Assembly (NCBI RefSeq): GCF_001936595.1
Contig: NZ_MLBG01000013.1
Location: forward strand, 1-64,000
Direction of reading: 5' to 3'
Source: Desulfovibrio sp. DV
Lineage (GTDB): Bacteria; Desulfobacterota; Desulfovibrionia; Desulfovibrionales; Desulfovibrionaceae
DNA length: 64,000 bases
In this document: positions 1-64,000 of the stretch, piece after piece
Numbering within the stretch: position 1 is the first letter of the stretch
How the letters are laid out: every line of letters starts with the position of its first letter
Position numbers and translations under genes: made by a program
Notes under the pieces: model-generated
Databases searched by the model: none
The model's input: the letters and a program-made list of their open reading frames with translations, nothing else
What the model was told of the DNA's origin: nothing

Positions 1-30
1 GGAGGCCCTCTTCCTCTTCCCTCACCGTGC

Positions 31-1254
31 CTACGTAAAAAGCACCCGGGTCATGACCTTGGCGTCGCCGATGGTTTTGGCGATGCTCGAGCGTTCGTTG
101 GGCTGGTGGGCGTTATGCTCCAGGGTGGCCCAGACCACGGCCGGGTAGCCGTGGCGGCGCAGGTAGGCGGCGACGGTGCCGCCGCCGATGCCCATGGGCT
201 TGGGCGAGGCGTTGTAGACGGCCCGGATGCCGTCCATGACCCGGCGCACGATGGGGGCCTCGACGTCGGTGGCCGGCGCGGCCTGTTCTTTTTGGACGAT
301 TTCGTAGCTGATGGTCACGCCGCAGGCGGCTTCGACCTCATTGCCAAACGAGCGGATGGCGGCCAGCACGTCGTCGAGATCATAGTGGGGCAACACCCGG
401 CAATCGACGTAGAACACGTCGCGGCCGGGGATGGTGTTGACGTTTTCGACGTTGGCTTCCTTCTTGGTCGGCTCGAAAGTGGAATTGGACGGATGGAACA
501 GCGGATTTTTGTCGCTGAACTTGTCGTAGAGCTTGGGAATCTTGATGATAAAAAGGGCGGCGGCAGACAGGGTGTTGATGCCTTCCTCCGGGGTGGAGGC
601 GTGGCACTGGCGGCCTTCGATGATGATCTTGAGCCACAACATGCTTTTTTCGGCCACTTCCACCATTTCGCTGGTAGGCAGGCCGAAATCCGGCACCAGG
701 AACAGATCATCCCTGGTGAAAAGGCCGTCGGCGTGGGAGGCCACGTAATCCAGGCCGTATTTGCTGCCGGTTTCCTCGTCAGCCACGAACAACATGCCGT
801 AATTGATGGGGGGAAGGAGCTTTTTGGCGGCGATGGCCCGGGCCACCAGGATGGAGCTGACCACAGCCTGCTGGTTGTCTTCCACGCCGCGTCCGTAGAC
901 GAGATCGTCCTCGACGGCCAGCGTGTAGGGGTCGGTGCGCCACAGGGTCCGGTCGCCCGGGGGCACGACGTCGAGGTGGGAGATGACCCAGAAGGTGCGC
1001 GAGGTGTCGGCTCCGGGCATGACCACGACCAGATTGGGCCGGTGGCCGCAGGGGACACGGGGGTCCGGGGCATTTATTTCGCGGGCCTCGGGCAGGCCCA
1101 TGGCGGCGAGCAGCACTTTCAGGCGGTCGGCTTTTTCGCGTTCGCCGGGGCCGCCATTGTCCGGGCCAAGGGCCGGGATGGCGGTCAGTTCGCGTTGCAG
1201 GTCGATGACGGCATCGCGTTCAGTGTCGAGGAAGGCCAGCAGATCGTCAAGCAT
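31..1254 (-). CDS. M20 family metallo-hydrolase (ArgE/DapE/CPG2-type)
   Basis: Zinc-dependent amidohydrolase or peptidase of the M20 family, 407 aa, probably cytosolic since no signal peptide is seen. The metal-site motifs are present in order: SHLDVVPPGD (His, Asp), GRGVEDNQQ (bridging Asp), DEETGS (catalytic Glu) and a late EHNAHQPNE His. The frame is open upstream to 1344, but ATG at 1254 is chosen because a GGAG lies just upstream of it and the upstream residues do not look like M20 sequence. The substrate cannot be read from the sequence; peptides or acylated amino acids are usual for the family. It is followed on the other side by an unrelated small gene with its own terminator, so it is probably transcribed alone. 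Confidence 0.88.
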   Translation of the reverse strand: MLDDLLAFLDTERDAVIDLQRELTAIPALGPDNGGPGEREKADRLKVLLAAMGLPEAREINAPDPRVPCGHRPNLVVVMPGADTSRTFWVISHLDVVPPGDRTLWRTDPYTLAVEDDLVYGRGVEDNQQAVVSSILVARAIAAKKLLPPINYGMLFVADEETGSKYGLDYVASHADGLFTRDDLFLVPDFGLPTSEMVEVAEKSMLWLKIIIEGRQCHASTPEEGINTLSAAALFIIKIPKLYDKFSDKNPLFHPSNSTFEPTKKEANVENVNTIPGRDVFYVDCRVLPHYDLDDVLAAIRSFGNEVEAACGVTISYEIVQKEQAAPATDVEAPIVRRVMDGIRAVYNASPKPMGIGGGTVAAYLRRHGYPAVVWATLEHNAHQPNERSSIAKTIGDAKVMTRVLFT

Positions 1255-1339
1255 ACAGGCTCCAGACGGTTTTGTTGATAGATCGCCAATCGCCGGAATA
1301 TAGCTGTTCGTCCGGGGCTTGGCAAACCGTTGGTCGCAA

Positions 1340-1371
1340 CGCAAAAAGCCGGGAGGCAGAAACCTCCCGGC
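1340..1371 (-). terminator. Rho-independent terminator of the PxxKW gene
   Basis: A perfect 9-bp stem (GCCGGGAGG/CCTCCCGGC, 1348-1371) with a 6-nt loop is followed on the minus strand by TTTTTGC. It lies 31 nt after the stop codon at 1402. Confidence 0.8.
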
Positions 1372-1401
1372 ATGGATGCGACGAAAAAAACGACCTGCGA
1401 T

Positions 1402-1644
1402 CTAGCGGCCGCGGGCAGCGCGCTTGGAGGCCTTGAGCGGGTTGATGTTGACCTTGCCGCCCTTGTCGACTTCGAGCTTCATGTGGGTGGCAAAGTTGCA
1501 AACCTTCTGGGACCATTTGCGCTCGGGCAGGGGATAGCTTTTGCAGTACTTGACCCCATCCTGCTCCATGGTGCGGTCGCAGCCCTCGCATTTTTCCACA
1601 ATGGGATGGCACTCGACGCCATTGACGGTGATGACCTGGGACAT
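1402..1644 (-). CDS. PxxKW family cysteine-rich small protein
   Basis: An 80-aa protein with Cys residues in CxxC-like spacing (CEGCDRTM, then later Cys) and the sequence PLPERKW, the motif that names the PxxKW cysteine-rich family of deltaproteobacteria. The C-terminus is strongly basic (KASKRAARGR). The Cys arrangement suggests metal binding or a zinc-ribbon-like fold, but no function is known. An AGG-rich ribosome site (GGAGGTTATCCC) precedes the ATG at 1644, and a terminator follows, so it is a monocistronic gene. The family assignment rests on recalled motif resemblance. Confidence 0.8.
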   Translation of the reverse strand: MSQVITVNGVECHPIVEKCEGCDRTMEQDGVKYCKSYPLPERKWSQKVCNFATHMKLEVDKGGKVNINPLKASKRAARGR

Positions 1645-1758
1645 GGGATAACCTCCGGACCGCGCGGGATGGGGCGCGGGAATGTTTTCAGCGGAAAGCC
1701 AGCCTTTATTATGGAGAGTGCCCGACTTGTCAAGGGGGTGGTGCGGCTGAAATTTGCC

Positions 1759-3090
1759 TCACCGCCCACTCAGCCTGACCGCCGCTTTTCGAAATGCCTG
1801 GCGCAATACCTCGTAATCCATGGTTAAAAAGACTCCATCGCGGAAATGGACGCGCCCGGCCACCATGGTCAGCACGACTTCGCCGCCGTTTGCCGCATAG
1901 ACCGCGTCGGACACCGGGTCGATGTTCGGCTGCAGGTGCGGCCGGGTCAGGTCCAGGGCGCACAGATCGGCCGGGCAGCCGGGCTCCAGCCGGCCAAGCT
2001 CGGGCCAGCCCAAAGCGCGTGCGCCGTCGCGGGTGGCCATATCCAGGGCCGCACCGGCGTGCAGGGCTGTCGGGTCGCCGGTGGCCACTTTCTGAAGCAG
2101 GGCGGCGGTCGTCATCTCGGAAAAGAGGTTTAAGGCATTGTTGCTGGCCGCGCCGTCGGTGCCAAGCCCGACGGCCACCCCGGCATCGCGCAGGGCATGG
2201 ACCGGGGCAATGCCGCTGGCCAGCTTCATGTTGCTTTTGGGGCAGTGGGCCACCGTGGTGCCGGTTTCGGCCAGAAGCGCCAGATCGGCCGCGTCCAGGG
2301 CCACGCCGTGGGCAAGCAGCGTGTGCGGCCCGAGCATGCCAAGCCGGTGCAGGTAGGGGATGACCCGCGCAGCGTTGGCCTTTTGGCAGTCGTCGTTTTC
2401 CCGGGCCGTTTCAGCGGCGTGGGTGGAGAGCAGGACGCCGCGTTCCCGGGCAAAGGCAGCGCAACGCTCCAGGGTTTTCTCCCGGCAGGTGTAGACGGCG
2501 TGGGGAAAAATGGCCGGCCGCAGGAGCGGCTCTCCAGCCAGCCGGTCGGCCAGGGCCGCAGCCGAAGCCAGGGCGGCGTCGGACGTCTTGAAGCCCGCGT
2601 TTTCAATATCAAAAACCCCCTGGCAAAGGATGGCCCGCATCCCGGCCGCCTGGACGGCGTCGGCAACGGCATCAACGAACAGGTAGGCGTCAAGAAAGCA
2701 GGTCGTGCCCGAAGCCAGCATTTCGGCGCAGGCGAGTTGCGTGCCCAGACGCACGGCCTCGGGGGTCAGTCTGGCTTCGGCCGGCCAGATATGGTCCGAC
2801 AGCCACACGGAAAGCGGTGCGTCGTCGCAAAGGCCCCGAAAGAGCGTCATGGCCGCATGGGTGTGGGTGTTGACCAGCCCGGGCAGGACCATGGCGTCCG
2901 GCAGGGCGAGGGTCTCGGCCGGAGCGTAGCGGCCGGCCAGCTCCGTTCGCGGCCCGACGGCGACAATATGGCCGTCGGTGATGGCCAGGGCGGCGTCCCT
3001 GAGCACGTCGCGGGCGTCATTTTGGCAGATCACCACGGCGGCGGTGACGAGCATGTCACAGGCAATGGGGGCGGCGTCGGCGTTTGTCAT
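1759..3090 (-). CDS. mtaD: 5-methylthioadenosine/S-adenosylhomocysteine deaminase
   Basis: A 443-aa amidohydrolase that deaminates methylthioadenosine or S-adenosylhomocysteine to the inosine forms. The metal ligands are visible: NTHTHAAM (HxH, near residue 95), HAAETARE (His and Glu), LAHGVALD (His) and GTDGAASNN (Asp). The overall layout of a TIM barrel flanked by a small beta-sandwich is as in MtaD, and length is normal for the family. The ATG at 3090 has an AGAGG 6-7 nt upstream. It is divergent from apt-mtnP, which act on the same metabolites, so the intergenic region of about 100 bp probably carries both promoters. Other amidohydrolase substrates (guanine, cytosine) are less likely given the neighbours. 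Confidence 0.88.
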   Translation of the reverse strand: MTNADAAPIACDMLVTAAVVICQNDARDVLRDAALAITDGHIVAVGPRTELAGRYAPAETLALPDAMVLPGLVNTHTHAAMTLFRGLCDDAPLSVWLSDHIWPAEARLTPEAVRLGTQLACAEMLASGTTCFLDAYLFVDAVADAVQAAGMRAILCQGVFDIENAGFKTSDAALASAAALADRLAGEPLLRPAIFPHAVYTCREKTLERCAAFARERGVLLSTHAAETARENDDCQKANAARVIPYLHRLGMLGPHTLLAHGVALDAADLALLAETGTTVAHCPKSNMKLASGIAPVHALRDAGVAVGLGTDGAASNNALNLFSEMTTAALLQKVATGDPTALHAGAALDMATRDGARALGWPELGRLEPGCPADLCALDLTRPHLQPNIDPVSDAVYAANGGEVVLTMVAGRVHFRDGVFLTMDYEVLRQAFRKAAVRLSGR

Positions 3091-3198
3091 GCCCGACCTC
3101 TAGCCCAGAGCCGGGAAACCGCCAAGCCCGGCTTGACCGGCTGGCCTAAAATCCCTATCCGACTTCGGTTACCAGACCGATTTTTCAAGGAGATGGCC

Positions 3199-3714
3199 AT
3201 GGATCTGCGCACACTCATTCGCGACATCCCGGATTATCCCAAGGAAGGCATCCTCTTTTTCGACATAACACCCCTTCTGGGCGATCCTGCCGGGTTCCGC
3301 CGGGCCATTGATCTCCTGGCCGAGCGCTTTGCCAGCGCCGGGGCCACCAAGATCGTGGCGGCCGAGGCCCGGGGCTTTATTTTCGGCGCGGCCCTGGCCT
3401 ACAAAATGGGCCTGGGATTTGTGCCGGTGCGAAAACCGGGCAAGCTGCCGTATAAGACCGTGTCTGTCTCCTACGATCTGGAATACGGGTCCGACACGCT
3501 GTGCATGCACGAGGACGCCCTGCTCAAGGGCGAAAAAGTGCTGGTCATCGACGACCTGCTGGCCACCGGCGGCACGCTGTCCGGCGTCATCGATCTGGTC
3601 GAACATTTCGGGGCCGAAATCGTCGGCGTCGGCGTGGTCATTGAACTGGAGTTTTTAAACGGCAAGGAACAACTGCGTTCCTACGGTTGCGAGAGCATCC
3701 TGCAGATCGCCTAA
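3199..3714 (+). CDS. apt: Adenine phosphoribosyltransferase
   Basis: Converts adenine and PRPP to AMP, in the cytosol. The 171-aa product begins MDLRTLIRDIPDYPKEGI, the usual Apt N-terminus, and has the PRPP-binding signature VLVIDDLLATGGT and the conserved EARGF loop. The frame is open for 330 codons upstream, but that stretch is a shadow of mtaD. ATG at 3199 is chosen over ATG 3193 because AAGGAG (3187-3192) is 6 nt from 3199 and directly abuts 3193. mtnP follows 60 nt downstream and releases adenine, so the two genes form a salvage pair. Confidence 0.95.
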   Translation: MDLRTLIRDIPDYPKEGILFFDITPLLGDPAGFRRAIDLLAERFASAGATKIVAAEARGFIFGAALAYKMGLGFVPVRKPGKLPYKTVSVSYDLEYGSDTLCMHEDALLKGEKVLVIDDLLATGGTLSGVIDLVEHFGAEIVGVGVVIELEFLNGKEQLRSYGCESILQIA

Positions 3715-3774
3715 TCCTTTCGCAAGTACAGGCCGCAGCTGCGGCAGCGGCAGCAACGGTTGGAGACGGACAGC

Positions 3775-4518
3775 ATGAAAATCGGCATCATCGGCGGCAG
3801 CGGCCTGGACGATCCCAATATTCTGGAAAACCCCAGCGACCTCGAGGTGGACACGCCCTACGGCGCGCCCAATTCCACCTTGCGCCAGGGGAAGATCGGC
3901 GGCAAGGACGTGGTCTTGCTCGCCCGCCATGGCCGGTCGCATACGGCCACGCCCACCCATGTCAACTACCGGGCCAACATCCATGCCCTGCGCACGGTCG
4001 GCTGCGCCGCCATCCTGTCCACCACGGCGGTCGGGTCGCTTCGGGCCGAAATCGGCCGCGGCGATCTGGTCATTCTCGACCAGTTCATTGACTTCACGCG
4101 GCGTCGGGCGCTGACCTTCCATGACCGCTTCGAGCCGCATAATCCGGCCCACACGCCCATGGCCGACCCGTTTTCCGAGCCGCTACGCGAACTGCTTGTC
4201 GCCGCCTGCCGCAAGTTCGGCTACCGCCATCACGACAAGGGCACGGTGGTGACCATCGAAGGCCCGCGTTTTTCCACCCGGGCCGAGTCGAACATGTTCC
4301 GGGCCTGGGGAGCGGATGTGATCAACATGAGCGTGGCCACCGAATGCGCCCTGGCTGTCGAGGCCGGCGTTCCGTACGCGGCCGTGGCCATGAGCACGGA
4401 CTACGACTGCTGGAAGACCGACGAGCCGCCGGTTTCCTGGGATGAGATCGTGACGATTTTCAAGGAAAACGCCGAGAAGGTGACGAGTGTGCTGATCGAG
4501 GTGGTGGGGAAGATGTAA
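3775..4518 (+). CDS. mtnP: S-methyl-5'-thioadenosine phosphorylase
   Basis: Phosphorolysis of methylthioadenosine to adenine and methylthioribose-1-phosphate. The 247-aa protein begins MKIGIIGGSGLDD (phosphate loop) and has the base-binding segment STDYDCWK. In characterised MTA phosphorylases the two Asp of TDYD contact adenine, so adenine rather than hypoxanthine specificity is expected. ATG at 3775 follows GGAG (3762-3765); an in-frame TTG at 3760 is less likely. It lies downstream of apt, and a terminator follows the gene. Confidence 0.92.
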   Translation: MKIGIIGGSGLDDPNILENPSDLEVDTPYGAPNSTLRQGKIGGKDVVLLARHGRSHTATPTHVNYRANIHALRTVGCAAILSTTAVGSLRAEIGRGDLVILDQFIDFTRRRALTFHDRFEPHNPAHTPMADPFSEPLRELLVAACRKFGYRHHDKGTVVTIEGPRFSTRAESNMFRAWGADVINMSVATECALAVEAGVPYAAVAMSTDYDCWKTDEPPVSWDEIVTIFKENAEKVTSVLIEVVGKM

Positions 4519-4558
4519 CTGAGGCGGCCGGCTGACCGGCGAAGTGAAAGATTCTGAA

Positions 4559-4586
4559 AGGGCGTTGGCTGGCGGACGCCCTTTTT
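4559..4586 (+). terminator. Rho-independent terminator after mtnP
   Basis: The stem GGGCGT/ACGCCC (4560-4581) with a 10-nt loop is followed by TTTTT (4582-4586), 41 nt after the mtnP stop. Confidence 0.8.
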
Positions 4587-4650
4587 GCGTACCTGTACCG
4601 TTCCCAATCCCTCAAACTCATGGCATAACACTCCGACAATCCCCGTCCCC

Positions 4651-4667
4651 GCGACGCCCGGCGTCGC
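4651..4667 (+). other. Inverted repeat just upstream of the dehydrogenase ribosome site
   Basis: GCGACGC-CCG-GCGTCGC is a perfect 7-bp inverted repeat that ends 3 nt before the AGGAG of the following gene. It could be an operator or a translational hairpin. No regulator is identified. Confidence 0.45.
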
Positions 4668-4681
4668 GCCAGGAGCCTGCC

Positions 4682-7531
4682 ATGAGCCACACCGACCACG
4701 CCGATACCCTGCCCGCTGCCCATAAAGCCTTTTACGACCGCATCCGCACATTTCTGCCGGCCGAGCGCGTCATCCTCGGCCCGTTTCGCAATCTGGCGCT
4801 CGGCGACGACGCCAGCTTTTATCGGCTGGTGCCCAAGATCGTGCTCAAGGCCGTGACCCAGGACGAGGTGGCAAAGCTTTTGCGCGCTGCCTCGGCCGAG
4901 GGCGTGGCCGTCACCTTTCGCACCGCCGGCACAAGCCTGTCCGGGCAGGCGCTGACCGATTCCGTGCTCATCTATCTGGCCGGGCACTGGAAGGGGTTTC
5001 GCGTCCATCCCGGGGCCGGGCACATCAGCCTGGAACCCGGGGTCATCGGGGCCGAGGCCAATTTCCAGCTCGCTCCCTACGGCCGCAAGATCGGCCCGGA
5101 CCCGGCCTCAATTGGCGCCTGCATGATCGGCGGCATCGCCGCCAACAACTCTTCGGGCATGTGCTGCGGCACAGCGGAAAACAGCTACAAGACCGTTGAG
5201 TCCATGCGCCTCGTCTTCGCCGACGGCGAGACCCTCGACACGGCCGATCCGGTCTCCAAGGCCCGGTTTGCCGCCGTGCGCCAGCCCCTTTTGGACGAAC
5301 TGGCCGCCATGCGGGCCGAAATCCTGGCCGATGCCGAGCTGGCCGAACGCATCCGGCGCAAATTCAAGATCAAAAACACCACCGGCTACGGCATAAATGC
5401 CTTTGTCGATTTCGAGGACCCCTTCGACATCCTGCTCCATCTGGTCATCGGCTCCGAAGGGACGCTGGCCTTTATAAGCGAAGTCACCTACCGCACGGTG
5501 GTCGAGCATCCGTTCAAGGCCTCTTCGCTCATGATCTACCCGGATATCGACGCCGCCTGCCGGGCGACCATTGCGCTCAAAAACGGTCTCGTGGCTGCGG
5601 TCGAACTCATGGACCGGGCTTCGCTTCGCTCGGTCGAGGACAAGCCCGGAATGCCGGCGTATCTCAAAGAACTGGGCGAAGCCGCCGCCGCCATCCTGGT
5701 CGAGGTGCGGGCTGCCGGTAAACCGGGCTTGCTCGCCGCCATCGACGGGGCGCTTTCCCGGGTGGCCGGCATCGAACCGGTTTTTCCGCTCATCTTCATG
5801 GACGCCAAGGAGGACTACGAAAAGCTCTGGAACATCCGGCGCGGGCTTTTCACCTCGGTTGGCGGGGCGCGCAAGCCCGGCAGCGCGGTCATTATCGAAG
5901 ACGTGGTTTTCCCCATCGAGAATCTGGCCGAAGGCACGGTCGAACTCCAACGCCTGATGCATGTCCACGGGTTCCCGGAAGGCATCATTTTCGGCCATGC
6001 CCTGGAAGGCAATCTGCACTTCGTTTTTTGCCCGGACTTTGGCGATCCCACGGCGGTTGCCAATTACCAGAAGCTCATGGACGAGGTGGCGGCCATGGTG
6101 GTCGGCCGCTACGAAGGGTCGCTTAAGGGCGAGCACGGCACCGGCCGCAACATGGCCCCGTTTGTGGAAATGGAGTGGGGCAAGACGGCCTACGGGTTCA
6201 TGCACCGCCTAAAGCGCGCCTTTGACCCGGACGGCATCCTCAACCCCGGCGTCATTTTAAACGACGACCCCAACGTCTACCTCAAGAATTTGAAACCCCT
6301 GCCCGAGGTTAATCCGCTCATTGACCGCTGCATCGAGTGTGGCTACTGCGAATCGGTCTGCCCCTCGCGCAACGTCACCACCACCCCGCGCCAGCGCATC
6401 ACCCTGCAGCGCCACATGGCCCTGGCCAAAAAAGCCGGGGATCTGGGCGAATTCACCGAGTTTCACGACGCCTACGACTATTTCGGCAGCGCCACCTGTG
6501 CCGCCGACGGCCTGTGCGCCACAGTCTGCCCGGTGTCGGTCGATACGGGCGTGTTCACCAAGGACTACCGCCGCCAGGAGGCCGGCCCGCGCGGCAAAAA
6601 GATCGGCCGCTTTGTGGCCGACCACTACGGATTGGTCACCTGGATCGCCGGCCGGGGGCTTTGGCTGTCAAACGTCGTCCACAGCCTGATCGGCACCCCG
6701 GCCATGACGGCCATGACCCACGGGTTGCGCAAGGTCTCCGGCGGCCTGGTCCCGTTCTGGACGCCGTATGCGCCCAAGGCCGGGCCAAAGCCGGATTTGC
6801 GCAACACCAGCCAAGGACAGGGCCGCAAGGTGGTCTATTTCCCGAGCTGCACCACCCGGGCCATGGGACCCTCGGCCCTTGACCCGGATCAGCGGGGCTT
6901 GTTCGAGGCCACCATGTCGGTCTTGGCCAAGGCCGGCTATGACGTGATTTTCCCTGAGGCCATGAAAGACCTGTGCTGCGGCCTCACACTCGAATCCAAG
7001 GGGATGCACGAGGATGCGGCCCGAAAGTCCGGGGAGCTTGAAGCGGTGCTGCGTCGGGTCAGCGACAACGGGGCCATCCCCATCCTGTGCGACGCCAGTC
7101 CCTGCCTCTACACCATGCGCTGCAAGATGGAACCGGGGCTCAAGCTCCATGAGCCGGTCGAATTCATTCATGATTACTGCCTGCCCCATCTCGACATTAC
7201 GCCCGTGCCCGATACCGTGGCCGTCCATGTGTCGTGCTCCTCGGTGAAAATGGGCCTGTCCGCCAAGTTTGCCGCCCTGGCCGAGCGCTGCGCCGGCCGG
7301 GTCGTCGTGCCGCGCGGCATCCATTGTTGCGGCTTTGCCGGCGACCGGGGCTTTTTCTATCCCGAACTCAATGCCTCGGCCCTGGCCGATCTGCCCGGCC
7401 AACTGCCGGCCACGACGACATCGGGCTATTCCAACAGCCGCACCTGCGAAATCGGACTGTCCTACCACGGCGGCGTGCCCTACCAGTCCATTGTCTATCT
7501 GGTGGACCGGGCGGCGCGGCCCAAGACGTAG
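4682..7531 (+). CDS. FAD-binding and Fe-S-binding oxidoreductase (D-lactate/glycolate dehydrogenase type)
   Basis: A 949-aa fusion of a GlcD/Dld-type flavoprotein with a GlpC/LutA-type Fe-S module. In order: FAD-binding type-4 domain (about 40-270, with TAGTSLSGQ), FAD-oxidase C domain (to about 530), two 4Fe-4S motifs at about 550 (CIECGYCESVC) and 606 (CAADGLCATVC), then two cysteine-rich CCG domains with CC at about 765 and 882. Enzymes of this layout in sulfate reducers oxidise D-lactate or a similar 2-hydroxy acid and feed electrons toward membrane carriers; the substrate here is inferred. ATG 4682 follows AGGAG (4671-4675). No transmembrane segment is obvious. It stands alone between the mtnP terminator and a non-coding stretch. 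Confidence 0.88.
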   Translation: MSHTDHADTLPAAHKAFYDRIRTFLPAERVILGPFRNLALGDDASFYRLVPKIVLKAVTQDEVAKLLRAASAEGVAVTFRTAGTSLSGQALTDSVLIYLAGHWKGFRVHPGAGHISLEPGVIGAEANFQLAPYGRKIGPDPASIGACMIGGIAANNSSGMCCGTAENSYKTVESMRLVFADGETLDTADPVSKARFAAVRQPLLDELAAMRAEILADAELAERIRRKFKIKNTTGYGINAFVDFEDPFDILLHLVIGSEGTLAFISEVTYRTVVEHPFKASSLMIYPDIDAACRATIALKNGLVAAVELMDRASLRSVEDKPGMPAYLKELGEAAAAILVEVRAAGKPGLLAAIDGALSRVAGIEPVFPLIFMDAKEDYEKLWNIRRGLFTSVGGARKPGSAVIIEDVVFPIENLAEGTVELQRLMHVHGFPEGIIFGHALEGNLHFVFCPDFGDPTAVANYQKLMDEVAAMVVGRYEGSLKGEHGTGRNMAPFVEMEWGKTAYGFMHRLKRAFDPDGILNPGVILNDDPNVYLKNLKPLPEVNPLIDRCIECGYCESVCPSRNVTTTPRQRITLQRHMALAKKAGDLGEFTEFHDAYDYFGSATCAADGLCATVCPVSVDTGVFTKDYRRQEAGPRGKKIGRFVADHYGLVTWIAGRGLWLSNVVHSLIGTPAMTAMTHGLRKVSGGLVPFWTPYAPKAGPKPDLRNTSQGQGRKVVYFPSCTTRAMGPSALDPDQRGLFEATMSVLAKAGYDVIFPEAMKDLCCGLTLESKGMHEDAARKSGELEAVLRRVSDNGAIPILCDASPCLYTMRCKMEPGLKLHEPVEFIHDYCLPHLDITPVPDTVAVHVSCSSVKMGLSAKFAALAERCAGRVVVPRGIHCCGFAGDRGFFYPELNASALADLPGQLPATTTSGYSNSRTCEIGLSYHGGVPYQSIVYLVDRAARPKT

Positions 7532-7891
7532 CCTTCTTCCAGCTCCCCCAGGCCTGTTTCCGGAATCGCCGGGCAGGCCCGGGGAAAGTGAAATGCAACT
7601 CATAAACGCCACGGCACGGTCACGGCCGGAGTGTAACAAGCCGCCACGCCATCTTTTTCCCATTTTCCCTTTGCAGGGGTCCGGGGGGATCATCCCCCGG
7701 CCGCCGGAGGCATCTCCTTCTCTTTTCTCACGCTTCCCACCCACCTCACAGCTTGTTCATTAAACGTTTAGAAACCCGGGAAGTCTTGCGGGCCGGACCT
7801 TGCCGGCCGGACCGGGGCAGCGGGGGGCTTGACGCGACAGTTTCGTGGGGCAAGAATGCGCGCCGCCCGGAAGTGGGCAAGGAGTATGTCC
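7532..7891. other. Intergenic region with a G-rich hairpin
   Basis: This stretch of about 360 bp has no convincing gene. It holds a stem CCGGGGG/CCCCCGG (7681-7700) that might end transcription of the dehydrogenase, but no T-run follows it. The ribosome site of the next gene (AAGGAG, 7879-7884) lies at its end. Confidence 0.5.
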
Positions 7892-10759
7892 ATGCGCGCA
7901 CGCGTATTCTGTATAACGGTCTTTTTCCTGCTGTTCGCCTCCACCTATGCCGCTGGCGGAACGCCGCCCGGCGAACCGATTTTGCGCATCGAAACCGGCA
8001 TGCACACGGCCCTTATAAAGCGCATAGCCGTGGATGGCCTGGGCCGTTATCTGGCCACGGCCTCTGACGACAAGACCTGCCGGGTCTGGGACATCAAGAC
8101 CGGCGAGCAGTTGCGTGTGCTGCGTCCGCCCATTGGCCATGACTACGAGGGCAGGCTTTACAGCGTGGCCATGAGCCCGGACGGCCGTTATGTTTTTTGC
8201 GGCGGCTGGTCGGGCTATGCCTGGGACAAGGCGCACAGCGTCTACGTCTTTGAACGCGAATCCGGCCGGCTGGTGAAACGGCTGACCGGCCTGCCGAGCG
8301 TGGTCAACCATCTGGCTGTTTCGCGCGACGGCGCGTATCTGGCCGCGGCCCTGGGCGAAGACGGGGTGCGGGTCTGGCGGCTGTCCGATCTGGCCCTGGT
8401 CGGCCAGGACCGGGACTACAAGGGCGAGAGCTACGGCGCAGCCTTTGACGGCAAAGGCCATCTGGCCACCACCTGCTACGACGGCCAGATTCGGCTTTAC
8501 CGTGTGGCCGATACCGGCCTGACGCTTTTGGCCAAAAATGCGGCCCAGGGCGGAAGCCGGCCGTTCTCGTTGGCCTTTTCGCCGGACAGCAGCCAGCTTG
8601 CCGTAGGGTTTACCGATACCGCCGCCGTGGCCGTCCTGGACGGCGAAACCCTCGGGCTTTTGGGCGCGCCCAATCTCGCCGGAGTGGACAATGGCAACCT
8701 GTCGAGCGTGGCATTTGCCGCCGACGGGTCGCTGTTGGCCTCGGGCCGCTGGGTCACGGACCGGGGCTGTCCCATCCGCAGCTTCAAGCCCTCGGATTTT
8801 GTAGCCTACCGCGACCTGGACACCGGCAAATCCGCTGTTGTCACCCTGTGCCCCCTGCCTGACGGCGGACTGGCCTACGGCACCGTGGCCCCGCGCTGGG
8901 GCGTGCTGCGCCCGGATGGCAGCTTCGGCATGACGCGCTCCCCGGCCATTTTGGATTTCCGTTCCTCGGTGCGCGCCTTCTACCTCGACCGCACCGGCGA
9001 AACCGTGGCCTATGCCGTGGGCGGGCGAAAGGGCGTGTTCCGGTTTGCCTTGCCGGGCCGCGACCTGCGCCAGCTCGATGTGCCGACTCCGGATCTGGCC
9101 GCCCCGCGCCTGCAGGCGTCGGGGCTGGCCGTCACCGGTTGGGAGGGAGGCCGGACCCCGGCGCTCAATGGCCAGCCGCTCAAGCTCAAGGATTTTGAAA
9201 CCTCGTATTCCCTGGCCCTGTCCCCTGACAACCGCCGGCTTGTTCTCGGCACTTCCTGGAACGTGCGCGTCTTCGGGGCGGATGGCGCGCCCCTGTGGCA
9301 GACGCCGGCCCCGGATACGGTCTGGGCCGTCAATGTCAGCGGCGACGGCCGGGTGGCGGCGGCGGCCATCGGCGATGGCTCCATCCGCTGGTACCGCATG
9401 GAGGACGGCCAGGAAATCCTGTCGTTTTTCCCCCACGCCGACGGCAAACGCTGGGTGCTGTGGACCCAGACCGGCTACTACGACGCCTCTTCCGGCGGCG
9501 AAGACATGATCGGCTGGAACGTCAACAACGGCCCGGACCATGCCGCCGACTTCTTCCCGGCCTCGCGTTTCCGGGAGGCCTTCCACCGGCCGGACGTCCT
9601 GGATCTGGCCCTGCGCACCCTGGATGAAAACAAGGCCCTGGCTGCGGCCAATGTGGCCCGGGGCGGCGATGTCCGCGCGCCCTCGGTGCTGACCGCCCGC
9701 CCGCCGGTGGTGGAAATCCTGACCCCGGCGGCCGGGGCCGGGTTCACTGCGCCGGAGATGACCGTCAAATACGCCGTGCGCAGTCCCGGCGGCGAAGACA
9801 TTACTGCTGTCCGGGTGCTGGTGGACGGGGCGCGCGTGGTCGAGGAGCGGCCGGCCCTGGCCGGCCGGGGCTTTGAGCCGAGCGTGCTGGCGGCCAAGGT
9901 GACGCTGCCTGAGCGCGACGTGGTGCTTTCGGTGGTGGCGGAAAACAAGAATGGCCCCTCGGCCCCGGCCACGGTGCGGCTCAAGTGGGCCGGTAAGGCG
10001 GCGGCTCCGGCAGCCCCGGCGGCCAAGCTCTACGTGCTGGCGGTGGGAGCCGGCGCGTACGCCGACAAGGCCCTGTCCCTGGCCTATCCGGCCAAGGATG
10101 CCAAGGATTTTGCCCAGGCCATGTCCCTGCAAAAGGGGCGGCTCTACGGCGAGGTGGTGACCCGGGTGCTGACCGACGAGGCCGCCACCAAGGAGGCTGT
10201 ACTTGAGGGCCTGGACTGGATCGAACGGCAGACCACCCAGCACGACGTGGCCATGATTTTCCTGGCCGGCCACGGGGTGAACGACAAGAACGGCGACTAC
10301 TACTTCCTGCCGACCACGGTCGATCTGGAAAAGCTGCGGGCCTCGGGGCTGCCGTTTATGGAAGTGCAAAAGACCATCCGCAACATCGCCGGCAAGACGC
10401 TCTTTTTCGTCGATACCTGCCACAGCGGCTCCATCATGGGGGCCGGCCGGCGCGGCATGGGTGACTTAAACGGCGTCATTAACGAGCTTTCCAGCGCCGG
10501 CAACGGGGCCATTGTCTTTGCCGCCTCCACCGGCCGGCAGTATTCGCTGGAAAAGCCGGAATGGCAAAACGGGGCCTTTACCAAGGCGCTGGTGGAAGGG
10601 GTGCTTGGCAAGGCAGACAACCGCCACACCGGCCGGGTGACCTTTAAAATGCTCGACCTCTACATTTCCGAACGGGTCAAGGAACTTACCGGCGGCGAGC
10701 AAACGCCGACCACAGGCGTTCCCGGCACGGTGGAGGATTTCCCCATAGCAGCCTACTGA
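7892..10759 (+). CDS. Exported WD40-repeat protein with C-terminal caspase (peptidase C14) domain
   Basis: A 955-aa protein. Residues 1-22 form a signal peptide (hydrophobic CITVFFLLFAS, then an Ala-rich cleavage site), so it acts outside the cytoplasm. Residues about 30-570 form WD40-like blades (for example ATASDDKTCRVWD and YSVAMSPDGRYVF). A linker with an Ig-like feel follows, then a caspase domain from about 712. The catalytic dyad is intact: His794 in FLAGHGVN and Cys843 in VDTCHSGS. Start ATG 7892 is 7 nt from AAGGAG; ATG 7886 is too close to it. Targets are unknown. Bacterial caspase-WD40 proteins are usually linked to signalling or programmed proteolysis, but this is inference for an exported form. 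A strong terminator follows, so it is a single-gene unit. Confidence 0.88.
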   Translation: MRARVFCITVFFLLFASTYAAGGTPPGEPILRIETGMHTALIKRIAVDGLGRYLATASDDKTCRVWDIKTGEQLRVLRPPIGHDYEGRLYSVAMSPDGRYVFCGGWSGYAWDKAHSVYVFERESGRLVKRLTGLPSVVNHLAVSRDGAYLAAALGEDGVRVWRLSDLALVGQDRDYKGESYGAAFDGKGHLATTCYDGQIRLYRVADTGLTLLAKNAAQGGSRPFSLAFSPDSSQLAVGFTDTAAVAVLDGETLGLLGAPNLAGVDNGNLSSVAFAADGSLLASGRWVTDRGCPIRSFKPSDFVAYRDLDTGKSAVVTLCPLPDGGLAYGTVAPRWGVLRPDGSFGMTRSPAILDFRSSVRAFYLDRTGETVAYAVGGRKGVFRFALPGRDLRQLDVPTPDLAAPRLQASGLAVTGWEGGRTPALNGQPLKLKDFETSYSLALSPDNRRLVLGTSWNVRVFGADGAPLWQTPAPDTVWAVNVSGDGRVAAAAIGDGSIRWYRMEDGQEILSFFPHADGKRWVLWTQTGYYDASSGGEDMIGWNVNNGPDHAADFFPASRFREAFHRPDVLDLALRTLDENKALAAANVARGGDVRAPSVLTARPPVVEILTPAAGAGFTAPEMTVKYAVRSPGGEDITAVRVLVDGARVVEERPALAGRGFEPSVLAAKVTLPERDVVLSVVAENKNGPSAPATVRLKWAGKAAAPAAPAAKLYVLAVGAGAYADKALSLAYPAKDAKDFAQAMSLQKGRLYGEVVTRVLTDEAATKEAVLEGLDWIERQTTQHDVAMIFLAGHGVNDKNGDYYFLPTTVDLEKLRASGLPFMEVQKTIRNIAGKTLFFVDTCHSGSIMGAGRRGMGDLNGVINELSSAGNGAIVFAASTGRQYSLEKPEWQNGAFTKALVEGVLGKADNRHTGRVTFKMLDLYISERVKELTGGEQTPTTGVPGTVEDFPIAAY

Positions 10760-10779
10760 TCGATTGTCCGGTGCTTTAC

Positions 10780-10833
10780 AAAGCGCCCCGTCGTCGCCTG
10801 AATTTGGCGGCGGCGGGGCGCTTTGGCGTTTTT
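10780..10833 (+). terminator. Rho-independent terminator after the caspase gene
   Basis: A long GC stem (AAGCGCCCCG.. pairing with ..CGGGGCGCTT, about 18 bp, 10781-10822) with a short loop is followed by a T-rich tract (10829-10833), 21 nt after the stop. Confidence 0.88.
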
Positions 10834-11113
10834 ATTTGGCGTTTTGCAGCCTTTAAAGTCTGTAACGCAAGGGATATGTATGAGTTTGGTTGAGTAGTTG
10901 CATGTTTTGCTGTCTCCTGTTTTGTATTAATGATGTTTTATTAAATGTGTCGTCTGTCTCCATGGTGCTCGGTTTGTTCGTCAACATGCCAGGATAAAAG
11001 ACTTTACGAGAAAGTTAAACCCTGGTATCGGCCATGGCTCTACCGTTTTTTATTTTCAAGGACCCATCAACCAGGCTGACGTGCAGCTTTGTTGCAACAA
11101 GGTAAGGATTACA
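10834..11113. other. AT-rich intergenic region, probable promoter of the autotransporter
   Basis: About 280 bp, clearly lower in GC than its surroundings, with many A/T runs. The low GC continues into the first 200 bp of the next gene. No ORF is supported here. A TAAGGA ribosome site (11103-11108) lies at its 3' end. Confidence 0.5.
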
Positions 11114-13048
11114 ATGAAAAATCTTGTTTTTAGCGCTGTCCTTGCGGCTTGTATTGCAATGGGAACGGCAGTGCTGTCCTGGGCTGAAGGCTTCAACCAG
11201 TTTGTTGGTTTTGGCGACAGTACGTTTGATAGTGGATATTTTCGATACAATACGACGGGAACTGCTTCGCAGGATGCTTTAATAGCTGCTGCCATATCCC
11301 AAGGTGCAAGCGGCGCTTTTGTCGGTCCCGGAGTGATGAATTCCTTGTTGCTTGCGGCACGCTTTGGCCAGTACGGCGGTGCAGTGGGCAGCGGTGGAAC
11401 CAACTTTGCCAATGGCGGCGCTTTCTCCGCACCGCTCCTTGTCCCCTCAACCGGGACCTATCTGTCAGGCGTTTCGGCGCTCACCAATGTGGCCACCAAC
11501 CAGCAGATTCAGAACTACCTCACCTCAGTCGGCGGCGTGGCCAATCCCAATGCCCTTTATGTGGTCAAAACCGGCGACAACGACCTGCAGTTTGTCCGGG
11601 CCATGAGCGCCTCCTGGATGGCCGCCAACCCCACCTTTCTGGCCGAACTGGCCTACAGCCAGGCGGCCAATGTGGCCCTGTTGCAGGCGGCCGGCGCCCG
11701 CACCATCATGGTGCCCAATTCGTACAACTACGCAGTCTTCGCCGAAACCGGCGGCTACATTCCCTCGGAGAACACCGATTTGTACGTGCGTTCCCTGTCC
11801 TATGGCATGATGCGCTGGTCGAGCCTTTCCGGGGTGGGCGTGCGCTACATCCCCGCCGATATCGACAGCGTCTACCGGTATGTGGTGCAAAACCCTGCGC
11901 TCTTCGGCTTTACCCCGTCCTCCGTGCTCTCGGCCAATGCCGTGTCCTCGTCGCTGAGCCCACTCTATGTCAGCTGGGCCGACGTCACTCCGGCCGAGCT
12001 GCAAACCTCGCTTTTTATCGGGGCCAACGGCGTCCATTTCACCACGGCCGGCCAAACCATCGAGGCCGATTACGAAGCCAGCCTGCTCTCCGGGCCAAGC
12101 CAGATGTCACTTCTGGCCGAAGGAGCGGTGCAGGGCGGTCTGGCCCGGGCAGCCACCATCCAGGGACAGATCGACCTGTCCGGGAAACAGCGCGGTCCAA
12201 ACCGCTTAAACGTCTGGGCCAGCGGCGGGGTCAGTTCGCTTGCCATCAACAACGCTTCGGGCTTTCCCAATGACTCCGGGACGCCGTTTGTCGGGTCGCT
12301 GGGGGCGGACTATCAGACGCCCATCGGCCTCATTCTCGGCGCAGCCTTTACCCTGGGCCGCCAGAACCAGCAGTTTTCCATGGGGGTCGGGCATTTTGAC
12401 CAGACCGACGAGGCGCTCAGCCTCTATGCCGCCTACGCGGCCGGTCCGGTCTGGGGCAATGCAGTGGCCAGCTACGGCCTGTACCAGGATTCCATCGAGC
12501 GCCCGGTGAAACTCGGTCTTTTGACCGACAGCAACAGTGCCGACACCACTGGCCGGTCCCTGGCCCTGGCCCTTCGGGCCGGCGGCGACATCAGCCTGGG
12601 ACCGGTCACCACCGGTCCGGTGGCGGGTTTGGTCCTGCAGCAGGTCCGCATCAAGGGGTTTACCGAAACCGGCACGACCGTCGGGCAGAGCAGCCCCAAT
12701 GGCATCACGGCCCTGTCCTACGGGGAGCAGGTGCGCGATTCGGCCATAAGCCAGCTCGGCTGGCGCGTCCTGGTCAATGTGGGCAACTGGCAGCCTTTTG
12801 CCGAGGCCAAGTGGAACCATGAGCTTGTCGACCAGAACCGCATGGTCAAGGCGGCGCTGACCACGGCCACGGCCGGCAACTACAAGGTCGATGCCGCGCC
12901 GGTGGCCACGGATTGGACCACGGGAACCGTCGGGGCCTCCTATAAACTGAGCGAGCGCGTCATGCTTCGCGGCACGGGTTCGGCCATGCTGGGCAATACC
13001 CAGGTGGTCACCTACGGCGGCGAGCTCGGCATCAACGTCAATTTCTGA
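11114..13048 (+). CDS. GDSL-type esterase autotransporter (type Va secretion)
   Basis: A 644-aa protein: signal peptide (1-24, ending LSWA), an SGNH/GDSL passenger (about 28-340) and a C-terminal beta-barrel autotransporter domain (about 370-644) ending in NVNF, a terminal Phe as outer-membrane barrels usually have. GDSL blocks are visible: FGDST with Ser36, the GDND block and a final NGVHFT with His308. The residue that is normally the catalytic Asp of D-x-x-H is Asn305 here. EstA-type relatives are surface-displayed lipases or esterases; activity here is uncertain because of this change. ATG 11114 is used; an in-frame start at 11081 would precede the signal peptide badly. The 5' end has lower GC than the rest. 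Confidence 0.85.
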   Translation: MKNLVFSAVLAACIAMGTAVLSWAEGFNQFVGFGDSTFDSGYFRYNTTGTASQDALIAAAISQGASGAFVGPGVMNSLLLAARFGQYGGAVGSGGTNFANGGAFSAPLLVPSTGTYLSGVSALTNVATNQQIQNYLTSVGGVANPNALYVVKTGDNDLQFVRAMSASWMAANPTFLAELAYSQAANVALLQAAGARTIMVPNSYNYAVFAETGGYIPSENTDLYVRSLSYGMMRWSSLSGVGVRYIPADIDSVYRYVVQNPALFGFTPSSVLSANAVSSSLSPLYVSWADVTPAELQTSLFIGANGVHFTTAGQTIEADYEASLLSGPSQMSLLAEGAVQGGLARAATIQGQIDLSGKQRGPNRLNVWASGGVSSLAINNASGFPNDSGTPFVGSLGADYQTPIGLILGAAFTLGRQNQQFSMGVGHFDQTDEALSLYAAYAAGPVWGNAVASYGLYQDSIERPVKLGLLTDSNSADTTGRSLALALRAGGDISLGPVTTGPVAGLVLQQVRIKGFTETGTTVGQSSPNGITALSYGEQVRDSAISQLGWRVLVNVGNWQPFAEAKWNHELVDQNRMVKAALTTATAGNYKVDAAPVATDWTTGTVGASYKLSERVMLRGTGSAMLGNTQVVTYGGELGINVNF

Positions 13049-13090
13049 TCCATTTTTCCGCGCCGGATGCGTGGGCTCAAGACAGTTGAA

Positions 13091-13129
13091 AGCGCCATGC
13101 CGACCCGGATCGGCATGGCGCTTTTTTTT
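13091..13129 (+). terminator. Rho-independent terminator after the autotransporter gene
   Basis: A perfect 13-bp stem AGCGCCATGCCGA/TCGGCATGGCGCT (13091-13122) with a 6-nt loop is followed by eight T (13122-13129). Confidence 0.93.
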
Positions 13130-13167
13130 AGCCGGTGCGAGCGGCGTCAGGATCGTCAGCGTGGTGC

Positions 13168-14280
13168 TCAGGCCCGAAGGACGATGCGCCGGGCATGCAG
13201 CGCCCACGCCCCCAGGAGCAGGGGGAGCAGGATCAACACGCCCCAGGCCAGCGAGGCCGCCGGTCTGTCGCCCCACCCGGAAAAGAGCCAGCGAAAGAGA
13301 AACGCCTGCAGGTTGCTTGTCCCGCCAACAGCGTCTGACAGCTTGATGTGGCGCAGGGTCGAGGCCAGAAACGAGGCAGCCACATAGAGGGCCAGGGGAT
13401 TTTGCCCCAGGAGCAAAAGCGGCTTGCCAAGGGGCGTTTGCCGGCCGCCATCGAAGAGCCAGTGGCTGCCGGCCAGCAGCATGATTCCGGCTGCGCCGGT
13501 CACAAGCACAAACGAACTGGTGCAAAGGGATTTGTTAATGGGGAACCAGACGCTCCAGCCAAGGCCCAGCAGCAACAGGGCCAGTCCCCAGGCGAGAACC
13601 CGGCTCGTGCCCCGGGCGCCTGTGCGCAGCCACAGCCCGGCCAGCAGGCCGAGCAACCCCAGGCCAATGGCCGGGAGGGTGGAGAGGAGGCCCTCGGGGT
13701 CCCAGGTGGTTTTAAATCTCCAGATATGCCGGCCAAGCACCAGCTGGTCCAGCCAGCCCTGCAGGTTGGCGTCCATGCCAAGGCTCGGATGGCCGAGGCC
13801 GGGCACCGGGACCAAGGCCAGGACCAGCCAGTAGCCGACCAGTATGACGGCGAGAAGGGCGGTGATGCCCCGGCGCCCCAGGCGCACATGGAGCCAGACC
13901 ACCGCCAGATAGACGAGGGCGATGCGCTGCAACACGCCGGGGATGCGCAGGGTCTCCAGGCTCAGGCGCAGGTAGGCATTTTCGAGCAGGCCAAGCAGGA
14001 ACAGGATGGCGGTCCGTCTGAGGACCTTTGGCCAGAAGCCGGGTGCCTGGCCAGCCGCAACAGCCTCACGGTCGACCGCCAAGGCAACACAGACGCCAAC
14101 GAGAAAGAGGAAGAGGGGAAACACGAAATCCGCCACGGTGCAGCCGTTCCAGGCGGCATGGCGCAGCTGCGGATAGACATGCAAGGCATCGCCGGGATTG
14201 TTGACGACAATCATGCCGGCAATGGCCAGTCCGCGCAGGATGTCCACGGATTGCACTCTGGTTGTGCGCGGTGTTGCCAC
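13168..14280 (-). CDS. Multi-pass membrane protein, heparan-alpha-glucosaminide N-acetyltransferase-like (COG4299/DUF5009)
   Basis: A 370-aa integral membrane protein with about ten hydrophobic segments. The N-terminus (VQSVDILRGLAIAGMIVVNN) and the following W-N-G-C-T-V-A-D-F-V-F-P-L-F-L-F pattern are typical of the COG4299 acyltransferase-like family, whose animal member transfers acetyl groups across the lysosomal membrane. In bacteria the substrate is not known; modification of a cell-surface glycan is a guess. The start is taken as GTG 14280, preceded by GAGGGA at 6 nt; the open frame runs to 14379 but lacks family-like sequence there. It converges with the autotransporter gene, whose terminator lies between them. 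Confidence 0.8.
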   Translation of the reverse strand: MATPRTTRVQSVDILRGLAIAGMIVVNNPGDALHVYPQLRHAAWNGCTVADFVFPLFLFLVGVCVALAVDREAVAAGQAPGFWPKVLRRTAILFLLGLLENAYLRLSLETLRIPGVLQRIALVYLAVVWLHVRLGRRGITALLAVILVGYWLVLALVPVPGLGHPSLGMDANLQGWLDQLVLGRHIWRFKTTWDPEGLLSTLPAIGLGLLGLLAGLWLRTGARGTSRVLAWGLALLLLGLGWSVWFPINKSLCTSSFVLVTGAAGIMLLAGSHWLFDGGRQTPLGKPLLLLGQNPLALYVAASFLASTLRHIKLSDAVGGTSNLQAFLFRWLFSGWGDRPAASLAWGVLILLPLLLGAWALHARRIVLRA

Positions 14281-14857
14281 GTTGTCCCTCGGGTGTTTGG
14301 TCGAAGTAGCGGGGATTGGTCGGCGGGAATTGGTTTCGGGCGGGTATGTTCCATTTCCGGTCTCGGAGCAGCGCCGCAACTGTGGACAGAGCCGTTACTC
14401 CCAGGGGCACCCGACCGCCAGCGTAAACGTGCGGGCAACGGGCCGGCGCCGCTGCAGTACCGTGGCCGAAGCTTCTTGCGGCAACTCCGTTGGCTACGAC
14501 GGGGTGTTGCCCCCTTCGATGGTTCCGATTGTACGCCCATCACGCCTAACGCCACGAATATCTTTCACGAAAACGGAGGAATCACGGCTGTCTGGTGCTT
14601 TTTGACCCAAAAAGCGCGGAGCCTGTTTCCTTTCGCCTCTGCCTCTCCAAGCAGCTATGATATTTAATATAACATAACGTTGGAGCCTGTAGTCCCAGCC
14701 CATTTCACCCCGCCAACGGTCACGCCGGGTCTGATTGTTCCCCCATCCGTTTCCAATAAAAAGTAATAACTCATTGATTTTCCAGATAATGACTCGGCTG
14801 GAGCAATACTTGCTTATTTTAACCTAACACGAGACTTCTTTCCGGCGCATCTGCCGT
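14281..14857. other. Long non-coding region upstream of the aldehyde oxidoreductase leader
   Basis: About 580 bp between divergent genes. The part from about 14590 to 14835 is A/T-rich with several -10-like hexamers (TATGAT near 14655, GATAAT near 14785), and probably holds the aor promoter. A small inverted repeat GCTTTTT/AAAAAGC lies at 14597-14615. Short ORFs here have no good ribosome site and are not called. Confidence 0.45.
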
Positions 14858-14924
14858 CCCCTGCCACGCCTCCGGCTTTGACCCGGTGGGTGCCCTGAAC
14901 CGGGGGGAGCGCTCCAGGCAGGGG
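14858..14924 (+). promoter_or_regulatory. Structured 5' leader, candidate molybdenum/tungsten cofactor (Moco/Tuco) riboswitch
   Basis: The sequence folds into nested helices: an outer perfect 8-bp stem CCCCTGCC/GGCAGGGG (14858-14865 with 14917-14924), an inner CTCC/GGAG (14870-14873 with 14906-14909) and CCCGGT/ACCGGG (14882-14887 with 14899-14904). It ends 100 nt before the start of a tungsten/molybdenum pterin enzyme. Moco-family riboswitches are known upstream of such enzymes, and the Tuco variant is proposed for tungsten users. The structure is seen; the riboswitch identity is inferred from position and fold and was not checked against a covariance model. Confidence 0.45.
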
Positions 14925-15024
14925 AACGCGGGGGTGTGCGGGACGAGGCTCACATGAAGGGACAGCTCTCGGTGGATTGTAAGGTCGCTGTGGCCAGTTT
15001 GTTCAAATAATAACAGGGGATGAT

Positions 15025-16752
15025 ATGTCTAAATTTATCCGAATCGACATGGGAACCAAGGCTGTGAAAATCGAAGAGTGCCCGGAGCAGTATGCCGGTC
15101 TGGCCGGGCGGGGACTCACTTCGATCTTCGTTGCAGATGAAGTAAAACCAACGTGCCATCCGCTGGGCAAATACAACAAGCTTATTTTTGCGCCCGGCTA
15201 CCTGACCGGCACCAGCGCGGCCAACTCGGGCCGACTGTCCTGCGGGGCCAAAAGCCCGCTGACCGGCGGCATCAAGGAAAGCAACACCGGCGGTACCTTT
15301 GCCCAGAAGATGTCCAAAATGGACATCAAGGCCCTGGTGTTTGAAGGCCTTCCGGAAGAAGACAAATTTTATGTCGTGAAAGTGACCATGGATGGCGTGA
15401 CCATTGACGAAGCACCTGCTCATATCGTGGGCATGGGCAACTACGAAGCCATCAAGGTTCTGCAGGCCCAGTACGGCCCCAAAGTCGGCGTGGCCATCGT
15501 CGGACCGGCCGGTGAAATGCGGCTGACCGCAGCGAACATCTCCTTTGCCGACCCCCAGAGCAACATCCGCAGCGCCGGGCGCGGCGGCCTGGGAGCCGTC
15601 ATGGGATCGAAGAAGATCAAGGCGGTCGTCATCGACGACACCGGCGCGACCGCAGTGCCCATCGCCAATCCCGAGGCTTTCAAGAACGCTTCCAAGCGTT
15701 TCACCACCGCGCTGACCACGCATCCGGTCACCGGCCAGGGCCTGCCCAAGTACGGCACCAACATCCTGGTCAACATCCTCAACGAAGCCGGCGGCCTGCC
15801 GACGAAGAACTTCCGCAGCGGCCGCAATGAATGGGCCAACAACGTCGGCGGCGAGACCATGGCCGCCACCATCGAGGCCCGGGGCGGCAAGACGACCCAC
15901 GGCTGCCATGCCGGCTGCATCATCCGCTGCTCCCAGCATTACAACGACAAGGAAGGCAAATACCTCACCAGCGGCTTTGAGTACGAGACCATTTGGGCGC
16001 TCGGAGCCAATGCCTGCATTGATGATCTGGACGCCATTGCCTACGCCGACCGGGAATTTGACGATGTCGGCGTGGATTCCATCGAGGTTTCCGTCACCGT
16101 GGGCGTGGCCATGGAAGCCGGCATCATCCCCTGGGGCGACGCGAAGGCGATGCTGGACCTCATCTTGGAGATCCGCAAAGGAACCCCGCTTGGCCGGATC
16201 GTTGGCAGCGGCGCCGGAGCCCTGGGCCAGATGTACGGCCTGACCCGGGTGCCTGTGGTCAAGAACCAGGCGATCCCGGCTTATGACCCCCGTGCGGTCA
16301 AGGGTGTCGGCCTGACCTACGCCACGACCCCGATGGGCGCAGACCATACCGCCGGGTATGCGGTCGCCACCAACATCCTCAAGGTCGGCGGCTTTGTTGA
16401 TCCGCTGGGCAAGGCCGGGCAGGTTGAACTGTCCCGCAACCTGCAAATCGCCACCGCCGCAGTGGACAGCACCGGCATGTGCCTCTTTATCGCTTTCGCC
16501 ATTCTGGACATCGCCGATGGTTTCAACGCCCTGGTTGAAATGATCAACGCCCGCTACAACCTCGCCCTGACCGGCGACGACGTCGTGGCCCTTGGCAAGA
16601 CCATCCTCAAGGCCGAACGGGGATTCAACCAGCGGGCGGGCTTTACCAACGCTGCCGACCGGTTGCCGGAATTCTTCGAGGAAAAGTGCGCGCCGCACGA
16701 TGTGACCTGGGACTTCACGGATGCGGAAATTGACGAGGTGTTCAACTTCTAG
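15025..16752 (+). CDS. aor: Tungsten-dependent aldehyde:ferredoxin oxidoreductase
   Basis: A 575-aa enzyme oxidising aldehydes to carboxylic acids with ferredoxin, using a bis-pterin W (or Mo) cofactor and one 4Fe-4S cluster, in the cytosol. The N-terminal AFOR domain (about 1-200) has the pterin-binding GRLSCGAKSPLTGG region, and the C-terminal domains carry the cluster cysteines GCHAGCIIRC (about 292-301) plus a distal Cys in STGMCLF. The spacing is C-x3-C-x3-C rather than the C-x2-C-x3-C recalled for the archaeal enzyme. ATG 15025 follows AGGGGA (15015-15020). A MoaD-like gene lies downstream and a candidate cofactor riboswitch lies upstream, consistent with pterin-cofactor control. Confidence 0.92.
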   Translation: MSKFIRIDMGTKAVKIEECPEQYAGLAGRGLTSIFVADEVKPTCHPLGKYNKLIFAPGYLTGTSAANSGRLSCGAKSPLTGGIKESNTGGTFAQKMSKMDIKALVFEGLPEEDKFYVVKVTMDGVTIDEAPAHIVGMGNYEAIKVLQAQYGPKVGVAIVGPAGEMRLTAANISFADPQSNIRSAGRGGLGAVMGSKKIKAVVIDDTGATAVPIANPEAFKNASKRFTTALTTHPVTGQGLPKYGTNILVNILNEAGGLPTKNFRSGRNEWANNVGGETMAATIEARGGKTTHGCHAGCIIRCSQHYNDKEGKYLTSGFEYETIWALGANACIDDLDAIAYADREFDDVGVDSIEVSVTVGVAMEAGIIPWGDAKAMLDLILEIRKGTPLGRIVGSGAGALGQMYGLTRVPVVKNQAIPAYDPRAVKGVGLTYATTPMGADHTAGYAVATNILKVGGFVDPLGKAGQVELSRNLQIATAAVDSTGMCLFIAFAILDIADGFNALVEMINARYNLALTGDDVVALGKTILKAERGFNQRAGFTNAADRLPEFFEEKCAPHDVTWDFTDAEIDEVFNF

Positions 16753-16813
16753 CCAGCTCTCCGGGAGGCTTGCGGCTCTTGTGGCCGTAGCGTTCGAGCC
16801 GGTTTCCATCGCC

Positions 16814-16848
16814 AACCCGGCGTTTCGGCCCAGTCGAAGCGCCGGGTT
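16814..16848 (+). other. Hairpin after aor
   Basis: AACCCGGCG/CGCCGGGTT form a 9-bp stem with a 17-nt loop, 62 nt after the aor stop. No T-run follows, so it may be an mRNA-stabilising or processing hairpin and not a terminator. Confidence 0.5.
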
Positions 16849-16892
16849 CGGTTGCCGGCCGGCTGTTGCGAAATGCTCCCGGATGATTGACA

Positions 16893-16927
16893 ATGCAGGT
16901 GGACGGCCAAGCGTCGTTCACCTGCAT
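16893..16927 (+). other. Inverted repeat between aor and the MoaD-like gene, abutting a TTGACA
   Basis: ATGCAGGTG/CACCTGCAT is a perfect 9-bp repeat with an inner GACG/CGTC, directly after a consensus -35 hexamer TTGACA (16887-16892). No -10 box at 16-18 nt is convincing. It is either an operator or a second intercistronic hairpin. Confidence 0.45.
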
Positions 16928-17015
16928 CCATACATAACATATGGGCCGGATCATCCCTTACGGGGAAGAACAGACCCTGTCCGCCGTCACGGTGTGCAGG
17001 GAGGAGGTCTCGCAC

Positions 17016-17300
17016 GTGTCCTCAACGATTGAATTGCGCGCGTTTATGGGACTCTCCGACACGTTTCGGGAAAGGAATTGGAGCAACCCCAAAGAGGTCG
17101 TGGTCCCGGGCGAACTGTCCGGAACGGAACTCCTGGCATTGCTCGACCTGACAGAAAACATGGTCGAAGTCGTTTTTGTCAACGGCAAGGCCTATACCCC
17201 GCCCCTGGCGGTCGTGACCGGCGGGGACAGGGTGGCCCTGGCGCCGCCCGGAGTGCCCGGTCCGTATCGCGTCCTGCTCGGCTTCAAAGAGATGGGGTGA
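17016..17300 (+). CDS. MoaD/ThiS family sulfur-carrier-like protein associated with aldehyde oxidoreductase
   Basis: A 94-aa beta-grasp protein: the strand pattern ending VEVVFVNGKAYTPP.. GDRVALAPPGVPGPY resembles MoaD/ThiS, the sulfur carriers of molybdopterin synthesis. True carriers end in Gly-Gly for thiocarboxylation; this one ends KEMG, so it may be a degenerate or specialised form. GTG 17016 is chosen because a GGAGGAGG-like site lies 8-10 nt upstream. The frame is open to 16941 but that part overlaps the repeat region. MoaD-like proteins next to AOR genes are common, which supports a link to pterin insertion or assembly. Confidence 0.72.
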   Translation: MSSTIELRAFMGLSDTFRERNWSNPKEVVVPGELSGTELLALLDLTENMVEVVFVNGKAYTPPLAVVTGGDRVALAPPGVPGPYRVLLGFKEMG

Positions 17301-17807
17301 GCGGGCACCACGACAGCGACGAGACCAATTTGAGCCATCGCTGCCCGGTTCCGACTGCCCGATAGGACGGCCCGTGTCCATGGCAGAGGGAAGGGCCCAT
17401 GGTTCTTTTGCGGCGCGCGCCCTTTCACGAATCCAGCAGCAAAGACATTCCGCAGTCAGGCATCCACAGCGCCGGCGAACGCCTTGTCGCTTGTTTTCAT
17501 AGTCCCCACCAGAGTTGCCGCATACGCCACTTTACATCAGATGCCTGGGCATGTATCAAACATGCGGCATTGGCTGAAGCATGGCTTGGCCGTATCTGCA
17601 AGTGATGCAAGCCGAACTCAAGATGGACTCGCCGGAGTTTGGCAGCCAAGCCTGCGTCCCAGACACATTGTTGTGGATTAGTACGCACGCAGTTGTCGCC
17701 AGGCCGGACAACAGGTCTTTTTTGTCTGCGTCTGTGAACGATCCTGCGTCAGCGTCTAAACGCACAACAAGCGATTTCAAGAACTCTCCACTCTGAAGGA
17801 AGGATCC
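17301..17807. other. Intergenic region upstream of the porin
   Basis: About 500 bp without a supported gene. It holds two CCATGG sites (17378 and 17397) but no clear terminator. The porin ribosome site AAGGAAGGA lies at about 17796-17804. Short ORFs in it lack family-like composition. Confidence 0.45.
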
Positions 17808-19286
17808 ATGGGGCGACGTGTCTTGTTCGGTCTGATTGCCCTGTGCAGTCTGGCCATGACGGGCCTGGCCGCTGCAGCCACTGAAGTGCGCATGACCGGT
17901 GACGCTCTGGTCTACGGCAATTATTTTGCCCATCAAAACTTCACCGGCTGGAGTGGAGCCTCCTGGAACAACAACATCCCGACCTGGACCGGGGCCGGCA
18001 CCCAGACCGAGGACCGCTTCCAGCTTTGGGAACGGTTCCGCCTACGCGCGGATTTCGTGGCGGATGAGGCTGTCAAGTTCCGTCTGGGGCTTAAAGTCGT
18101 GAACGACACCTGGGGGCATGGGACCTTGACCGCGGCCAATCCGACCCCGTCTATCAAGGTGTATCAGGCCTACCTGCAGTACAAGTGGCCCGGTTCTGAT
18201 GTCGAAATCACCGCCGGTTTGCAGGAAGTGTCCCTGCCGGCCAACGAATTCTTCTGCGACTCGGTGGTCTATGGCGGTGACCGCGCCGCCGGCCTGGTCG
18301 TGCGAGCCCCGCTGCTTGGCGACACGCTGTCCGTGTATTCCGGCTTTGCCCGGCTTATAGACACCAACCGGACGTACGACACCACCACGACGCAGGTCGC
18401 CGACGAGCTGGACCTGTACTTCCTGACCTTGCCCATTGTCGCTCCCGGCTTCAAGACCACGCCCTGGGCCGCATTGACCGTGGCCGGCCGCGACGCGGCG
18501 TATTACACCAACTACTCCTACGCCAACACAACCTTTGCCGAGAACATGCTCTCGGCCGGGACGCTGCTGACCCCCGCCAAGTGGAAGAATAATCAGAACA
18601 CCTACTTCTGGGCCGGCGACACCTTCGAAATCACGGCCCTCGATCCGGTCAAAATCTATGGCGACGTGGCCTACGGGATCGGAGCCGCAGGCGACCGCAA
18701 GAAAAGCAAGCGCGCCGGCTGGTTTGCCGACCTCGGGGCCGAATATACCGGTTTGGATCTGCTTACCCCTCAGGCCTTTGGCTGGTGGTCAACCGGCGAG
18801 GACGGCTCCATCCAAAATGGCAGTGAGCGCCTGCCGATTCTTGAATCGAGCTGGGGTCCGGGCAACAGTTTTCTTTTCGACACCACCCAGGACCTCTACA
18901 TGAACAGCAACATGGGCATGAGCGCCGTTGGAAACTGGGGCCTTGGCGCTTCTTTGGACAAGATCTCGTTCGTTGGGAAGCTGACCCACCGTCTGACTTT
19001 CATGTATGTCCATGGCAACAACGCCTCCAAGGCCATCCGATCCCTCAACGTCGCCCTGGGCAGTAATCCCTACTATCAGATGGGCCATGATCTGACGGTG
19101 GATGAGCAGGTGATGTCGGTCAATTTCGACAACAAGTATATGGTTTACGACAATCTGGCCCTGCTGCTTGAGACGGGCTGGGCCCACGGCGACTTCCAGA
19201 AGAGTGTCTGGGGCCGCCGCCTGGTCAACGCCTCCCGGGACGGCGATTCCTGGAAGGTGGCATTCGGCCTGAAGTACCGGTATTAG
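17808..19286 (+). CDS. Outer-membrane homotrimeric porin, Desulfovibrio type
   Basis: A 492-aa outer-membrane channel. Residues 1-23 are a signal peptide (GLIALCSLAMTGLAAAA), followed by alternating amphipathic beta strands and a C-terminal strand ending FGLKYRY (aromatic end, as in porins). The pattern TEVRMTGDALVYGNYFAHQNF after cleavage is the start seen in Desulfovibrio porins. Substrates are probably small anions or solutes; specificity cannot be read. ATG 17808 has AAGGAAGGA upstream. It is flanked by a long leader and a very strong terminator, as expected for an abundant protein. Confidence 0.88.
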   Translation: MGRRVLFGLIALCSLAMTGLAAAATEVRMTGDALVYGNYFAHQNFTGWSGASWNNNIPTWTGAGTQTEDRFQLWERFRLRADFVADEAVKFRLGLKVVNDTWGHGTLTAANPTPSIKVYQAYLQYKWPGSDVEITAGLQEVSLPANEFFCDSVVYGGDRAAGLVVRAPLLGDTLSVYSGFARLIDTNRTYDTTTTQVADELDLYFLTLPIVAPGFKTTPWAALTVAGRDAAYYTNYSYANTTFAENMLSAGTLLTPAKWKNNQNTYFWAGDTFEITALDPVKIYGDVAYGIGAAGDRKKSKRAGWFADLGAEYTGLDLLTPQAFGWWSTGEDGSIQNGSERLPILESSWGPGNSFLFDTTQDLYMNSNMGMSAVGNWGLGASLDKISFVGKLTHRLTFMYVHGNNASKAIRSLNVALGSNPYYQMGHDLTVDEQVMSVNFDNKYMVYDNLALLLETGWAHGDFQKSVWGRRLVNASRDGDSWKVAFGLKYRY

Positions 19287-19365
19287 TCGCGCCAATATGG
19301 CCCGGCTGCCAGGAAGCTGCCCGGACGGATTTTTGCTTGCGTCTCTGCTGCGCCGGCAATGACTT

Positions 19366-19404
19366 CAAAGGGGGGGCGTCGCCAGACGCCCCCCCTTTGT
19401 TTTT
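19366..19404 (+). terminator. Rho-independent terminator of the porin gene
   Basis: A perfect 15-bp stem (CAAAGGGGGGGCGTC, 19366-19380, with its complement 19385-19399) and a 4-nt loop GCCA are followed by TTTTT (19400-19404). Confidence 0.95.
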
Positions 19405-19533
19405 GGCAGCAAGCCGCTTTGGACCGGCCCTGGTTCCACAAGACGGATGAAACTCACGGCCGCGGTATTGCAGGTCAGTGCCGCCAGCCTCCTGGTCCAT
19501 GGGGCGTGGGCCGCTGCAACACGCGGAAACCCC

Positions 19534-19577
19534 AAAAAGACAAGCCCCACAAGGCTTTTGGGGCCATGTGGGGCTTG
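19534..19577 (-). terminator. Rho-independent terminator downstream of tRNA-Ser
   Basis: On the minus strand the 11-bp stem CAAGCCCCACA/TGTGGGGCTTG (19541-19577) is followed by TCTTTTTG. It starts 15 nt after the tRNA 3' end. Confidence 0.88.
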
Positions 19578-19591
19578 ATGAAAGTTCTTAT

Positions 19592-19685
19592 TGGCGGAGA
19601 GGGTGGGATTCGAACCCACGTGCAGGCTATTAACCCGCAACCCGATTTCGAGTCGGGCCCGTTACGACCACTTCGGTACCTCTCC
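19592..19685 (-). tRNA. tRNA-Ser, anticodon CGA
   Basis: The minus strand gives GGAGAGG paired with CCTCTCC in the acceptor, discriminator G and an encoded CCA (19592-19594). The anticodon arm is CCCGA-CTCGAAA-TCGGG, anticodon CGA (reads UCG). A long variable arm, typical of serine tRNA, precedes the GTGGGTTCGAATCCCAC T-arm. Total 94 nt including CCA. Confidence 0.97.
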
Positions 19686-19771
19686 GCTCTGAGAACCAGA
19701 AGGAATTTGGGAAGCTATCCAGCAATCGACGGCTTGGCAAGCTTTTTTGCGCTTGTGACCGGGCAGGCGGA

Positions 19772-20308
19772 TCAGCTCCTGGTCCGGCCGCCGCGGCGGC
19801 TGCGGAAAAACTCCCGCAAGAGCGTCCCGCATTCCTCGGCCATGACCCCGGTCACCACGTCGAAGCGATGGTTGAGAAAGGGCAGGTCCGGGCCGGGCAG
19901 CTGGGAATCCACCGCGCCGGTGCGCGGGTCCGGCGCACCGTAGACGAGCCGGCCCACCCGGGCGTGGACAATGGCCCCCAGGCACATGATGCAGGGTTCC
20001 AGGGTCACCACCATGGTCGTGTCGAGGAGCCGGTAGTTTTTCATTTTGGCCGCCGCCTGCCGGATGGCCAGCATCTCGGCGTGGGCCGTGGGGTCGATGC
20101 TGGAGATGGGGGCGTTGCCGGCCCGGGCCAGCACCTCGCCGTGGACCGACAGGATGATCGCGCCGACCGGCGCTTCGCCGATCGCCGCCGCCTGCCGCGC
20201 GTCTTCCAGGGCGAGTTCCATGATCGCTTCATAGCTCGCCCAGCCCGGCGGCGGGGCAGGGAGGTCGTCAGAGCGGGCGTCAAAACGCTTGGCCGGCTTC
20301 AAAGCCAT
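19772..20308 (-). CDS. tadA: tRNA adenosine(34) deaminase
   Basis: A 178-aa zinc deaminase that makes inosine at the wobble position of tRNA-Arg(ACG). The CDA-fold motifs are clear: TAHAEMLAI (zinc His and catalytic Glu) and LEPCIMCLGAI (PCxxC). A typical TadA length with a short N-terminal extension (first 25 residues, Pro-rich). It lies upstream of the tRNA-Ser gene on the same strand and downstream of purQ. Confidence 0.92.
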   Translation of the reverse strand: MALKPAKRFDARSDDLPAPPPGWASYEAIMELALEDARQAAAIGEAPVGAIILSVHGEVLARAGNAPISSIDPTAHAEMLAIRQAAAKMKNYRLLDTTMVVTLEPCIMCLGAIVHARVGRLVYGAPDPRTGAVDSQLPGPDLPFLNHRFDVVTGVMAEECGTLLREFFRSRRGGRTRS

Positions 20309-20380
20309 GGGACATCCTTGGGAGGCAAAATGGGATGGGCACGCTTTTGCGATGTTCTACCGGACCGCGTCGCCAAAGCG

Positions 20381-20406
20381 CAACACAGGCGATAGCGCCT
20401 GTGTTG
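20381..20406. other. Perfect hairpin between purQ and tadA
   Basis: CAACACAGGCG-ATAG-CGCCTGTGTTG, an 11-bp stem with a tetraloop. It has no T-run on either side, so it may be an intercistronic processing or stability element. Confidence 0.55.
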
Positions 20407-20508
20407 TACCCGGCAGGGTGCCTCCGGGCTGCTGGGCCCAGTCTTGCCTGTCTGGCCTGCCGGGCGACACGCGGGCCGGGGCGGGAGATAAACGGTTGCG
20501 GTCGGCAA

Positions 20509-20539
20509 GGCAAGGCAGCAGCGTCAGCCCTGCCTTGCC
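20509..20539 (-). other. Hairpin after purQ
   Basis: GGCAAGGCAG/CTGCCTTGCC form a 10-bp stem 19 nt after the purQ stop (minus strand). The following sequence is not T-rich, so termination is doubtful. Confidence 0.45.
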
Positions 20540-20557
20540 GGGACGTCGGATGGGCCG

Positions 20558-21370
20558 TCAGGCCCGGGCGCGCAGATAGGCCACGGCGTTTTCAAAAAGC
20601 ACCGTGCCCAAGGTGGGACGTTCGCCCCGGGTGTAGCCGGGGTGGTTGGTCGGATGGTTAAATGCCTCGGGATGCGGCATGAGCCCGAGAATGCGGCCGG
20701 TCGGGTCGGTCAGGCCGGCGATGGCGTGGGGCGACCCGTTGGGGTTGGCCGGATAGTCCATGGTGACCTGGCCGGTGGCAGGGTCGGCATATTGCAGGGC
20801 AACGGCCCCGCTGGCGAGCAGTTCGTCAAGGACGCTTGGCTCCATGGGCACGAGCTTGCCCTCGCCGTGGCGCACCGGAAGGTCCAGGCGGCCGATACCC
20901 TTGGTGAAGACACAGGGGCTTTCCGGGTTGGCGGTAAGGGTCACCCAGCGGTCTTCGAAGCGGGCCGAGTCGTTGTTGGCCAGGCTCACCTGCCGGGAGA
21001 AATAGCTGCCGCCAAGGGCCGGCAGGAGGCCGAGCTTGACCAGCAGCTGAAAGCCGTTGCAGATGCCAAGCACCAGCCCGCCGGCATCAAAAAAGGTCCG
21101 CAGCTGGGTTAAAAGCGGCTCGCCGGCCGCGGTTTGGGCATGTTTCCAGCGAACGGCTGCGGCCTGGGCCGCGCCAAGATCGTCGCCGTCGAGAAAGCCG
21201 CCGGGAAAGACAAGAAAATTGTAGGCGTCAATTCTTGTCCGCCCGGCCACAATGTCGGAAAAAAACACAATATCCGTGACGTCGGAGCCGGCCATGCGGG
21301 CGGCATGGGCCGATTCCACCTCGCAGTTGGTGCCAAAGCCGGTGATCACGAGGGTGCGCACCTGGGGCAT
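20558..21370 (-). CDS. purQ: Phosphoribosylformylglycinamidine synthase, glutaminase subunit
   Basis: A class I glutamine amidotransferase of purine synthesis that supplies ammonia to PurL. The 270-aa product has the nucleophile elbow GICNGFQ and the late His-Glu in MPHPEAF. ATG 21370 follows GGAGG (about 21380-21384); the frame extends to 21499 with no family-like sequence. It is divergent from pyrG across about 180 bp. PurL is not in this window. Confidence 0.93.
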   Translation of the reverse strand: MPQVRTLVITGFGTNCEVESAHAARMAGSDVTDIVFFSDIVAGRTRIDAYNFLVFPGGFLDGDDLGAAQAAAVRWKHAQTAAGEPLLTQLRTFFDAGGLVLGICNGFQLLVKLGLLPALGGSYFSRQVSLANNDSARFEDRWVTLTANPESPCVFTKGIGRLDLPVRHGEGKLVPMEPSVLDELLASGAVALQYADPATGQVTMDYPANPNGSPHAIAGLTDPTGRILGLMPHPEAFNHPTNHPGYTRGERPTLGTVLFENAVAYLRARA

Positions 21371-21400
21371 ATGGGGAAATCCTCCCAAAGGGTTCCTTGA

Positions 21401-23185
<1,785 letters not shown>

Positions 23186-23207
23186 CCGGCTTTCGCAAGG
23201 CTGGTCC

Positions 23208-23252
23208 GAAGCCGTCCGGGGGAAGAGACCTTTCCCCGGGCGGCTTCGTTTT
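23208..23252 (+). terminator. Rho-independent terminator after pyrG
   Basis: A long hairpin with outer stem GAAGCCG/CGGCTTC (23208-23247) and an inner GGGGAA/TTCCCC-type stem is followed by GTTTT (23248-23252). Confidence 0.78.
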
Positions 23253-23526
23253 GACGGGGTCGCGTCTGGTCGGTTGGCCCGCGAGGGTGCGGACACCATG
23301 CCGGGGCGGGAAAGACACCCCGGCGAACACGGCCCTGGGCCTGATCCCTGACACGCTGCCGCAGGAGCGGGAAAAACACCTCTATCCGCTGGTCATCGCG
23401 GTATTTTTATGCTAAGGTCGCCCTGTCGGGCGGGAGACGTCGGCCGGGCCTGGATGTCCGTGGCTGTCTTGTCGAAGCGGCTCCCGGATCGGGGCGCGTG
23501 TGTTTTCCGGCCGCTGGAGGTCTTGT
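23253..23526. other. Intergenic region before kdsC
   Basis: About 270 bp with no supported gene. An A/T stretch TATTTTTATGCTAAGG (about 23400-23416) just ahead of kdsC is a plausible promoter core. Confidence 0.4.
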
Positions 23527-24063
23527 ATGGCTGAGGATGCGAATCTGGCCGCCAGCCGGGCCAGGGAAGTTTCATTGCTGGTCCTTGATGTCGACGGCGT
23601 CATGACCGATGGCGGCATTTATGTCGACGCCCGGGGCGAGGTGACCAAGCGGTTCCATGTCCACGACAGCCTGGGCATCATGGCCGCCCAGGCGGCCGGG
23701 TTGGCCATTGCGGCCATAAGCGGCCTGGACAGTCCGGCCGTGGCCGCCCGCATGGCCGAACTGGGCATCACCGAGTACCACCCGGGCCATCACCGCAAAG
23801 TGGGCGTGCTGCAGGGCATCCTGGAACGCCAGGGAGTGCCCCCCGAGCAGACCGCCTATCTGGGTGATGACTGGGTGGACGCCGGCCCCATGGGGCTGGT
23901 CGGGCTGCCCATGGCCGTGGCCGATGCCCAGCCCGAGATTCTTGAACTGGCCCTGTGGGTGTCGCGCCGGGGCGGGGGCCAGGGGGCGGTGCGCGAGGCG
24001 GTGCGGTTTATCCTGGCGGCCAAGGGTCGGCTGGGTGCCGCCTACGAGTGGTTCCTGGACTAG
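23527..24063 (+). CDS. kdsC: 3-deoxy-D-manno-octulosonate 8-phosphate phosphatase
   Basis: A 178-aa HAD-family phosphatase that makes KDO for lipopolysaccharide. It has the DVDGVMTDGG nucleophile motif, the ISGLDSPAVAARM segment typical of KdsC and the acidic GDDWVD motif III. ATG 23527 follows GGAGG (about 23515). It heads the rpoN-hpf-ptsN block on the same strand, as often seen in proteobacteria, although the lpt genes that commonly sit between are absent here. Confidence 0.9.
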   Translation: MAEDANLAASRAREVSLLVLDVDGVMTDGGIYVDARGEVTKRFHVHDSLGIMAAQAAGLAIAAISGLDSPAVAARMAELGITEYHPGHHRKVGVLQGILERQGVPPEQTAYLGDDWVDAGPMGLVGLPMAVADAQPEILELALWVSRRGGGQGAVREAVRFILAAKGRLGAAYEWFLD

Positions 24064-24192
24064 GGCCGCTTGTGCCGATTGCCACGAGGTCGCAATTGTG
24101 GCATGGTTTTTGTTGGGCGGGGTGGCCATGGGCCGCCGCTCGAACCGGTTAGAACCCTTGGACGCAAACGACCCACGCGCACGGCGGTAAGC

Positions 24193-25629
24193 ATGGCCCT
24201 GGAACTGCGGCAGCAGCTCAAGCTTTCCCAACAGCTGGTGATGACCCCCCAGCTGCAACAAGCCATCAAGCTTCTCCAACTCTCCCGGTTGGAGCTGCTT
24301 GAGAGCGTGCAGCAGGAGCTGTTGGAAAATCCGATGCTGGAGGAGACCGTCGAGGACGATCGGCCAACCGAGCGCGTCATGGCCGAAGACAACCTCGGGC
24401 CCACCGGCAACTCCACTGACGCGGCCATGGAAAAGGAGCTGCTCAAAAACGCCGAGTGGGACGACTACCTCGGTGATTTTGCCAGCACCGGCCGCCAATC
24501 CCAGTCCCGTGATTCCGAAATTCCCGAAGAGGGCATGGCCTATGACGCCCGCCTGGCCTCCAAGCCGTCCCTGGACGGGCACCTGGGCTGGCAGATGCAT
24601 CTGTCCAATTTCACCCCCAAGGAAGTGGAAATCGGGGAAACCATCATCGGCAGCCTGGATTCCTCGGGCTACCTGCAGGCCACGGTTGAGGAGCTGGCCG
24701 GGATGGCCGATGCCGAGCCGGCCATGGTGGAAGCGGTGCTCCACCGGTTGCAGCGCCTTGATCCCGTGGGCGTGGCCGCCCGCACGCCCAGCGAATGCCT
24801 GCTGATCCAGATCGAGATCTGCGGCTACGTTGATCCCATCCTCATCGGACTGGTGCGCGAGCACCTGGAGGATCTGGAAAAAAAGCGCTATAAGCCGCTT
24901 TGCAAAAAATTTCATCTGACCATGGAAAAACTCAAGGAATACCTGGAGTTGATCCAGACCCTTGATCCCATGCCCGGGGCCAGCTACGGTTCCGGTGACC
25001 CGATCTACGTCAGTCCCGACGCCTTTGTGTATAAATACGGGGATGATTTCGTTATTGTGCTCAACGAGGAAGGGATGCCGCGCCTGGGCCTCAACACGAC
25101 CTACCTCGACGGCACAAACCCGAATAAAGACAAGGATAAGGACTACCTGCAAGACAAGATGCGCTCGGCCATGTGGCTGATGAAAAGCCTGTATCAGCGC
25201 CAGCGAACGCTGTATAAGGTGCTTGAGAGCATCGTCAAATTTCAGCGCGGGTTTTTCGAGGACGGCGTGACCAGACTGCGCCCGCTGATCCTCAAGGACG
25301 TGGCCGACGACATCAGCATGCACGAATCGACCGTCAGCCGTATTACCTCCAACAAGTACGTGGCCACGCCCCACGGCATTTTCGAGCTCAAGTTCTTCTT
25401 TAACAGTTCGCTGGAACTCGATGACGGCACCACGGTCGGTTCGGAGTCGGTCAAGGCCATGATCAAGCGCATCATTTCCGGCGAAAACGCCAAGAAGCCC
25501 ATCAGCGACGAGGCCATCGCCGATATGCTCAAAGACGAACTGCAAATCAACATCGCCCGGCGTACTGTGGCCAAATACCGCACGGCCATGGGCATCGAGT
25601 CATCGTCGAAACGCAAGGCGGTTTTCTGA
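24193..25629 (+). CDS. rpoN: RNA polymerase sigma-54 factor
   Basis: A 478-aa sigma factor for -24/-12 promoters. The N-terminal region I is Gln/Leu-rich (LKLSQQLVMTPQLQQAIKLL), followed by an acidic region II, the core-binding and HTH regions, and the RpoN box ARRTVAKYR near the C-terminus. ATG 24193 is taken as the start because region I begins there; the ribosome site is weak. It probably serves flagellar, nitrogen and other activator-controlled genes such as the candidate promoter at 58813 and the activator at 61433. Confidence 0.97.
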   Translation: MALELRQQLKLSQQLVMTPQLQQAIKLLQLSRLELLESVQQELLENPMLEETVEDDRPTERVMAEDNLGPTGNSTDAAMEKELLKNAEWDDYLGDFASTGRQSQSRDSEIPEEGMAYDARLASKPSLDGHLGWQMHLSNFTPKEVEIGETIIGSLDSSGYLQATVEELAGMADAEPAMVEAVLHRLQRLDPVGVAARTPSECLLIQIEICGYVDPILIGLVREHLEDLEKKRYKPLCKKFHLTMEKLKEYLELIQTLDPMPGASYGSGDPIYVSPDAFVYKYGDDFVIVLNEEGMPRLGLNTTYLDGTNPNKDKDKDYLQDKMRSAMWLMKSLYQRQRTLYKVLESIVKFQRGFFEDGVTRLRPLILKDVADDISMHESTVSRITSNKYVATPHGIFELKFFFNSSLELDDGTTVGSESVKAMIKRIISGENAKKPISDEAIADMLKDELQINIARRTVAKYRTAMGIESSSKRKAVF

Positions 25630-25681
25630 TGCTTCGGACCGGGTTTCCCCGGCCCCTCACCACGCCATCCCGGAGGATAAC

Positions 25682-26230
25682 ATGAACATCACCTTTAATT
25701 TCAAAAATTTTGAACCTTCCGACCACTTGCGCGACTATGCCCGCAAGCGTTTTGAAAAGCTTGCCAAATACACCTCGACCGTGGACGCTTCGGAATTGCA
25801 GGTCAATTTGGCCGTGGAAAAGACCCGGCAAATGGCTGACGTCATTTTCCAGGCCGACAACATGCACATCTCGGCCCACGAAGTTTCCGAGGATATGTAC
25901 TCGACCATCGACCTGATCCTCGACAAGATCGAGTCCCAGGCCAAGAAGTTCCGGGAAAAGCAGAAGGACCGCCGCCGCCAGACCATCGAGCAGGTCCGCA
26001 TGGACGTCATCAGCATCAGTGAGGACAGCGAGGGCGGCCGCATCCCCACCATCATCGAGACCGACAAGTACGAGCCCAAGCCCATGGCCGTGGAAGAGGC
26101 CGCCTTGCAGCTTGAGGCCCTCAAGTACGAGTTCCTGGTGTTCATCAATTCCGAGAGCGAACGGCCCAATGTCATCTACCGACTGCGCAACGGCGACTTC
26201 GGCCTTATCGATCCTGGAACGGGCGTCTAA
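25682..26230 (+). CDS. hpf: Ribosome hibernation-promoting factor, long form
   Basis: A 182-aa protein that dimerises 70S ribosomes into 100S in stationary phase. The N-terminal HPF/YfiA domain (about 1-100) and the C-terminal dimerisation domain (about 125-180, YEFLVFINSESERPNVIYRL) are both present, which defines the long form. CGGAGG lies upstream of ATG 25682. Its TAA stop directly abuts the ptsN ATG, so translation is probably coupled. Confidence 0.94.
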   Translation: MNITFNFKNFEPSDHLRDYARKRFEKLAKYTSTVDASELQVNLAVEKTRQMADVIFQADNMHISAHEVSEDMYSTIDLILDKIESQAKKFREKQKDRRRQTIEQVRMDVISISEDSEGGRIPTIIETDKYEPKPMAVEEAALQLEALKYEFLVFINSESERPNVIYRLRNGDFGLIDPGTGV

Positions 26231-26680
26231 ATGCGGTTAGAGGACTATCTCCAGCCCGATTTCGTGATCGGGGAGCTTGCGTCGGAGTCCAAGTCCGAGG
26301 TGCTGGCGGAACTGGTGGCCCCGATCAAGGCACACTGGCCCGAGTTTGACGCCAAACGCGCCCATCAGGTCCTGCTTGACCGCGAAAATCTGGGCACCAC
26401 GGGCATCGGCGACGGGGTGGCCATCCCCCACGGCAAGATGGAGAGCCTCGAACGCATCGTCATCGTCGTCGGAAGAAGCCTTGCCGGCGTCAGCTTCGAT
26501 GCGCTGGACTTCAAGCCCTGCCGCATCTTTTTCCTGGTGCTGGCGCCTGAGCATGTTGCGGGCCTGCATTTGCGCATCCTGGCCCACATCTCCCGGCTGC
26601 TTTCCGACGAGACCTTCCGGCGCGCCTTCCTGGACGCCGAAAACGACGCCGCCTTGTGGCAGGTGCTCACCGCCGCCTAG
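26231..26680 (+). CDS. ptsN: Nitrogen-regulatory PTS enzyme IIA
   Basis: A 149-aa EIIA-Ntr. The phospho-acceptor is His67 in AIPHGK. It regulates via its phosphorylation state in the PTS-Ntr chain; HPr and EI-Ntr are not in the window. It starts immediately after the hpf stop, and rapZ follows 87 nt later, the usual rpoN-linked order. Confidence 0.93.
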   Translation: MRLEDYLQPDFVIGELASESKSEVLAELVAPIKAHWPEFDAKRAHQVLLDRENLGTTGIGDGVAIPHGKMESLERIVIVVGRSLAGVSFDALDFKPCRIFFLVLAPEHVAGLHLRILAHISRLLSDETFRRAFLDAENDAALWQVLTAA

Positions 26681-26767
26681 GACTGCCTGAAACCATTTCC
26701 CCGCGCGTCTGTTGTCACACATTCGCGCGGGGAATCTGCTACTGCTTCAGGCCGGGGAGTCAATGCC

Positions 26768-27655
26768 ATGGAAAATGCGGCCAGAGATCTCATCATCGTC
26801 ATTTTGACCGGCTTGTCCGGTTCCGGCAAGTCTACGGCCCTGCGGGTCTTTGAGGACCTGGGATTTTTCTGCGTGGACGGCCTGCCGGTCAGCCTCGTGC
26901 CCAAGCTCATGAACCTGTTCGACGAGAAGGGCGGGCAGCGCTACAAGGGGCTGGCCCTTGGCATGGACGTGCGCCAGGCCGACCTCGATACGGACTGGGG
27001 CGCAACCCTGGCCCAGATCAAGGTCAAGGACGTCGCCCCCCAGATCATTTTCTTTGAAGCCGACACCGGCGAGATCATCCGCCGTTACGCCACCACCCGT
27101 CGGCCCCATCCCTTGGAAAGCCCCGAACGGGGTCTTGAACAGGCGGTGCTCGAGGAACGCGAGCGGATGCGCCCCTTGCGCGACGCAGCCGACATGGTGC
27201 TCGACACCACCCACTTCACCATCCACGATCTGCGCCGCAAATTGCAGGAAAAATGGGCCTCCATCCGGCCGACGGCCGGTACGCTCAAGGTCCACGTCAT
27301 GAGCTTCGGCTTCAAGTACGGCCCGCCTTCCGAGGCGGATATGGTCTTTGATTTGCGCTTTCTGCCCAATCCCTATTTCGACAAGGACCTGCGGGAGCAT
27401 ACCGGCAAGGAGGCGGCCGTTCGCGACTATGTGCTGGCCGAGGATCCGGGCCGGGAGTTTTTGCGCCGTCTCACCGAATTTCTGCTCTATCTGCTGCCCC
27501 TGTACGGCAAGGAAGGGCGCTACCGCCTGACCCTGGCCTTTGGCTGCACCGGCGGGAGGCATCGCTCGGTGGCCGTGGCCGAGTCCGTCTTTGACACCTT
27601 GTCCAAGGCTGGCTACAATATTTCTTTGGAACACCGACACATCGAGCGCGGGTAA
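26768..27655 (+). CDS. rapZ: RNase adapter / nucleotide-binding protein RapZ
   Basis: A 295-aa protein with a Walker A GLSGSGKS (residues 15-22) and the conserved C-terminal RapZ domain (FGCTGGRHRSVAVAE). In E. coli it controls GlmZ RNA decay and so GlmS; targets here are unknown. The length and motifs are normal. It lies between ptsN and the mannose-type PTS genes. Confidence 0.94.
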   Translation: MENAARDLIIVILTGLSGSGKSTALRVFEDLGFFCVDGLPVSLVPKLMNLFDEKGGQRYKGLALGMDVRQADLDTDWGATLAQIKVKDVAPQIIFFEADTGEIIRRYATTRRPHPLESPERGLEQAVLEERERMRPLRDAADMVLDTTHFTIHDLRRKLQEKWASIRPTAGTLKVHVMSFGFKYGPPSEADMVFDLRFLPNPYFDKDLREHTGKEAAVRDYVLAEDPGREFLRRLTEFLLYLLPLYGKEGRYRLTLAFGCTGGRHRSVAVAESVFDTLSKAGYNISLEHRHIERG

Positions 27656-27871
27656 CAGGGCGGCTCGGGCCGCTTTTCTCATCGCGTTCCCGGTGTCCGT
27701 CAGCCGGGTCGGGGGCGGGTTCTCGCCCCAAACGGCGTGGTTTGTTGCGGGGTACTGACCAGGAAGGCTGGTCGTGGTCCGGAGAATGGCCCGGGGGCGC
27801 AGACAGCGCCGCCGCCGTTGCCGGATGACCGGGTCCTCTAGTGGGGGCGTTATGCTCAGGGATGTTTGCTT

Positions 27872-28309
27872 ATGAATGCCCAGTCCCGAACGGACGCGCC
27901 GGTGGGCGTGGTGGTCGTCACCCACACCGATTACGGCTCGCGGCTCATTGCCGCAGCGGAATTTATCCTGGGCCCCCAGGAGTTCTGCCAGGCCGTCAGC
28001 GTCGATCTCACCAAGGCCGTGGATGAGACGCTTACGGCGCTCAAGGCCGCCATCAAGGAAACCGACCAGGGCGGCGGGGTGCTCATCCTCACCGACATGT
28101 TCGGCGGCACGCCCACCAATATGAGCCTGTCCCTTCTGGGAACGTGCCGGCTGGAAGTGCTCACCGGCGTCAATCTGCCCATGCTGATCAAGATCCTCGG
28201 CTCCCGGACCAAGCCCCTGGAGGCCCTGGCGGTCGAGGCCAAGCAGGCCGGTTGCCAGGGTATCGTCGTGGCCGGCGAAGTGCTGCGCAAAAAGGTGGCA
28301 GAGGGTTAG
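27872..28309 (+). CDS. Mannose-family PTS enzyme IIA
   Basis: A 145-aa EIIA-Man domain protein. The phospho-His is His18 in VVVTHTDYG, and LTDMFGGTPTN is the conserved active-site loop. ATG 27872 is chosen (AGGGA at 27858-27862); an in-frame TTG at 27866 is less likely. IIB follows after 2 nt, then IIC. Together with ptsN and rapZ this looks like a regulatory or incomplete PTS, since no IID, HPr or EI gene is present here. Confidence 0.9.
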   Translation: MNAQSRTDAPVGVVVVTHTDYGSRLIAAAEFILGPQEFCQAVSVDLTKAVDETLTALKAAIKETDQGGGVLILTDMFGGTPTNMSLSLLGTCRLEVLTGVNLPMLIKILGSRTKPLEALAVEAKQAGCQGIVVAGEVLRKKVAEG

Positions 28310-28311
28310 CC

Positions 28312-28773
28312 ATGGCGTTCGTGCGCGTCGACAACCGCCTCGTGCACGGCCAGATCATCGAAACCTGGCTGCCGTTCACCCATGCCCGCATGATTGTGGT
28401 GGTCAACGACGAGCTGGCCGCCGATCACCTGCGCCAGGAAATCATGTCCCTGGCCATTCCCGCCGGCGTGGAGATCGTGTTTTTGGCCGTTGCCGATCTG
28501 GCCGCCTATTTCTCCCGCACCCCGCTTGACATCAGCGACGCGCTGATCCTTTTTTCCAACTGCCGCGACGCCCAGGCCGCCTATGAGCAGGGTTTCGATT
28601 ATTTGAGCCTCAACCTCGGCAATCTCCATTACGCCCCGGGCAAACGCCAGGTCTGCCCCCACGTGGCCCTGTCCAAGGAAGACGAATCCTGCCTGGATTT
28701 CTTGCGGGACAGAGGCGTGCGCCTGGATTACCGCTGCCTGCCGGGTGACCCGGCCCAGCTGCGTACGGCCTGA
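28312..28773 (+). CDS. Mannose-family PTS enzyme IIB
   Basis: A 153-aa EIIB-Man/Sor domain protein. The phospho-His is His12 in VRVDNRLVHGQ. The start ATG 28312 lies 2 nt after the IIA stop, giving coupled translation. It would pass phosphate from IIA to a sugar carried by IIC/IID, if a IID exists elsewhere. Confidence 0.9.
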   Translation: MAFVRVDNRLVHGQIIETWLPFTHARMIVVVNDELAADHLRQEIMSLAIPAGVEIVFLAVADLAAYFSRTPLDISDALILFSNCRDAQAAYEQGFDYLSLNLGNLHYAPGKRQVCPHVALSKEDESCLDFLRDRGVRLDYRCLPGDPAQLRTA

Positions 28774-28878
28774 TGGTGCAGGCTGCATGATCAGGAATTG
28801 CAGGAACGGCGGAATGGGGCTAGAGTTGCTGCTTGCGTTTCCTGGCCATAACGTTTCCTTGCAGGCGAGACACATGCC

Positions 28879-29570
28879 ATGACCCATCAGGCCGATATCC
28901 TGCTCCACGTCCTTGGCGTCGCTTTTTTTTTGTCCTTTTCTCGTCGTTTCGCTTTGCCGTAAACGCGGCCCTGCTGGAACGGCCGCTGCTTATCGGCTGC
29001 TTCTGGGCCGCCTGCCAGGGTGATCTCCAGGCGACGCTCAACCTGTGCATCTTCTACGAGCTGTTCTGGCTCGACGGCATCCCGGCCGGCACCATCATTC
29101 CGCCAAACGCCGCCGCCGCCACGCTGGCCGGCCTGTCGCTCATGCATGTCTTTTCCCTTTCCACCCCGGCCGAGGCCTTGTGCGTGGCTGCCGCCACCTC
29201 GGTCCTGGCCCGGCTGTTCTCGGCCCTGGAAGGGGCGCAGCGGGTGGTGGAGAACATTGTTTTTTCCCGGTACACGGCGGCCCGCCAGCGCCAGCGCGCC
29301 CCCATCGAGCCCGGACGCCTCATCCGGCGGGCCCTGGTCAACATGGCCGTCATGCAGGGCGTGACGTTTAGTGCGGCCCTGGCCGGGCTGATCGCCATTT
29401 TTTCCGTGGCCCTGCCGGTGGTGTGGCCCTATCTGGCCTCGTCCAAGGCCACCTGGGGCCAGCTCTGGATTCTCGGCAGCCTCGGGGCGGTCCTTTCCCT
29501 GCGCTACCGCCCGGCCTACGTGACCCTGGCCGGGGGCATGGGCGCGGCCGTTCTCTGGCGTTTTTTCTAG
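28879..29570 (+). CDS. Mannose-family PTS enzyme IIC, reading frame broken at a T9 run
   Basis: A multi-pass membrane permease subunit. Frame 1 from ATG 28879 (AGGCGAG upstream) gives MTHQADILLHVLGVAFFL and then reaches a stop at about 28960. The remaining 200 residues (ERPLLIGCFWAACQGD, then ELFWLDGIPAGTIIPPNAAAA and several membrane helices, normal for EIIC-Man) are in the -1 frame. The switch falls at nine T (28923-28931). One extra T would join both parts into a 230-aa IIC. An alternative is a start inside the second frame, such as TTG 28833, but it has no ribosome site and gives a non-family N-terminus. So this is an error, a slippage site or a pseudogene. Confidence 0.7.
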
Positions 29571-29738
29571 CCCTTTTTCACAAGTTCCGGCCGTGGCCGG
29601 ATGGGCGCGGACGCAAAAAAGACACCGCCGGCCGGGGATTTGACTTGGCAAGACACTGGTTTTGGGATATTATTCACAAGTTTTAAATGCGGAGCCGACC
29701 CGCCAGGGTCTTCGAAAAACCACCAGGAGGAAAAGAGT

Positions 29739-30659
29739 ATGTCCGTTTACGTGGTTGGTCACAAAAACCCGGATACCGATTCCGTTGCCGCCGCCATTGC
29801 CGTGGCTGATCTCATGAACAAGTCCCAGGGCATGGGCGCCATCGCCGCCGCCCAGGGTCCCCTGAACCCGGAAAGCGCCTTCGTTCTTGAGAAGTTCGGC
29901 GTGGCCGCTCCGGAAATCATCACCGATGCCACCGATAAAAAGATCATCCTGGTCGACCACTCCGATCTGGCTCAGAGCCTGGACAACCTGTCCAAGGGCG
30001 AGCTGATCGGCATCTACGACCACCACAAGCTCGGCGACGTGTCCACCCCCAATCCCCTGGACATCCTGGTCAAGCCCGTCGGCTGCTCCTGCACCGTGGT
30101 CAAGATGATGTACGACTGCGCCAAGGTGGAGATCTCCAAGCCCATGGCCGGCATCATGCTGTGCGCCATCCTGTCCGACACCGTCATGTTCAAGTCGCCC
30201 ACCTGCACCCCGGCTGACAAAGCCGCTGTCGAAGCCCTGGCCAAGATCGCCGGCGTTTCCGACACCATGGGCCTTGGCGTCGAGATGTTCAAGGTGAAGT
30301 CCGCCGTCGGCGGCACCCCCGCCCGCGACTTGGTCTTCCGCGACTACAAGGACTTCGACATGGGCGGCAAAAAGATCGGCATCGGCCAGCTCGAAGTGGT
30401 CGATCTGTCCATCCTTGAGCCGGTCAAGGCCGACCTATTGGCCGAGTGCAAGAAGGTCAAGGCTGATGGCCGCCACAGCGTCTTCCTGCTTCTGACGGAC
30501 ATCATGAAGGAAGGTTCCGAGATGCTGATCGTCTCCGACGATCCGAGCTACGTGACCAAGGCCTTCGGCGTCGAAGTGAAGGGCGACTCTGTGTGGCTTG
30601 ACGGCGTGCTGTCCCGCAAAAAGCAGGTCGTGCCGCCGTTCGAAAAGGCTTTCGCCTAA
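29739..30659 (+). CDS. ppaC: Manganese-dependent inorganic pyrophosphatase
   Basis: A 306-aa family II pyrophosphatase of the DHH superfamily. The motifs are clear: GHKNPDTDS, the DHS and DHH metal-site segments (VDHSD, YDHHKLGD), and the C-terminal DHHA2 domain with SRKKQ. In sulfate reducers it pulls sulfate activation by removing PPi. AGGAGG (29725-29730) precedes ATG 29739. A terminator follows. Confidence 0.96.
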   Translation: MSVYVVGHKNPDTDSVAAAIAVADLMNKSQGMGAIAAAQGPLNPESAFVLEKFGVAAPEIITDATDKKIILVDHSDLAQSLDNLSKGELIGIYDHHKLGDVSTPNPLDILVKPVGCSCTVVKMMYDCAKVEISKPMAGIMLCAILSDTVMFKSPTCTPADKAAVEALAKIAGVSDTMGLGVEMFKVKSAVGGTPARDLVFRDYKDFDMGGKKIGIGQLEVVDLSILEPVKADLLAECKKVKADGRHSVFLLLTDIMKEGSEMLIVSDDPSYVTKAFGVEVKGDSVWLDGVLSRKKQVVPPFEKAFA

Positions 30660-30680
30660 GTCCTTTGGCGTAAACGCGCA

Positions 30681-30714
30681 AAAGGGAGCGGTTTTCGGAC
30701 CGCTCCCTTTTTTT
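30681..30714 (+). terminator. Terminator of ppaC, probably bidirectional
   Basis: AAAGGGAGCGG/CCGCTCCCTTT, an 11-bp stem (30681-30710), is followed by T (to 30714) on the plus strand and TTTTGCG on the minus strand, so it could also end the cooC transcript. Confidence 0.88.
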
Positions 30715-30828
30715 ATGGCGCGTGTCTCCTGCCGCGCCCATGATCGTATCTGCGCGTTTATGGAGAAATAGGAGTGTTCCCGGCGGCTGCCGCGATACTG
30801 CGCAGACGCGATGGCTGCGGGCAGGACA

Positions 30829-31614
30829 TCACTCGCCCAGGCCGGCCAGCAGGGCGGCGCAGGCGGCATCGGCCGTGGCCACCTCGGGCAGGGACAGGAC
30901 GCTGCCGTCTCGGGCCTGGCGCTTGGCCAGTCCGGCCAGGGACGGCACCGCCACCAGGACCGACGGCAACCCGGGCAGGGCCGGCAACTCGCCAAGGGCT
31001 GCCGCGTCGCAGCCGGTCACCGCCAGGATCTGGCGGGTGAGCCCCAGTTCCCGGGCCATGGCCGATACCCGGGCGGCCACGGCCAGGGAGCGCAGCGAGG
31101 CCTGGCTGACCACCACCAGGCTGTCCACATCGCGCACCGTCCCCCGGCCCAGATGCTCCACGCCGGCTTCGCAATCAACCAGGGTGTCCATGTCGCCGGC
31201 CGTCAGGACATGGGCGATGACCGCCTGGAGCAGGTGCCCGGCTGCGCAGGCGCAGCCGCTCCCGCCCCCGGACACCCCGCCCATGACCAGCAGCCGTTTT
31301 TTCCCCAGCCGCCCGCCAAAACACGGCCCGTCGCCAACCGGTACGGCCACGCTCACCTCCCCGGGCAGATCGTCCACCCGTGGCGTGAGATTGAGATAGA
31401 CCCCGTCGCCGATACGCTGGCGCACGAGCGATTCGCGTTGGGCCAGGGCTTTGGGCAGGGCGTCCTCCGGCAGACCGCAGGCCGAGCCCAGGGACAGGGC
31501 CGTGTCGGCATCGATCAAAACCACATCCCGGCCCAAGCGGGCCAGATAGTCGCCCAGAAGCGCCGCCAGCGTGGTTTTGCCGACGCCGCCTTTACCGGCA
31601 AAAGCGATCTTCAT
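30829..31614 (-). CDS. cooC: CO dehydrogenase nickel-insertion ATPase
   Basis: A 261-aa MinD/NifH-like P-loop ATPase that inserts nickel into CooS. The deviant Walker motif is AGKGGVGKTT (residues 6-15), and a CxC metal site is at Cys121/Cys123 (GCACAAG). It starts 11 nt after the cooS stop in the same operon. CooF, CooJ and CooT are not found nearby. Confidence 0.92.
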   Translation of the reverse strand: MKIAFAGKGGVGKTTLAALLGDYLARLGRDVVLIDADTALSLGSACGLPEDALPKALAQRESLVRQRIGDGVYLNLTPRVDDLPGEVSVAVPVGDGPCFGGRLGKKRLLVMGGVSGGGSGCACAAGHLLQAVIAHVLTAGDMDTLVDCEAGVEHLGRGTVRDVDSLVVVSQASLRSLAVAARVSAMARELGLTRQILAVTGCDAAALGELPALPGLPSVLVAVPSLAGLAKRQARDGSVLSLPEVATADAACAALLAGLGE

Positions 31615-31625
31615 ACCTGTCCCGC

Positions 31626-33536
31626 CTAGGAATAAACCGTGCCGTCATACCGGTCATTGAGGCCAAGGGCCAGCCGTTTGGCGGTGATGCGCCGGCTGAT
31701 GACGGCTGCCGCCTTGACCGGGTCCGGCTCGACCACGAAGTGTGCGCCAAAGACGTCTTCCAGACCGCCAAGGGCCAGCTTGGTCACCAGTTCGCTGCCA
31801 AGGATGTTGGGGGGCAGGCCCAGGTGGGTCATGACGCCGCTGGCCACGGCATACAGGCCGATGGCGGCGGCTTTTTCCGAATACCATTCCGGCGCGCTGG
31901 CCGCCACGGGCAGATCGGATATATCGACGCCCAGGGCATCGGCCAACAGGGCGCACAGAGCCAGAATCCGGGAGTTGTCCACACAGCTGCCCACATGGAG
32001 CACCGGCGGCAAATCGAAGCGGCCGCAAAACTCGGCCAGACCGACCCCGGCCTGCTCCAGTCCGTCCATGGTCATAAGCCCGGCCTTGCCCATGGCCACT
32101 GTGGCGCAGCCCGTGACCACCACCAGCACATCCTGTTTGATAAGCTCCCGGGCCAGACCGACCAGCAGGCCGTCGTGGGGCAGCTTGGGATTGTTGCAGC
32201 CGACAATGCCGACCACCCCGCGCACCAGGCCGATCTTGACCGCGGCCAGCAGCGGTTCGGCCGAACCGCCCAGGGCTTCGAGAATGGCCTCGTTGGAATA
32301 GCCGGTGCGAAGGCTCACCGGGGCAACCGGGATTTCCACCCGGGCTGCGTCGCGGCGGGGGAAGGCCTCGATGGCCAGGGTGACGGCCTGGAAAGCCATT
32401 TCCCGGGCGTTGCCGAGGGTGAATTCCAGGTGGGTGGCTCCGGGGAACTGGGCCTTCTCCGAGGTCGTGACAAACCGGGTATGGTAGCAGGCGGCGATCT
32501 GCACCAGGCTTGGCATGATGCATTGGTAGTCGGCCACGACCATTTCCACGGCCCCGGTGACCAGCGCCAGTTCGGTCATGAGGTGGTTGCCGGCCAGGGG
32601 CACGCCCTGGCGCATGAGCACCTCGTTGCCGGTGCAGCAAAGGCCGGCCACATTGATGCCTGCCGCGCCCACGGCCCGGGCCTTGGCCAGCATGGCCGGA
32701 TCGCGGGCCGCGGCCAGGATCATTTCCGAGACCACCGGACTGTGGCCGTGGACCAGGATGTTGACCTTGTCATCGGCCAGGACGCCGAGATTGGCTGCAA
32801 CGGTTGCCGGGCGCGGTGTGCCGAAAAGGACGTCGGAGAGCTCGGTGCCGATCATGGAGCCGCCCCAGCCGTCGGCCAGGGCCGTGCGGGCGGCGTGGAG
32901 ACAGATGGAGGTCGGGTCGCAGTCAACGCCCATATGGGTGCGGTGGAGCATTTCCACGCATTCCCGGTCGATGCCGCGCGGCGTGGTGCGGGTGGCCTGC
33001 CAGATGTCCCGGCGTTTTTGCGGTGCGCGGGAAAGCAGGGACAAAGCGTGGTTTCGAGTACCAAAATCCTTGAAAAAAACCTCGGCCAGGGCCTTGGCCT
33101 GGGCCGTGGTATCCAGGCCGGCCAGGTCAAGGCCGACCTCGGCGCAGAGTTTGGCGAGCTTTTGCGGGTCGCGCACGGCATACTCGGTGTTTTCACCCTG
33201 GCCCACGGCTTCCAGGACTTCCAGCAGATCGCGGCCATGGTCGGAGTGGGATGCCGCCCCGGCGGCAATGAACCGGCCGAAATTGCGGGCGACCGTCAGG
33301 TCGGCGTCGGCTCCGCAGACGCCAAGCGTGCGTTTGGGGCCTTTGGGGTTGATGCGGCAGGGGCCCATGACGCACTTGCTGCAGGTCAATCCCTGGTCGC
33401 AGAAGGTGCAGTGGGGCGTTTGCTCGGCCAGCCGGTCCCAGACCGTGGCAATGCCTTCTTCCCTGGCTTTATACAGCATCCGGCGGGCGTCTTCCCACTG
33501 GGACAGATCCTCGATGGTTCTCGTATCCTTGGCCAT
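31626..33536 (-). CDS. cooS: Anaerobic carbon-monoxide dehydrogenase, catalytic subunit
   Basis: A 636-aa Ni-Fe CODH that interconverts CO and CO2, cytosolic or membrane-associated through a ferredoxin partner. The N-terminal D/B-cluster cysteines are at 43-60 (HCTFCDQGLTCSKCVMGPC). The C-cluster ligands lie in the HGHSP, GLCCTGNE, GCNNP, TGCAT and HVGSCVDNS segments. ATG 33536 has AGGAGG just upstream; the frame extends to 33584. A CooA box lies about 92 nt upstream. No acetyl-CoA synthase genes are next to it, so it is probably a monofunctional CODH. Confidence 0.97.
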   Translation of the reverse strand: MAKDTRTIEDLSQWEDARRMLYKAREEGIATVWDRLAEQTPHCTFCDQGLTCSKCVMGPCRINPKGPKRTLGVCGADADLTVARNFGRFIAAGAASHSDHGRDLLEVLEAVGQGENTEYAVRDPQKLAKLCAEVGLDLAGLDTTAQAKALAEVFFKDFGTRNHALSLLSRAPQKRRDIWQATRTTPRGIDRECVEMLHRTHMGVDCDPTSICLHAARTALADGWGGSMIGTELSDVLFGTPRPATVAANLGVLADDKVNILVHGHSPVVSEMILAAARDPAMLAKARAVGAAGINVAGLCCTGNEVLMRQGVPLAGNHLMTELALVTGAVEMVVADYQCIMPSLVQIAACYHTRFVTTSEKAQFPGATHLEFTLGNAREMAFQAVTLAIEAFPRRDAARVEIPVAPVSLRTGYSNEAILEALGGSAEPLLAAVKIGLVRGVVGIVGCNNPKLPHDGLLVGLARELIKQDVLVVVTGCATVAMGKAGLMTMDGLEQAGVGLAEFCGRFDLPPVLHVGSCVDNSRILALCALLADALGVDISDLPVAASAPEWYSEKAAAIGLYAVASGVMTHLGLPPNILGSELVTKLALGGLEDVFGAHFVVEPDPVKAAAVISRRITAKRLALGLNDRYDGTVYS

Positions 33537-33627
33537 GCCATCCTCCTGGTTTGCCCGGCCGGGCGGGAAGCACCGGCGGAACATGCGGACGTTTGGCCTG
33601 GGTTACGATTTCGAGGCAGGGGGTGTC

Positions 33628-33643
33628 TGTCAGATTGCCGACA
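33628..33643 (-). promoter_or_regulatory. CooA-type operator upstream of cooS
   Basis: TGTCA-N6-CGACA (plus strand), the pattern of CO-responsive CooA sites in Rhodospirillum. It is 92 nt upstream of the cooS ATG and 7 nt beyond the 3' end of the cooA-like gene. Its placement fits an activator site for cooSC. Confidence 0.72.
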
Positions 33644-33649
33644 AAGGCG

Positions 33650-34300
33650 CTATGAATCAGCCAGGGCGGCCAGGGCGGCGAAGTCGGGGATGCAGATAAC
33701 ACCCCGGGCGCGCATCTCGATGATCCCTTCGCGCTCCAGGGTATTGAGCAGCGAGGAGACGGTCTGGCGGGAGGAGCCGACAATGGTGGCCAGTTGTTCG
33801 ACATTGAGGCCATGGGCAAAGCACAGGATGTGCTCATCCCCGGCATTGGCCCGCTCGGCTTCGTAGAGCAGGAGCTGGATTAAGCGTTTTCGCACGTCGA
33901 AAAAGGCCAGCCCGTCGATGACCGAGAAGGCGTGGGAGAGCAGGTCGCCAAGAACCTTGACCATGGAGGTGGTGAGCGCCGGCATGGCGGTGAGAAAACG
34001 GCGTACGGTTTTCATGTCGGCCACAAGCAGGGTGAGGTCGTCCAGGGCCTCGACAAAGGCCCGGGTGTGGGTGGTGTAGACGTCGCCGGCATCCAGGATG
34101 GCCATGGTGAATTCCTTGTCCCGGTAGGCCAGGTAGACCCTGGCCCGGCCCCTGGCCACAATAAACAGGCTGTTTTGTTTTTCGCGGGGAGCGAAAACCT
34201 GAGCTGTCTTGGGGTATTTGCGGGAGACAAAGGCGGCGCGCACCAAAGCGAACTCGGGCTGGTCCAGTTCGCGCAGCAGGTCGGAATCGGTCAGGCGCAT
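33650..34300 (-). CDS. cooA: CooA-like Crp/Fnr-family CO-sensing regulator
   Basis: A 216-aa CRP/FNR-fold activator with an N-terminal effector domain, a long dimer helix and a C-terminal HTH (VEQLATIVGSSRQTVSSLLN). In R. rubrum CooA the heme is held by Cys75, His77 and Pro2. Here the matching segment is DVYTTH: the distal His is kept (His78), Cys is Thr76, and no Pro2 is present. So it may bind heme in a different way or respond differently. It begins 4 nt after the HD-GYP gene stop without a clear ribosome site, which suggests coupled translation. It lies upstream of cooSC and a matching operator. Confidence 0.82.
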   Translation of the reverse strand: MRLTDSDLLRELDQPEFALVRAAFVSRKYPKTAQVFAPREKQNSLFIVARGRARVYLAYRDKEFTMAILDAGDVYTTHTRAFVEALDDLTLLVADMKTVRRFLTAMPALTTSMVKVLGDLLSHAFSVIDGLAFFDVRKRLIQLLLYEAERANAGDEHILCFAHGLNVEQLATIVGSSRQTVSSLLNTLEREGIIEMRARGVICIPDFAALAALADS

Positions 34301-34304
34301 GGCG

Positions 34305-35714
34305 TCAGTAGCGCACGGTACCCGTGGCGATGGCGTCATGGGCGGCATCGACGGCGTCCGGGTCAAAGGCCGTGCCCTTGTGCCGGGCCAGCTCGGCCAG
34401 GGCAGCCTCCACGCCAAGGGCCGGGCGGTAGGGGCGGTTGGAGGCCATGGCATCCAGGACGTCGGCCACGGCCAGGATGCGGGCCTCGATGCCAAGGGCC
34501 GAGGCGTCCAGGCCCCGGGGGTAGCCCGAGCCGTCCAGGCGTTCGTGATGGCACAGCACGATTTCGGCCACAGGCCAGGGGAAGTCGATGTCCTTTAAAA
34601 TTTCGTAGCCGGTGGTGGCGTGCTGCTTCATGAATTCCCATTCCAGCCCGACAAGGCGCCCGGGCTTGCACAGGTAACGCACGGGCACGCTGATTTTGCC
34701 GATGTCGTGGAGCTGGCCGGCCACCCGGATTCCCTCCACGGTGTCCTCGGGCAGTTTGAGGCTGCGGGCCATGGCGGCGGCCAGCCGGGCCACGGAATCC
34801 TGGTGGCCGGCCGTGTAGGGGTCGCGGAAACGCACGGTGGTGGACAGGGATTTGACGGTCTGGTGGAAGAGCGCCCGGGTCCGCTTGAGGGTTTGGCGCA
34901 GGGCTTCCTGGGACTGGCGGCGCTGGGTGACGTCCTCCATGGAGCCTTCATAGAGGATCACCGAGCCGTCGCCGCCGCGAACGGCCCTGGCCTGGATGGA
35001 CACCCAGATACGCTGGCCGTCGGCCCGGGACAATTCGGATTCCATGGCCCGCACCACGCCTGTTTCCGCCAGGGCGGCGTGGAGAAACTGCCGGTCCTCG
35101 GGACGCACGAAGACACTGGCGGCCTCATCTCCCCGGGTGGTGAGCCCCTGGGGGGAGTCGTAGCCGAGCATCCGGGCCAGGGCTCCGTTGACCGTGACAA
35201 AGCGGCCGGCCGGGGTCATCTGGAACAGGCCTTCCACCGCGTGTTCGAAAATGATGCGGTATTTTTCCTCGGCTTCGCTCAAGGCCCAGCTGGTGCTTTT
35301 TTCTTCGGTGACGTCGCGCAAAAAACCGATATAAAAAAGGTCGCCCCCCGGGGAAACGGTGCGGTGGGCCGATTCTTCGATCCAAAGGACAAAGCCGTCG
35401 CGGCAGATGGCCTGATAGCGCCGGCCTGTGACCGAGCCGGAGGCGGCCAGATCGTGCAACACGGCGTCCCGGGTGGTCGGGTCGAGATAGAATTGTTCCG
35501 GGATGGCAGCCATGGCGGCCAGAAAGGCGGCTGGATCGGGATAACCGAAAAGGACGGCCATGGCGGTGTTGACTTCCAGAAAGGAACCGTCCACAGCCCG
35601 CAGATATACGGCCAGGGGGACGTCGTGAAAGAGCAGCGAGCTGGCGTCGGCCATGGCGTCATCGACCCGGGCGGAGGAACTGGCTGGCGCGGCGGCCTCG
35701 TCGGATGCTGCCAT
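34305..35714 (-). CDS. PAS-PAS-HD-GYP cyclic-di-GMP phosphodiesterase
   Basis: A 469-aa cytosolic signal protein with two PAS domains (about 25-140 and 150-270) and an HD-GYP domain (about 285-460). The metal site HDIGK and the HHERLDGSGYPRGL motif are intact, so hydrolysis of c-di-GMP is expected. It follows the receiver gene by 2 nt and precedes the cooA-like gene, all minus strand. It lacks its own receiver domain, so the neighbour may act as one. Confidence 0.9.
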   Translation of the reverse strand: MAASDEAAAPASSSARVDDAMADASSLLFHDVPLAVYLRAVDGSFLEVNTAMAVLFGYPDPAAFLAAMAAIPEQFYLDPTTRDAVLHDLAASGSVTGRRYQAICRDGFVLWIEESAHRTVSPGGDLFYIGFLRDVTEEKSTSWALSEAEEKYRIIFEHAVEGLFQMTPAGRFVTVNGALARMLGYDSPQGLTTRGDEAASVFVRPEDRQFLHAALAETGVVRAMESELSRADGQRIWVSIQARAVRGGDGSVILYEGSMEDVTQRRQSQEALRQTLKRTRALFHQTVKSLSTTVRFRDPYTAGHQDSVARLAAAMARSLKLPEDTVEGIRVAGQLHDIGKISVPVRYLCKPGRLVGLEWEFMKQHATTGYEILKDIDFPWPVAEIVLCHHERLDGSGYPRGLDASALGIEARILAVADVLDAMASNRPYRPALGVEAALAELARHKGTAFDPDAVDAAHDAIATGTVRY

Positions 35715-35716
35715 GG

Positions 35717-36082
35717 TCAGCCGATAAAGCGGCGCACCACAGCCACGAGACTGGCCGGCTCAAACGGTTTGACAACCCAGCCCGAGGCTCCGGCGGCCAC
35801 GGCTTTATCCCGAAGCGGCCGCTGGGATTCGGTGGTCAGCACCAGGACCGGGGTGAAGCGCGTATCCGTGCGGGCGCGCAGATGGGCGAGCAGTTCAATC
35901 CCGCCGATATTGGGCATATTGATGTCGGTGATGACCATGTCGAATTCCCCGGAAACCTTGTCCAGGGCGTCCGCCCCGTCCACGGCTTCGACCACGTCGA
36001 AACCGGCCTGGCGCAGGGCTTGGGAGACCAGGGTTCGCACACTTTCGGAGTCGTCAACGGTTAAAATACGCTTCTCGGCCAT
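35717..36082 (-). CDS. Single-domain response regulator (CheY-like)
   Basis: A 121-aa receiver. The acidic pair is in TVDDSES, the phospho-Asp is in MVITDINMPN, the Thr in VLTTES and the Lys in VVKPFE. AAGGAG is 6 nt from ATG 36082. It forms an operon with the HD-GYP gene, and the two probably work as a split RpfG-like module. Confidence 0.9.
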   Translation of the reverse strand: MAEKRILTVDDSESVRTLVSQALRQAGFDVVEAVDGADALDKVSGEFDMVITDINMPNIGGIELLAHLRARTDTRFTPVLVLTTESQRPLRDKAVAAGASGWVVKPFEPASLVAVVRRFIG

Positions 36083-36305
36083 TACTGCTCCTTGCCGGCC
36101 CTGCCTTCGAGGCTTATCATAGCAGACAATATGAAGCATCGAAACCCTTGGCAAGCCTCCACGGTCGATTGGGACAGTCGCCGACGGACGGGCCGGTGGT
36201 AGCGGCATCGTCGCGTGGACAGGTCGGGTATGGCTGTGTTATCGCTGACGCCTTATACAACCCACGGGCCGCCTCGGCCCCATCCGTCCTCCGGAGGACT
36301 CTAGT

Positions 36306-38327
36306 TTGAACAGCTTCGCGAAAAATCTCATGCTCTGGGCGGCCATCTCCCTGGTCATGGTCGTCCTGTTCAATTTGTTCAACCAGCCCCAAAGCCAGAG
36401 CACCAAGTTCTCCTATTCTGAATTCATGCAGAAGGTGAATGCAGGAGACGTGGTTTCCGTCAAAATTCAGGGCAAAAAAATCACTGGCGTGGCCGCGGGC
36501 GGCGGCAAATTCATCACCTACGCCCCGGAAGACCCCAATCTCGTGGGGTCGCTTATGGCCAAAAAAATCGAGGTGATGGCCGAACCGGACGAGGAATCGC
36601 CCTGGTACATGACGCTGCTTGTGTCCTGGTTCCCCATGCTGCTGCTGGTCGGCGTCTGGATCTTTTTCATGCGCCAGATGCAGGGCGGCGGCGGCCGGGC
36701 CATGAACTTCGGCCGTTCCCGGGCGCGCATGATCACCCAGGAGCAGACCCGGATCACCTTTGACGATGTGGCCGGCGTGGATGAAGCCAAGGAAGAGCTG
36801 TACGAAGTGGTGCAGTTTCTCTCTGATCCCAAGAAGTTCACCCGGTTGGGCGGGCGCATCCCCAAGGGCGTGCTGCTGGTCGGTTCGCCCGGAACGGGCA
36901 AGACCCTGCTGGCCCGGGCAGTGGCCGGCGAAGCCGGGGTGCCGTTTTTCTCCATATCCGGCTCCGACTTTGTGGAAATGTTCGTGGGCGTGGGCGCGGC
37001 CCGGGTTCGCGACCTGTTTTTGCAGGGCAAGAAAAACGCCCCGTGCCTGATCTTTATCGACGAAATTGACGCTGTGGGCCGTCAGCGCGGCGCCGGTCTT
37101 GGCGGCGGGCATGACGAGCGCGAACAGACGTTAAACCAGCTTCTGGTCGAAATGGACGGGTTTGAGTCCAACGAGGGCGTCATCCTTATTGCCGCCACCA
37201 ACCGGCCCGACGTTTTGGACCCGGCTTTGCTGCGTCCCGGCCGTTTTGACCGGCAGGTGGTGGTGCCCACCCCGGATGTGCGCGGCCGCCGGCGCATCCT
37301 CGAAGTCCACACCCGCCGTTCGCCCCTGTCGCCGGACGTCAACCTGGACATCCTGGCCCGGGGAACGCCCGGCTTTTCCGGAGCGGACCTGGAAAACCTG
37401 GTCAACGAGGCCGCCCTGCAGGCGGCCAAGATCAATAAAGACCGGGTGGACATGGCCGACTTCGAGCATGCCAAAGACAAGGTGCTCATGGGCAAGGAGC
37501 GCAGAAGCCTCATTCTCACCGATGAGGAAAAACGCACCACCGCCTACCATGAGGCCGGTCATGCCCTGGTGGCCAAGAAGTTGGTCGGCACCGACCCCAT
37601 CCACAAGGTGTCCATCATCCCGCGCGGCATGGCCCTTGGCATCACCATGCAGTTGCCGACCGACGACCGGCACAACTATTCCCGCGACTTCCTGCAAAAA
37701 AATCTGGCCGTGCTCATGGGCGGCCGGGTGGCTGAAGAGCTCGTCCTCAACCAGCTCACCACCGGAGCCGGCAACGACATCGAGCGCGCCACCACCATGG
37801 CCCGCAAGATGGTCTGCTCCTGGGGCATGAGCGAGGTGCTCGGGCCGCTGTCCTACGGCGAGCGCGAAGATGAGATCTTTCTGGGCAAGGATCTCGTGCA
37901 CCATCGCAACTTCAGCGAGGAGACCTCGCGCCAGATCGACGCCGAGGTGCGCAAGATCGTCGAGTCGGCCTACCGCCGGGCGCGCAGCATTCTTGAAAGC
38001 GAGGGCGAGGCCCTGGAGTCCATTGCCAAGGCCCTGCTTGAACGCGAAACCATCACCGGCGACGAAATCGACCGTCTCCTGCGGGGAGAAACCCTGCCCC
38101 CTCCGGAACCTCCGGTCGGGACGTCGGCTGGGACGACCGGGGGCGCTGCCGCCAGCGCGCCGGGAACCGGGCCAGAAGCCGCTTCTGGAACCGCCGCCGC
38201 CGCACCGACGGCCCCGCAGGCCGCTGCGCCGTCTGGTGACGAGTTCACGCTTGAACCCGACGATGCCAAACCGGCGGACGCCTCCGGCCCTGGGGACGGC
38301 TCCTCCGGCCAGGGCCATGGCCGGTAA
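36306..38327 (+). CDS. ftsH: ATP-dependent zinc metalloprotease FtsH
   Basis: A 673-aa membrane AAA+ protease. There are transmembrane helices at about 6-22 and 100-120, Walker A GSPGTGKT, the second region of homology with arginine fingers, and the zinc motif HEAGH (His415). A Pro/Ala-rich acidic tail of about 70 residues follows the protease domain. The start is TTG 36306 behind GGAGG (36292-36296). Its 3' end overlaps the folP start by 11 nt, so translation is coupled. Confidence 0.96.
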
Positions 38328-39170
38328 AACACCTGCCCTGTGGCGTCTGGCTGCGGGACGGGAAATCGACTGCGCCGCTGATCGCATCGCCGGCATCGTC
38401 AACGTCACCCCGGACTCCTTTTACGACGGCGGCCGCCACGACACCGTGGCGGCCGCCGTCGCCCATGGCCTGGCCCTGGCCCGGGAAGGGGCGGACATCC
38501 TGGACGTGGGGGGCGAATCCACCCGGCCGGGAGCCGCCCCGGTGTCGGGGGCTCAGGAGATCGAGCGCGTCGTGCCGGTCATTGCCGCCCTGGCCGCTGC
38601 GCTGCCGACCGTGCCGCTGTCGGTCGACACCTACCGGGCCGGCTGTGCCGCCGCTGCCCTGGCGGCCGGGGCGGTCATCGTCAACGACGTCTCGGCCTGC
38701 TCCTTTGATCCCGGCCTGCTTGAAGTGGTGGCCGGGGAAAAAATCCCGGCTACGTGCTCATGCACAGCCTGGGACGGCCGGACGTCATGCAGGCCGATCC
38801 CCGCTACGACGACGTGGTGGCCGAGATCCTGGCCTTTTTCGAAGTGAAGCTGGCCATGCTCGTGGCCGCCGGCCTGCCCGAGGACCATGTGGTCCTTGAT
38901 CCGGGCATCGGGTTTGGCAAACGGCCCGAGCACAATCTGGCCATCCTGCGCCATCTCGACCGGTTCGCCAATCTCGGGCGTCCCATCTATCTGGGGCTGT
39001 CCAACAAATCATTTTTCGCTTCCCTGTGCGGCCTGCCTGTCGGCGAGCGCAATCAGGCCACGGCCGTTGCCTCGGCCTTGTGTTCCGCCCGGGGAGCGCG
39101 CATCCACCGGGTCCACGACGTCGCCTCGGTCAAAACGGCCCTGTGTCTGGCCGCAAGCCTCGCGGCCTGA
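38317..39170 (+). CDS. folP: Dihydropteroate synthase, reading frame broken at an A6 run
   Basis: Folate enzyme joining p-aminobenzoate and the pterin diphosphate. The first part (frame of 38317) has [23 protein letters not shown] and SVDTYRAG. The rest ([24 protein letters not shown] and the final RVHDV) is in the -1 frame from about 38754. The break is at GAAAAAAT (38738-38743). One extra A restores a 284-aa FolP of normal length. The gene is expected to be needed, so a sequencing error is quite possible; slippage or true inactivation are alternatives. ATG 38317 overlaps the ftsH stop. Confidence 0.72.
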
Positions 39171-39205
39171 TCCTGCCGATCGTGCCGCACACCTTTGCGT
39201 TTACC

Positions 39206-39970
39206 ATGGGAAGCTTCATCGACAATCTGCATATCACCTGGCGTGAGCTCCTCGATATCGCCGTGGTCACCTTCATTTTCTACCGGGGGCTGCTGCTCAT
39301 TCGCGGCACCCGGGCCGCCTCGGTGCTCCACGGTTTTCTGCTCATCCTCATCATCTATTATGTATCCGGCGAATTCGGGCTCAATACCCTGCACTGGCTG
39401 CTCACCAACTTTCTCGGTTCGATCTTCCTGGTCATCATCATCCTGTTTCAGGCCGACATCCGAAAGGCCCTGTCCTCGGTCGGGGCGGGCGGGTTCTTCC
39501 GCCGGCGGCGCGAAACAGTCTCCGAAGCGGCCCTGGACGAATACATCCTGGCCGTGTTCCAAATGGCCCGGACCCATACCGGGGCGCTGATCGTTTTTGA
39601 GCGCCGCGTTCCGCTGGGCGATTATGTCCAGCGCGGGGTCGAGCTTGGTGCGCGGCCCAGCCGTGAACTGCTCGGGACCATTTTTTTTCCGGACACGCCG
39701 CTCCACGACGGGGCGGTCATTATCCAGGGAGAAAGCGTGGCTGCGGCCGGCTGCATTCTGCCGCTCATTGCCGGCGTCCCCCTGGATGCGAGTCTGGGCA
39801 CCCGCCACCGTGCAGCCCTGGGCATTACCGAGGAGACCGACGCCTTGGCCGTGGTGGTGTCCGAGGAGCGGGGGGTGGTGTCGGTGGCTGACGGGGGCAA
39901 GCTTATTTCCCCGGTGGATGAGATGACCCTAAAAAACATGCTCTGGAATCTCGTGGCCAAACGCCCATGA
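39206..39970 (+). CDS. cdaA: Diadenylate cyclase CdaA
   Basis: A 254-aa membrane c-di-AMP synthase. There are three N-terminal membrane helices (about 10-80) and then the DAC domain with the DGA (LHDGAVI) and RHR (GTRHRAALG) active-site motifs. The start is ATG 39206; an upstream GTG (about 39182) is possible, and no strong ribosome site is seen. It overlaps the YbbR gene start by 4 nt (ATGA), and glmM follows. The cdaA-cdaR-glmM order is a known control unit for c-di-AMP. Confidence 0.93.
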   Translation: MGSFIDNLHITWRELLDIAVVTFIFYRGLLLIRGTRAASVLHGFLLILIIYYVSGEFGLNTLHWLLTNFLGSIFLVIIILFQADIRKALSSVGAGGFFRRRRETVSEAALDEYILAVFQMARTHTGALIVFERRVPLGDYVQRGVELGARPSRELLGTIFFPDTPLHDGAVIIQGESVAAAGCILPLIAGVPLDASLGTRHRAALGITEETDALAVVVSEERGVVSVADGGKLISPVDEMTLKNMLWNLVAKRP

Positions 39971-40863
39971 AACCGAACTGGCAATACCTTCTCCTGGCCC
40001 TGGCTATGGCTCTTTTCTGCTGGTATCTTGTGACCGGCCGGGAAAAGGTCGATACCTGGATGCCCATGCGGGTGGAGATGACGGGGCTGCCTGAAGACCT
40101 CTACATCAAATCCGGCATCATCGGCGCGGTGGATGTGCTGCTGCGGGGACCGCGCGGCGTGGCCCGCAAGATCGACGAAAGCCAGCTCGTCTACAGTCTC
40201 AATTTGTCCAAGATCGTGCCTGGCAAGAACATTGTTCTGTTTGAGCCCAAAAACATTCCCCTGCCCAAGGTCTATGAGGTGGTGGAAATCCGGCCCACCC
40301 GGCTGGAACTGGAAGTGGAACGCCGGGCCGTTAAAACCGTGCCGGTCAAGGTGATGCTGCGCTCCTCGCCCCCGGATGGCTTTTCCATGTCAGCGGTGCG
40401 GGCGGTGCCGGATACAGTGCGTTTGACCGGACCGGCCGGCAAGCTTGAGAAGATTACAGAAATCCGGACCCAGGCCATCACCTTGCCCCAGCCGCCTCCG
40501 GCCCGGTTCGACGAGCGGGTGCCGCTTGACGTGCCTGAGGATGTGGACGTGTCGCCGCCGGCCGTCCAGGTGGTCATGGGCTTTGCCGCCAAGGAATCTG
40601 AAATCACGCTGCGCGCGCCGTTGGCCATCAAAAAGCCCAAGGGCCGGGAGGCGGATGTCGCGCCCCAGGCCGTGACCCTTCGCATCAAGGGGCCGGCGGC
40701 CATTATCTCGGACAAGGATTTCCCCGGTCTGGTGGAAGCAACTCTGGAGTTGAAGCCTGATCTTGATCCGGGTAAGTATGAAGCGTCGTATCGGGTGAAG
40801 ATGCCGCAGGGCTGCGAACTGATCGAAGCCAAACCCGACAAGGTGTCGCTGACTGTGAAATGA
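39967..40863 (+). CDS. cdaR: YbbR-domain protein (CdaR-like regulator of CdaA)
   Basis: A 298-aa protein with an N-terminal membrane helix ([15 protein letters not shown]) and extracytoplasmic YbbR repeats (about 35-290). CdaR proteins bind CdaA in the membrane and tune c-di-AMP output. Its ATG overlaps the cdaA stop, and glmM begins 7 nt after its stop. The symbol is by synteny and domain. Confidence 0.85.
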
Positions 40864-40870
40864 GGCCGGC

Positions 40871-42244
<1,374 letters not shown>

Positions 42245-42280
42245 GTCGGTTGCTTGGAACCACCTTTTGGGGCTGGACTT

Positions 42281-42300
42281 GTTAATGCAAAGCATTTAAC
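42281..42300. other. AT-rich inverted repeat upstream of galU
   Basis: GTTAATGC-AAA-GCATTTAAC is an imperfect repeat (one unpaired T). It lies about 140 nt ahead of the galU start. It could be an operator or part of a promoter. Confidence 0.4.
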
Positions 42301-42440
42301 GTCGGTTGTTGATGCCGGGAGCCATCATCAGGGTGGGGCTCGGCACAATCGGGCAGGTCAATATCCGGACGGCCGGCGCGCTGGCGCGGTTCGCCGCCTC
42401 CGAAAAATACCGGGCAGTGCGCGCATTCAAGGAGAAGAGC

Positions 42441-43313
42441 ATGGAAATCAAGAAGGTGGTCATTCCCGTCGCCGGATGGGGTACGCGGTCGTTGCCGGCC
42501 ACGAAGAACATCCCCAAGGAAATGCTGCCCGTCTACAACAAGCCCGTGGTGCAGTATGTGGTCGAAGAAGCCCAGGCTTCGGGGCTGCAGGATGTGGTGT
42601 TCGTCACCAACCGCAACAAGACCATTATTGAAGACCATTTCGACTACAACCTCACCCTCGAGGATTTGCTGACCCGTACCGGCAAGACCGAAATGCTCAA
42701 GAAGGTCCGGGAAGTGGCGGAGATGGTCAACATTATTTCCGTGCGCCAGAAAAAGCAGCTGGGCCTGGGCCACGCCGTGCTTTGCGCCCGGGAAGTCTGC
42801 AAAAACGATCCTTTTGCCGTCATGGTCGGCGACGATCTCATGTTCAGCATGGAGCCGGGCATCAAGCAGCTCCTCACCGTGGCCCAGTCCGAGCACATGC
42901 CGGTCATTGGCGTCATGGAAGTGCCGCCCCACATGGTTTCGCGCTACGGCATCATTGACGGCGAAGAATTCGCCCCGGGCATGTACCGGGTGCGGGATCT
43001 GGTGGAAAAGCCCAAGGTCAACGAGGCTCCCTCCCGGCTGGCCATCGTCGGCCGGTATGTCCTTTTCCCGGACATCTTCTACCATCTGGAGAAGGTGGCC
43101 CCGGGCCATGGCGGCGAAATCCAGCTGACCGACGCGCTCAAGGGGCTGGCCGGCAACAACCGTCTGCTTGCCGTCAAGATTCAGGGCCAGCGTTTCGACG
43201 CCGGTGACTGGGTGGATTACCTTACCGCCAACATCTATTTCGCTCTGCATGACGAGGTTCTGCGCGAGTCCCTGGTGCCGCGTCTGCGTGAGCTGCTGCC
43301 GTTTGGGAGCTAG
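42441..43313 (+). CDS. galU: UTP-glucose-1-phosphate uridylyltransferase
   Basis: A 290-aa nucleotidyltransferase that makes UDP-glucose. The N-terminal signature is VIPVAGWGTRSLPATKNIPK, and the catalytic loop has VGDDLMFS. AAGGAG (42429-42434) is 6 nt from ATG 42441, although the frame is open from 42306. UDP-glucose serves LPS and other glycans; glmM lies upstream. Confidence 0.95.
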   Translation: MEIKKVVIPVAGWGTRSLPATKNIPKEMLPVYNKPVVQYVVEEAQASGLQDVVFVTNRNKTIIEDHFDYNLTLEDLLTRTGKTEMLKKVREVAEMVNIISVRQKKQLGLGHAVLCAREVCKNDPFAVMVGDDLMFSMEPGIKQLLTVAQSEHMPVIGVMEVPPHMVSRYGIIDGEEFAPGMYRVRDLVEKPKVNEAPSRLAIVGRYVLFPDIFYHLEKVAPGHGGEIQLTDALKGLAGNNRLLAVKIQGQRFDAGDWVDYLTANIYFALHDEVLRESLVPRLRELLPFGS

Positions 43314-43352
43314 GCGTTACGACCTGCCCCGGCTTCGGTCAGAGATTTGTCG

Positions 43353-43387
43353 CGCCCGGGGGGATCGCCCCCCGGGCGTTTCCTTTT
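43353..43387 (+). terminator. Rho-independent terminator after galU
   Basis: CGCCCGGGGGG-ATCG-CCCCCCGGGCG, an 11-bp perfect stem (43353-43378), is followed by TTTCCTTTT. Confidence 0.88.
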
Positions 43388-43493
43388 GGCTGTCCGGTGG
43401 TTCCGGCCGCCTGCCGCTGGTTGCGGGTGACCCCGGATATGGCGCACCGTTGCCTGCTTAACCCATGAGCCTGTTTGCCAAGGACGCCGGACT

Positions 43494-45872
43494 ATGACCG
43501 CCGCCATTGCCGTCGCCCTGACCGCGCCTCCCTACAGCGTCCTCACCTACGCCCTGCCGTCCTATTTTACGCCGGCCGATTTTCCGGTCGGCCTGCGCCT
43601 GCTTGTGCCGGTGGCCAACTGGCTGCGTGCCGGGGTGGTGGTCGAGACCGGGGCCACCCCGCCTCCCGGGGTGACCCTGCGCGCTGCCGTATGGCCCCTG
43701 GAGCGCCGGCCCCTTTGCGACAGCGACTATATGGAACTGGTGGCCAGCCTGGCCAACCGCCATATGGCCACGCCCGGCCGCATCCTCGGGTCGCTGTTGC
43801 CGCGCGGCCTGCGCTCTTCCAAAGTGGTCTTTGCCTGCAGCGAGGCCGGCATCCCCCGATCGTTGACTGCCCTGGCCCTGTCGCGAAAGCCGCCGGCCGA
43901 ACTGGCCCGGCTTGCTGATGCCTGGCGGACCGGGACCATGCTGTGCCGGCTCGATGCGGCCGAGCGCGACCCCCTGTGCTCCCTGGCCGCGGATCCGCCC
44001 TGGCCTGTGCGCCCGGGCGCTGCCCGGCAGATGGCTGTGCTTGATCTGCTTTGCGACCAGGGCCCCATGCCGCTTTCCGATCTCAAAAAGCGCCTTGGGC
44101 CGGGGACGTTGCCGCTGTTGCGGCGATTGTCCGATCTGGGGCTCGTGCGCTTGAGCGAAGGGGATCCGACGGCCGTTTGCCAGGAGGAAGGGGAGGCGCT
44201 CCCGGCGGATCTGCCGCCGCTGACCGATGAGCAGGCTGCCGCCCTGGCCGATTTGTCCGTGGCCCTTGACCACCCGGACGGCGCGGCCAGGCTGGTCTAC
44301 GGCGTCACTGGCAGCGGCAAGACCCGCCTGTATATGGAACTGGCCCGGCTGACCCTTCAAAAGGGGCGGCAAGTCCTGCTTTTGGCCCCGGAAGTGGCCC
44401 TGGCCGCCAAGCTCCATCGGGCTGCAGTGCGGACCTTTCCCCAGGTCCGGCCGCTGTTCTACCACGGCTACCAGCCGCCTTCGGTGCGCGAGGAGTCATT
44501 TTGGCGGGCTGCCGGCGACGATGCCCCGGTGGTGGTGGCCGGCACCCGCTCGGCCCTGCTGTTGCCGCTGCGCAATGTCGGCCTCATTGTCCTTGACGAA
44601 GAGCACGACGGGGCCTTCAAACAGGAGGATCGTCTGCCCTATCAGGCCAAGGAAGTAGGCTTTTTCCGGGCCAAACAGTCCGGGGCGCTTTTTGTCCTGG
44701 GGTCGGCCACCCCGGACGTCAAGACCTTCCACGCCGCCAAGGCCGGCCATGTCCCCATGGTGCGCCTGGCCAGCCGGGTGGGCGGCGGCACAATGCCGGC
44801 CATCGAACTGGTGGATATGCGGGGGGCCGGCAAACTGACGGCGGTGGCCGGCAAACGCGAAACCGGCGACCGCACCGGCGTATTGACCGATCTGGCCGCT
44901 GCTGCCCTGGCCGAGACGGTTGCGGCCGGCGATCAGGCCATGATCCTGCTCAATCGCCGGGGCTATGCGCCGCTTCTTTTTTGCCTGGACTGCGAGACGC
45001 CGGTGCGCTGTCCCCGCTGCGAACTGTCCCTGACCTTTCATAAGGACCGGGAACGGCTGGTGTGCCACTACTGCGGCTTCGCCCGGCCCCATCCTTCGCC
45101 CTGTCCGGGGTGCGGCGGGGCCAGTTTCCTGCCCATGGGCGTTGGGTCCGAGATGCTGGAGGAACAGTTGTCCGGGGTATTGCCGACCGGCACGGTCGTG
45201 GCCCGCCTGGACCGCGATGTGGCTCGGCGGCCTGAACGGGCCGAGGCCATTCTCTCGGAATTTGCCTCGGGCCAGGCCCAGGTGCTGGTCGGCACCCAGA
45301 TGCTGTCCAAAGGCCACCATTTCCCGGCTGTGACCCTGGTCATTGCCGCCGACGCCGACCTGGGCCGCAATTTGCCGGATTACCGGGCCTCGGAGCGGAC
45401 CTTTCAGTTGCTCACCCAGGTGGCCGGCCGGGCCGGCCGGGGCGAGCGGCCGGGCCGGGTGCTGATCCAGACCAGGATGCCGGATGATCCGTTTTTTGCC
45501 CATGTCATTCGGGGTGATTTTGAAGGCTTCTATGAGCTGGAGCTTTCCCGGCGACGCCGGTTGTGTTATCCGCCATTCATTCGCCTGGGTCTGGCCCGGT
45601 TGAGTTTTCCCAGGGAGTTGGAAAACGGCTATGCCCTGGCTGCGGCCGTGGGCGAGGCCATGCGGCTGGCGGCCGGGCCGCTTGGCGTGCGGGTGATGGG
45701 GCCGGCTCCGGCTCCGCTGGCCCTGATGGCCGGGCGCAGGCGGCTCCATTGCCTGCTCAAATCGCCGGATTGGCCAAGTGTGCGCCAGGTTTTCGCAGCC
45801 GGCCGGGAGGCTCTGTCCGGCTCGACCAAGGTCCGCTTCACCCTGGATCTCGATCCGGTGGACATGCTCTAA
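43494..45872 (+). CDS. priA: Primosomal replication helicase PriA
   Basis: A 792-aa helicase that restarts stalled forks. The N-terminal DNA-binding domain (about 1-110) is followed by a winged-helix region, Walker A GVTGSGKT at about residue 270, the DEEH box (VLDEEHDG), a zinc-binding Cys cluster (CLDCETPVRCPRCE, CHYCG, CPGCGG) and helicase motifs near GTQMLSKGHHFP. The ATG 43494 has AAGGA at 43480. All eight zinc cysteines are present. Confidence 0.96.
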   Translation: MTAAIAVALTAPPYSVLTYALPSYFTPADFPVGLRLLVPVANWLRAGVVVETGATPPPGVTLRAAVWPLERRPLCDSDYMELVASLANRHMATPGRILGSLLPRGLRSSKVVFACSEAGIPRSLTALALSRKPPAELARLADAWRTGTMLCRLDAAERDPLCSLAADPPWPVRPGAARQMAVLDLLCDQGPMPLSDLKKRLGPGTLPLLRRLSDLGLVRLSEGDPTAVCQEEGEALPADLPPLTDEQAAALADLSVALDHPDGAARLVYGVTGSGKTRLYMELARLTLQKGRQVLLLAPEVALAAKLHRAAVRTFPQVRPLFYHGYQPPSVREESFWRAAGDDAPVVVAGTRSALLLPLRNVGLIVLDEEHDGAFKQEDRLPYQAKEVGFFRAKQSGALFVLGSATPDVKTFHAAKAGHVPMVRLASRVGGGTMPAIELVDMRGAGKLTAVAGKRETGDRTGVLTDLAAAALAETVAAGDQAMILLNRRGYAPLLFCLDCETPVRCPRCELSLTFHKDRERLVCHYCGFARPHPSPCPGCGGASFLPMGVGSEMLEEQLSGVLPTGTVVARLDRDVARRPERAEAILSEFASGQAQVLVGTQMLSKGHHFPAVTLVIAADADLGRNLPDYRASERTFQLLTQVAGRAGRGERPGRVLIQTRMPDDPFFAHVIRGDFEGFYELELSRRRRLCYPPFIRLGLARLSFPRELENGYALAAAVGEAMRLAAGPLGVRVMGPAPAPLALMAGRRRLHCLLKSPDWPSVRQVFAAGREALSGSTKVRFTLDLDPVDML

Positions 45873-45894
45873 ACTCAAACGGGCGGGGGAACGG

Positions 45895-46995
45895 TTGCAC
45901 AACGCGTTTGTAAATGATGACGCCAAGCTGTTGCGGGACGTCGAATCCGCTCTGGCGAGTCGGCGGCAGGCCGGGCTCGACGGCCTGGTGGGCAATCTGG
46001 CGGCTGTTGTTATCAATGTTGCACCCAAGGATCTTGTGCCGGCTGCCGAAGAGTTGCTGGCAACGACAGGACTGGTTTTTGAGGCGGCCCTGGACGACCC
46101 GCTGACCGGCGACGGCAGTCCGGCACTGGTATTGCGCGATCCCGAGGGGGCGGATTTTATCGTGAGAAGCCGCACCCCCGGTCTTGCCAACCCGTTTGTA
46201 CCCTACAACTGCGGCACCAAAACGGCTGCGCTCGTCCCGGCCCGCCTGGAAACCTTTATTTTCGAGTGCCACGATCTCGACCGCTATGCCGCCATCCAGC
46301 GGGAGCGGGGCGTGGCCTTTGCCACGGCAGCGCCCTGGGTGACCGATGCCTTTTCGTTTCTGCAGACCATGCCCTCGGCCCATACCGGAAATTCCCTGGG
46401 TTTTATCCAGTGGCATGGCCGTCCCGGAATGTATCTGCACGGCCAAAGCCGGCTGCTGCCCCTGACTGCGGCCAAGGCGGACCATCTCTGGCTGGCCCGG
46501 ATCGGCAGCCTGGACCATGTGGCCACCCGGGTGCGGGCCAGGCATCGCGATGCTGCCATTGTGGAGTTTCTGGCCCTGACCAACTACCGCTTCGATTTTG
46601 CCGTGTACGTGGAGTCGCTTAATTCCATCACCAACGTGGCCCGGCTTGGGGTCGGCGACTATGCCCAGGTGTTCACCTCGGGCATCGGTTCCCCGGATGC
46701 GGAGCCTGGGGCTGGTCCCACCGAGGGATTTATCGCCAACTACGGCCTGCGTCCCCATCACATGGCCTTTGGCACTGACGGCATTGAAGAAGTGGTTTCC
46801 GGGCTGCAATCGGAAGGGATGCAGTTCCTGTCGGAACTGGTCGGTTCGCGGGAAGAGGGCCTCAAACAGATTTTTTCGGCCATGTCGCCGCAAACCATGC
46901 TGGTCAACGAGTATATAGAGCGCTATGATGGATTTGATGGGTTTTTCACCAAGAGCAACGTGACGCGGCTGACAAAAGCGACGGAAAAGCAATAG
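45895..46995 (+). CDS. 4-hydroxyphenylpyruvate dioxygenase-like VOC protein
   Basis: A protein of about 366 aa with two vicinal-oxygen-chelate halves. The metal triad of HPPD-like enzymes is in place: His208 (SLDHVATRV), His289 (HHMAFGTDG) and Glu339 (NEYIERYDGF). The C-terminus GFFTKSNVTRLTKATEKQ resembles HPPD tails. True HPPD uses O2 to make homogentisate, which is odd in an anaerobe, so another substrate or a protective role is possible. The start is uncertain: TTG 45895 is preceded by GGGGGA, just after the priA stop. A longer frame to 45778 overlaps priA. Confidence 0.78.
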   Translation: MHNAFVNDDAKLLRDVESALASRRQAGLDGLVGNLAAVVINVAPKDLVPAAEELLATTGLVFEAALDDPLTGDGSPALVLRDPEGADFIVRSRTPGLANPFVPYNCGTKTAALVPARLETFIFECHDLDRYAAIQRERGVAFATAAPWVTDAFSFLQTMPSAHTGNSLGFIQWHGRPGMYLHGQSRLLPLTAAKADHLWLARIGSLDHVATRVRARHRDAAIVEFLALTNYRFDFAVYVESLNSITNVARLGVGDYAQVFTSGIGSPDAEPGAGPTEGFIANYGLRPHHMAFGTDGIEEVVSGLQSEGMQFLSELVGSREEGLKQIFSAMSPQTMLVNEYIERYDGFDGFFTKSNVTRLTKATEKQ

Positions 46996-47090
46996 CGGAC
47001 TTTATTTTTTCATTGGCTGCAAGAGGTGTTGCATATCGAGGCAAGGCAGGGGATTCCTGAGCATTTTTTTCCGAAAACGGACGGCGTATT

Positions 47091-49127
47091 ATGTTGATGC
47101 AGGAGTCTTACAGGACAGGGAATGGATTGGTTGGCCGTTTGCCAATCACAATTACGATGCTGTACGCCGTATTTGGGCTGTTGTGGATCTTTTTTTCTGA
47201 TCGTCTCGTTGATATTTTTTTTCGCAGTGATACAGATCTTCTCTTGCAGGCATCATCTGTCAAAGGATTTTTCTTTATAGGCATCACATCGCTGTTGCTC
47301 TATATGATTCTTAAGCGATATGCCGCCGTGATAGGCTTTAAGGAAATGGAATTGCGGCAGAGCGAGGAACGCTACAGGTTGGTGGTGGAATTCGCTCCGG
47401 ATGCAATTTTTATACACGACGGAATCCGTTTCGTTTACGCCAATACCGAAGCGGTTAAATTGTTCGGGGCACAGTCCCCGGACGCCCTCGTCGGGCGTGA
47501 TGTCCTCGATTTTGTTCCTGAGGATTGCCGACCTTCCGTGGCCGAGCGCATCCGGCAAAATATCGTTCACAATCTCCCGGTCCAACTGCGGGAACAGGTG
47601 TATTTGCGGTTGGATGGAGGGAAAATCGAGGTGGAAGTCTCGGCAGTCCCGTTTCTGCTCAACGGTTCTCCCGGTGCGTTGGCCTTTTTGCGCGACGTCG
47701 GCCCGCGCAAGGCCGCCGAGCGCAAGTTGCGGGAAAGCGAGACCAAATACCGCCTGCTTGCCGACAACGCCTCTGATCTCATCTCCCTTTTCGACGTCGA
47801 ACAACGCCTGACGTACATGAGCCCTTCGGTTACGCGGTTGCTTGGGTTTTCCGTTGCCCAGGCTCTGTCCCGCTCCATTGATGAGACCTTGACTCCGGAG
47901 TCTGCCTCCCGGCTATTGCAGGCTTTGCAAGACATTAACGAATCCGGCCCGATTGACCGTAATTTCCTGCACACCATAGAACTGGAGATGTATTGCAAGG
48001 ACGGCTCCACCGTGTGGGTTGAGTCCATGATGCGCGGCCTGTTCGATTCTACCGGTCAATTCCGGGGCTATATAAGCGTTTCTCGCGATATCAGCGAACG
48101 GCGGCGGGCCGAGGAAGAGCTGCGGCTCTCCCGTCAGTTCAATATGTTGATCCTTGAGGCCATTCCCGACCCGGTGTTCGTCAAGGACAGCTCCCATCGC
48201 TTTGTCCTTGTCAACGATGCACTGTGCGCCATGCTCGGCCAACCAGCCGACGCCATCATCGGCAAGCGCGACGAGGACTTCGTGCCCCGCGAGGAGGCGG
48301 CCGTTTTCGTTGAACGCGACAGCCTGGTCCTTGAAACCGGACAGGCCGATTTGTTTGAGGAATGTCTGACGGACGCCCAGGGGCAGGTGCGTACCCTGGT
48401 GACCCGCAAAGGGCTTTTTATCGATCCCAGAGGCAGCCGCTATATTGTCGGCGTCATCCGGGATGTGTCTGAGGACAAAGCCAAGGAACGACAGTTGCGC
48501 GACTCGCTCCTGGAAAAGGAAGTATTGCTCAAGGAAGTCCATCACCGGGTCAAAAACAATCTGCAGATTATCTCCAGTCTGCTTTTCCTGCAAAAAGATG
48601 CCATCAGCGATCCCGGCGTCCAGGACATTTTCGAGGAAAGCCGCAACCGGATCGCCTCCATGGCACTCATTCACGAGGAACTCTATCGCTCGGGCGATCT
48701 GGCCCGAGTGGACCTCAAGGAATATGTGGAGCGACTGGCCCCGAAAGTGGTGCAATCGCTTCGCGGCTACAAGAGCATCGGATTCAGCCTCAATCTGGCC
48801 CAGTGCCGGGTGAGCGTAGACAAGGCCATTCCCTTTGGCCTGATCATAAACGAGCTTTTGACCAACGCCGTCAAGCATGGTCTGGCCGACCGCGATGCCG
48901 GCAACATCCGGGTGACCATGGTCTGGGAAGAGGCCACGATCCGGGTTGTGGTGGAGGATGACGGGGCCGGATTGCCTGAGGGGTTTCATCCCGACGCGGT
49001 CAAGACGCTTGGGATGCAACTGGTGGTGCAGCTGACCCGGCAGTTACGGGGTTCGCTGACCTTTGGCAGCGGTGCGCAGGGGTCTGTCTTCCGCCTGAGT
49101 TTCCCCAAGGATGATCCGGCCGACTGA
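47091..49127 (+). CDS. Membrane PAS-domain sensor histidine kinase (HisKA_2 family)
   Basis: A 678-aa kinase. There are two hydrophobic segments at about 17-36 and 58-78, then three PAS domains (about 90-205, 215-340, 345-460), an HisKA_2 dimerisation segment with KEVHHRVKNNLQ (His484/485) and an HATPase_c domain with NELLTNAVKHG and DDGAGLPEG. No partner regulator is adjacent. The 5' 250 bp is poorer in GC than the rest. The signal is unknown. ATG 47091 is used. Confidence 0.9.
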   Translation: MLMQESYRTGNGLVGRLPITITMLYAVFGLLWIFFSDRLVDIFFRSDTDLLLQASSVKGFFFIGITSLLLYMILKRYAAVIGFKEMELRQSEERYRLVVEFAPDAIFIHDGIRFVYANTEAVKLFGAQSPDALVGRDVLDFVPEDCRPSVAERIRQNIVHNLPVQLREQVYLRLDGGKIEVEVSAVPFLLNGSPGALAFLRDVGPRKAAERKLRESETKYRLLADNASDLISLFDVEQRLTYMSPSVTRLLGFSVAQALSRSIDETLTPESASRLLQALQDINESGPIDRNFLHTIELEMYCKDGSTVWVESMMRGLFDSTGQFRGYISVSRDISERRRAEEELRLSRQFNMLILEAIPDPVFVKDSSHRFVLVNDALCAMLGQPADAIIGKRDEDFVPREEAAVFVERDSLVLETGQADLFEECLTDAQGQVRTLVTRKGLFIDPRGSRYIVGVIRDVSEDKAKERQLRDSLLEKEVLLKEVHHRVKNNLQIISSLLFLQKDAISDPGVQDIFEESRNRIASMALIHEELYRSGDLARVDLKEYVERLAPKVVQSLRGYKSIGFSLNLAQCRVSVDKAIPFGLIINELLTNAVKHGLADRDAGNIRVTMVWEEATIRVVVEDDGAGLPEGFHPDAVKTLGMQLVVQLTRQLRGSLTFGSGAQGSVFRLSFPKDDPAD

Positions 49128-49131
49128 CGGC

Positions 49132-50793
49132 TTATTTCCCCACGATTCCGACCTCGGCCAGTTCCAGGGCTTTGCAGCGCAGATCATGGGCCAGGGCGTC
49201 GCGCTGGAGCTTGGCCATGGCATCATAGTGTCCGTCGTGTCTGGCCACGAGCTTGTGCCAGTTGGCCTGCCCCCCGGCCAGTTGCTCCGGCCGCACAGGG
49301 GCCAGGGCTGGTGCTGGCCGGCGGTGGGCGACAGTGAGATGGCCCTGGTAGACGGGCGGGGTCCCGGCCAGAAACAGGCGCAGGTCGTGGTCCACGTCGT
49401 CGTACTGGGACGGGCTGTAGCGGATGTCGAAGCCGCCGGCCCCAAGCAGCCGGCCGCGGCGAAAAAGATGACAGCAGCCCATGACCGTCAGGCACGGCCG
49501 CAGATGGGCAAATCCCCCGTAATCAAAGCCCTGGGCGTGCAGGTCGGACAGAAACGGTCCGTCGTGGCCCCTTGGGGGGCCGGGCAGCAACAGGCCGTCA
49601 ATGCCCTGGGCAATGGCCGGATTGCGGGCATCGGCCACATGGCAGCCCCAGACCCCGGCTCCGGGGTAGGCTTCAGCTGCCGCGGCCAGCCGGCCAAGCC
49701 AGTCCCCTGGCAGATCCACATCATCATCCAGATAGGCCACATACTCGGCCCGGCTGACGCGGGCATCGGCTGCCAGCCAGTTGCGGGCGGCTGGCGCGCC
49801 GATATTGACCGGCAGCCGGATGCCGGTCAGCCGGTCCTGGCCGACGCGACCGGTCCAGGTCGCAACCACCTCCGGGGTGGCATCCGTGGAGGCGTTGTCC
49901 AGGAGGTAGACGCGGCCTGGACCGGCGCTGGTGGTCAGATCGGAGGCAAAAAGGCTTTCCAGGGTGCGGTCGAGGTCGTCGGCCTTGTTATAGGTGTAAA
50001 GGGCCACACTGAGGCTTCCGGGCAGGAGCGAGCGGGCCTGGCCCCGGCCGGAAACCAGATCGGCCAGGGCCAGCATGGCCGAGACATGTTCAGGCGTGGC
50101 CAGCACCAGGGCGGCGAGATGGTCCCTGGCGGCCGGAGCATCCCCGGCAGCCAGGGCGGCCAGTCCCTGGCGGAAGAGACCGCCGGGCCAGGGAGCTTTC
50201 GCCTGGAGTGCGGCATAGTGCCCCATGGCCTGGGCCGGCCGGGCGTCAAGCAGGGCCAGATCACCGGCGATTTTATGGCCCAAGGGGACCAGATCGCCGG
50301 TCAGAACCCGGTCGGCCAGGATTGCGGCCTGGTCGAAATCCCGCTGCAGCACTGCCCGGCGAAGGGCTATATGGAGCCAGAAAAGGGCATGGCGGTCGTT
50401 TCGGATTTCGTTTTCCAGGTAGCTGTCAAGGCGGTCGGCAGTGTCGCCCAGAAGCAGGCGCTGGTAGTAGGCCGTATTGTCCGGCACGGTGAAACGGCTG
50501 GCCAGGGCAGTGACGAGGGCGGCAAAGGCCGGCGCAATAGACCCCGTCGGAAGGGTTGGCAACACCACGGCCAGGGCCTTGGCCGTTGGGCCATAGAGCG
50601 GGTCTTCCTCCAGGGCGGCTACCAGGAGACGGGCCTGACGACGCTGCCACAGGGCGGATACGGACGGGATGGCGGCTTTGTCCCCGGCCAGGGCGGCGGC
50701 GCGCAGCAAATGATCGCGGCCGACCGTGCCGGCCAGCAAGAGATCCATCAAAGGCAACGGGAACTCCGGGTCGTCAAGCCAGGATGCAGTCAC
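49132..50793 (-). CDS. Glycosyltransferase family 2 protein with helical N-terminal region
   Basis: A 553-aa protein. The first ~270 residues are helical and repeat-like, with Ala/Leu-rich TPR-like spacing. A GT-A domain starts at SLSVALYTYNKADDLDRTL and has YLDDDVDLPG as the DxD metal site. GTG 50793 is chosen behind AAGGAGAG; the frame is open to 51063 but overlaps the upstream gene. It overlaps the preceding glycosyltransferase by 4 nt (GTGA), so the two are coupled. They probably act on one surface or flagellar glycan, but the acceptor is unknown. Confidence 0.82.
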   Translation of the reverse strand: MTASWLDDPEFPLPLMDLLLAGTVGRDHLLRAAALAGDKAAIPSVSALWQRRQARLLVAALEEDPLYGPTAKALAVVLPTLPTGSIAPAFAALVTALASRFTVPDNTAYYQRLLLGDTADRLDSYLENEIRNDRHALFWLHIALRRAVLQRDFDQAAILADRVLTGDLVPLGHKIAGDLALLDARPAQAMGHYAALQAKAPWPGGLFRQGLAALAAGDAPAARDHLAALVLATPEHVSAMLALADLVSGRGQARSLLPGSLSVALYTYNKADDLDRTLESLFASDLTTSAGPGRVYLLDNASTDATPEVVATWTGRVGQDRLTGIRLPVNIGAPAARNWLAADARVSRAEYVAYLDDDVDLPGDWLGRLAAAAEAYPGAGVWGCHVADARNPAIAQGIDGLLLPGPPRGHDGPFLSDLHAQGFDYGGFAHLRPCLTVMGCCHLFRRGRLLGAGGFDIRYSPSQYDDVDHDLRLFLAGTPPVYQGHLTVAHRRPAPALAPVRPEQLAGGQANWHKLVARHDGHYDAMAKLQRDALAHDLRCKALELAEVGIVGK

Positions 50794-51830
50794 GGCGTCT
50801 CTCCTTGGGCGGCAAAGTGCCAGGCATCGAGATAGGCGGCCGCCTGATTGCTCAGGCGATGGGAACTGTTGAGGGCCTCCCGGGCGTTTTGGGCCACACG
50901 ACGGCGCAACCCGGCGTCCCGGGTCAGGCGCAGGACCGCCTCGGCCCAGGCTTCGGGGTGAGGGCCAACGAGCAGGCCGGTCAAGCCGTCCTCCACTACC
51001 GTCTGATAGGGTGGCAGGTCGGCGTAGATGCCGGCTGCGCCGATGGCTGCATATTCCTGCCATTTGACCGCACTCTTGGCCCGGTTAAAAACCGTATCAG
51101 CCAGGGGGGCCAACCCGATGGACAGGCCCAGGCGCGGCAATTTCGCAGCATAGGCGGCATAGTCCGGGGCAAAGGGCAGGCGCGTTGCTCCGGGAAAGCT
51201 GCCTGGGCTTGGCAGGCAGCCGTAAAACACGAAGCGGCCGGCGAAATCGGGTCTGTGGCAAAGTTGGGCAAGCGCCGGTTCCAGGGGGGCCAGATCCGGA
51301 GCATGGGACGGTGTGGCAGCAAGTCCGATGGCGGCCACAGCCCGGTTTGGCGGCACAGTCGGCCGCCACAGGCTATCCGGGAGGAAATTGGGCACCACGC
51401 GCACCCGGTCGGCAAAACGGCTGAAAACATCGGCCAGGACCGGCGTGCTGACGGTTACGAGGCTGGCCCGTCCGGCCGTATCGATGATGCTGGGCGTTAT
51501 GGCGGCCATGCTGGCGAAAAACGGATGGTCCGACGGGATAGCGGTAAAATCGTCGTCCGTATCGTAAACCACGGGCTTGCCGCTGGCAAAGATGGCCTCA
51601 AGGATGGGGGCGGTCTGCGGCCCGGGGAAAAAACGCTGGATCAGGATGAGGTCGGCCGGTTCCAGGACGTCCGTGGTGACGCTATGGCCAGGGCCGTTGG
51701 GTATGGCTCCGGGCAGGAGACGCACGGCCCGGCCCAGGACGCGGGCCGGTTCGAACACCCGAAGCCGGGGGCAGGCAGCGGCCGGATCGTCGAAGCCGTA
51801 ATAGGCGATGGTCAGCGGCGTGACGGGCAT
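50790..51830 (-). CDS. Glycosyltransferase, family 1/GT-B-like
   Basis: A 346-aa protein. The C-terminal half has the GT-B sugar-nucleotide site pattern (RLGLSIGLAPLADTVFNRAKSAVKWQEYAA, then GAAGIYADLPPYQTVVEDG), as in GT1/CgeB-like enzymes. No signal peptide is present. The ribosome site is weak. It is coupled to the following GT2 gene. A strong hairpin separates it from the upstream chemoreceptor gene. Confidence 0.8.
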   Translation of the reverse strand: MPVTPLTIAYYGFDDPAAACPRLRVFEPARVLGRAVRLLPGAIPNGPGHSVTTDVLEPADLILIQRFFPGPQTAPILEAIFASGKPVVYDTDDDFTAIPSDHPFFASMAAITPSIIDTAGRASLVTVSTPVLADVFSRFADRVRVVPNFLPDSLWRPTVPPNRAVAAIGLAATPSHAPDLAPLEPALAQLCHRPDFAGRFVFYGCLPSPGSFPGATRLPFAPDYAAYAAKLPRLGLSIGLAPLADTVFNRAKSAVKWQEYAAIGAAGIYADLPPYQTVVEDGLTGLLVGPHPEAWAEAVLRLTRDAGLRRRVAQNAREALNSSHRLSNQAAAYLDAWHFAAQGETP

Positions 51831-51841
51831 GGGCGGCTGGG

Positions 51842-51872
51842 GGCGCGCGCCTTCCGGCAGAAGGCGCGCGCC
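51842..51872 (-). other. Strong hairpin between the chemoreceptor and the glycosyltransferase genes
   Basis: GGCGCGCGCCTT/AAGGCGCGCGCC, a perfect 12-bp stem with a 7-nt loop. It starts 12 nt after the chemoreceptor stop and ends 12 nt before the next ATG. No T-run follows, so it may attenuate or stabilise and not fully terminate. Confidence 0.6.
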
Positions 51873-51883
51873 GCATGGGCCGG

Positions 51884-54013
51884 TTAGGCCCCGAGGGCCT
51901 TGGGCCGACGGGTTGAGCCACGGAAGACGATTTCGGCCCGGGCCGTGGTCGGGTCGCTGTAGGACACGGTAATCTCGACGGGCTCCTTGAAGAATTCGGC
52001 TGCTCCCCGCAAAATGCCTTCGTAGTATTCAGGATAGGCCCGTTTGGAATGGTAGGTCATGATCAGGCGGTCGCCCTTGTCTTCATAGGTGAAACGCGGG
52101 GGCAACAGGCCAGGCATGTCCTTGGTCAGCCGGGCGTGGGTATCGTTCATGGTCAGGAAGAAATCCTTGAGAGTGTCGCCTTTGAAATAGCGCGGATAGT
52201 GGTGGTGGAAGCCCTTGATGGTCGAGCGGCCCAGGGCCAGGAACACATCCTTGACGCTTTTGCCGGTCTTGGCCGACACGAAGTCCGCCATCTGGCGCAA
52301 AACCTGATCGGGATAGTTCTGGGTGGGCAGGAAGGTGGGGTGCCCCATGTCTTCCTGCAGGGCGTCGTAGACCGCGTTGCCGTACTGGGTCTTGATGAAA
52401 TCCTGCATGAGTTTGGGCAGGATGCCTTTCATATTGCTGGTGGATTCACGCAGCCTGAGATCGTTGGCCTGGCGTTGGGCAAAGGTTCCGGCCAGGGTGA
52501 GCAGGGAATTGGCCAACTCGGCCAGTTCGCGGGTCGCCTGGGCGGTCTGCCCCGCGCCCTCGTCTGCTTCCGCTGCCACGCGGGCGATCACTTCGACATT
52601 GTGGTTGATCTCTTCAGCCGCAGCGGATTGCTGTTCCGCGGCAGTGGCAATCTGGCTCACCTGGCTGTTGACCTCGCGGATGCGGGCCATGATGCGCTCC
52701 AGGGATTCCCCGGCCTTGTGCGTGGCATCGGTGCTGGTGGCCACCCGGGTTTCGGTTTCCTGCATGGAGGCCACGGCGTGGCGGGAACCGTCCTGGATCT
52801 CGTGAATGGATTTTTCCACTTCCTTGGTGGCGGTCATGGTCTTTTCGGCCAGTTTTCGCACCTCGTCGGCCACCACGGCAAATCCGCGCCCGGCATCGCC
52901 GGCCCGGGCAGCCTCGATGGCGGCATTCAAGGCGAGGAGATTGGTCTGGTCGGCGATGTCGTTGATGACGCTGATGATGCGGCCGATCTCGGCCGCCTGG
53001 CTGTCGAGGGACGTCAGCACCTGCCCGAGTTTGCCGGCGGACTCGGCCACGGCCTTGATGCCGGCGATGGCCTCTCGGACCTCCACAGCGCCTGTTTCAG
53101 CCGCCGTGTTGGCCCCGGCTGCGGCATCGGAGGTCCGGGCGGCATTTTTGGCCACTTCCATGACTGTCGCCGTCATTTCTTCCATGGCTGTCGCCACGGC
53201 GTCGGCCTGCCCTTTTTGCTGCTGGGCGCCGCGAGCCTGCTCGTCGGAGGAGGCCGAGAGCTCTTCCGATGCCGAGGCCACGCGTTGGGACAGTTCATTG
53301 ATGTCGCCACCGAGGTTTTGCAGTTCGCTTTGCGTCTTTTCCAGCTCTTGCTGCTGGGCGCGCAATTGGGATTGGTCGGTGATGGTGCATACCGCGCCGA
53401 GCAGGTCTTTGCGGAAACCATGAAAGCAACTGGCTGTGAAGTGACAGGAAACTATTCGACCATCCCACAGGGTGAGATCGCGTTCGGCCTGAATGGTACT
53501 GCCGTCCCGGAGAGCTTGTTCGGTGATGGAGACACCGTTTTTGTTATAGGCCGCCTGGCTTATGGTCTTACCGATAAGTTCAGGCTGGGGCTTGCGAAGC
53601 AAATCAGCCATAGATTGGCTGCAATGGGTGATGATCCCGTCTTTGTTGGTAATAATAAACGGGGTTCCCACCGCAAGGACGGCGGCACGGTAATACTCAC
53701 GCCGCAACATATTGAATTCAAAAGCTTGTGAAGCCTCTTGTCCCAAAGGACCGAGATCTTTCCAGGAGGAGACTTCATCCAAGTAAAAGGTTCTTTGATC
53801 GCTGTTGATTTTCTGAAATCCATGGAAAAGCTTTTCGATTGGCGCATTGATGCGATTGGCGACAATCCAGGCGGCAATGCATCCAAGAATTGTGATGGCT
53901 ACAGCTATATACAGATTTGAAAAAAAAGTCGAAGCAGCAACAGAAAGACTGAGAATGATTCCCAGCCAGAGCACAAGAGTGCCGGGCAAGGGGGGGGTGG
54001 TGCGGTCGTTCAT
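51884..54013 (-). CDS. Methyl-accepting chemotaxis protein with C-terminal H-NOX (heme NO/O2-binding) domain
   Basis: A 709-aa chemoreceptor. Two membrane helices lie at about 12-50, a PAS-like domain at about 105-215, the methyl-accepting signalling hairpin in the middle ([37 protein letters not shown]), and a C-terminal H-NOX domain from about residue 528. The H-NOX hallmarks are present: a proximal His in [10 protein letters not shown] (about His626) and YxSxR in TYHSKR (about 654-658). The domain should bind heme and sense NO or O2. Most known H-NOX receptors put the domain first; here it is last, behind the signalling hairpin. No adjacent che genes are present. Confidence 0.88.
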
Positions 54014-54120
54014 GACTACTCCTGAACGAAAGTTTTGCTAATCCAAAACTATTCCAAGTGAAACGTCAATCACGCTGCGGAGTATTATGCGAAAAAGTGC
54101 TTGTCCCCGGAGCCTTGCCA

Positions 54121-55833
54121 TCAGGGGCGAGCTGTCGGCCCCGGGAGGACGGCCGGAACACGGCCGGTAAAGCGGAAAGGCGTAAACAGGCTGCTCCCCA
54201 GGGCCTCCAGGCTGGCCGGCGCTTCGCCATAGGTGGCGATGCGCAGTGCCGTCTGGGGCACAAGCGCCAGATCATAGGGCGATTGGGCGGCAACCAGCAC
54301 GACAGGGGGGCCGGACAGATCGCCCAGGGCCTTGGCCAGCCGGACCTGGCCGCTCTGGCGGCGGGCGTCCGTGACGAGCAGCACCACGGCCTTGGCCTGG
54401 CGCGCCGCGTCAAGTGTGTCATCGATGGTTTGCGCGTCCGGATCGGACGGCAAAAAGCGTGTCTGGGGGCCAGACCAGAGCGCAATGGCGGCTTCAGCTT
54501 CGGCGTCGATGACCTCGCGGCCAAGGCGGGGGCGTATGACCAGGGTCGAGGCATCGGCCGGCAGCGGCAGGGTGGGATGGGGCGCACCAAAAGCGGTCAG
54601 GCTTCGGGCGGCAATGCGCCGGGCCAGGGAGGCGTCTGCTTCCCGGCCAACCCGGTTCGCGGCATCGGCAGCGGGCGTTGCCAGGGAAGCGGCCTCAAGC
54701 AGGCCGTAGCGTTCCTTCAGCCGCAGCACCCGCGTCACGGCGGCATTGAGTCGGGCGGCCGGGACACGGCCGGAATGGACGGCGGCAACCACCGCGTCCA
54801 TGGCCTCCTGGCGCTGTTCGGCCGGGCGGCCGGCATCCGCACCGATAAGCAGCACGTCGGCCCCGGCGCAAAGGGCCATGACGGCAGCCTCGGCCGTGCC
54901 ATAGGTATCGGCCACAGCCCCCATCCCCAGGGAGTCGGTGAAAATGACCCCGTCAAAGCCCATGCGTCCCCGCAAGACGCCTTCCAGTGCCCGGCGCGAC
55001 AAGGTGGCCGGCAGCGGCGGTTCGCTGCGGTCCAGGGCCGGGGCCACGACATGGGCGGTCATGACGGCCGGGGCATTGGCGGCAAATGCGGCGCGAAAGG
55101 GCGGGAAATCCACCCGGTCAAGGGTTGCGGCGTCATGGTCCACCCGGGGCAGCCCCACGTGGGAATCCACCGACGTGTCGCCGTGGCCGGGGAAATGCTT
55201 GGGGGTGCAGATGACGCCGGCGCTGACGTAGCCGGCCGTGGCCGCTGCCGAATACCGGGCCACGTCGGATGGGGACGAACCAAAGGATCGGATACCGATG
55301 ACCGGGTTTTCGGGGTTGACGTTGACGTCGGCCACCGGGGCGAAATCGGTATTGATGCCGACAACGCGCAGTTCCCGGGCTGTGGCGGCAGCGGCCTGGC
55401 GCACCAAGTCGGACCGATCGGTGGCTGCCTGGGCCATCTGGCTCGGGAAGAGGGTGAACCCCCGGCGCAAACGGGCAACCGGTGCGCCTTCCTGGTCCAC
55501 GCCAATCAGCAGGCCGATCCCCTGGCTTGAGGCTGCGGCCCGGGCCTGCAGTCCGGCCGTCAGTTCGGCCACCTGGTCTGGCGACTCGATATTGCCCGGA
55601 GCGCTATAGAGAATGATCCCGCCGAGATGGCGGTCGCGGATCAGACCGGCGATGTCTTCGGAAACAGTCGGACCTTGAAACCACAGCATGAACACCTGGC
55701 CGACTTTTTCCTCAACGCTCATGGCCGCCAGAAGTTTTGTGACCCTGGAGGCCGCCTGGGCCGGGTTGGAACCCAGGCTGCCAAGGAGCAGGGCGGCAGC
55801 CACAACGGCAATGCGGCAAACGGGGCGGATCAT
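54121..55833 (-). CDS. Exported glycoside hydrolase family 3 (beta-N-acetylhexosaminidase type)
   Basis: A 570-aa protein with a signal peptide (about 1-27, ending AQA). The NagZ-like TIM barrel has CTPKHFPGHGDTSVDSHVG (catalytic His loop) and the nucleophile Asp in IFTDSLGMG. A second C-terminal domain of about 200 residues follows. In most bacteria NagZ is cytosolic and single-domain; the signal peptide and extra domain point to a periplasmic enzyme acting on muropeptides or other beta-GlcNAc glycans. ATG 55833 follows AGGAG at 6 nt. Confidence 0.87.
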   Translation of the reverse strand: MIRPVCRIAVVAAALLLGSLGSNPAQAASRVTKLLAAMSVEEKVGQVFMLWFQGPTVSEDIAGLIRDRHLGGIILYSAPGNIESPDQVAELTAGLQARAAASSQGIGLLIGVDQEGAPVARLRRGFTLFPSQMAQAATDRSDLVRQAAAATARELRVVGINTDFAPVADVNVNPENPVIGIRSFGSSPSDVARYSAAATAGYVSAGVICTPKHFPGHGDTSVDSHVGLPRVDHDAATLDRVDFPPFRAAFAANAPAVMTAHVVAPALDRSEPPLPATLSRRALEGVLRGRMGFDGVIFTDSLGMGAVADTYGTAEAAVMALCAGADVLLIGADAGRPAEQRQEAMDAVVAAVHSGRVPAARLNAAVTRVLRLKERYGLLEAASLATPAADAANRVGREADASLARRIAARSLTAFGAPHPTLPLPADASTLVIRPRLGREVIDAEAEAAIALWSGPQTRFLPSDPDAQTIDDTLDAARQAKAVVLLVTDARRQSGQVRLAKALGDLSGPPVVLVAAQSPYDLALVPQTALRIATYGEAPASLEALGSSLFTPFRFTGRVPAVLPGPTARP

Positions 55834-55913
55834 GGCGGCTCCTGTATGCGGTCGCTTCAAAGATGCTGTTTTGGCCCGTCGCCCGTCTTCGGGGCAGGCC
55901 GGTGCTGGCCTGT

Positions 55914-57129
55914 TTACGGGGAGGGAATGTCGTTTCGTTTGTCCACATACATGGCCGCGTCGGCCGCGCGCACCAGATCGTCAATATCCTGTCCGGGCGT
56001 GAAAAGGGCCAGACCGACGGAAACGGAGAGTCCGGGGACGCCGGACAGGTTGCGGTCGCCGGCCACTTCGGCCACGCAATGCCGGATGCGTTCGGCCATG
56101 ACCGCCCCTTCGGCATCCCCGGCATCGGGCATGAGCACCACGAATTCATCGCCGCCAAGCCGGGCCAGCAGATCGTAGGTGCGCACCCGTCCGGCCATGG
56201 CCCGGGCCACGTCGCGCAACACCGCATCGCCGGTCTCGTGGCCAAAGGTGTCGTTGACGGCCTTGAAGCGGTCAAGGTCGCAAAAAAGCATCGCCACGGG
56301 AGAGCCCCGGCGTTCGGCCAGATGCAACAGCGGCGGCCCGTGGCGGCGGAGATAGGCCCGGTTGGGAATGCCGGTCAGTTCGTCGGATTCACGCTGCCGG
56401 GTCAGCTCTTCGTGAATCTTGACGTGGAGCAGATCCCCGGCCAAGACCTCACAGAAATGCTCCAGGAAATCCGTGCCTTTCTCGGCACAGTACCGGCCTG
56501 CATCGGTGTCGGCCATGGCCAGGACGCCGATGCGCCGCTTGGGCTGGTATTTATCGGCCAGGGGGGCGATAAAGCATGAGCCCTCGCGCAGTTGCGGCTG
56601 TGCGGCCAGGACGGCCGGATTGGAAAAAAAAGTCGGGCCGGGGCAGGGCGGCAATGGGGCCGACATAGACCCGACGGGCCGGGTCGGCCCGGGGCAGGGC
56701 GTTGATGGCTGCTGTGAGCGACTTGGCGGCGGGACAGGGAAAGCCCTCTGGCACGAATGCGGCAAAGAGTTCCCGGGAGAGCAGGCAGGTGAGGGTGGTA
56801 ACGCCCATGGCCCGGGACAGTTCGGCCAGCATGTCCGGCAACTCATCCATGCGGCGAAGGCGTCGGGACAGGGTCAGGGCCGAACGGAACGTGGCAAAGG
56901 CCTGGTCGTTGCCACGGAAGATGTCCTGCAGGCGCTTGAGTTGTCCGCCCAGACGACGGGCGTGTTCACGCAGCCTGACCGTCTCGTCGGCCTGGGCGCT
57001 GTTGCGGGCGGCCTCGTCAGCCATGGCAGCCACCAGCATCCGAAATTCCGCCTGGCGGCCTTCCGGGAGGAACCGCTCCAATTCCAGTGCCTTGGCGGTG
57101 AGTTCGGTATCTTCGAAAGAGTTGCTCAT
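55914..57129 (-). CDS. GGDEF diguanylate cyclase with N-terminal DUF484/GAF-like region, frame broken at a T8 run
   Basis: The 5' part, from ATG 57129, gives about 170 residues of helical, GAF-like sequence (MSNSFEDTELTAKALELE..). The second part, in another frame from about 56620, continues SNPAVLAAQPQLREGSCFIAPLAD and contains a GGDEF domain with LARLGGDEF. The two frames meet at eight T on the minus strand (56624-56631). Removing one T restores a 404-aa protein of the domain order GAF-like plus GGDEF. The product would make c-di-GMP. It is either a sequencing error, slippage or inactivation. No other sign of decay is seen. Confidence 0.7.
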
Positions 57130-57260
57130 GTGGGTGTCGAGGCGGCCGGGCCGGCTGCGATGTTCCGCTTCCCTGGTAGCACCTTAACGTCAGGGCAACA
57201 AGCCGGCTTGGGATATCCTGAAATATTGCCAAGGACCTATGGGCCTGTCATGGAGCTTGT

Positions 57261-58805
57261 ATGAATATCGTGTTGCAAAACCTCACGCGCTTTGGCGATT
57301 TGCTCCAGTCCCAGCCGGCCCTGGCCGAACTGTCCGGGCAGGGACATGGCGTGGCCGTGGCCTGTCTGGAAAATTTTGCCGGTGCTGCCGCCTTGCTGCC
57401 CGAGGCCACGGCCCTTTTCCCGCTGCCCGGGGCGCGTTTTCTGGCCGGGCTGGCCGGGGACTGGCGCCAAGCCCTGGTTGCGGTCACGGAATTTGCCGAC
57501 ACGGTGGCCCAAAAGGCCGCTCCTGAGGCGGTGGTCAATCTGACGGCAGCCCTATCCTCACGCCTGTTGGCCCGGCGGCTTTGCGGCGACGCCGTGCGCG
57601 GCTTTTCCCTGGACTCCTTTGGATTTCGCCATGAATCGACGCCCTGGGCCGCCTTTCTGGAAGCCTCTTCGGCCAAACGAGGCCTGAGTCCTTTTAATGT
57701 CGTGGACCTGTTTCGCAAATCCGCCGGAGTCGGCCAGGGGCGGGGGCGGTTTGCCCTCAAGTGTCCTGGCGAGGCCGAGTCTGGCCAGGCTGCGGCCCTT
57801 TTGGCCGACGCCGGGCCAGGGGCCTTGGCGGTTGGATTCCAGCTCGGGGCCAGCGCTGCCGCGCGGCAGTGGCCGGTTGCGCGGTTTGCCCGGGTGGCCG
57901 GCCTCCTGTGGGAGCGACTGGGTACCGTGGCCGTGCTGGTCGGGACTGGCGCGGAAAAGCCCCTTGCCGCCCGGTTTCGCGAACTCTACTCCGGGCCGTG
58001 CCTGGATCTGGTCGGGGCCACCGGCCTGCCCCTCCTGGCGGCCGTGACCGCCAGACTGGCCCTGCTCGTCACCAACGACACCGGCACCCTGCATCTGGCA
58101 GCCGGCCTTGGCGTGCCGAGCGTGGCCGTCTTTCTGGCCACGGCCCAGCCCTTTGATACCGGCCCCTATCTGGAAGGCTGCCTGTGCCTGGAGCCGGATA
58201 TGCCCTGCCATCCCTGCCCCTTTGGCACCCCTTGTCCCCGGGACCACGCCTGCCTGGAGGCCATCTCGCCCGATGCCGTGGCCGAGGCAGCCGTGACCTT
58301 TTGCCGCACCGGCGTCTTTGTCCCGGGGCACTATCCCGGGGCCCGGGCCTGGGTGTCGGCCTTTGATTCCGCCGGCTTTATGGATCTCGTCTCGCTGACC
58401 GGACACGACAGCGAACCGCGGGCCATCTGGCTGCGCCACCAACGCCATGTCCTTCGTCAATTCCTTGACGACACGCCCTTTGCGCCGCCGCTGTCGTTGC
58501 CGCCGGCCCTGCCCGACGCCGACCGGCAGGCCCTGGCCCAGATTCTGGCCCAATCCGCCGCCATGCTGCGCCTCATCGAGGGGCAGGCCGTTTTGGCCGC
58601 CCGAAACCAGGCCATGAAAACCCGGTTTCTGGCCAGCTATGAGCGCATGAGCGGCTTGTGGGCCGCCTCGCCCCATCTGGCCGTCCTTGGCCAGTTGTGG
58701 CAGCGCCAGGCCCAGGAGCAGGTGCCAAGCCTGGACCAGCTTGTGGCCAACATCCGCCGTTTTGCCGCCTGCGTGGACGCCTTCACCCAACTGGTCGAGG
58801 CCTGA
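57261..58805 (+). CDS. Glycosyltransferase family 9 (heptosyltransferase-like) with long C-terminal extension
   Basis: A 514-aa cytosolic protein. The GT9 domain (about 1-360) begins MNIVLQNLTRFGDLLQSQPA and has the nucleotide-sugar site VTNDTGTLHLAAGLGVPSVA. A further ~150 residues (about 365-514) are helical and not part of standard GT9. Heptosyltransferases add ADP-heptose to LPS or, in some flagellates, to flagellin-type proteins. Downstream, a sigma-54-like promoter starts two small genes, so a flagellar or surface glycan link is possible. There is no direct evidence for the acceptor. Confidence 0.83.
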   Translation: MNIVLQNLTRFGDLLQSQPALAELSGQGHGVAVACLENFAGAAALLPEATALFPLPGARFLAGLAGDWRQALVAVTEFADTVAQKAAPEAVVNLTAALSSRLLARRLCGDAVRGFSLDSFGFRHESTPWAAFLEASSAKRGLSPFNVVDLFRKSAGVGQGRGRFALKCPGEAESGQAAALLADAGPGALAVGFQLGASAAARQWPVARFARVAGLLWERLGTVAVLVGTGAEKPLAARFRELYSGPCLDLVGATGLPLLAAVTARLALLVTNDTGTLHLAAGLGVPSVAVFLATAQPFDTGPYLEGCLCLEPDMPCHPCPFGTPCPRDHACLEAISPDAVAEAAVTFCRTGVFVPGHYPGARAWVSAFDSAGFMDLVSLTGHDSEPRAIWLRHQRHVLRQFLDDTPFAPPLSLPPALPDADRQALAQILAQSAAMLRLIEGQAVLAARNQAMKTRFLASYERMSGLWAASPHLAVLGQLWQRQAQEQVPSLDQLVANIRRFAACVDAFTQLVEA

Positions 58806-58812
58806 TCGCCCC

Positions 58813-58828
58813 TGGCACGGTTGTTGAA
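58813..58828 (+). promoter_or_regulatory. Candidate sigma-54 (-24/-12) promoter
   Basis: CTGGCACG-N4-TTGAA matches the consensus CTGGCACG-N4-TTGCW at all but one conserved base, with 12 nt between the GG of the -24 box and the GA of the -12 box. It lies 8 nt after the GT9 stop and 62 nt before the next start. rpoN is in the same window. Confidence 0.6.
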
Positions 58829-58889
58829 TAAGGAGGGGCGGGACAGGAAATCCTTTCCCTTCGAAAACAACTCCAGAGGGAGGCGAGAC

Positions 58890-59495
58890 ATGATAAGTGT
58901 GGACGGCCGGGAGACCGGCATGGAAATCAAGCAGTTCCAAAATCTTGAGGAAATCCTGCTTCGCATCATGGAGACGAACGAACTGGACGGTCGGATCGTC
59001 ACTGATGTCTTCGTCAACAACGAGACCTTTTCCGAGATCTATCCGCATCAGGCTGAGGACATCGAGGTCGATGAGATCGAGTCCGTGGAAGTCAAGAGCG
59101 TGCCCGTTGCGGACATGGCGCTGGACATGACCATGGAACTCGGCAAGGTCGTGCGGCTCATGGACCACGGCGCCCGCCGGGTGGCCGAGTTGTTTCGCCA
59201 GGCCGACGATGCCGAGGCCTTGGAAGTCTACCAGGATCTCATGGATGTGACCCGGGACTTCCTGAACATGATCGGCGTGTTGCGCGGTGAAGCCGTCAAG
59301 CGTACCGATTCCGCCTTTGATGCGGCGGCCGATGAAATTTCCAACCTCTTCTCGGAAATGCTTGAAGTGCTCGAAAATGAGGACTGGATTCTGCTCGCCG
59401 ACCTGCTGGAATACGAGTTCATTCCGGCCATGGGCCGCTTCAAAGTGGTCATCGGCGAACTGCAGCAAAGCTTCGAGAGCACCGTAAAGGAATAA
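58890..59495 (+). CDS. Conserved hypothetical acidic protein (possible flagellar-associated)
   Basis: A 201-aa acidic, helical protein without signal peptide or membrane segment. Asp/Glu-rich stretches are frequent, with EDIEVDEIESVEVKSVPVAD in the middle. No known domain is recognised. ATG 58890 follows GGGAGG. It is in one unit with the next small helical gene and is preceded by a sigma-54-like promoter, which hints at a motility role in this group. Confidence 0.75.
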   Translation: MISVDGRETGMEIKQFQNLEEILLRIMETNELDGRIVTDVFVNNETFSEIYPHQAEDIEVDEIESVEVKSVPVADMALDMTMELGKVVRLMDHGARRVAELFRQADDAEALEVYQDLMDVTRDFLNMIGVLRGEAVKRTDSAFDAAADEISNLFSEMLEVLENEDWILLADLLEYEFIPAMGRFKVVIGELQQSFESTVKE

Positions 59496-59499
59496 CGTC

Positions 59500-59850
59500 A
59501 TGTCCGACAAGCTTGAATTCCTTGAAGCGGCCCTGGCCACCGGTGAACGCGAACTGCACTATCTTCTCGCCGGCGAAATTGAAGAAGCTGAAAAGCTGGC
59601 CAAGGATCGTGGGCGGCTGCTGGAAATGGCCTGGCAATGTGCCGATCCGGACAGCATCGGCCTGCTTCGGGACAAGCTGCACAAGCTTAAGAACCTGCAA
59701 GGCCAGCTCACCGTGGAGGCCAGACGCCTCCATGCCGACCTCAAGACCGATCTGCAACGGGCCAAGCAGGAAAACCAGCGGCTTTCCGGCTACCGCACCA
59801 CGGTGCGGCCCAATCCCGCTGTTCGCCGCTATCTGGACAAAGCAGGCTGA
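59500..59850 (+). CDS. Small helical protein, FlgN/FliT-like
   Basis: A 116-aa all-helical coiled-coil protein (ALATGERELHYLLAGEIEEAEKLAKDR..), ending RRYLDKAG. Size, charge pattern and lack of signals resemble flagellar export chaperones such as FlgN or FliT, but the similarity is by general feel. It lies 4 nt after the previous gene, with AAGGA inside that gene's end as ribosome site. Confidence 0.7.
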   Translation: MSDKLEFLEAALATGERELHYLLAGEIEEAEKLAKDRGRLLEMAWQCADPDSIGLLRDKLHKLKNLQGQLTVEARRLHADLKTDLQRAKQENQRLSGYRTTVRPNPAVRRYLDKAG

Positions 59851-59871
59851 GACCATCCCTCTGGCGCAGTC

Positions 59872-59904
59872 AAAAGCCGGGCCGTCGTGGTCCGGCTTTT
59901 TTTT
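59872..59904 (+). terminator. Rho-independent terminator
   Basis: AAAAGCCGG/CCGGCTTTT, a 9-bp stem (59872-59900), is followed by eight T (59897-59904), 22 nt after the stop of the small helical gene. Confidence 0.9.
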
Positions 59905-60006
59905 GTGCCCGCCGCCGGCCTGTCCGAGCCAGTCGGTCTTTTGACAGAAGCATCCTGCTGGAGAATATTAGGCTGAAATAATTGATAAAAAATTTTGGCA
60001 AGCTCT

Positions 60007-60018
60007 TTGCTTAAGCAA
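60007..60018. promoter_or_regulatory. Perfect 12-bp palindrome, candidate operator
   Basis: TTGCTTAAGCAA lies in an A/T-rich stretch about 66 nt ahead of the next start. It may bind a dimeric repressor of the downstream gene. Confidence 0.45.
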
Positions 60019-60083
60019 TGCTGACCCTGCTGTGAAGGCGGTTGGCTGCTGCGCCGTCACAACGTGATACCAAGGAGAATGCC

Positions 60084-60473
60084 ATGCTTTCCATTTTTGC
60101 CGGCGCTGACAAGAAGATTCGGGATCGTCATGAGGAACTCAAAAAGGGCGCCCGGCTTAAGAATGCCAAGGAGCTGTTTTTCAGCGGCAAGTTCCCCGTG
60201 GTAACCACCCCCCATCTCGATGGCCGCAAGATCCGCCGGGTCCTGGGGCTGGTCAGCGGGCGCGGCTTTGACTCCGAATGCGCCTTCTACGGACTCACCG
60301 CCAGCGCCCTGGACATCGGGGCTGACGCCATCATCGGCTATCAGGAGAACGTGGCCTTCCACCCTGACGGCTCCCGGTATTTTTCCTGCTACGGCACTGC
60401 GGTCATTCTGGAAAAGCTGCCCTCGCTCAAACCCGATCCGAAAACCCAGGCCGCCAAATCCCTGATGCATTAA
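60084..60473 (+). CDS. YbjQ-like (UPF0145/heavy-metal-binding) domain protein
   Basis: A 129-aa cytosolic protein. The middle, TTPHLDGRKIRRVLGLVSG, followed by ALDIGADAIIGYQENV, matches the YbjQ pattern of a beta-barrel-like oligomer with unknown role. AAGGAG is 6 nt before ATG 60084. It stands ahead of a small outer-membrane-barrel gene by 37 nt, perhaps one operon. Confidence 0.75.
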   Translation: MLSIFAGADKKIRDRHEELKKGARLKNAKELFFSGKFPVVTTPHLDGRKIRRVLGLVSGRGFDSECAFYGLTASALDIGADAIIGYQENVAFHPDGSRYFSCYGTAVILEKLPSLKPDPKTQAAKSLMH

Positions 60474-60510
60474 GCCCGGTTGACGACCGGGCCACATAAG
60501 GAGCGCACCC

Positions 60511-61074
60511 ATGAAACGCGCCATCACCATCATCGCCACATGTACCGTGCTCGTGCAGGCCGGGTGGGCCCTCGCCCAGGAATACACCCAGGGGACGAGC
60601 TATGTCGAACCCCGGGGCGGCGTGTACGGAACAACCAACAAGAACGTCGGCGTGGTTGGCACCTACGGCGGAGCCGTCGGGCATTACGTGGCCGACGGCG
60701 TGGCTGTCGAAGCCGAGGGCCTGGGCTACGCCGTGGATCAGACGACCAAGAAGGCCACGCCCCTTGGCGTCAGCAGCAAGGAAGAAACCAACAACGCCGT
60801 GGGTGTTGCCGCCATGGCCCGCTGGAACTTCGTGCGAACGCCCAAGGGAACACTCTTTGTCGGAGCCGGCGGCGGCGGCGTGTTTGCCGACAAAGAACTG
60901 CCCTATAACGGCTCCAAGCAAAGCGGAGCCGGACAGGCCGATGTCGGGGCTTCAGTGGCCCTGGCGAAAAACGTCAGCCTCAAGGCTGCCGGGCGCTACC
61001 AGCACCTGGGCTCGATGTCCGACAAGGGCCTGGACAGCCTGGGCGGGAACCTCGGCTTCAAGATCAGTTTTTAG
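60511..61074 (+). CDS. Small outer-membrane beta-barrel-like protein
   Basis: A 187-aa protein with signal peptide (1-22, ending ALA), Gly-rich alternating beta strands (VGVVGTYGGAVGHYVADGVAV) and a C-terminal FKISF aromatic end. It looks like an 8-strand barrel such as OmpA/OmpW-type or PagP-like proteins. Function is unknown. GGAG lies upstream of the ATG. Its 3' end overlaps the possible read-through extension of the minus-strand gene by 11 nt. Confidence 0.75.
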   Translation: MKRAITIIATCTVLVQAGWALAQEYTQGTSYVEPRGGVYGTTNKNVGVVGTYGGAVGHYVADGVAVEAEGLGYAVDQTTKKATPLGVSSKEETNNAVGVAAMARWNFVRTPKGTLFVGAGGGGVFADKELPYNGSKQSGAGQADVGASVALAKNVSLKAAGRYQHLGSMSDKGLDSLGGNLGFKISF

Positions 61075-61129
61075 GCCGGCCGGCGTCGTCGCCCTGGTCA
61101 GGGACGGAAGGGGGCGGCGAAGGCTTGGC

Positions 61130-61148
61130 GGAGTGCGGACCGCACCCC
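61130..61148 (-). promoter_or_regulatory. SECIS-like hairpin downstream of an in-frame TGA
   Basis: On the minus strand, GGGGTGCG-GTC-CGCACTCC (8 bp with one G-U pair) starts 11 nt after TGA 61162-61160. The loop GGTC, with the last stem base, sits about 18 nt from the TGA, as recalled for the E. coli fdhF SECIS apical loop (GGUCU). Structure is seen; function is inferred. Confidence 0.35.
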
Positions 61149-61159
61149 GTATCCACGCC

Positions 61160-61249
61160 TCAGCCTCGGATGCCAAGTTTGGGGAAGAGAAAGCGTACCA
61201 CCAGGAACCACGCGACCAGGACGCCGCCGAAAATAAGGAATTCTTTCAT
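61160..61249 (-). CDS. Small single-span membrane protein, possible selenoprotein if TGA is read through
   Basis: A 29-aa peptide ending with TGA at 61160-61162. It is mostly one membrane helix (EFLIFGGVLVAWFLVVRFLF) followed by PKLGIRG. The arrangement of a short hydrophobic helix and then PKLG is recalled from small proteins in other deltaproteobacteria, in which a Cys follows four residues later. Here TGA occupies that position. If TGA were read as selenocysteine, the frame continues through GVDTGCGPHSAK to another TGA at 61064-61066, giving 61 aa. The ribosome site is GGTGGG directly before ATG 61249 and is weak, so translation itself is not certain. Confidence 0.45.
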   Translation of the reverse strand: MKEFLIFGGVLVAWFLVVRFLFPKLGIRG

Positions 61250-61270
61250 CCCACCATGGTAAGCATGAAA

Positions 61271-61300
61271 AAGCGCGACGACAAGCGGTCTGTCGCGCTT
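61271..61300 (-). terminator. Hairpin with T-run in the leader of the small membrane gene
   Basis: AAGCGCGAC/GTCGCGCTT, a 9-bp stem, is followed on the minus strand by TTTTTC, 21 nt before the ATG at 61249. It would act as an attenuator of that gene or as a bidirectional terminator for the barrel gene. Confidence 0.5.
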
Positions 61301-61432
61301 TCCTTTGGCAGACCGGGCGGTCCCTTGCAAGGCCCCGGACATCGTGCTAACGGTTTGGGATTACGAGTAAACAGCTGACTGCCGGGGCAGGCGCGGGCGA
61401 TACGTGGCCCCTGTGGCTCCCTGGTTTCGCAG

Positions 61433-62821
61433 GTGTGGCGGGCCGTTGTGGAATTTGAAAAGCATCTCAGGGAAATCGTCAACACCATGAGCGAGGGGCT
61501 CCTGCTTGTGGGTGCCGACGGTGCCATTGCCATGGTCAACGAGGCGCTCTCGCGCCTCACCGGCTATGGCCGGGAGGAGCTTGTCGGCCGGTCCTGCCGG
61601 GTGCTTGACTGCGACATGTGCGAGCAGGAACGTGGGCCTGGCGGTGGGGCGTGGTGCCGGCTGTTTGCCGAAAAGACCACCCGGGCCAAGCGCTGCATGA
61701 TCCGGCGCAAGGACGGGACCTATCTGCCGGTGCTCAAAAACCAATCGCTCCTGCGGGATACGGCCGGCCAGCCGCTCTTTGCCGTGGAGACCCTGACGGA
61801 TTTGTCCGAACTGGCCGGGCTGGACCGCAAGGTCGAGGAACTGACGCGGTTGCTCTCGGCCGACGAGGGCTTTCACGGCATGGTCGGGACCTCGCCGGCC
61901 ATGCGCCGGGTGTTTGATCTGCTTGAGCGGGCCGCCGCGAGCGATGCGCCGGTGCTGCTTATTGGCGAATCAGGCACGGGCAAGGAACTGGCGGCCTGGG
62001 CCATCCACGAGCTGGGCCGGCGGCGGCAGGGACCGTTTATTCCCTTCAATTGCGCCGCCTTGTCCGAAGCGTTGCTGGAAAGCGAACTGTTTGGCCATGC
62101 CAAGGGTGCCTTTACCGGAGCCCATCGCCACCGACAGGGCCGGTTTGAGGCGGCGGACGGGGGCGACATTTTTTTGGACGAAATAGGCGACGCACCAGCC
62201 TCCATCCAGGTCAAACTGTTGCGCGTCCTTGAGACCAAACGCTTCGAACGGGTGGGGGAAAACAGGTCCATGCACGCCGATGTCCGGGTCATTTCCGCCA
62301 CCAATCGCGATTTGCCCCGGCTCGTGTCTGCAGGGCGCTTTCGGGAAGACCTCTTTTTCCGGATAAACGTCATTCCCATCGAACTGCCGCCATTGCGCAC
62401 CCGGCTTGAAGACCTGGCCCCACTGGCCGAACATTTCCTGTGCCGTCTGGCCGCCCAGGCCAACCGGCCCGTGCCCTCCATTGCCCCGGAAACCATGCGT
62501 CTCCTCCTGGCCCATCCCTGGCCCGGCAATGTGCGCGAGCTCAAAAGCGCCCTGGAATATGCCTTTGTGGTCACCGACGCCGGTCCGGTGGAACCCCGGC
62601 ATCTGCCGCCGGCGCTTATCGTCCGGGCGGCCCCGGATGTGCTGGCCGAGGCCTGCCGGGCTCGGGCCGAACCCGAAGCCGGGCGCGGCGAACTCATAAA
62701 CGCCTTGCGCCTGGCCGGCGGCAACCGTTCCGAAGCGGCCCGGATAATGGGCGTCAGCCGCGGCACCATCCTCAACCGAATGCGCCGTTTCGGCGTGGAT
62801 TCTAGGCATGTTATTGAGTAA
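61433..62821 (+). CDS. PAS-AAA-Fis sigma-54-dependent transcriptional activator with a Cys-rich PAS
   Basis: A 462-aa activator. A PAS domain (about 8-125) carries a cysteine cluster ([12 protein letters not shown], then AWCRLF and KRCMIRR) that could bind a metal or sense redox. The AAA+ domain has [15 protein letters not shown] (sigma-54 contact) and the usual Walker B. A Fis-type HTH ([19 protein letters not shown]) is at the C-terminus. No receiver is present. GTG 61433 is the start used; GTG 61448 is an alternative. The following gene overlaps by 14 nt. Target promoters are unknown. Confidence 0.9.
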
Positions 62822-63605
62822 TAAGCGAGGTTTGGCCATTATGCTGGCAGTGCTGTTGGCCGTATCATGCCTGGCCGGCAAAGGGCTGGCTGCGCCGCTC
62901 TTGCCGGCGGTCATAAAGGCCCGGCTGCCTCATGATCCCAAGGCCTTTACCCAGGGACTGCTCTACCACGACGGTTTTATTTACGAGAGCACCGGCCTGT
63001 ATGGCCAATCGAGCCTGCGCCGGGTGGACCCGGCCACCGGGCAGGTGCTTGCCCGGCGTGTGCTGCCGGCAACGGTTTTCGGCGAAGGCCTCGCCTTGGT
63101 CCGGGGGCTTTTCTACCAGCTTTCCTGGCGCGAGGGCCGGGTGCTGGTGTCCAAGCCGGCGGACCTGTCCCCGGCCGGTGAATTTCCGCTGCCCACCGAG
63201 GGCTGGGGGGCGTGCACACTCAATGGCACCCTGGTGGTCAGCGACGGTTCGGACAAACTGTTTTTCTATGATCCTACAGCCATGGCCGCCATCGGCGTCG
63301 TGTCCGTAACCGACGACGGCGTTCCCGTGACACTGTTAAACGAGCTCGAACTGATCGCCGGGCGCATCTGGGCCAATGTTTTGGGGGACAACCGCATCGC
63401 CGTCATCGATCCGGCCAGCGGCCGGGTGACGGCCTGGGTGGACTGCTCGGGGCTGCGCCCCGGCGTCACGGCCACTGTCCTTGAAAATGTTCTAAACGGC
63501 ATCGCCCACGATCCGGCCACCGGGCGGGTCTGGGTGACCGGCAAACGTTGGCCCGAGCTCTTCGAGATCACTGTGCCGGGATTGCCGACAGGCGGCGTCC
63601 GGTAG
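62808..63605 (+). CDS. Glutaminyl-peptide cyclotransferase (plant/bacterial beta-propeller type)
   Basis: A 265-aa exported protein that converts N-terminal Gln to pyroglutamate. Signal sequence residues about 10-28 include AVSCLAG, so a lipoprotein site is possible but weak. Family sequence elements: [30 protein letters not shown], then [15 protein letters not shown]. It overlaps the activator gene by 14 nt, suggesting one transcript, and stands ahead of a small Cys-rich gene. Confidence 0.88.
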
Positions 63606-63655
63606 GCCGCATACGGCCACACCAGGGACAGTCGGGCAGACTGGGGAGGGATACG

Positions 63656-63928
63656 ATGCGCGAACAACCACGACCCCAGGCAGGCAGCATGAAGCAGAAG
63701 TGCCGGATGTGCCGGTATTGGAAGGGACCGATACCGCCCGAACACCGCTACTGTCCTCCGGAGGAGATGCAGGGCAGGGAGTGGGGCTATTGCAAACGCC
63801 ACGCACCGTTCCCGGCCGCCGTCGAGGTGGAACAGGCCCGGGGCAAGACCTATGTGGCTGTATGGCCCGAAACCCAGGCCGAGGACTTGTGTGGGGAGTT
63901 CGTACTGATCCCTCTGCACCGCGAATAG
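63656..63928 (+). CDS. Small cysteine-rich hypothetical protein
   Basis: A 90-aa protein with CRMCRYW, later HRYCPP, GYCKRH and EDLCGEF, so five Cys and two His in a likely metal-binding pattern. GGGGAGGG lies 6-7 nt before ATG 63656. It is 50 nt after the glutaminyl cyclase. No domain is recognised. Confidence 0.75.
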   Translation: MREQPRPQAGSMKQKCRMCRYWKGPIPPEHRYCPPEEMQGREWGYCKRHAPFPAAVEVEQARGKTYVAVWPETQAEDLCGEFVLIPLHRE

Positions 63929-63935
63929 CGGTGTC

Positions 63936-64000
63936 TCAGGTCGCGGTCGTTTCCTGGGCCGGACGCAGGATGAGCCACAGGCCAAGGGCGATGACCGGCA
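63936..64000 (-). CDS. 3' end of a membrane protein, possibly EamA/DMT transporter family
   Basis: Only the last 20 codons are in the window. They read VIALGLWLILRPAQETTAT and a TGA stop at 63936-63938: one hydrophobic segment and a short tail, as at the end of DMT-type transporters. The rest lies outside the window, so the family is a guess. Confidence 0.45.
   Translation of the reverse strand, partial: PVIALGLWLILRPAQETTAT

Follow-up and report, generated by a model that had tools for sequence, protein, structure and literature searches.

In eukaryotes, the selenoproteins SelK and SelS are built of one membrane helix and a disordered cytoplasmic tail that carries selenocysteine (Sec) near the C-terminus. 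The FeoB-associated Cys-rich membrane proteins are tiny, with one N-terminal helix and Cys residues in the tail, and MgrB is a small membrane regulator of a sensor kinase. Bacterial selenoproteins that depend on SelB and a SECIS element combine an in-frame UGA and the Sec machinery with rare Cys homologues and a hairpin downstream of the UGA. In the consulted part of a 2026 review (PMC13188914), the bacterial SECIS model places a G within the first two loop positions, 16–37 nt from the UGA.

The locus described here lies in the window, the whole 64,000-nucleotide stretch of Desulfovibrio sp. DV DNA that was analysed, and its in-frame UGA very probably encodes Sec in a small single-pass membrane selenoprotein of approximately 60 residues. 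This identity rests on the conservation of the TGA and of the tail that follows it, on a covarying hairpin in register, on the Sec machinery of the genome and on two natural replacements by Cys. The gene resembles the bacterial SelB/SECIS-dependent selenoproteins in its in-frame UGA, Sec machinery, rare Cys homologues and downstream hairpin, the loop G of which falls within the 16–37 nt range. It is unlike other bacterial selenoproteins in consisting of a single helix and a tail predicted to be disordered, with no enzyme fold, and in having a U-x4-6-C pair in place of the usual UxxC or CxxU.

With SelK and SelS the family would share architecture alone, namely one membrane helix and a disordered cytoplasmic tail holding Sec, as a predicted helix, a low-confidence tail and a charge bias suggest, whereas its Sec stands approximately six residues from the helix and its hairpin is of bacterial type and lies within the gene; no SelK or SelS model of Pfam matched any of the 45 members scanned. 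It resembles the FeoB-associated proteins (PF12669) in size, N-terminal helix and tail Cys, and an origin from them was rejected, with 1 of the 45 members matching at E 2.3. The likeness to MgrB-type regulators lies in size, the single helix, two redox-capable residues and, in 8 of 55 loci, a kinase gene next door, and the difference in the predicted topology, that of MgrB being the opposite; Pfam gave no match to an MgrB-type family among the same 45 members.

Reading frame and membrane anatomy

The reading frame (minus strand, 61064–61249) translates into 61 residues with Sec at position 30. It starts with an ATG at 61249, carries a TGA in frame at 61162–61160 and ends with a second TGA at 61066–61064. 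The residues before codon 30 are MKEFLIFGGVLVAWFLVVRFLFPKLGIRG (29 residues), followed by U-GVDTGC, and the tail after Sec reads GVDTGCGPHSAKPSPPPSVPDQGDDAGRPKN up to the terminal TGA. An earlier, sequence-only reading had described a frame passing from PKLGIRG-TGA through U-GVDTGC to an end at 61064, and the translation bears out both its coordinates and its description; the observation is confirmed, and it extends beyond what was claimed there.

Residues 2–24 (minus strand, 61178–61246) make up a predicted membrane helix, defined by the hydrophobic sequence and by AlphaFold2, which returned one confident helix over these residues, with a mean pLDDT of 92 for residues 1–20, and a low-confidence tail. 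Codon 30 (minus strand, 61160–61162), read as Sec on the strength of the unbiased scan of relatives described below, is followed by a tail of 31 residues (minus strand, 61067–61159) with Cys36 at 61144–61142, giving a U-x5-C spacing; the tail as a feature is supported by its pN/pS and by counts of the downstream Cys across the family. The typical context of Sec is [FL]-P-[KR]-x-G-[IVL]-x-[GTS]-U. In 116 distinct genes, the next Cys follows Sec after 4 residues in 66, 5 in 27, 6 in 18 and 7 in 3, and is absent in 2. Two loci, L156 and L159, have a Cys directly before Sec (GLGC-U-Q), with no later Cys in the stretch examined.

Charges are unevenly distributed about the helix: over the 116-gene set, the first five residues hold 16 Lys or Arg and 108 Asp or Glu, and the twelve residues before Sec hold 256 Lys or Arg and 5 Asp or Glu. 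Owing to this bias, Sec is expected on the cytoplasmic face, and the protein is predicted to span the membrane once (N-out/C-in), with its N-terminus outside and its C-terminus in the cytoplasm. The Sec/Cys pair would then lie at the cytoplasmic face of the membrane, Sec itself approximately six residues beyond the helix.

Two genes flank the frame. The convergent one (plus strand, 60511–61074) is an open reading frame resembling those of outer-membrane barrels, with sub-threshold PagL/Opacity matches; it runs into the selenoprotein frame by its final 11 bases and is kept in 14 of 14 genus loci, as what is probably a conserved neighbour outside the function of the selenoprotein. The divergent one (plus strand, 61433–62821), recognized with Pfam as encoding a PAS/sigma-54 activator, is a mere neighbour found in 8 of the 14 genus loci. 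Just upstream of the start codon, the leader contains a hairpin and T run like those of a terminator (minus strand, 61296–61278), for which inspection by eye of 14 genus leaders gave no clear conservation.

The TGA column and the tail across relatives

A search with a 43-residue query found the gene, each time with a single TGA in frame, in the window genome and in 13 of 13 other genomes of the genus that were searched. A second search, with an alignment of 22 members (E ≤ 0.01), matched 137 of 297 genomes of the order and 168 of 395 of the phylum; the loci examined were the 30 best-scoring of each search, with the weaker matches mostly outside. Among 20 stretches examined, the column is TGA in 13 and Cys in 1, and 6 look unrelated (L167–L172). 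As L168–L172 are each the only match listed for their genome, at least 5 of the 137 order genomes hold no member of the family. Two weak hits, L031 and L035, which are Cys-rich in the manner of FeoB-associated proteins, were set aside for want of the P-[KR]-x-G-x-x-U motif, and L037 and L038 were set aside as unrelated.

The column was also scanned blind to its codon, with a pattern built solely from the residues that precede the TGA. This yielded 58 loci, comprising 56 relatives and two unrelated Variovorax loci (L162 and L165), which match the pattern and lack a stop codon there. TGA is present in all 56 relatives, at the exact position in 55 and one codon later in 1; TAA, TAG and Cys were found at the column in none of them. 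Further comparisons used a set of 122 loci, made up of 67 picked from the genus, order and phylum searches after removal of four non-members and of repeated genes, and of 55 of the 58 codon-blind loci, all but L157, L162 and L165; it provides 112 distinct downstream stretches, and a terminal stop for 116 distinct genes. TGA at the column is true of this set by construction and the terminal stops alone are a measurement: they are mixed, with TAA in 44 genes, TGA in 37 and TAG in 35.

If the TGA were an ordinary stop, the gene would yield a membrane peptide of 29 residues, and the hairpin behind the stop would be a terminator or RNA-stability element. Those 29 residues would make a complete membrane peptide by themselves, and they are the best conserved part of the gene, with a pN/pS of 0.19 before the TGA against 0.36 in the tail (52 gene pairs matched for tail length). 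Such a stop is nevertheless highly improbable, as neither TAA nor TAG takes its place in any of the 56 relatives, though the genes end in all three stops, as the tail is conserved as protein, as two relatives have Cys at the column, and as the hairpin occurs in SECIS register far more often than behind ordinary stops. Within the tail, pN/pS is 0.23 in the first 12 codons, where both rates are constrained by the hairpin, and 0.47 beyond (same 52 pairs). A tail pN/pS of 0.36 indicates purifying selection, which counters the worry, voiced when the frame was first noticed, that the tail might be open by chance in a GC-rich genome.

Two members replace Sec with Cys. The first, in G220, is a stop-free form, PKLGIKN-C-GSLPGSC, and is syntenic with the Sec form of its congener G224, PKLGIHG-U-GPGAESC: in both, the family gene lies downstream of the same, presumably aminotransferase-like, gene (68% identity across 369 residues), and the two loci have another upstream gene in common. 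The other, PALGVPT-C-MSGHC, occurs in G921, a genome of the KSB1-labelled phylum (L214, G921:C5:1377500-1378800). G220, G224 and G921 are all selA-positive, and the Cys forms are spaced C-x5-C and C-x4-C. The comparison of homologues at this column that the sequence-only reading suggested gives TGA in 56 of 56 relatives and Cys in two others; the expectation in that reading of Cys in related small proteins is borne out marginally, by these two homologues, Cys being rare.

A further relative, in the selA-positive genome G935, has TAA at the column, in PALGIPT-TAA-MNPDACRVPP (L215, G935:C54:20900-22200). It may be a pseudogene, a sequencing error or an unusual recoding.

The downstream hairpin and the selenocysteine machinery

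The SECIS-like hairpin (minus strand, 61129–61149) has arms at 61149–61141 and 61137–61129 that enclose a GTC loop at 61140–61138. Its 9-bp stem, CGGGGTGCG/CGCACTCCG, includes one G-T pair and begins 10 nt past the TGA, and the loop begins 19 nt after the TGA codon, which puts the hairpin inside the SECIS model as quoted in the consulted part of PMC13188914. An 8-bp hairpin at 11 nt, reported previously for this position, is the same stem without its outermost pair. Minimum-free-energy folding of the stretch yields this hairpin (z −2.53), and 6 of 200 shuffles fold equally well. A scan of 551 bases against Rfam gave one match, to sX12 at E 4.6, and none to a SECIS element or riboswitch.

Across the family, a simple stem rule finds 5 or more paired bases in the stem of 94 of the 112 distinct downstream stretches and a shorter one or none in 18 of 112, with none in 4. 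The 112 stretches reach a mean stem score of 16.1, whereas synonymous resamples give 6.2 and codon shuffles 5.1. A strong hairpin with its loop starting at 18–25 nt follows 77% of the 112 family UGAs. Among the ordinary stops that end long open reading frames within the same loci, such a hairpin follows 3% of 187 TGA, 5% of 108 TAA and 3% of 95 TAG codons. Covariation was assessed in 24 of the 112 stretches (23 of them distinct), which were picked by a GGA loop at a fixed distance and not by pairing. In the 23 distinct members, with the loop GGA at 23 nt, stem cells are paired in 94.4% of cases as against 71.5% in shuffles, two-sided changes occur in 6 of 7 stem pairs as against 4.5 (9 of 500 shuffles as high), and the stem covariation score is 0.722 as against 0.243. 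Further pair types are no more numerous in this set than in shuffles (143 of 500 as high). In the same genome as the window, the selD gene has CCAGG-GGA-CCTGG at 20 nt after its UGA, with the GGA that forms the loop in many family members.

The genome of the window holds the machinery that such a hairpin would serve. The earlier suggestion to look for selA, selB, selC and selD in this genome led to all four: selA (match at 2.0e-182), selB (372.5 bits), selC (83.3 bits with the tRNA-Sec model, gathering score 47) and selD (330.5 bits), the last of Sec type with a TGA of its own. The tRNA-Sec model, which was not fully specific in its controls, also places three other sites of the genome just over the gathering score (48–51 bits), with the best match well apart. 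Positions 19594–19687 of the window (contig C13) score 48.3 bits with this model and probably encode another long-arm tRNA.

In the mechanism proposed, SelB-bound Sec-tRNA would read the UGA of codon 30 as Sec, the hairpin 10 nt downstream would direct this recoding, and translation would stop at 61064. Read-through of the UGA by an ordinary tRNA, for example one for Trp, would instead yield a regulated long form without selenium. It too would leave the tail conserved, and it would fit the ten family-positive genomes, from two samples, in which selA was not detected. It is extremely unlikely, given that both natural replacements are Cys and not Trp, that the hairpin stands in SECIS register and that the family is associated with selA.

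This association was measured in two phyla. In the Desulfobacterota sample the family was matched in 161 of 355 selA-positive and 7 of 40 selA-negative genomes (Fisher p 0.0006), an overlap taken from the match lists, whose weak matches were examined in part; in the KSB1-labelled phylum it is present in 50 of 63 selA-positive and 3 of 19 selA-negative genomes (p 8e-7). For five of the seven selA-negative Desulfobacterota holders, a laxer cut-off still gave no selA. The family genes of these five carry the TGA, and their genomes are drafts of 60–520 contigs, so that incompleteness is likely, if not proven.

Relatives occur in three phyla: Desulfobacterota, Spirochaetota and the KSB1-labelled phylum. 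The first assignment follows from the presence in that sample of Desulfacinum infernum, recognized by selA coordinates and scores that are identical in G457 and G683. Cultured species with the gene include Desulfacinum infernum (L146) and Malonomonas rubra (L133). In the phylum sample of a Spirochaetota-labelled metagenome-assembled genome (MAG), 24 of 198 genomes match and 28 of 28 matches hold a TGA; in that of a KSB1-labelled MAG, 53 of 82 genomes match, 51 matches having a TGA, one being stop-free and one having TAA. The column itself was examined in 13 of these 28 and 15 of these 53 matches, the remainder being taken from stop counts. Four genomes of the Spirochaetota sample (G678, G680, G848 and G877) carry two copies of the gene each, the second diverged (L224–L227). 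On a contig labelled Chloroflexi (L132), the gene and its upstream kinase gene are nearly identical to those of L130 and L134 of Desulfuromonadaceae, and the contig is probably misbinned.

Against the selenoprotein reading count the ten family-positive genomes without detected selA (7 and 3 in the two samples), the TAA of G935, the 18 of 112 stretches with stems shorter than 5 bp or none, and the further pair types that do not exceed shuffles. The conserved TGA, the two Cys forms, the machinery and the conserved tail together support the interpretation as a selenoprotein that was originally put forward.

Possible functions and relation to known families

Comparison of the genus loci, the 55 loci and 12 further loci showed no neighbour shared across clades, and a function deduced from neighbours was therefore rejected. 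In most loci the gene seems to stand alone, and its function has to be read from its anatomy. The selenol and the Cys, usually 4–6 residues on, would form a reversible Se–S bond, and the protein may act through this pair as a membrane-anchored redox relay or sensor on membrane partners, the simplest of the functional readings, held tentatively. It is weakened by the absence of a downstream Cys in 2 of 116 genes.

The neighbours that do occur bear on a second, somewhat unlikely, role, in which the protein would be a small subunit that regulates a membrane partner, for example a sensor kinase or a pump, similar to MgrB and with Sec as its redox-responsive element. A sensor kinase gene lies 53–83 nt upstream on the same strand in 8 of 55 loci (L108, L116, L128, L130, L131, L132, L134 and L140, of the Desulfuromonas group or look-alikes), with a response regulator gene ahead of the kinase in 7 of the 8; the one kinase pair that was scanned, at L116, consists of an OmpR-type regulator and a HAMP/HisKA kinase. 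At L117 the family gene is downstream of an AcrB-family gene. Against such a partnership count the lack of a neighbour common to the clades and the near identity of three of the eight kinase loci (L130, L132 and L134). Other loci have PBP5-type, PLD-type, PilZ or methyltransferase neighbours, and the genes differ again in the 12 further loci. In four loci of one genus (L036 and L178–L180, the last three near alike), a frame starting MPIYEYKC, presumably an FmdB-like zinc ribbon, directly follows the gene.

Binding of a metal or metalloid ion by Sec and Cys at the membrane face, for transport, sensing or detoxification, is unlikely: each chain offers only two possible soft ligands, and no recurrent metal gene was recognized among the neighbours scanned. 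The C-x5-C and C-x4-C spacings of the Cys forms would suit it, and Sec is possibly a metal ligand in several metal-resistance selenoproteins according to the consulted part of PMC13188914. Since the UGA lies just past the helix, termination there would leave an intact membrane peptide, and the gene might be a switch that responds to selenium status, with one action for the truncated 29-residue peptide and another for the full-length protein. This is quite improbable, as truncation without selenium is common among selenoproteins and as the two Cys forms occur in genomes that keep selA.

Among 45 members scanned, the best matches were unrelated both in NCBIfam (E 0.003, to ATP synthase subunit B, in 2 members), which gave no selenoprotein model, and in Pfam (E 0.012, in 3 members), which gave no selenoprotein family. 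PHROGs gave three single-member matches (best E 0.0094), and the sequences of the PDB gave none. In Table 1 of the 2026 review (PMC13188914), which covers 119 families and subfamilies, no entry is recognizable as this family, and no earlier report was found in the consulted parts of the open-access literature, including PMC12013277, PMC8318568, PMC1914089 and PMC1794560; a listing in supplements is possible. The family is probably new within the known SelB/SECIS-dependent kind, but may have been listed elsewhere.

It is probably one of the commoner selenoprotein families of the Sec-using Desulfobacterota and KSB1-labelled phylum, with 161 of 355 and 50 of 63 selA-positive genomes, and a previously unseen one; it would be a counterpart of SelK and SelS in architecture, not in descent, that is, a membrane-anchored selenol without a catalytic fold. 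That it has gone unseen so far is put down to the near absence of Cys homologues and to an open reading frame that, when cut at the UGA, is too short for gene callers, 29 residues being below the usual limits. In the consulted part of their report, the authors of deep-Sep state that selenoproteins without Cys homologues may escape their method, and that such homologues now seem to exist for every known selenoprotein (PMC12013277). If the present interpretation is true, a widespread family would be added to the table of 119 and a blind spot of present methods would be exposed. With a short gene, a compact hairpin and cultured hosts, the question of what anaerobes gain from a bare selenol at this face of the membrane would become directly testable.
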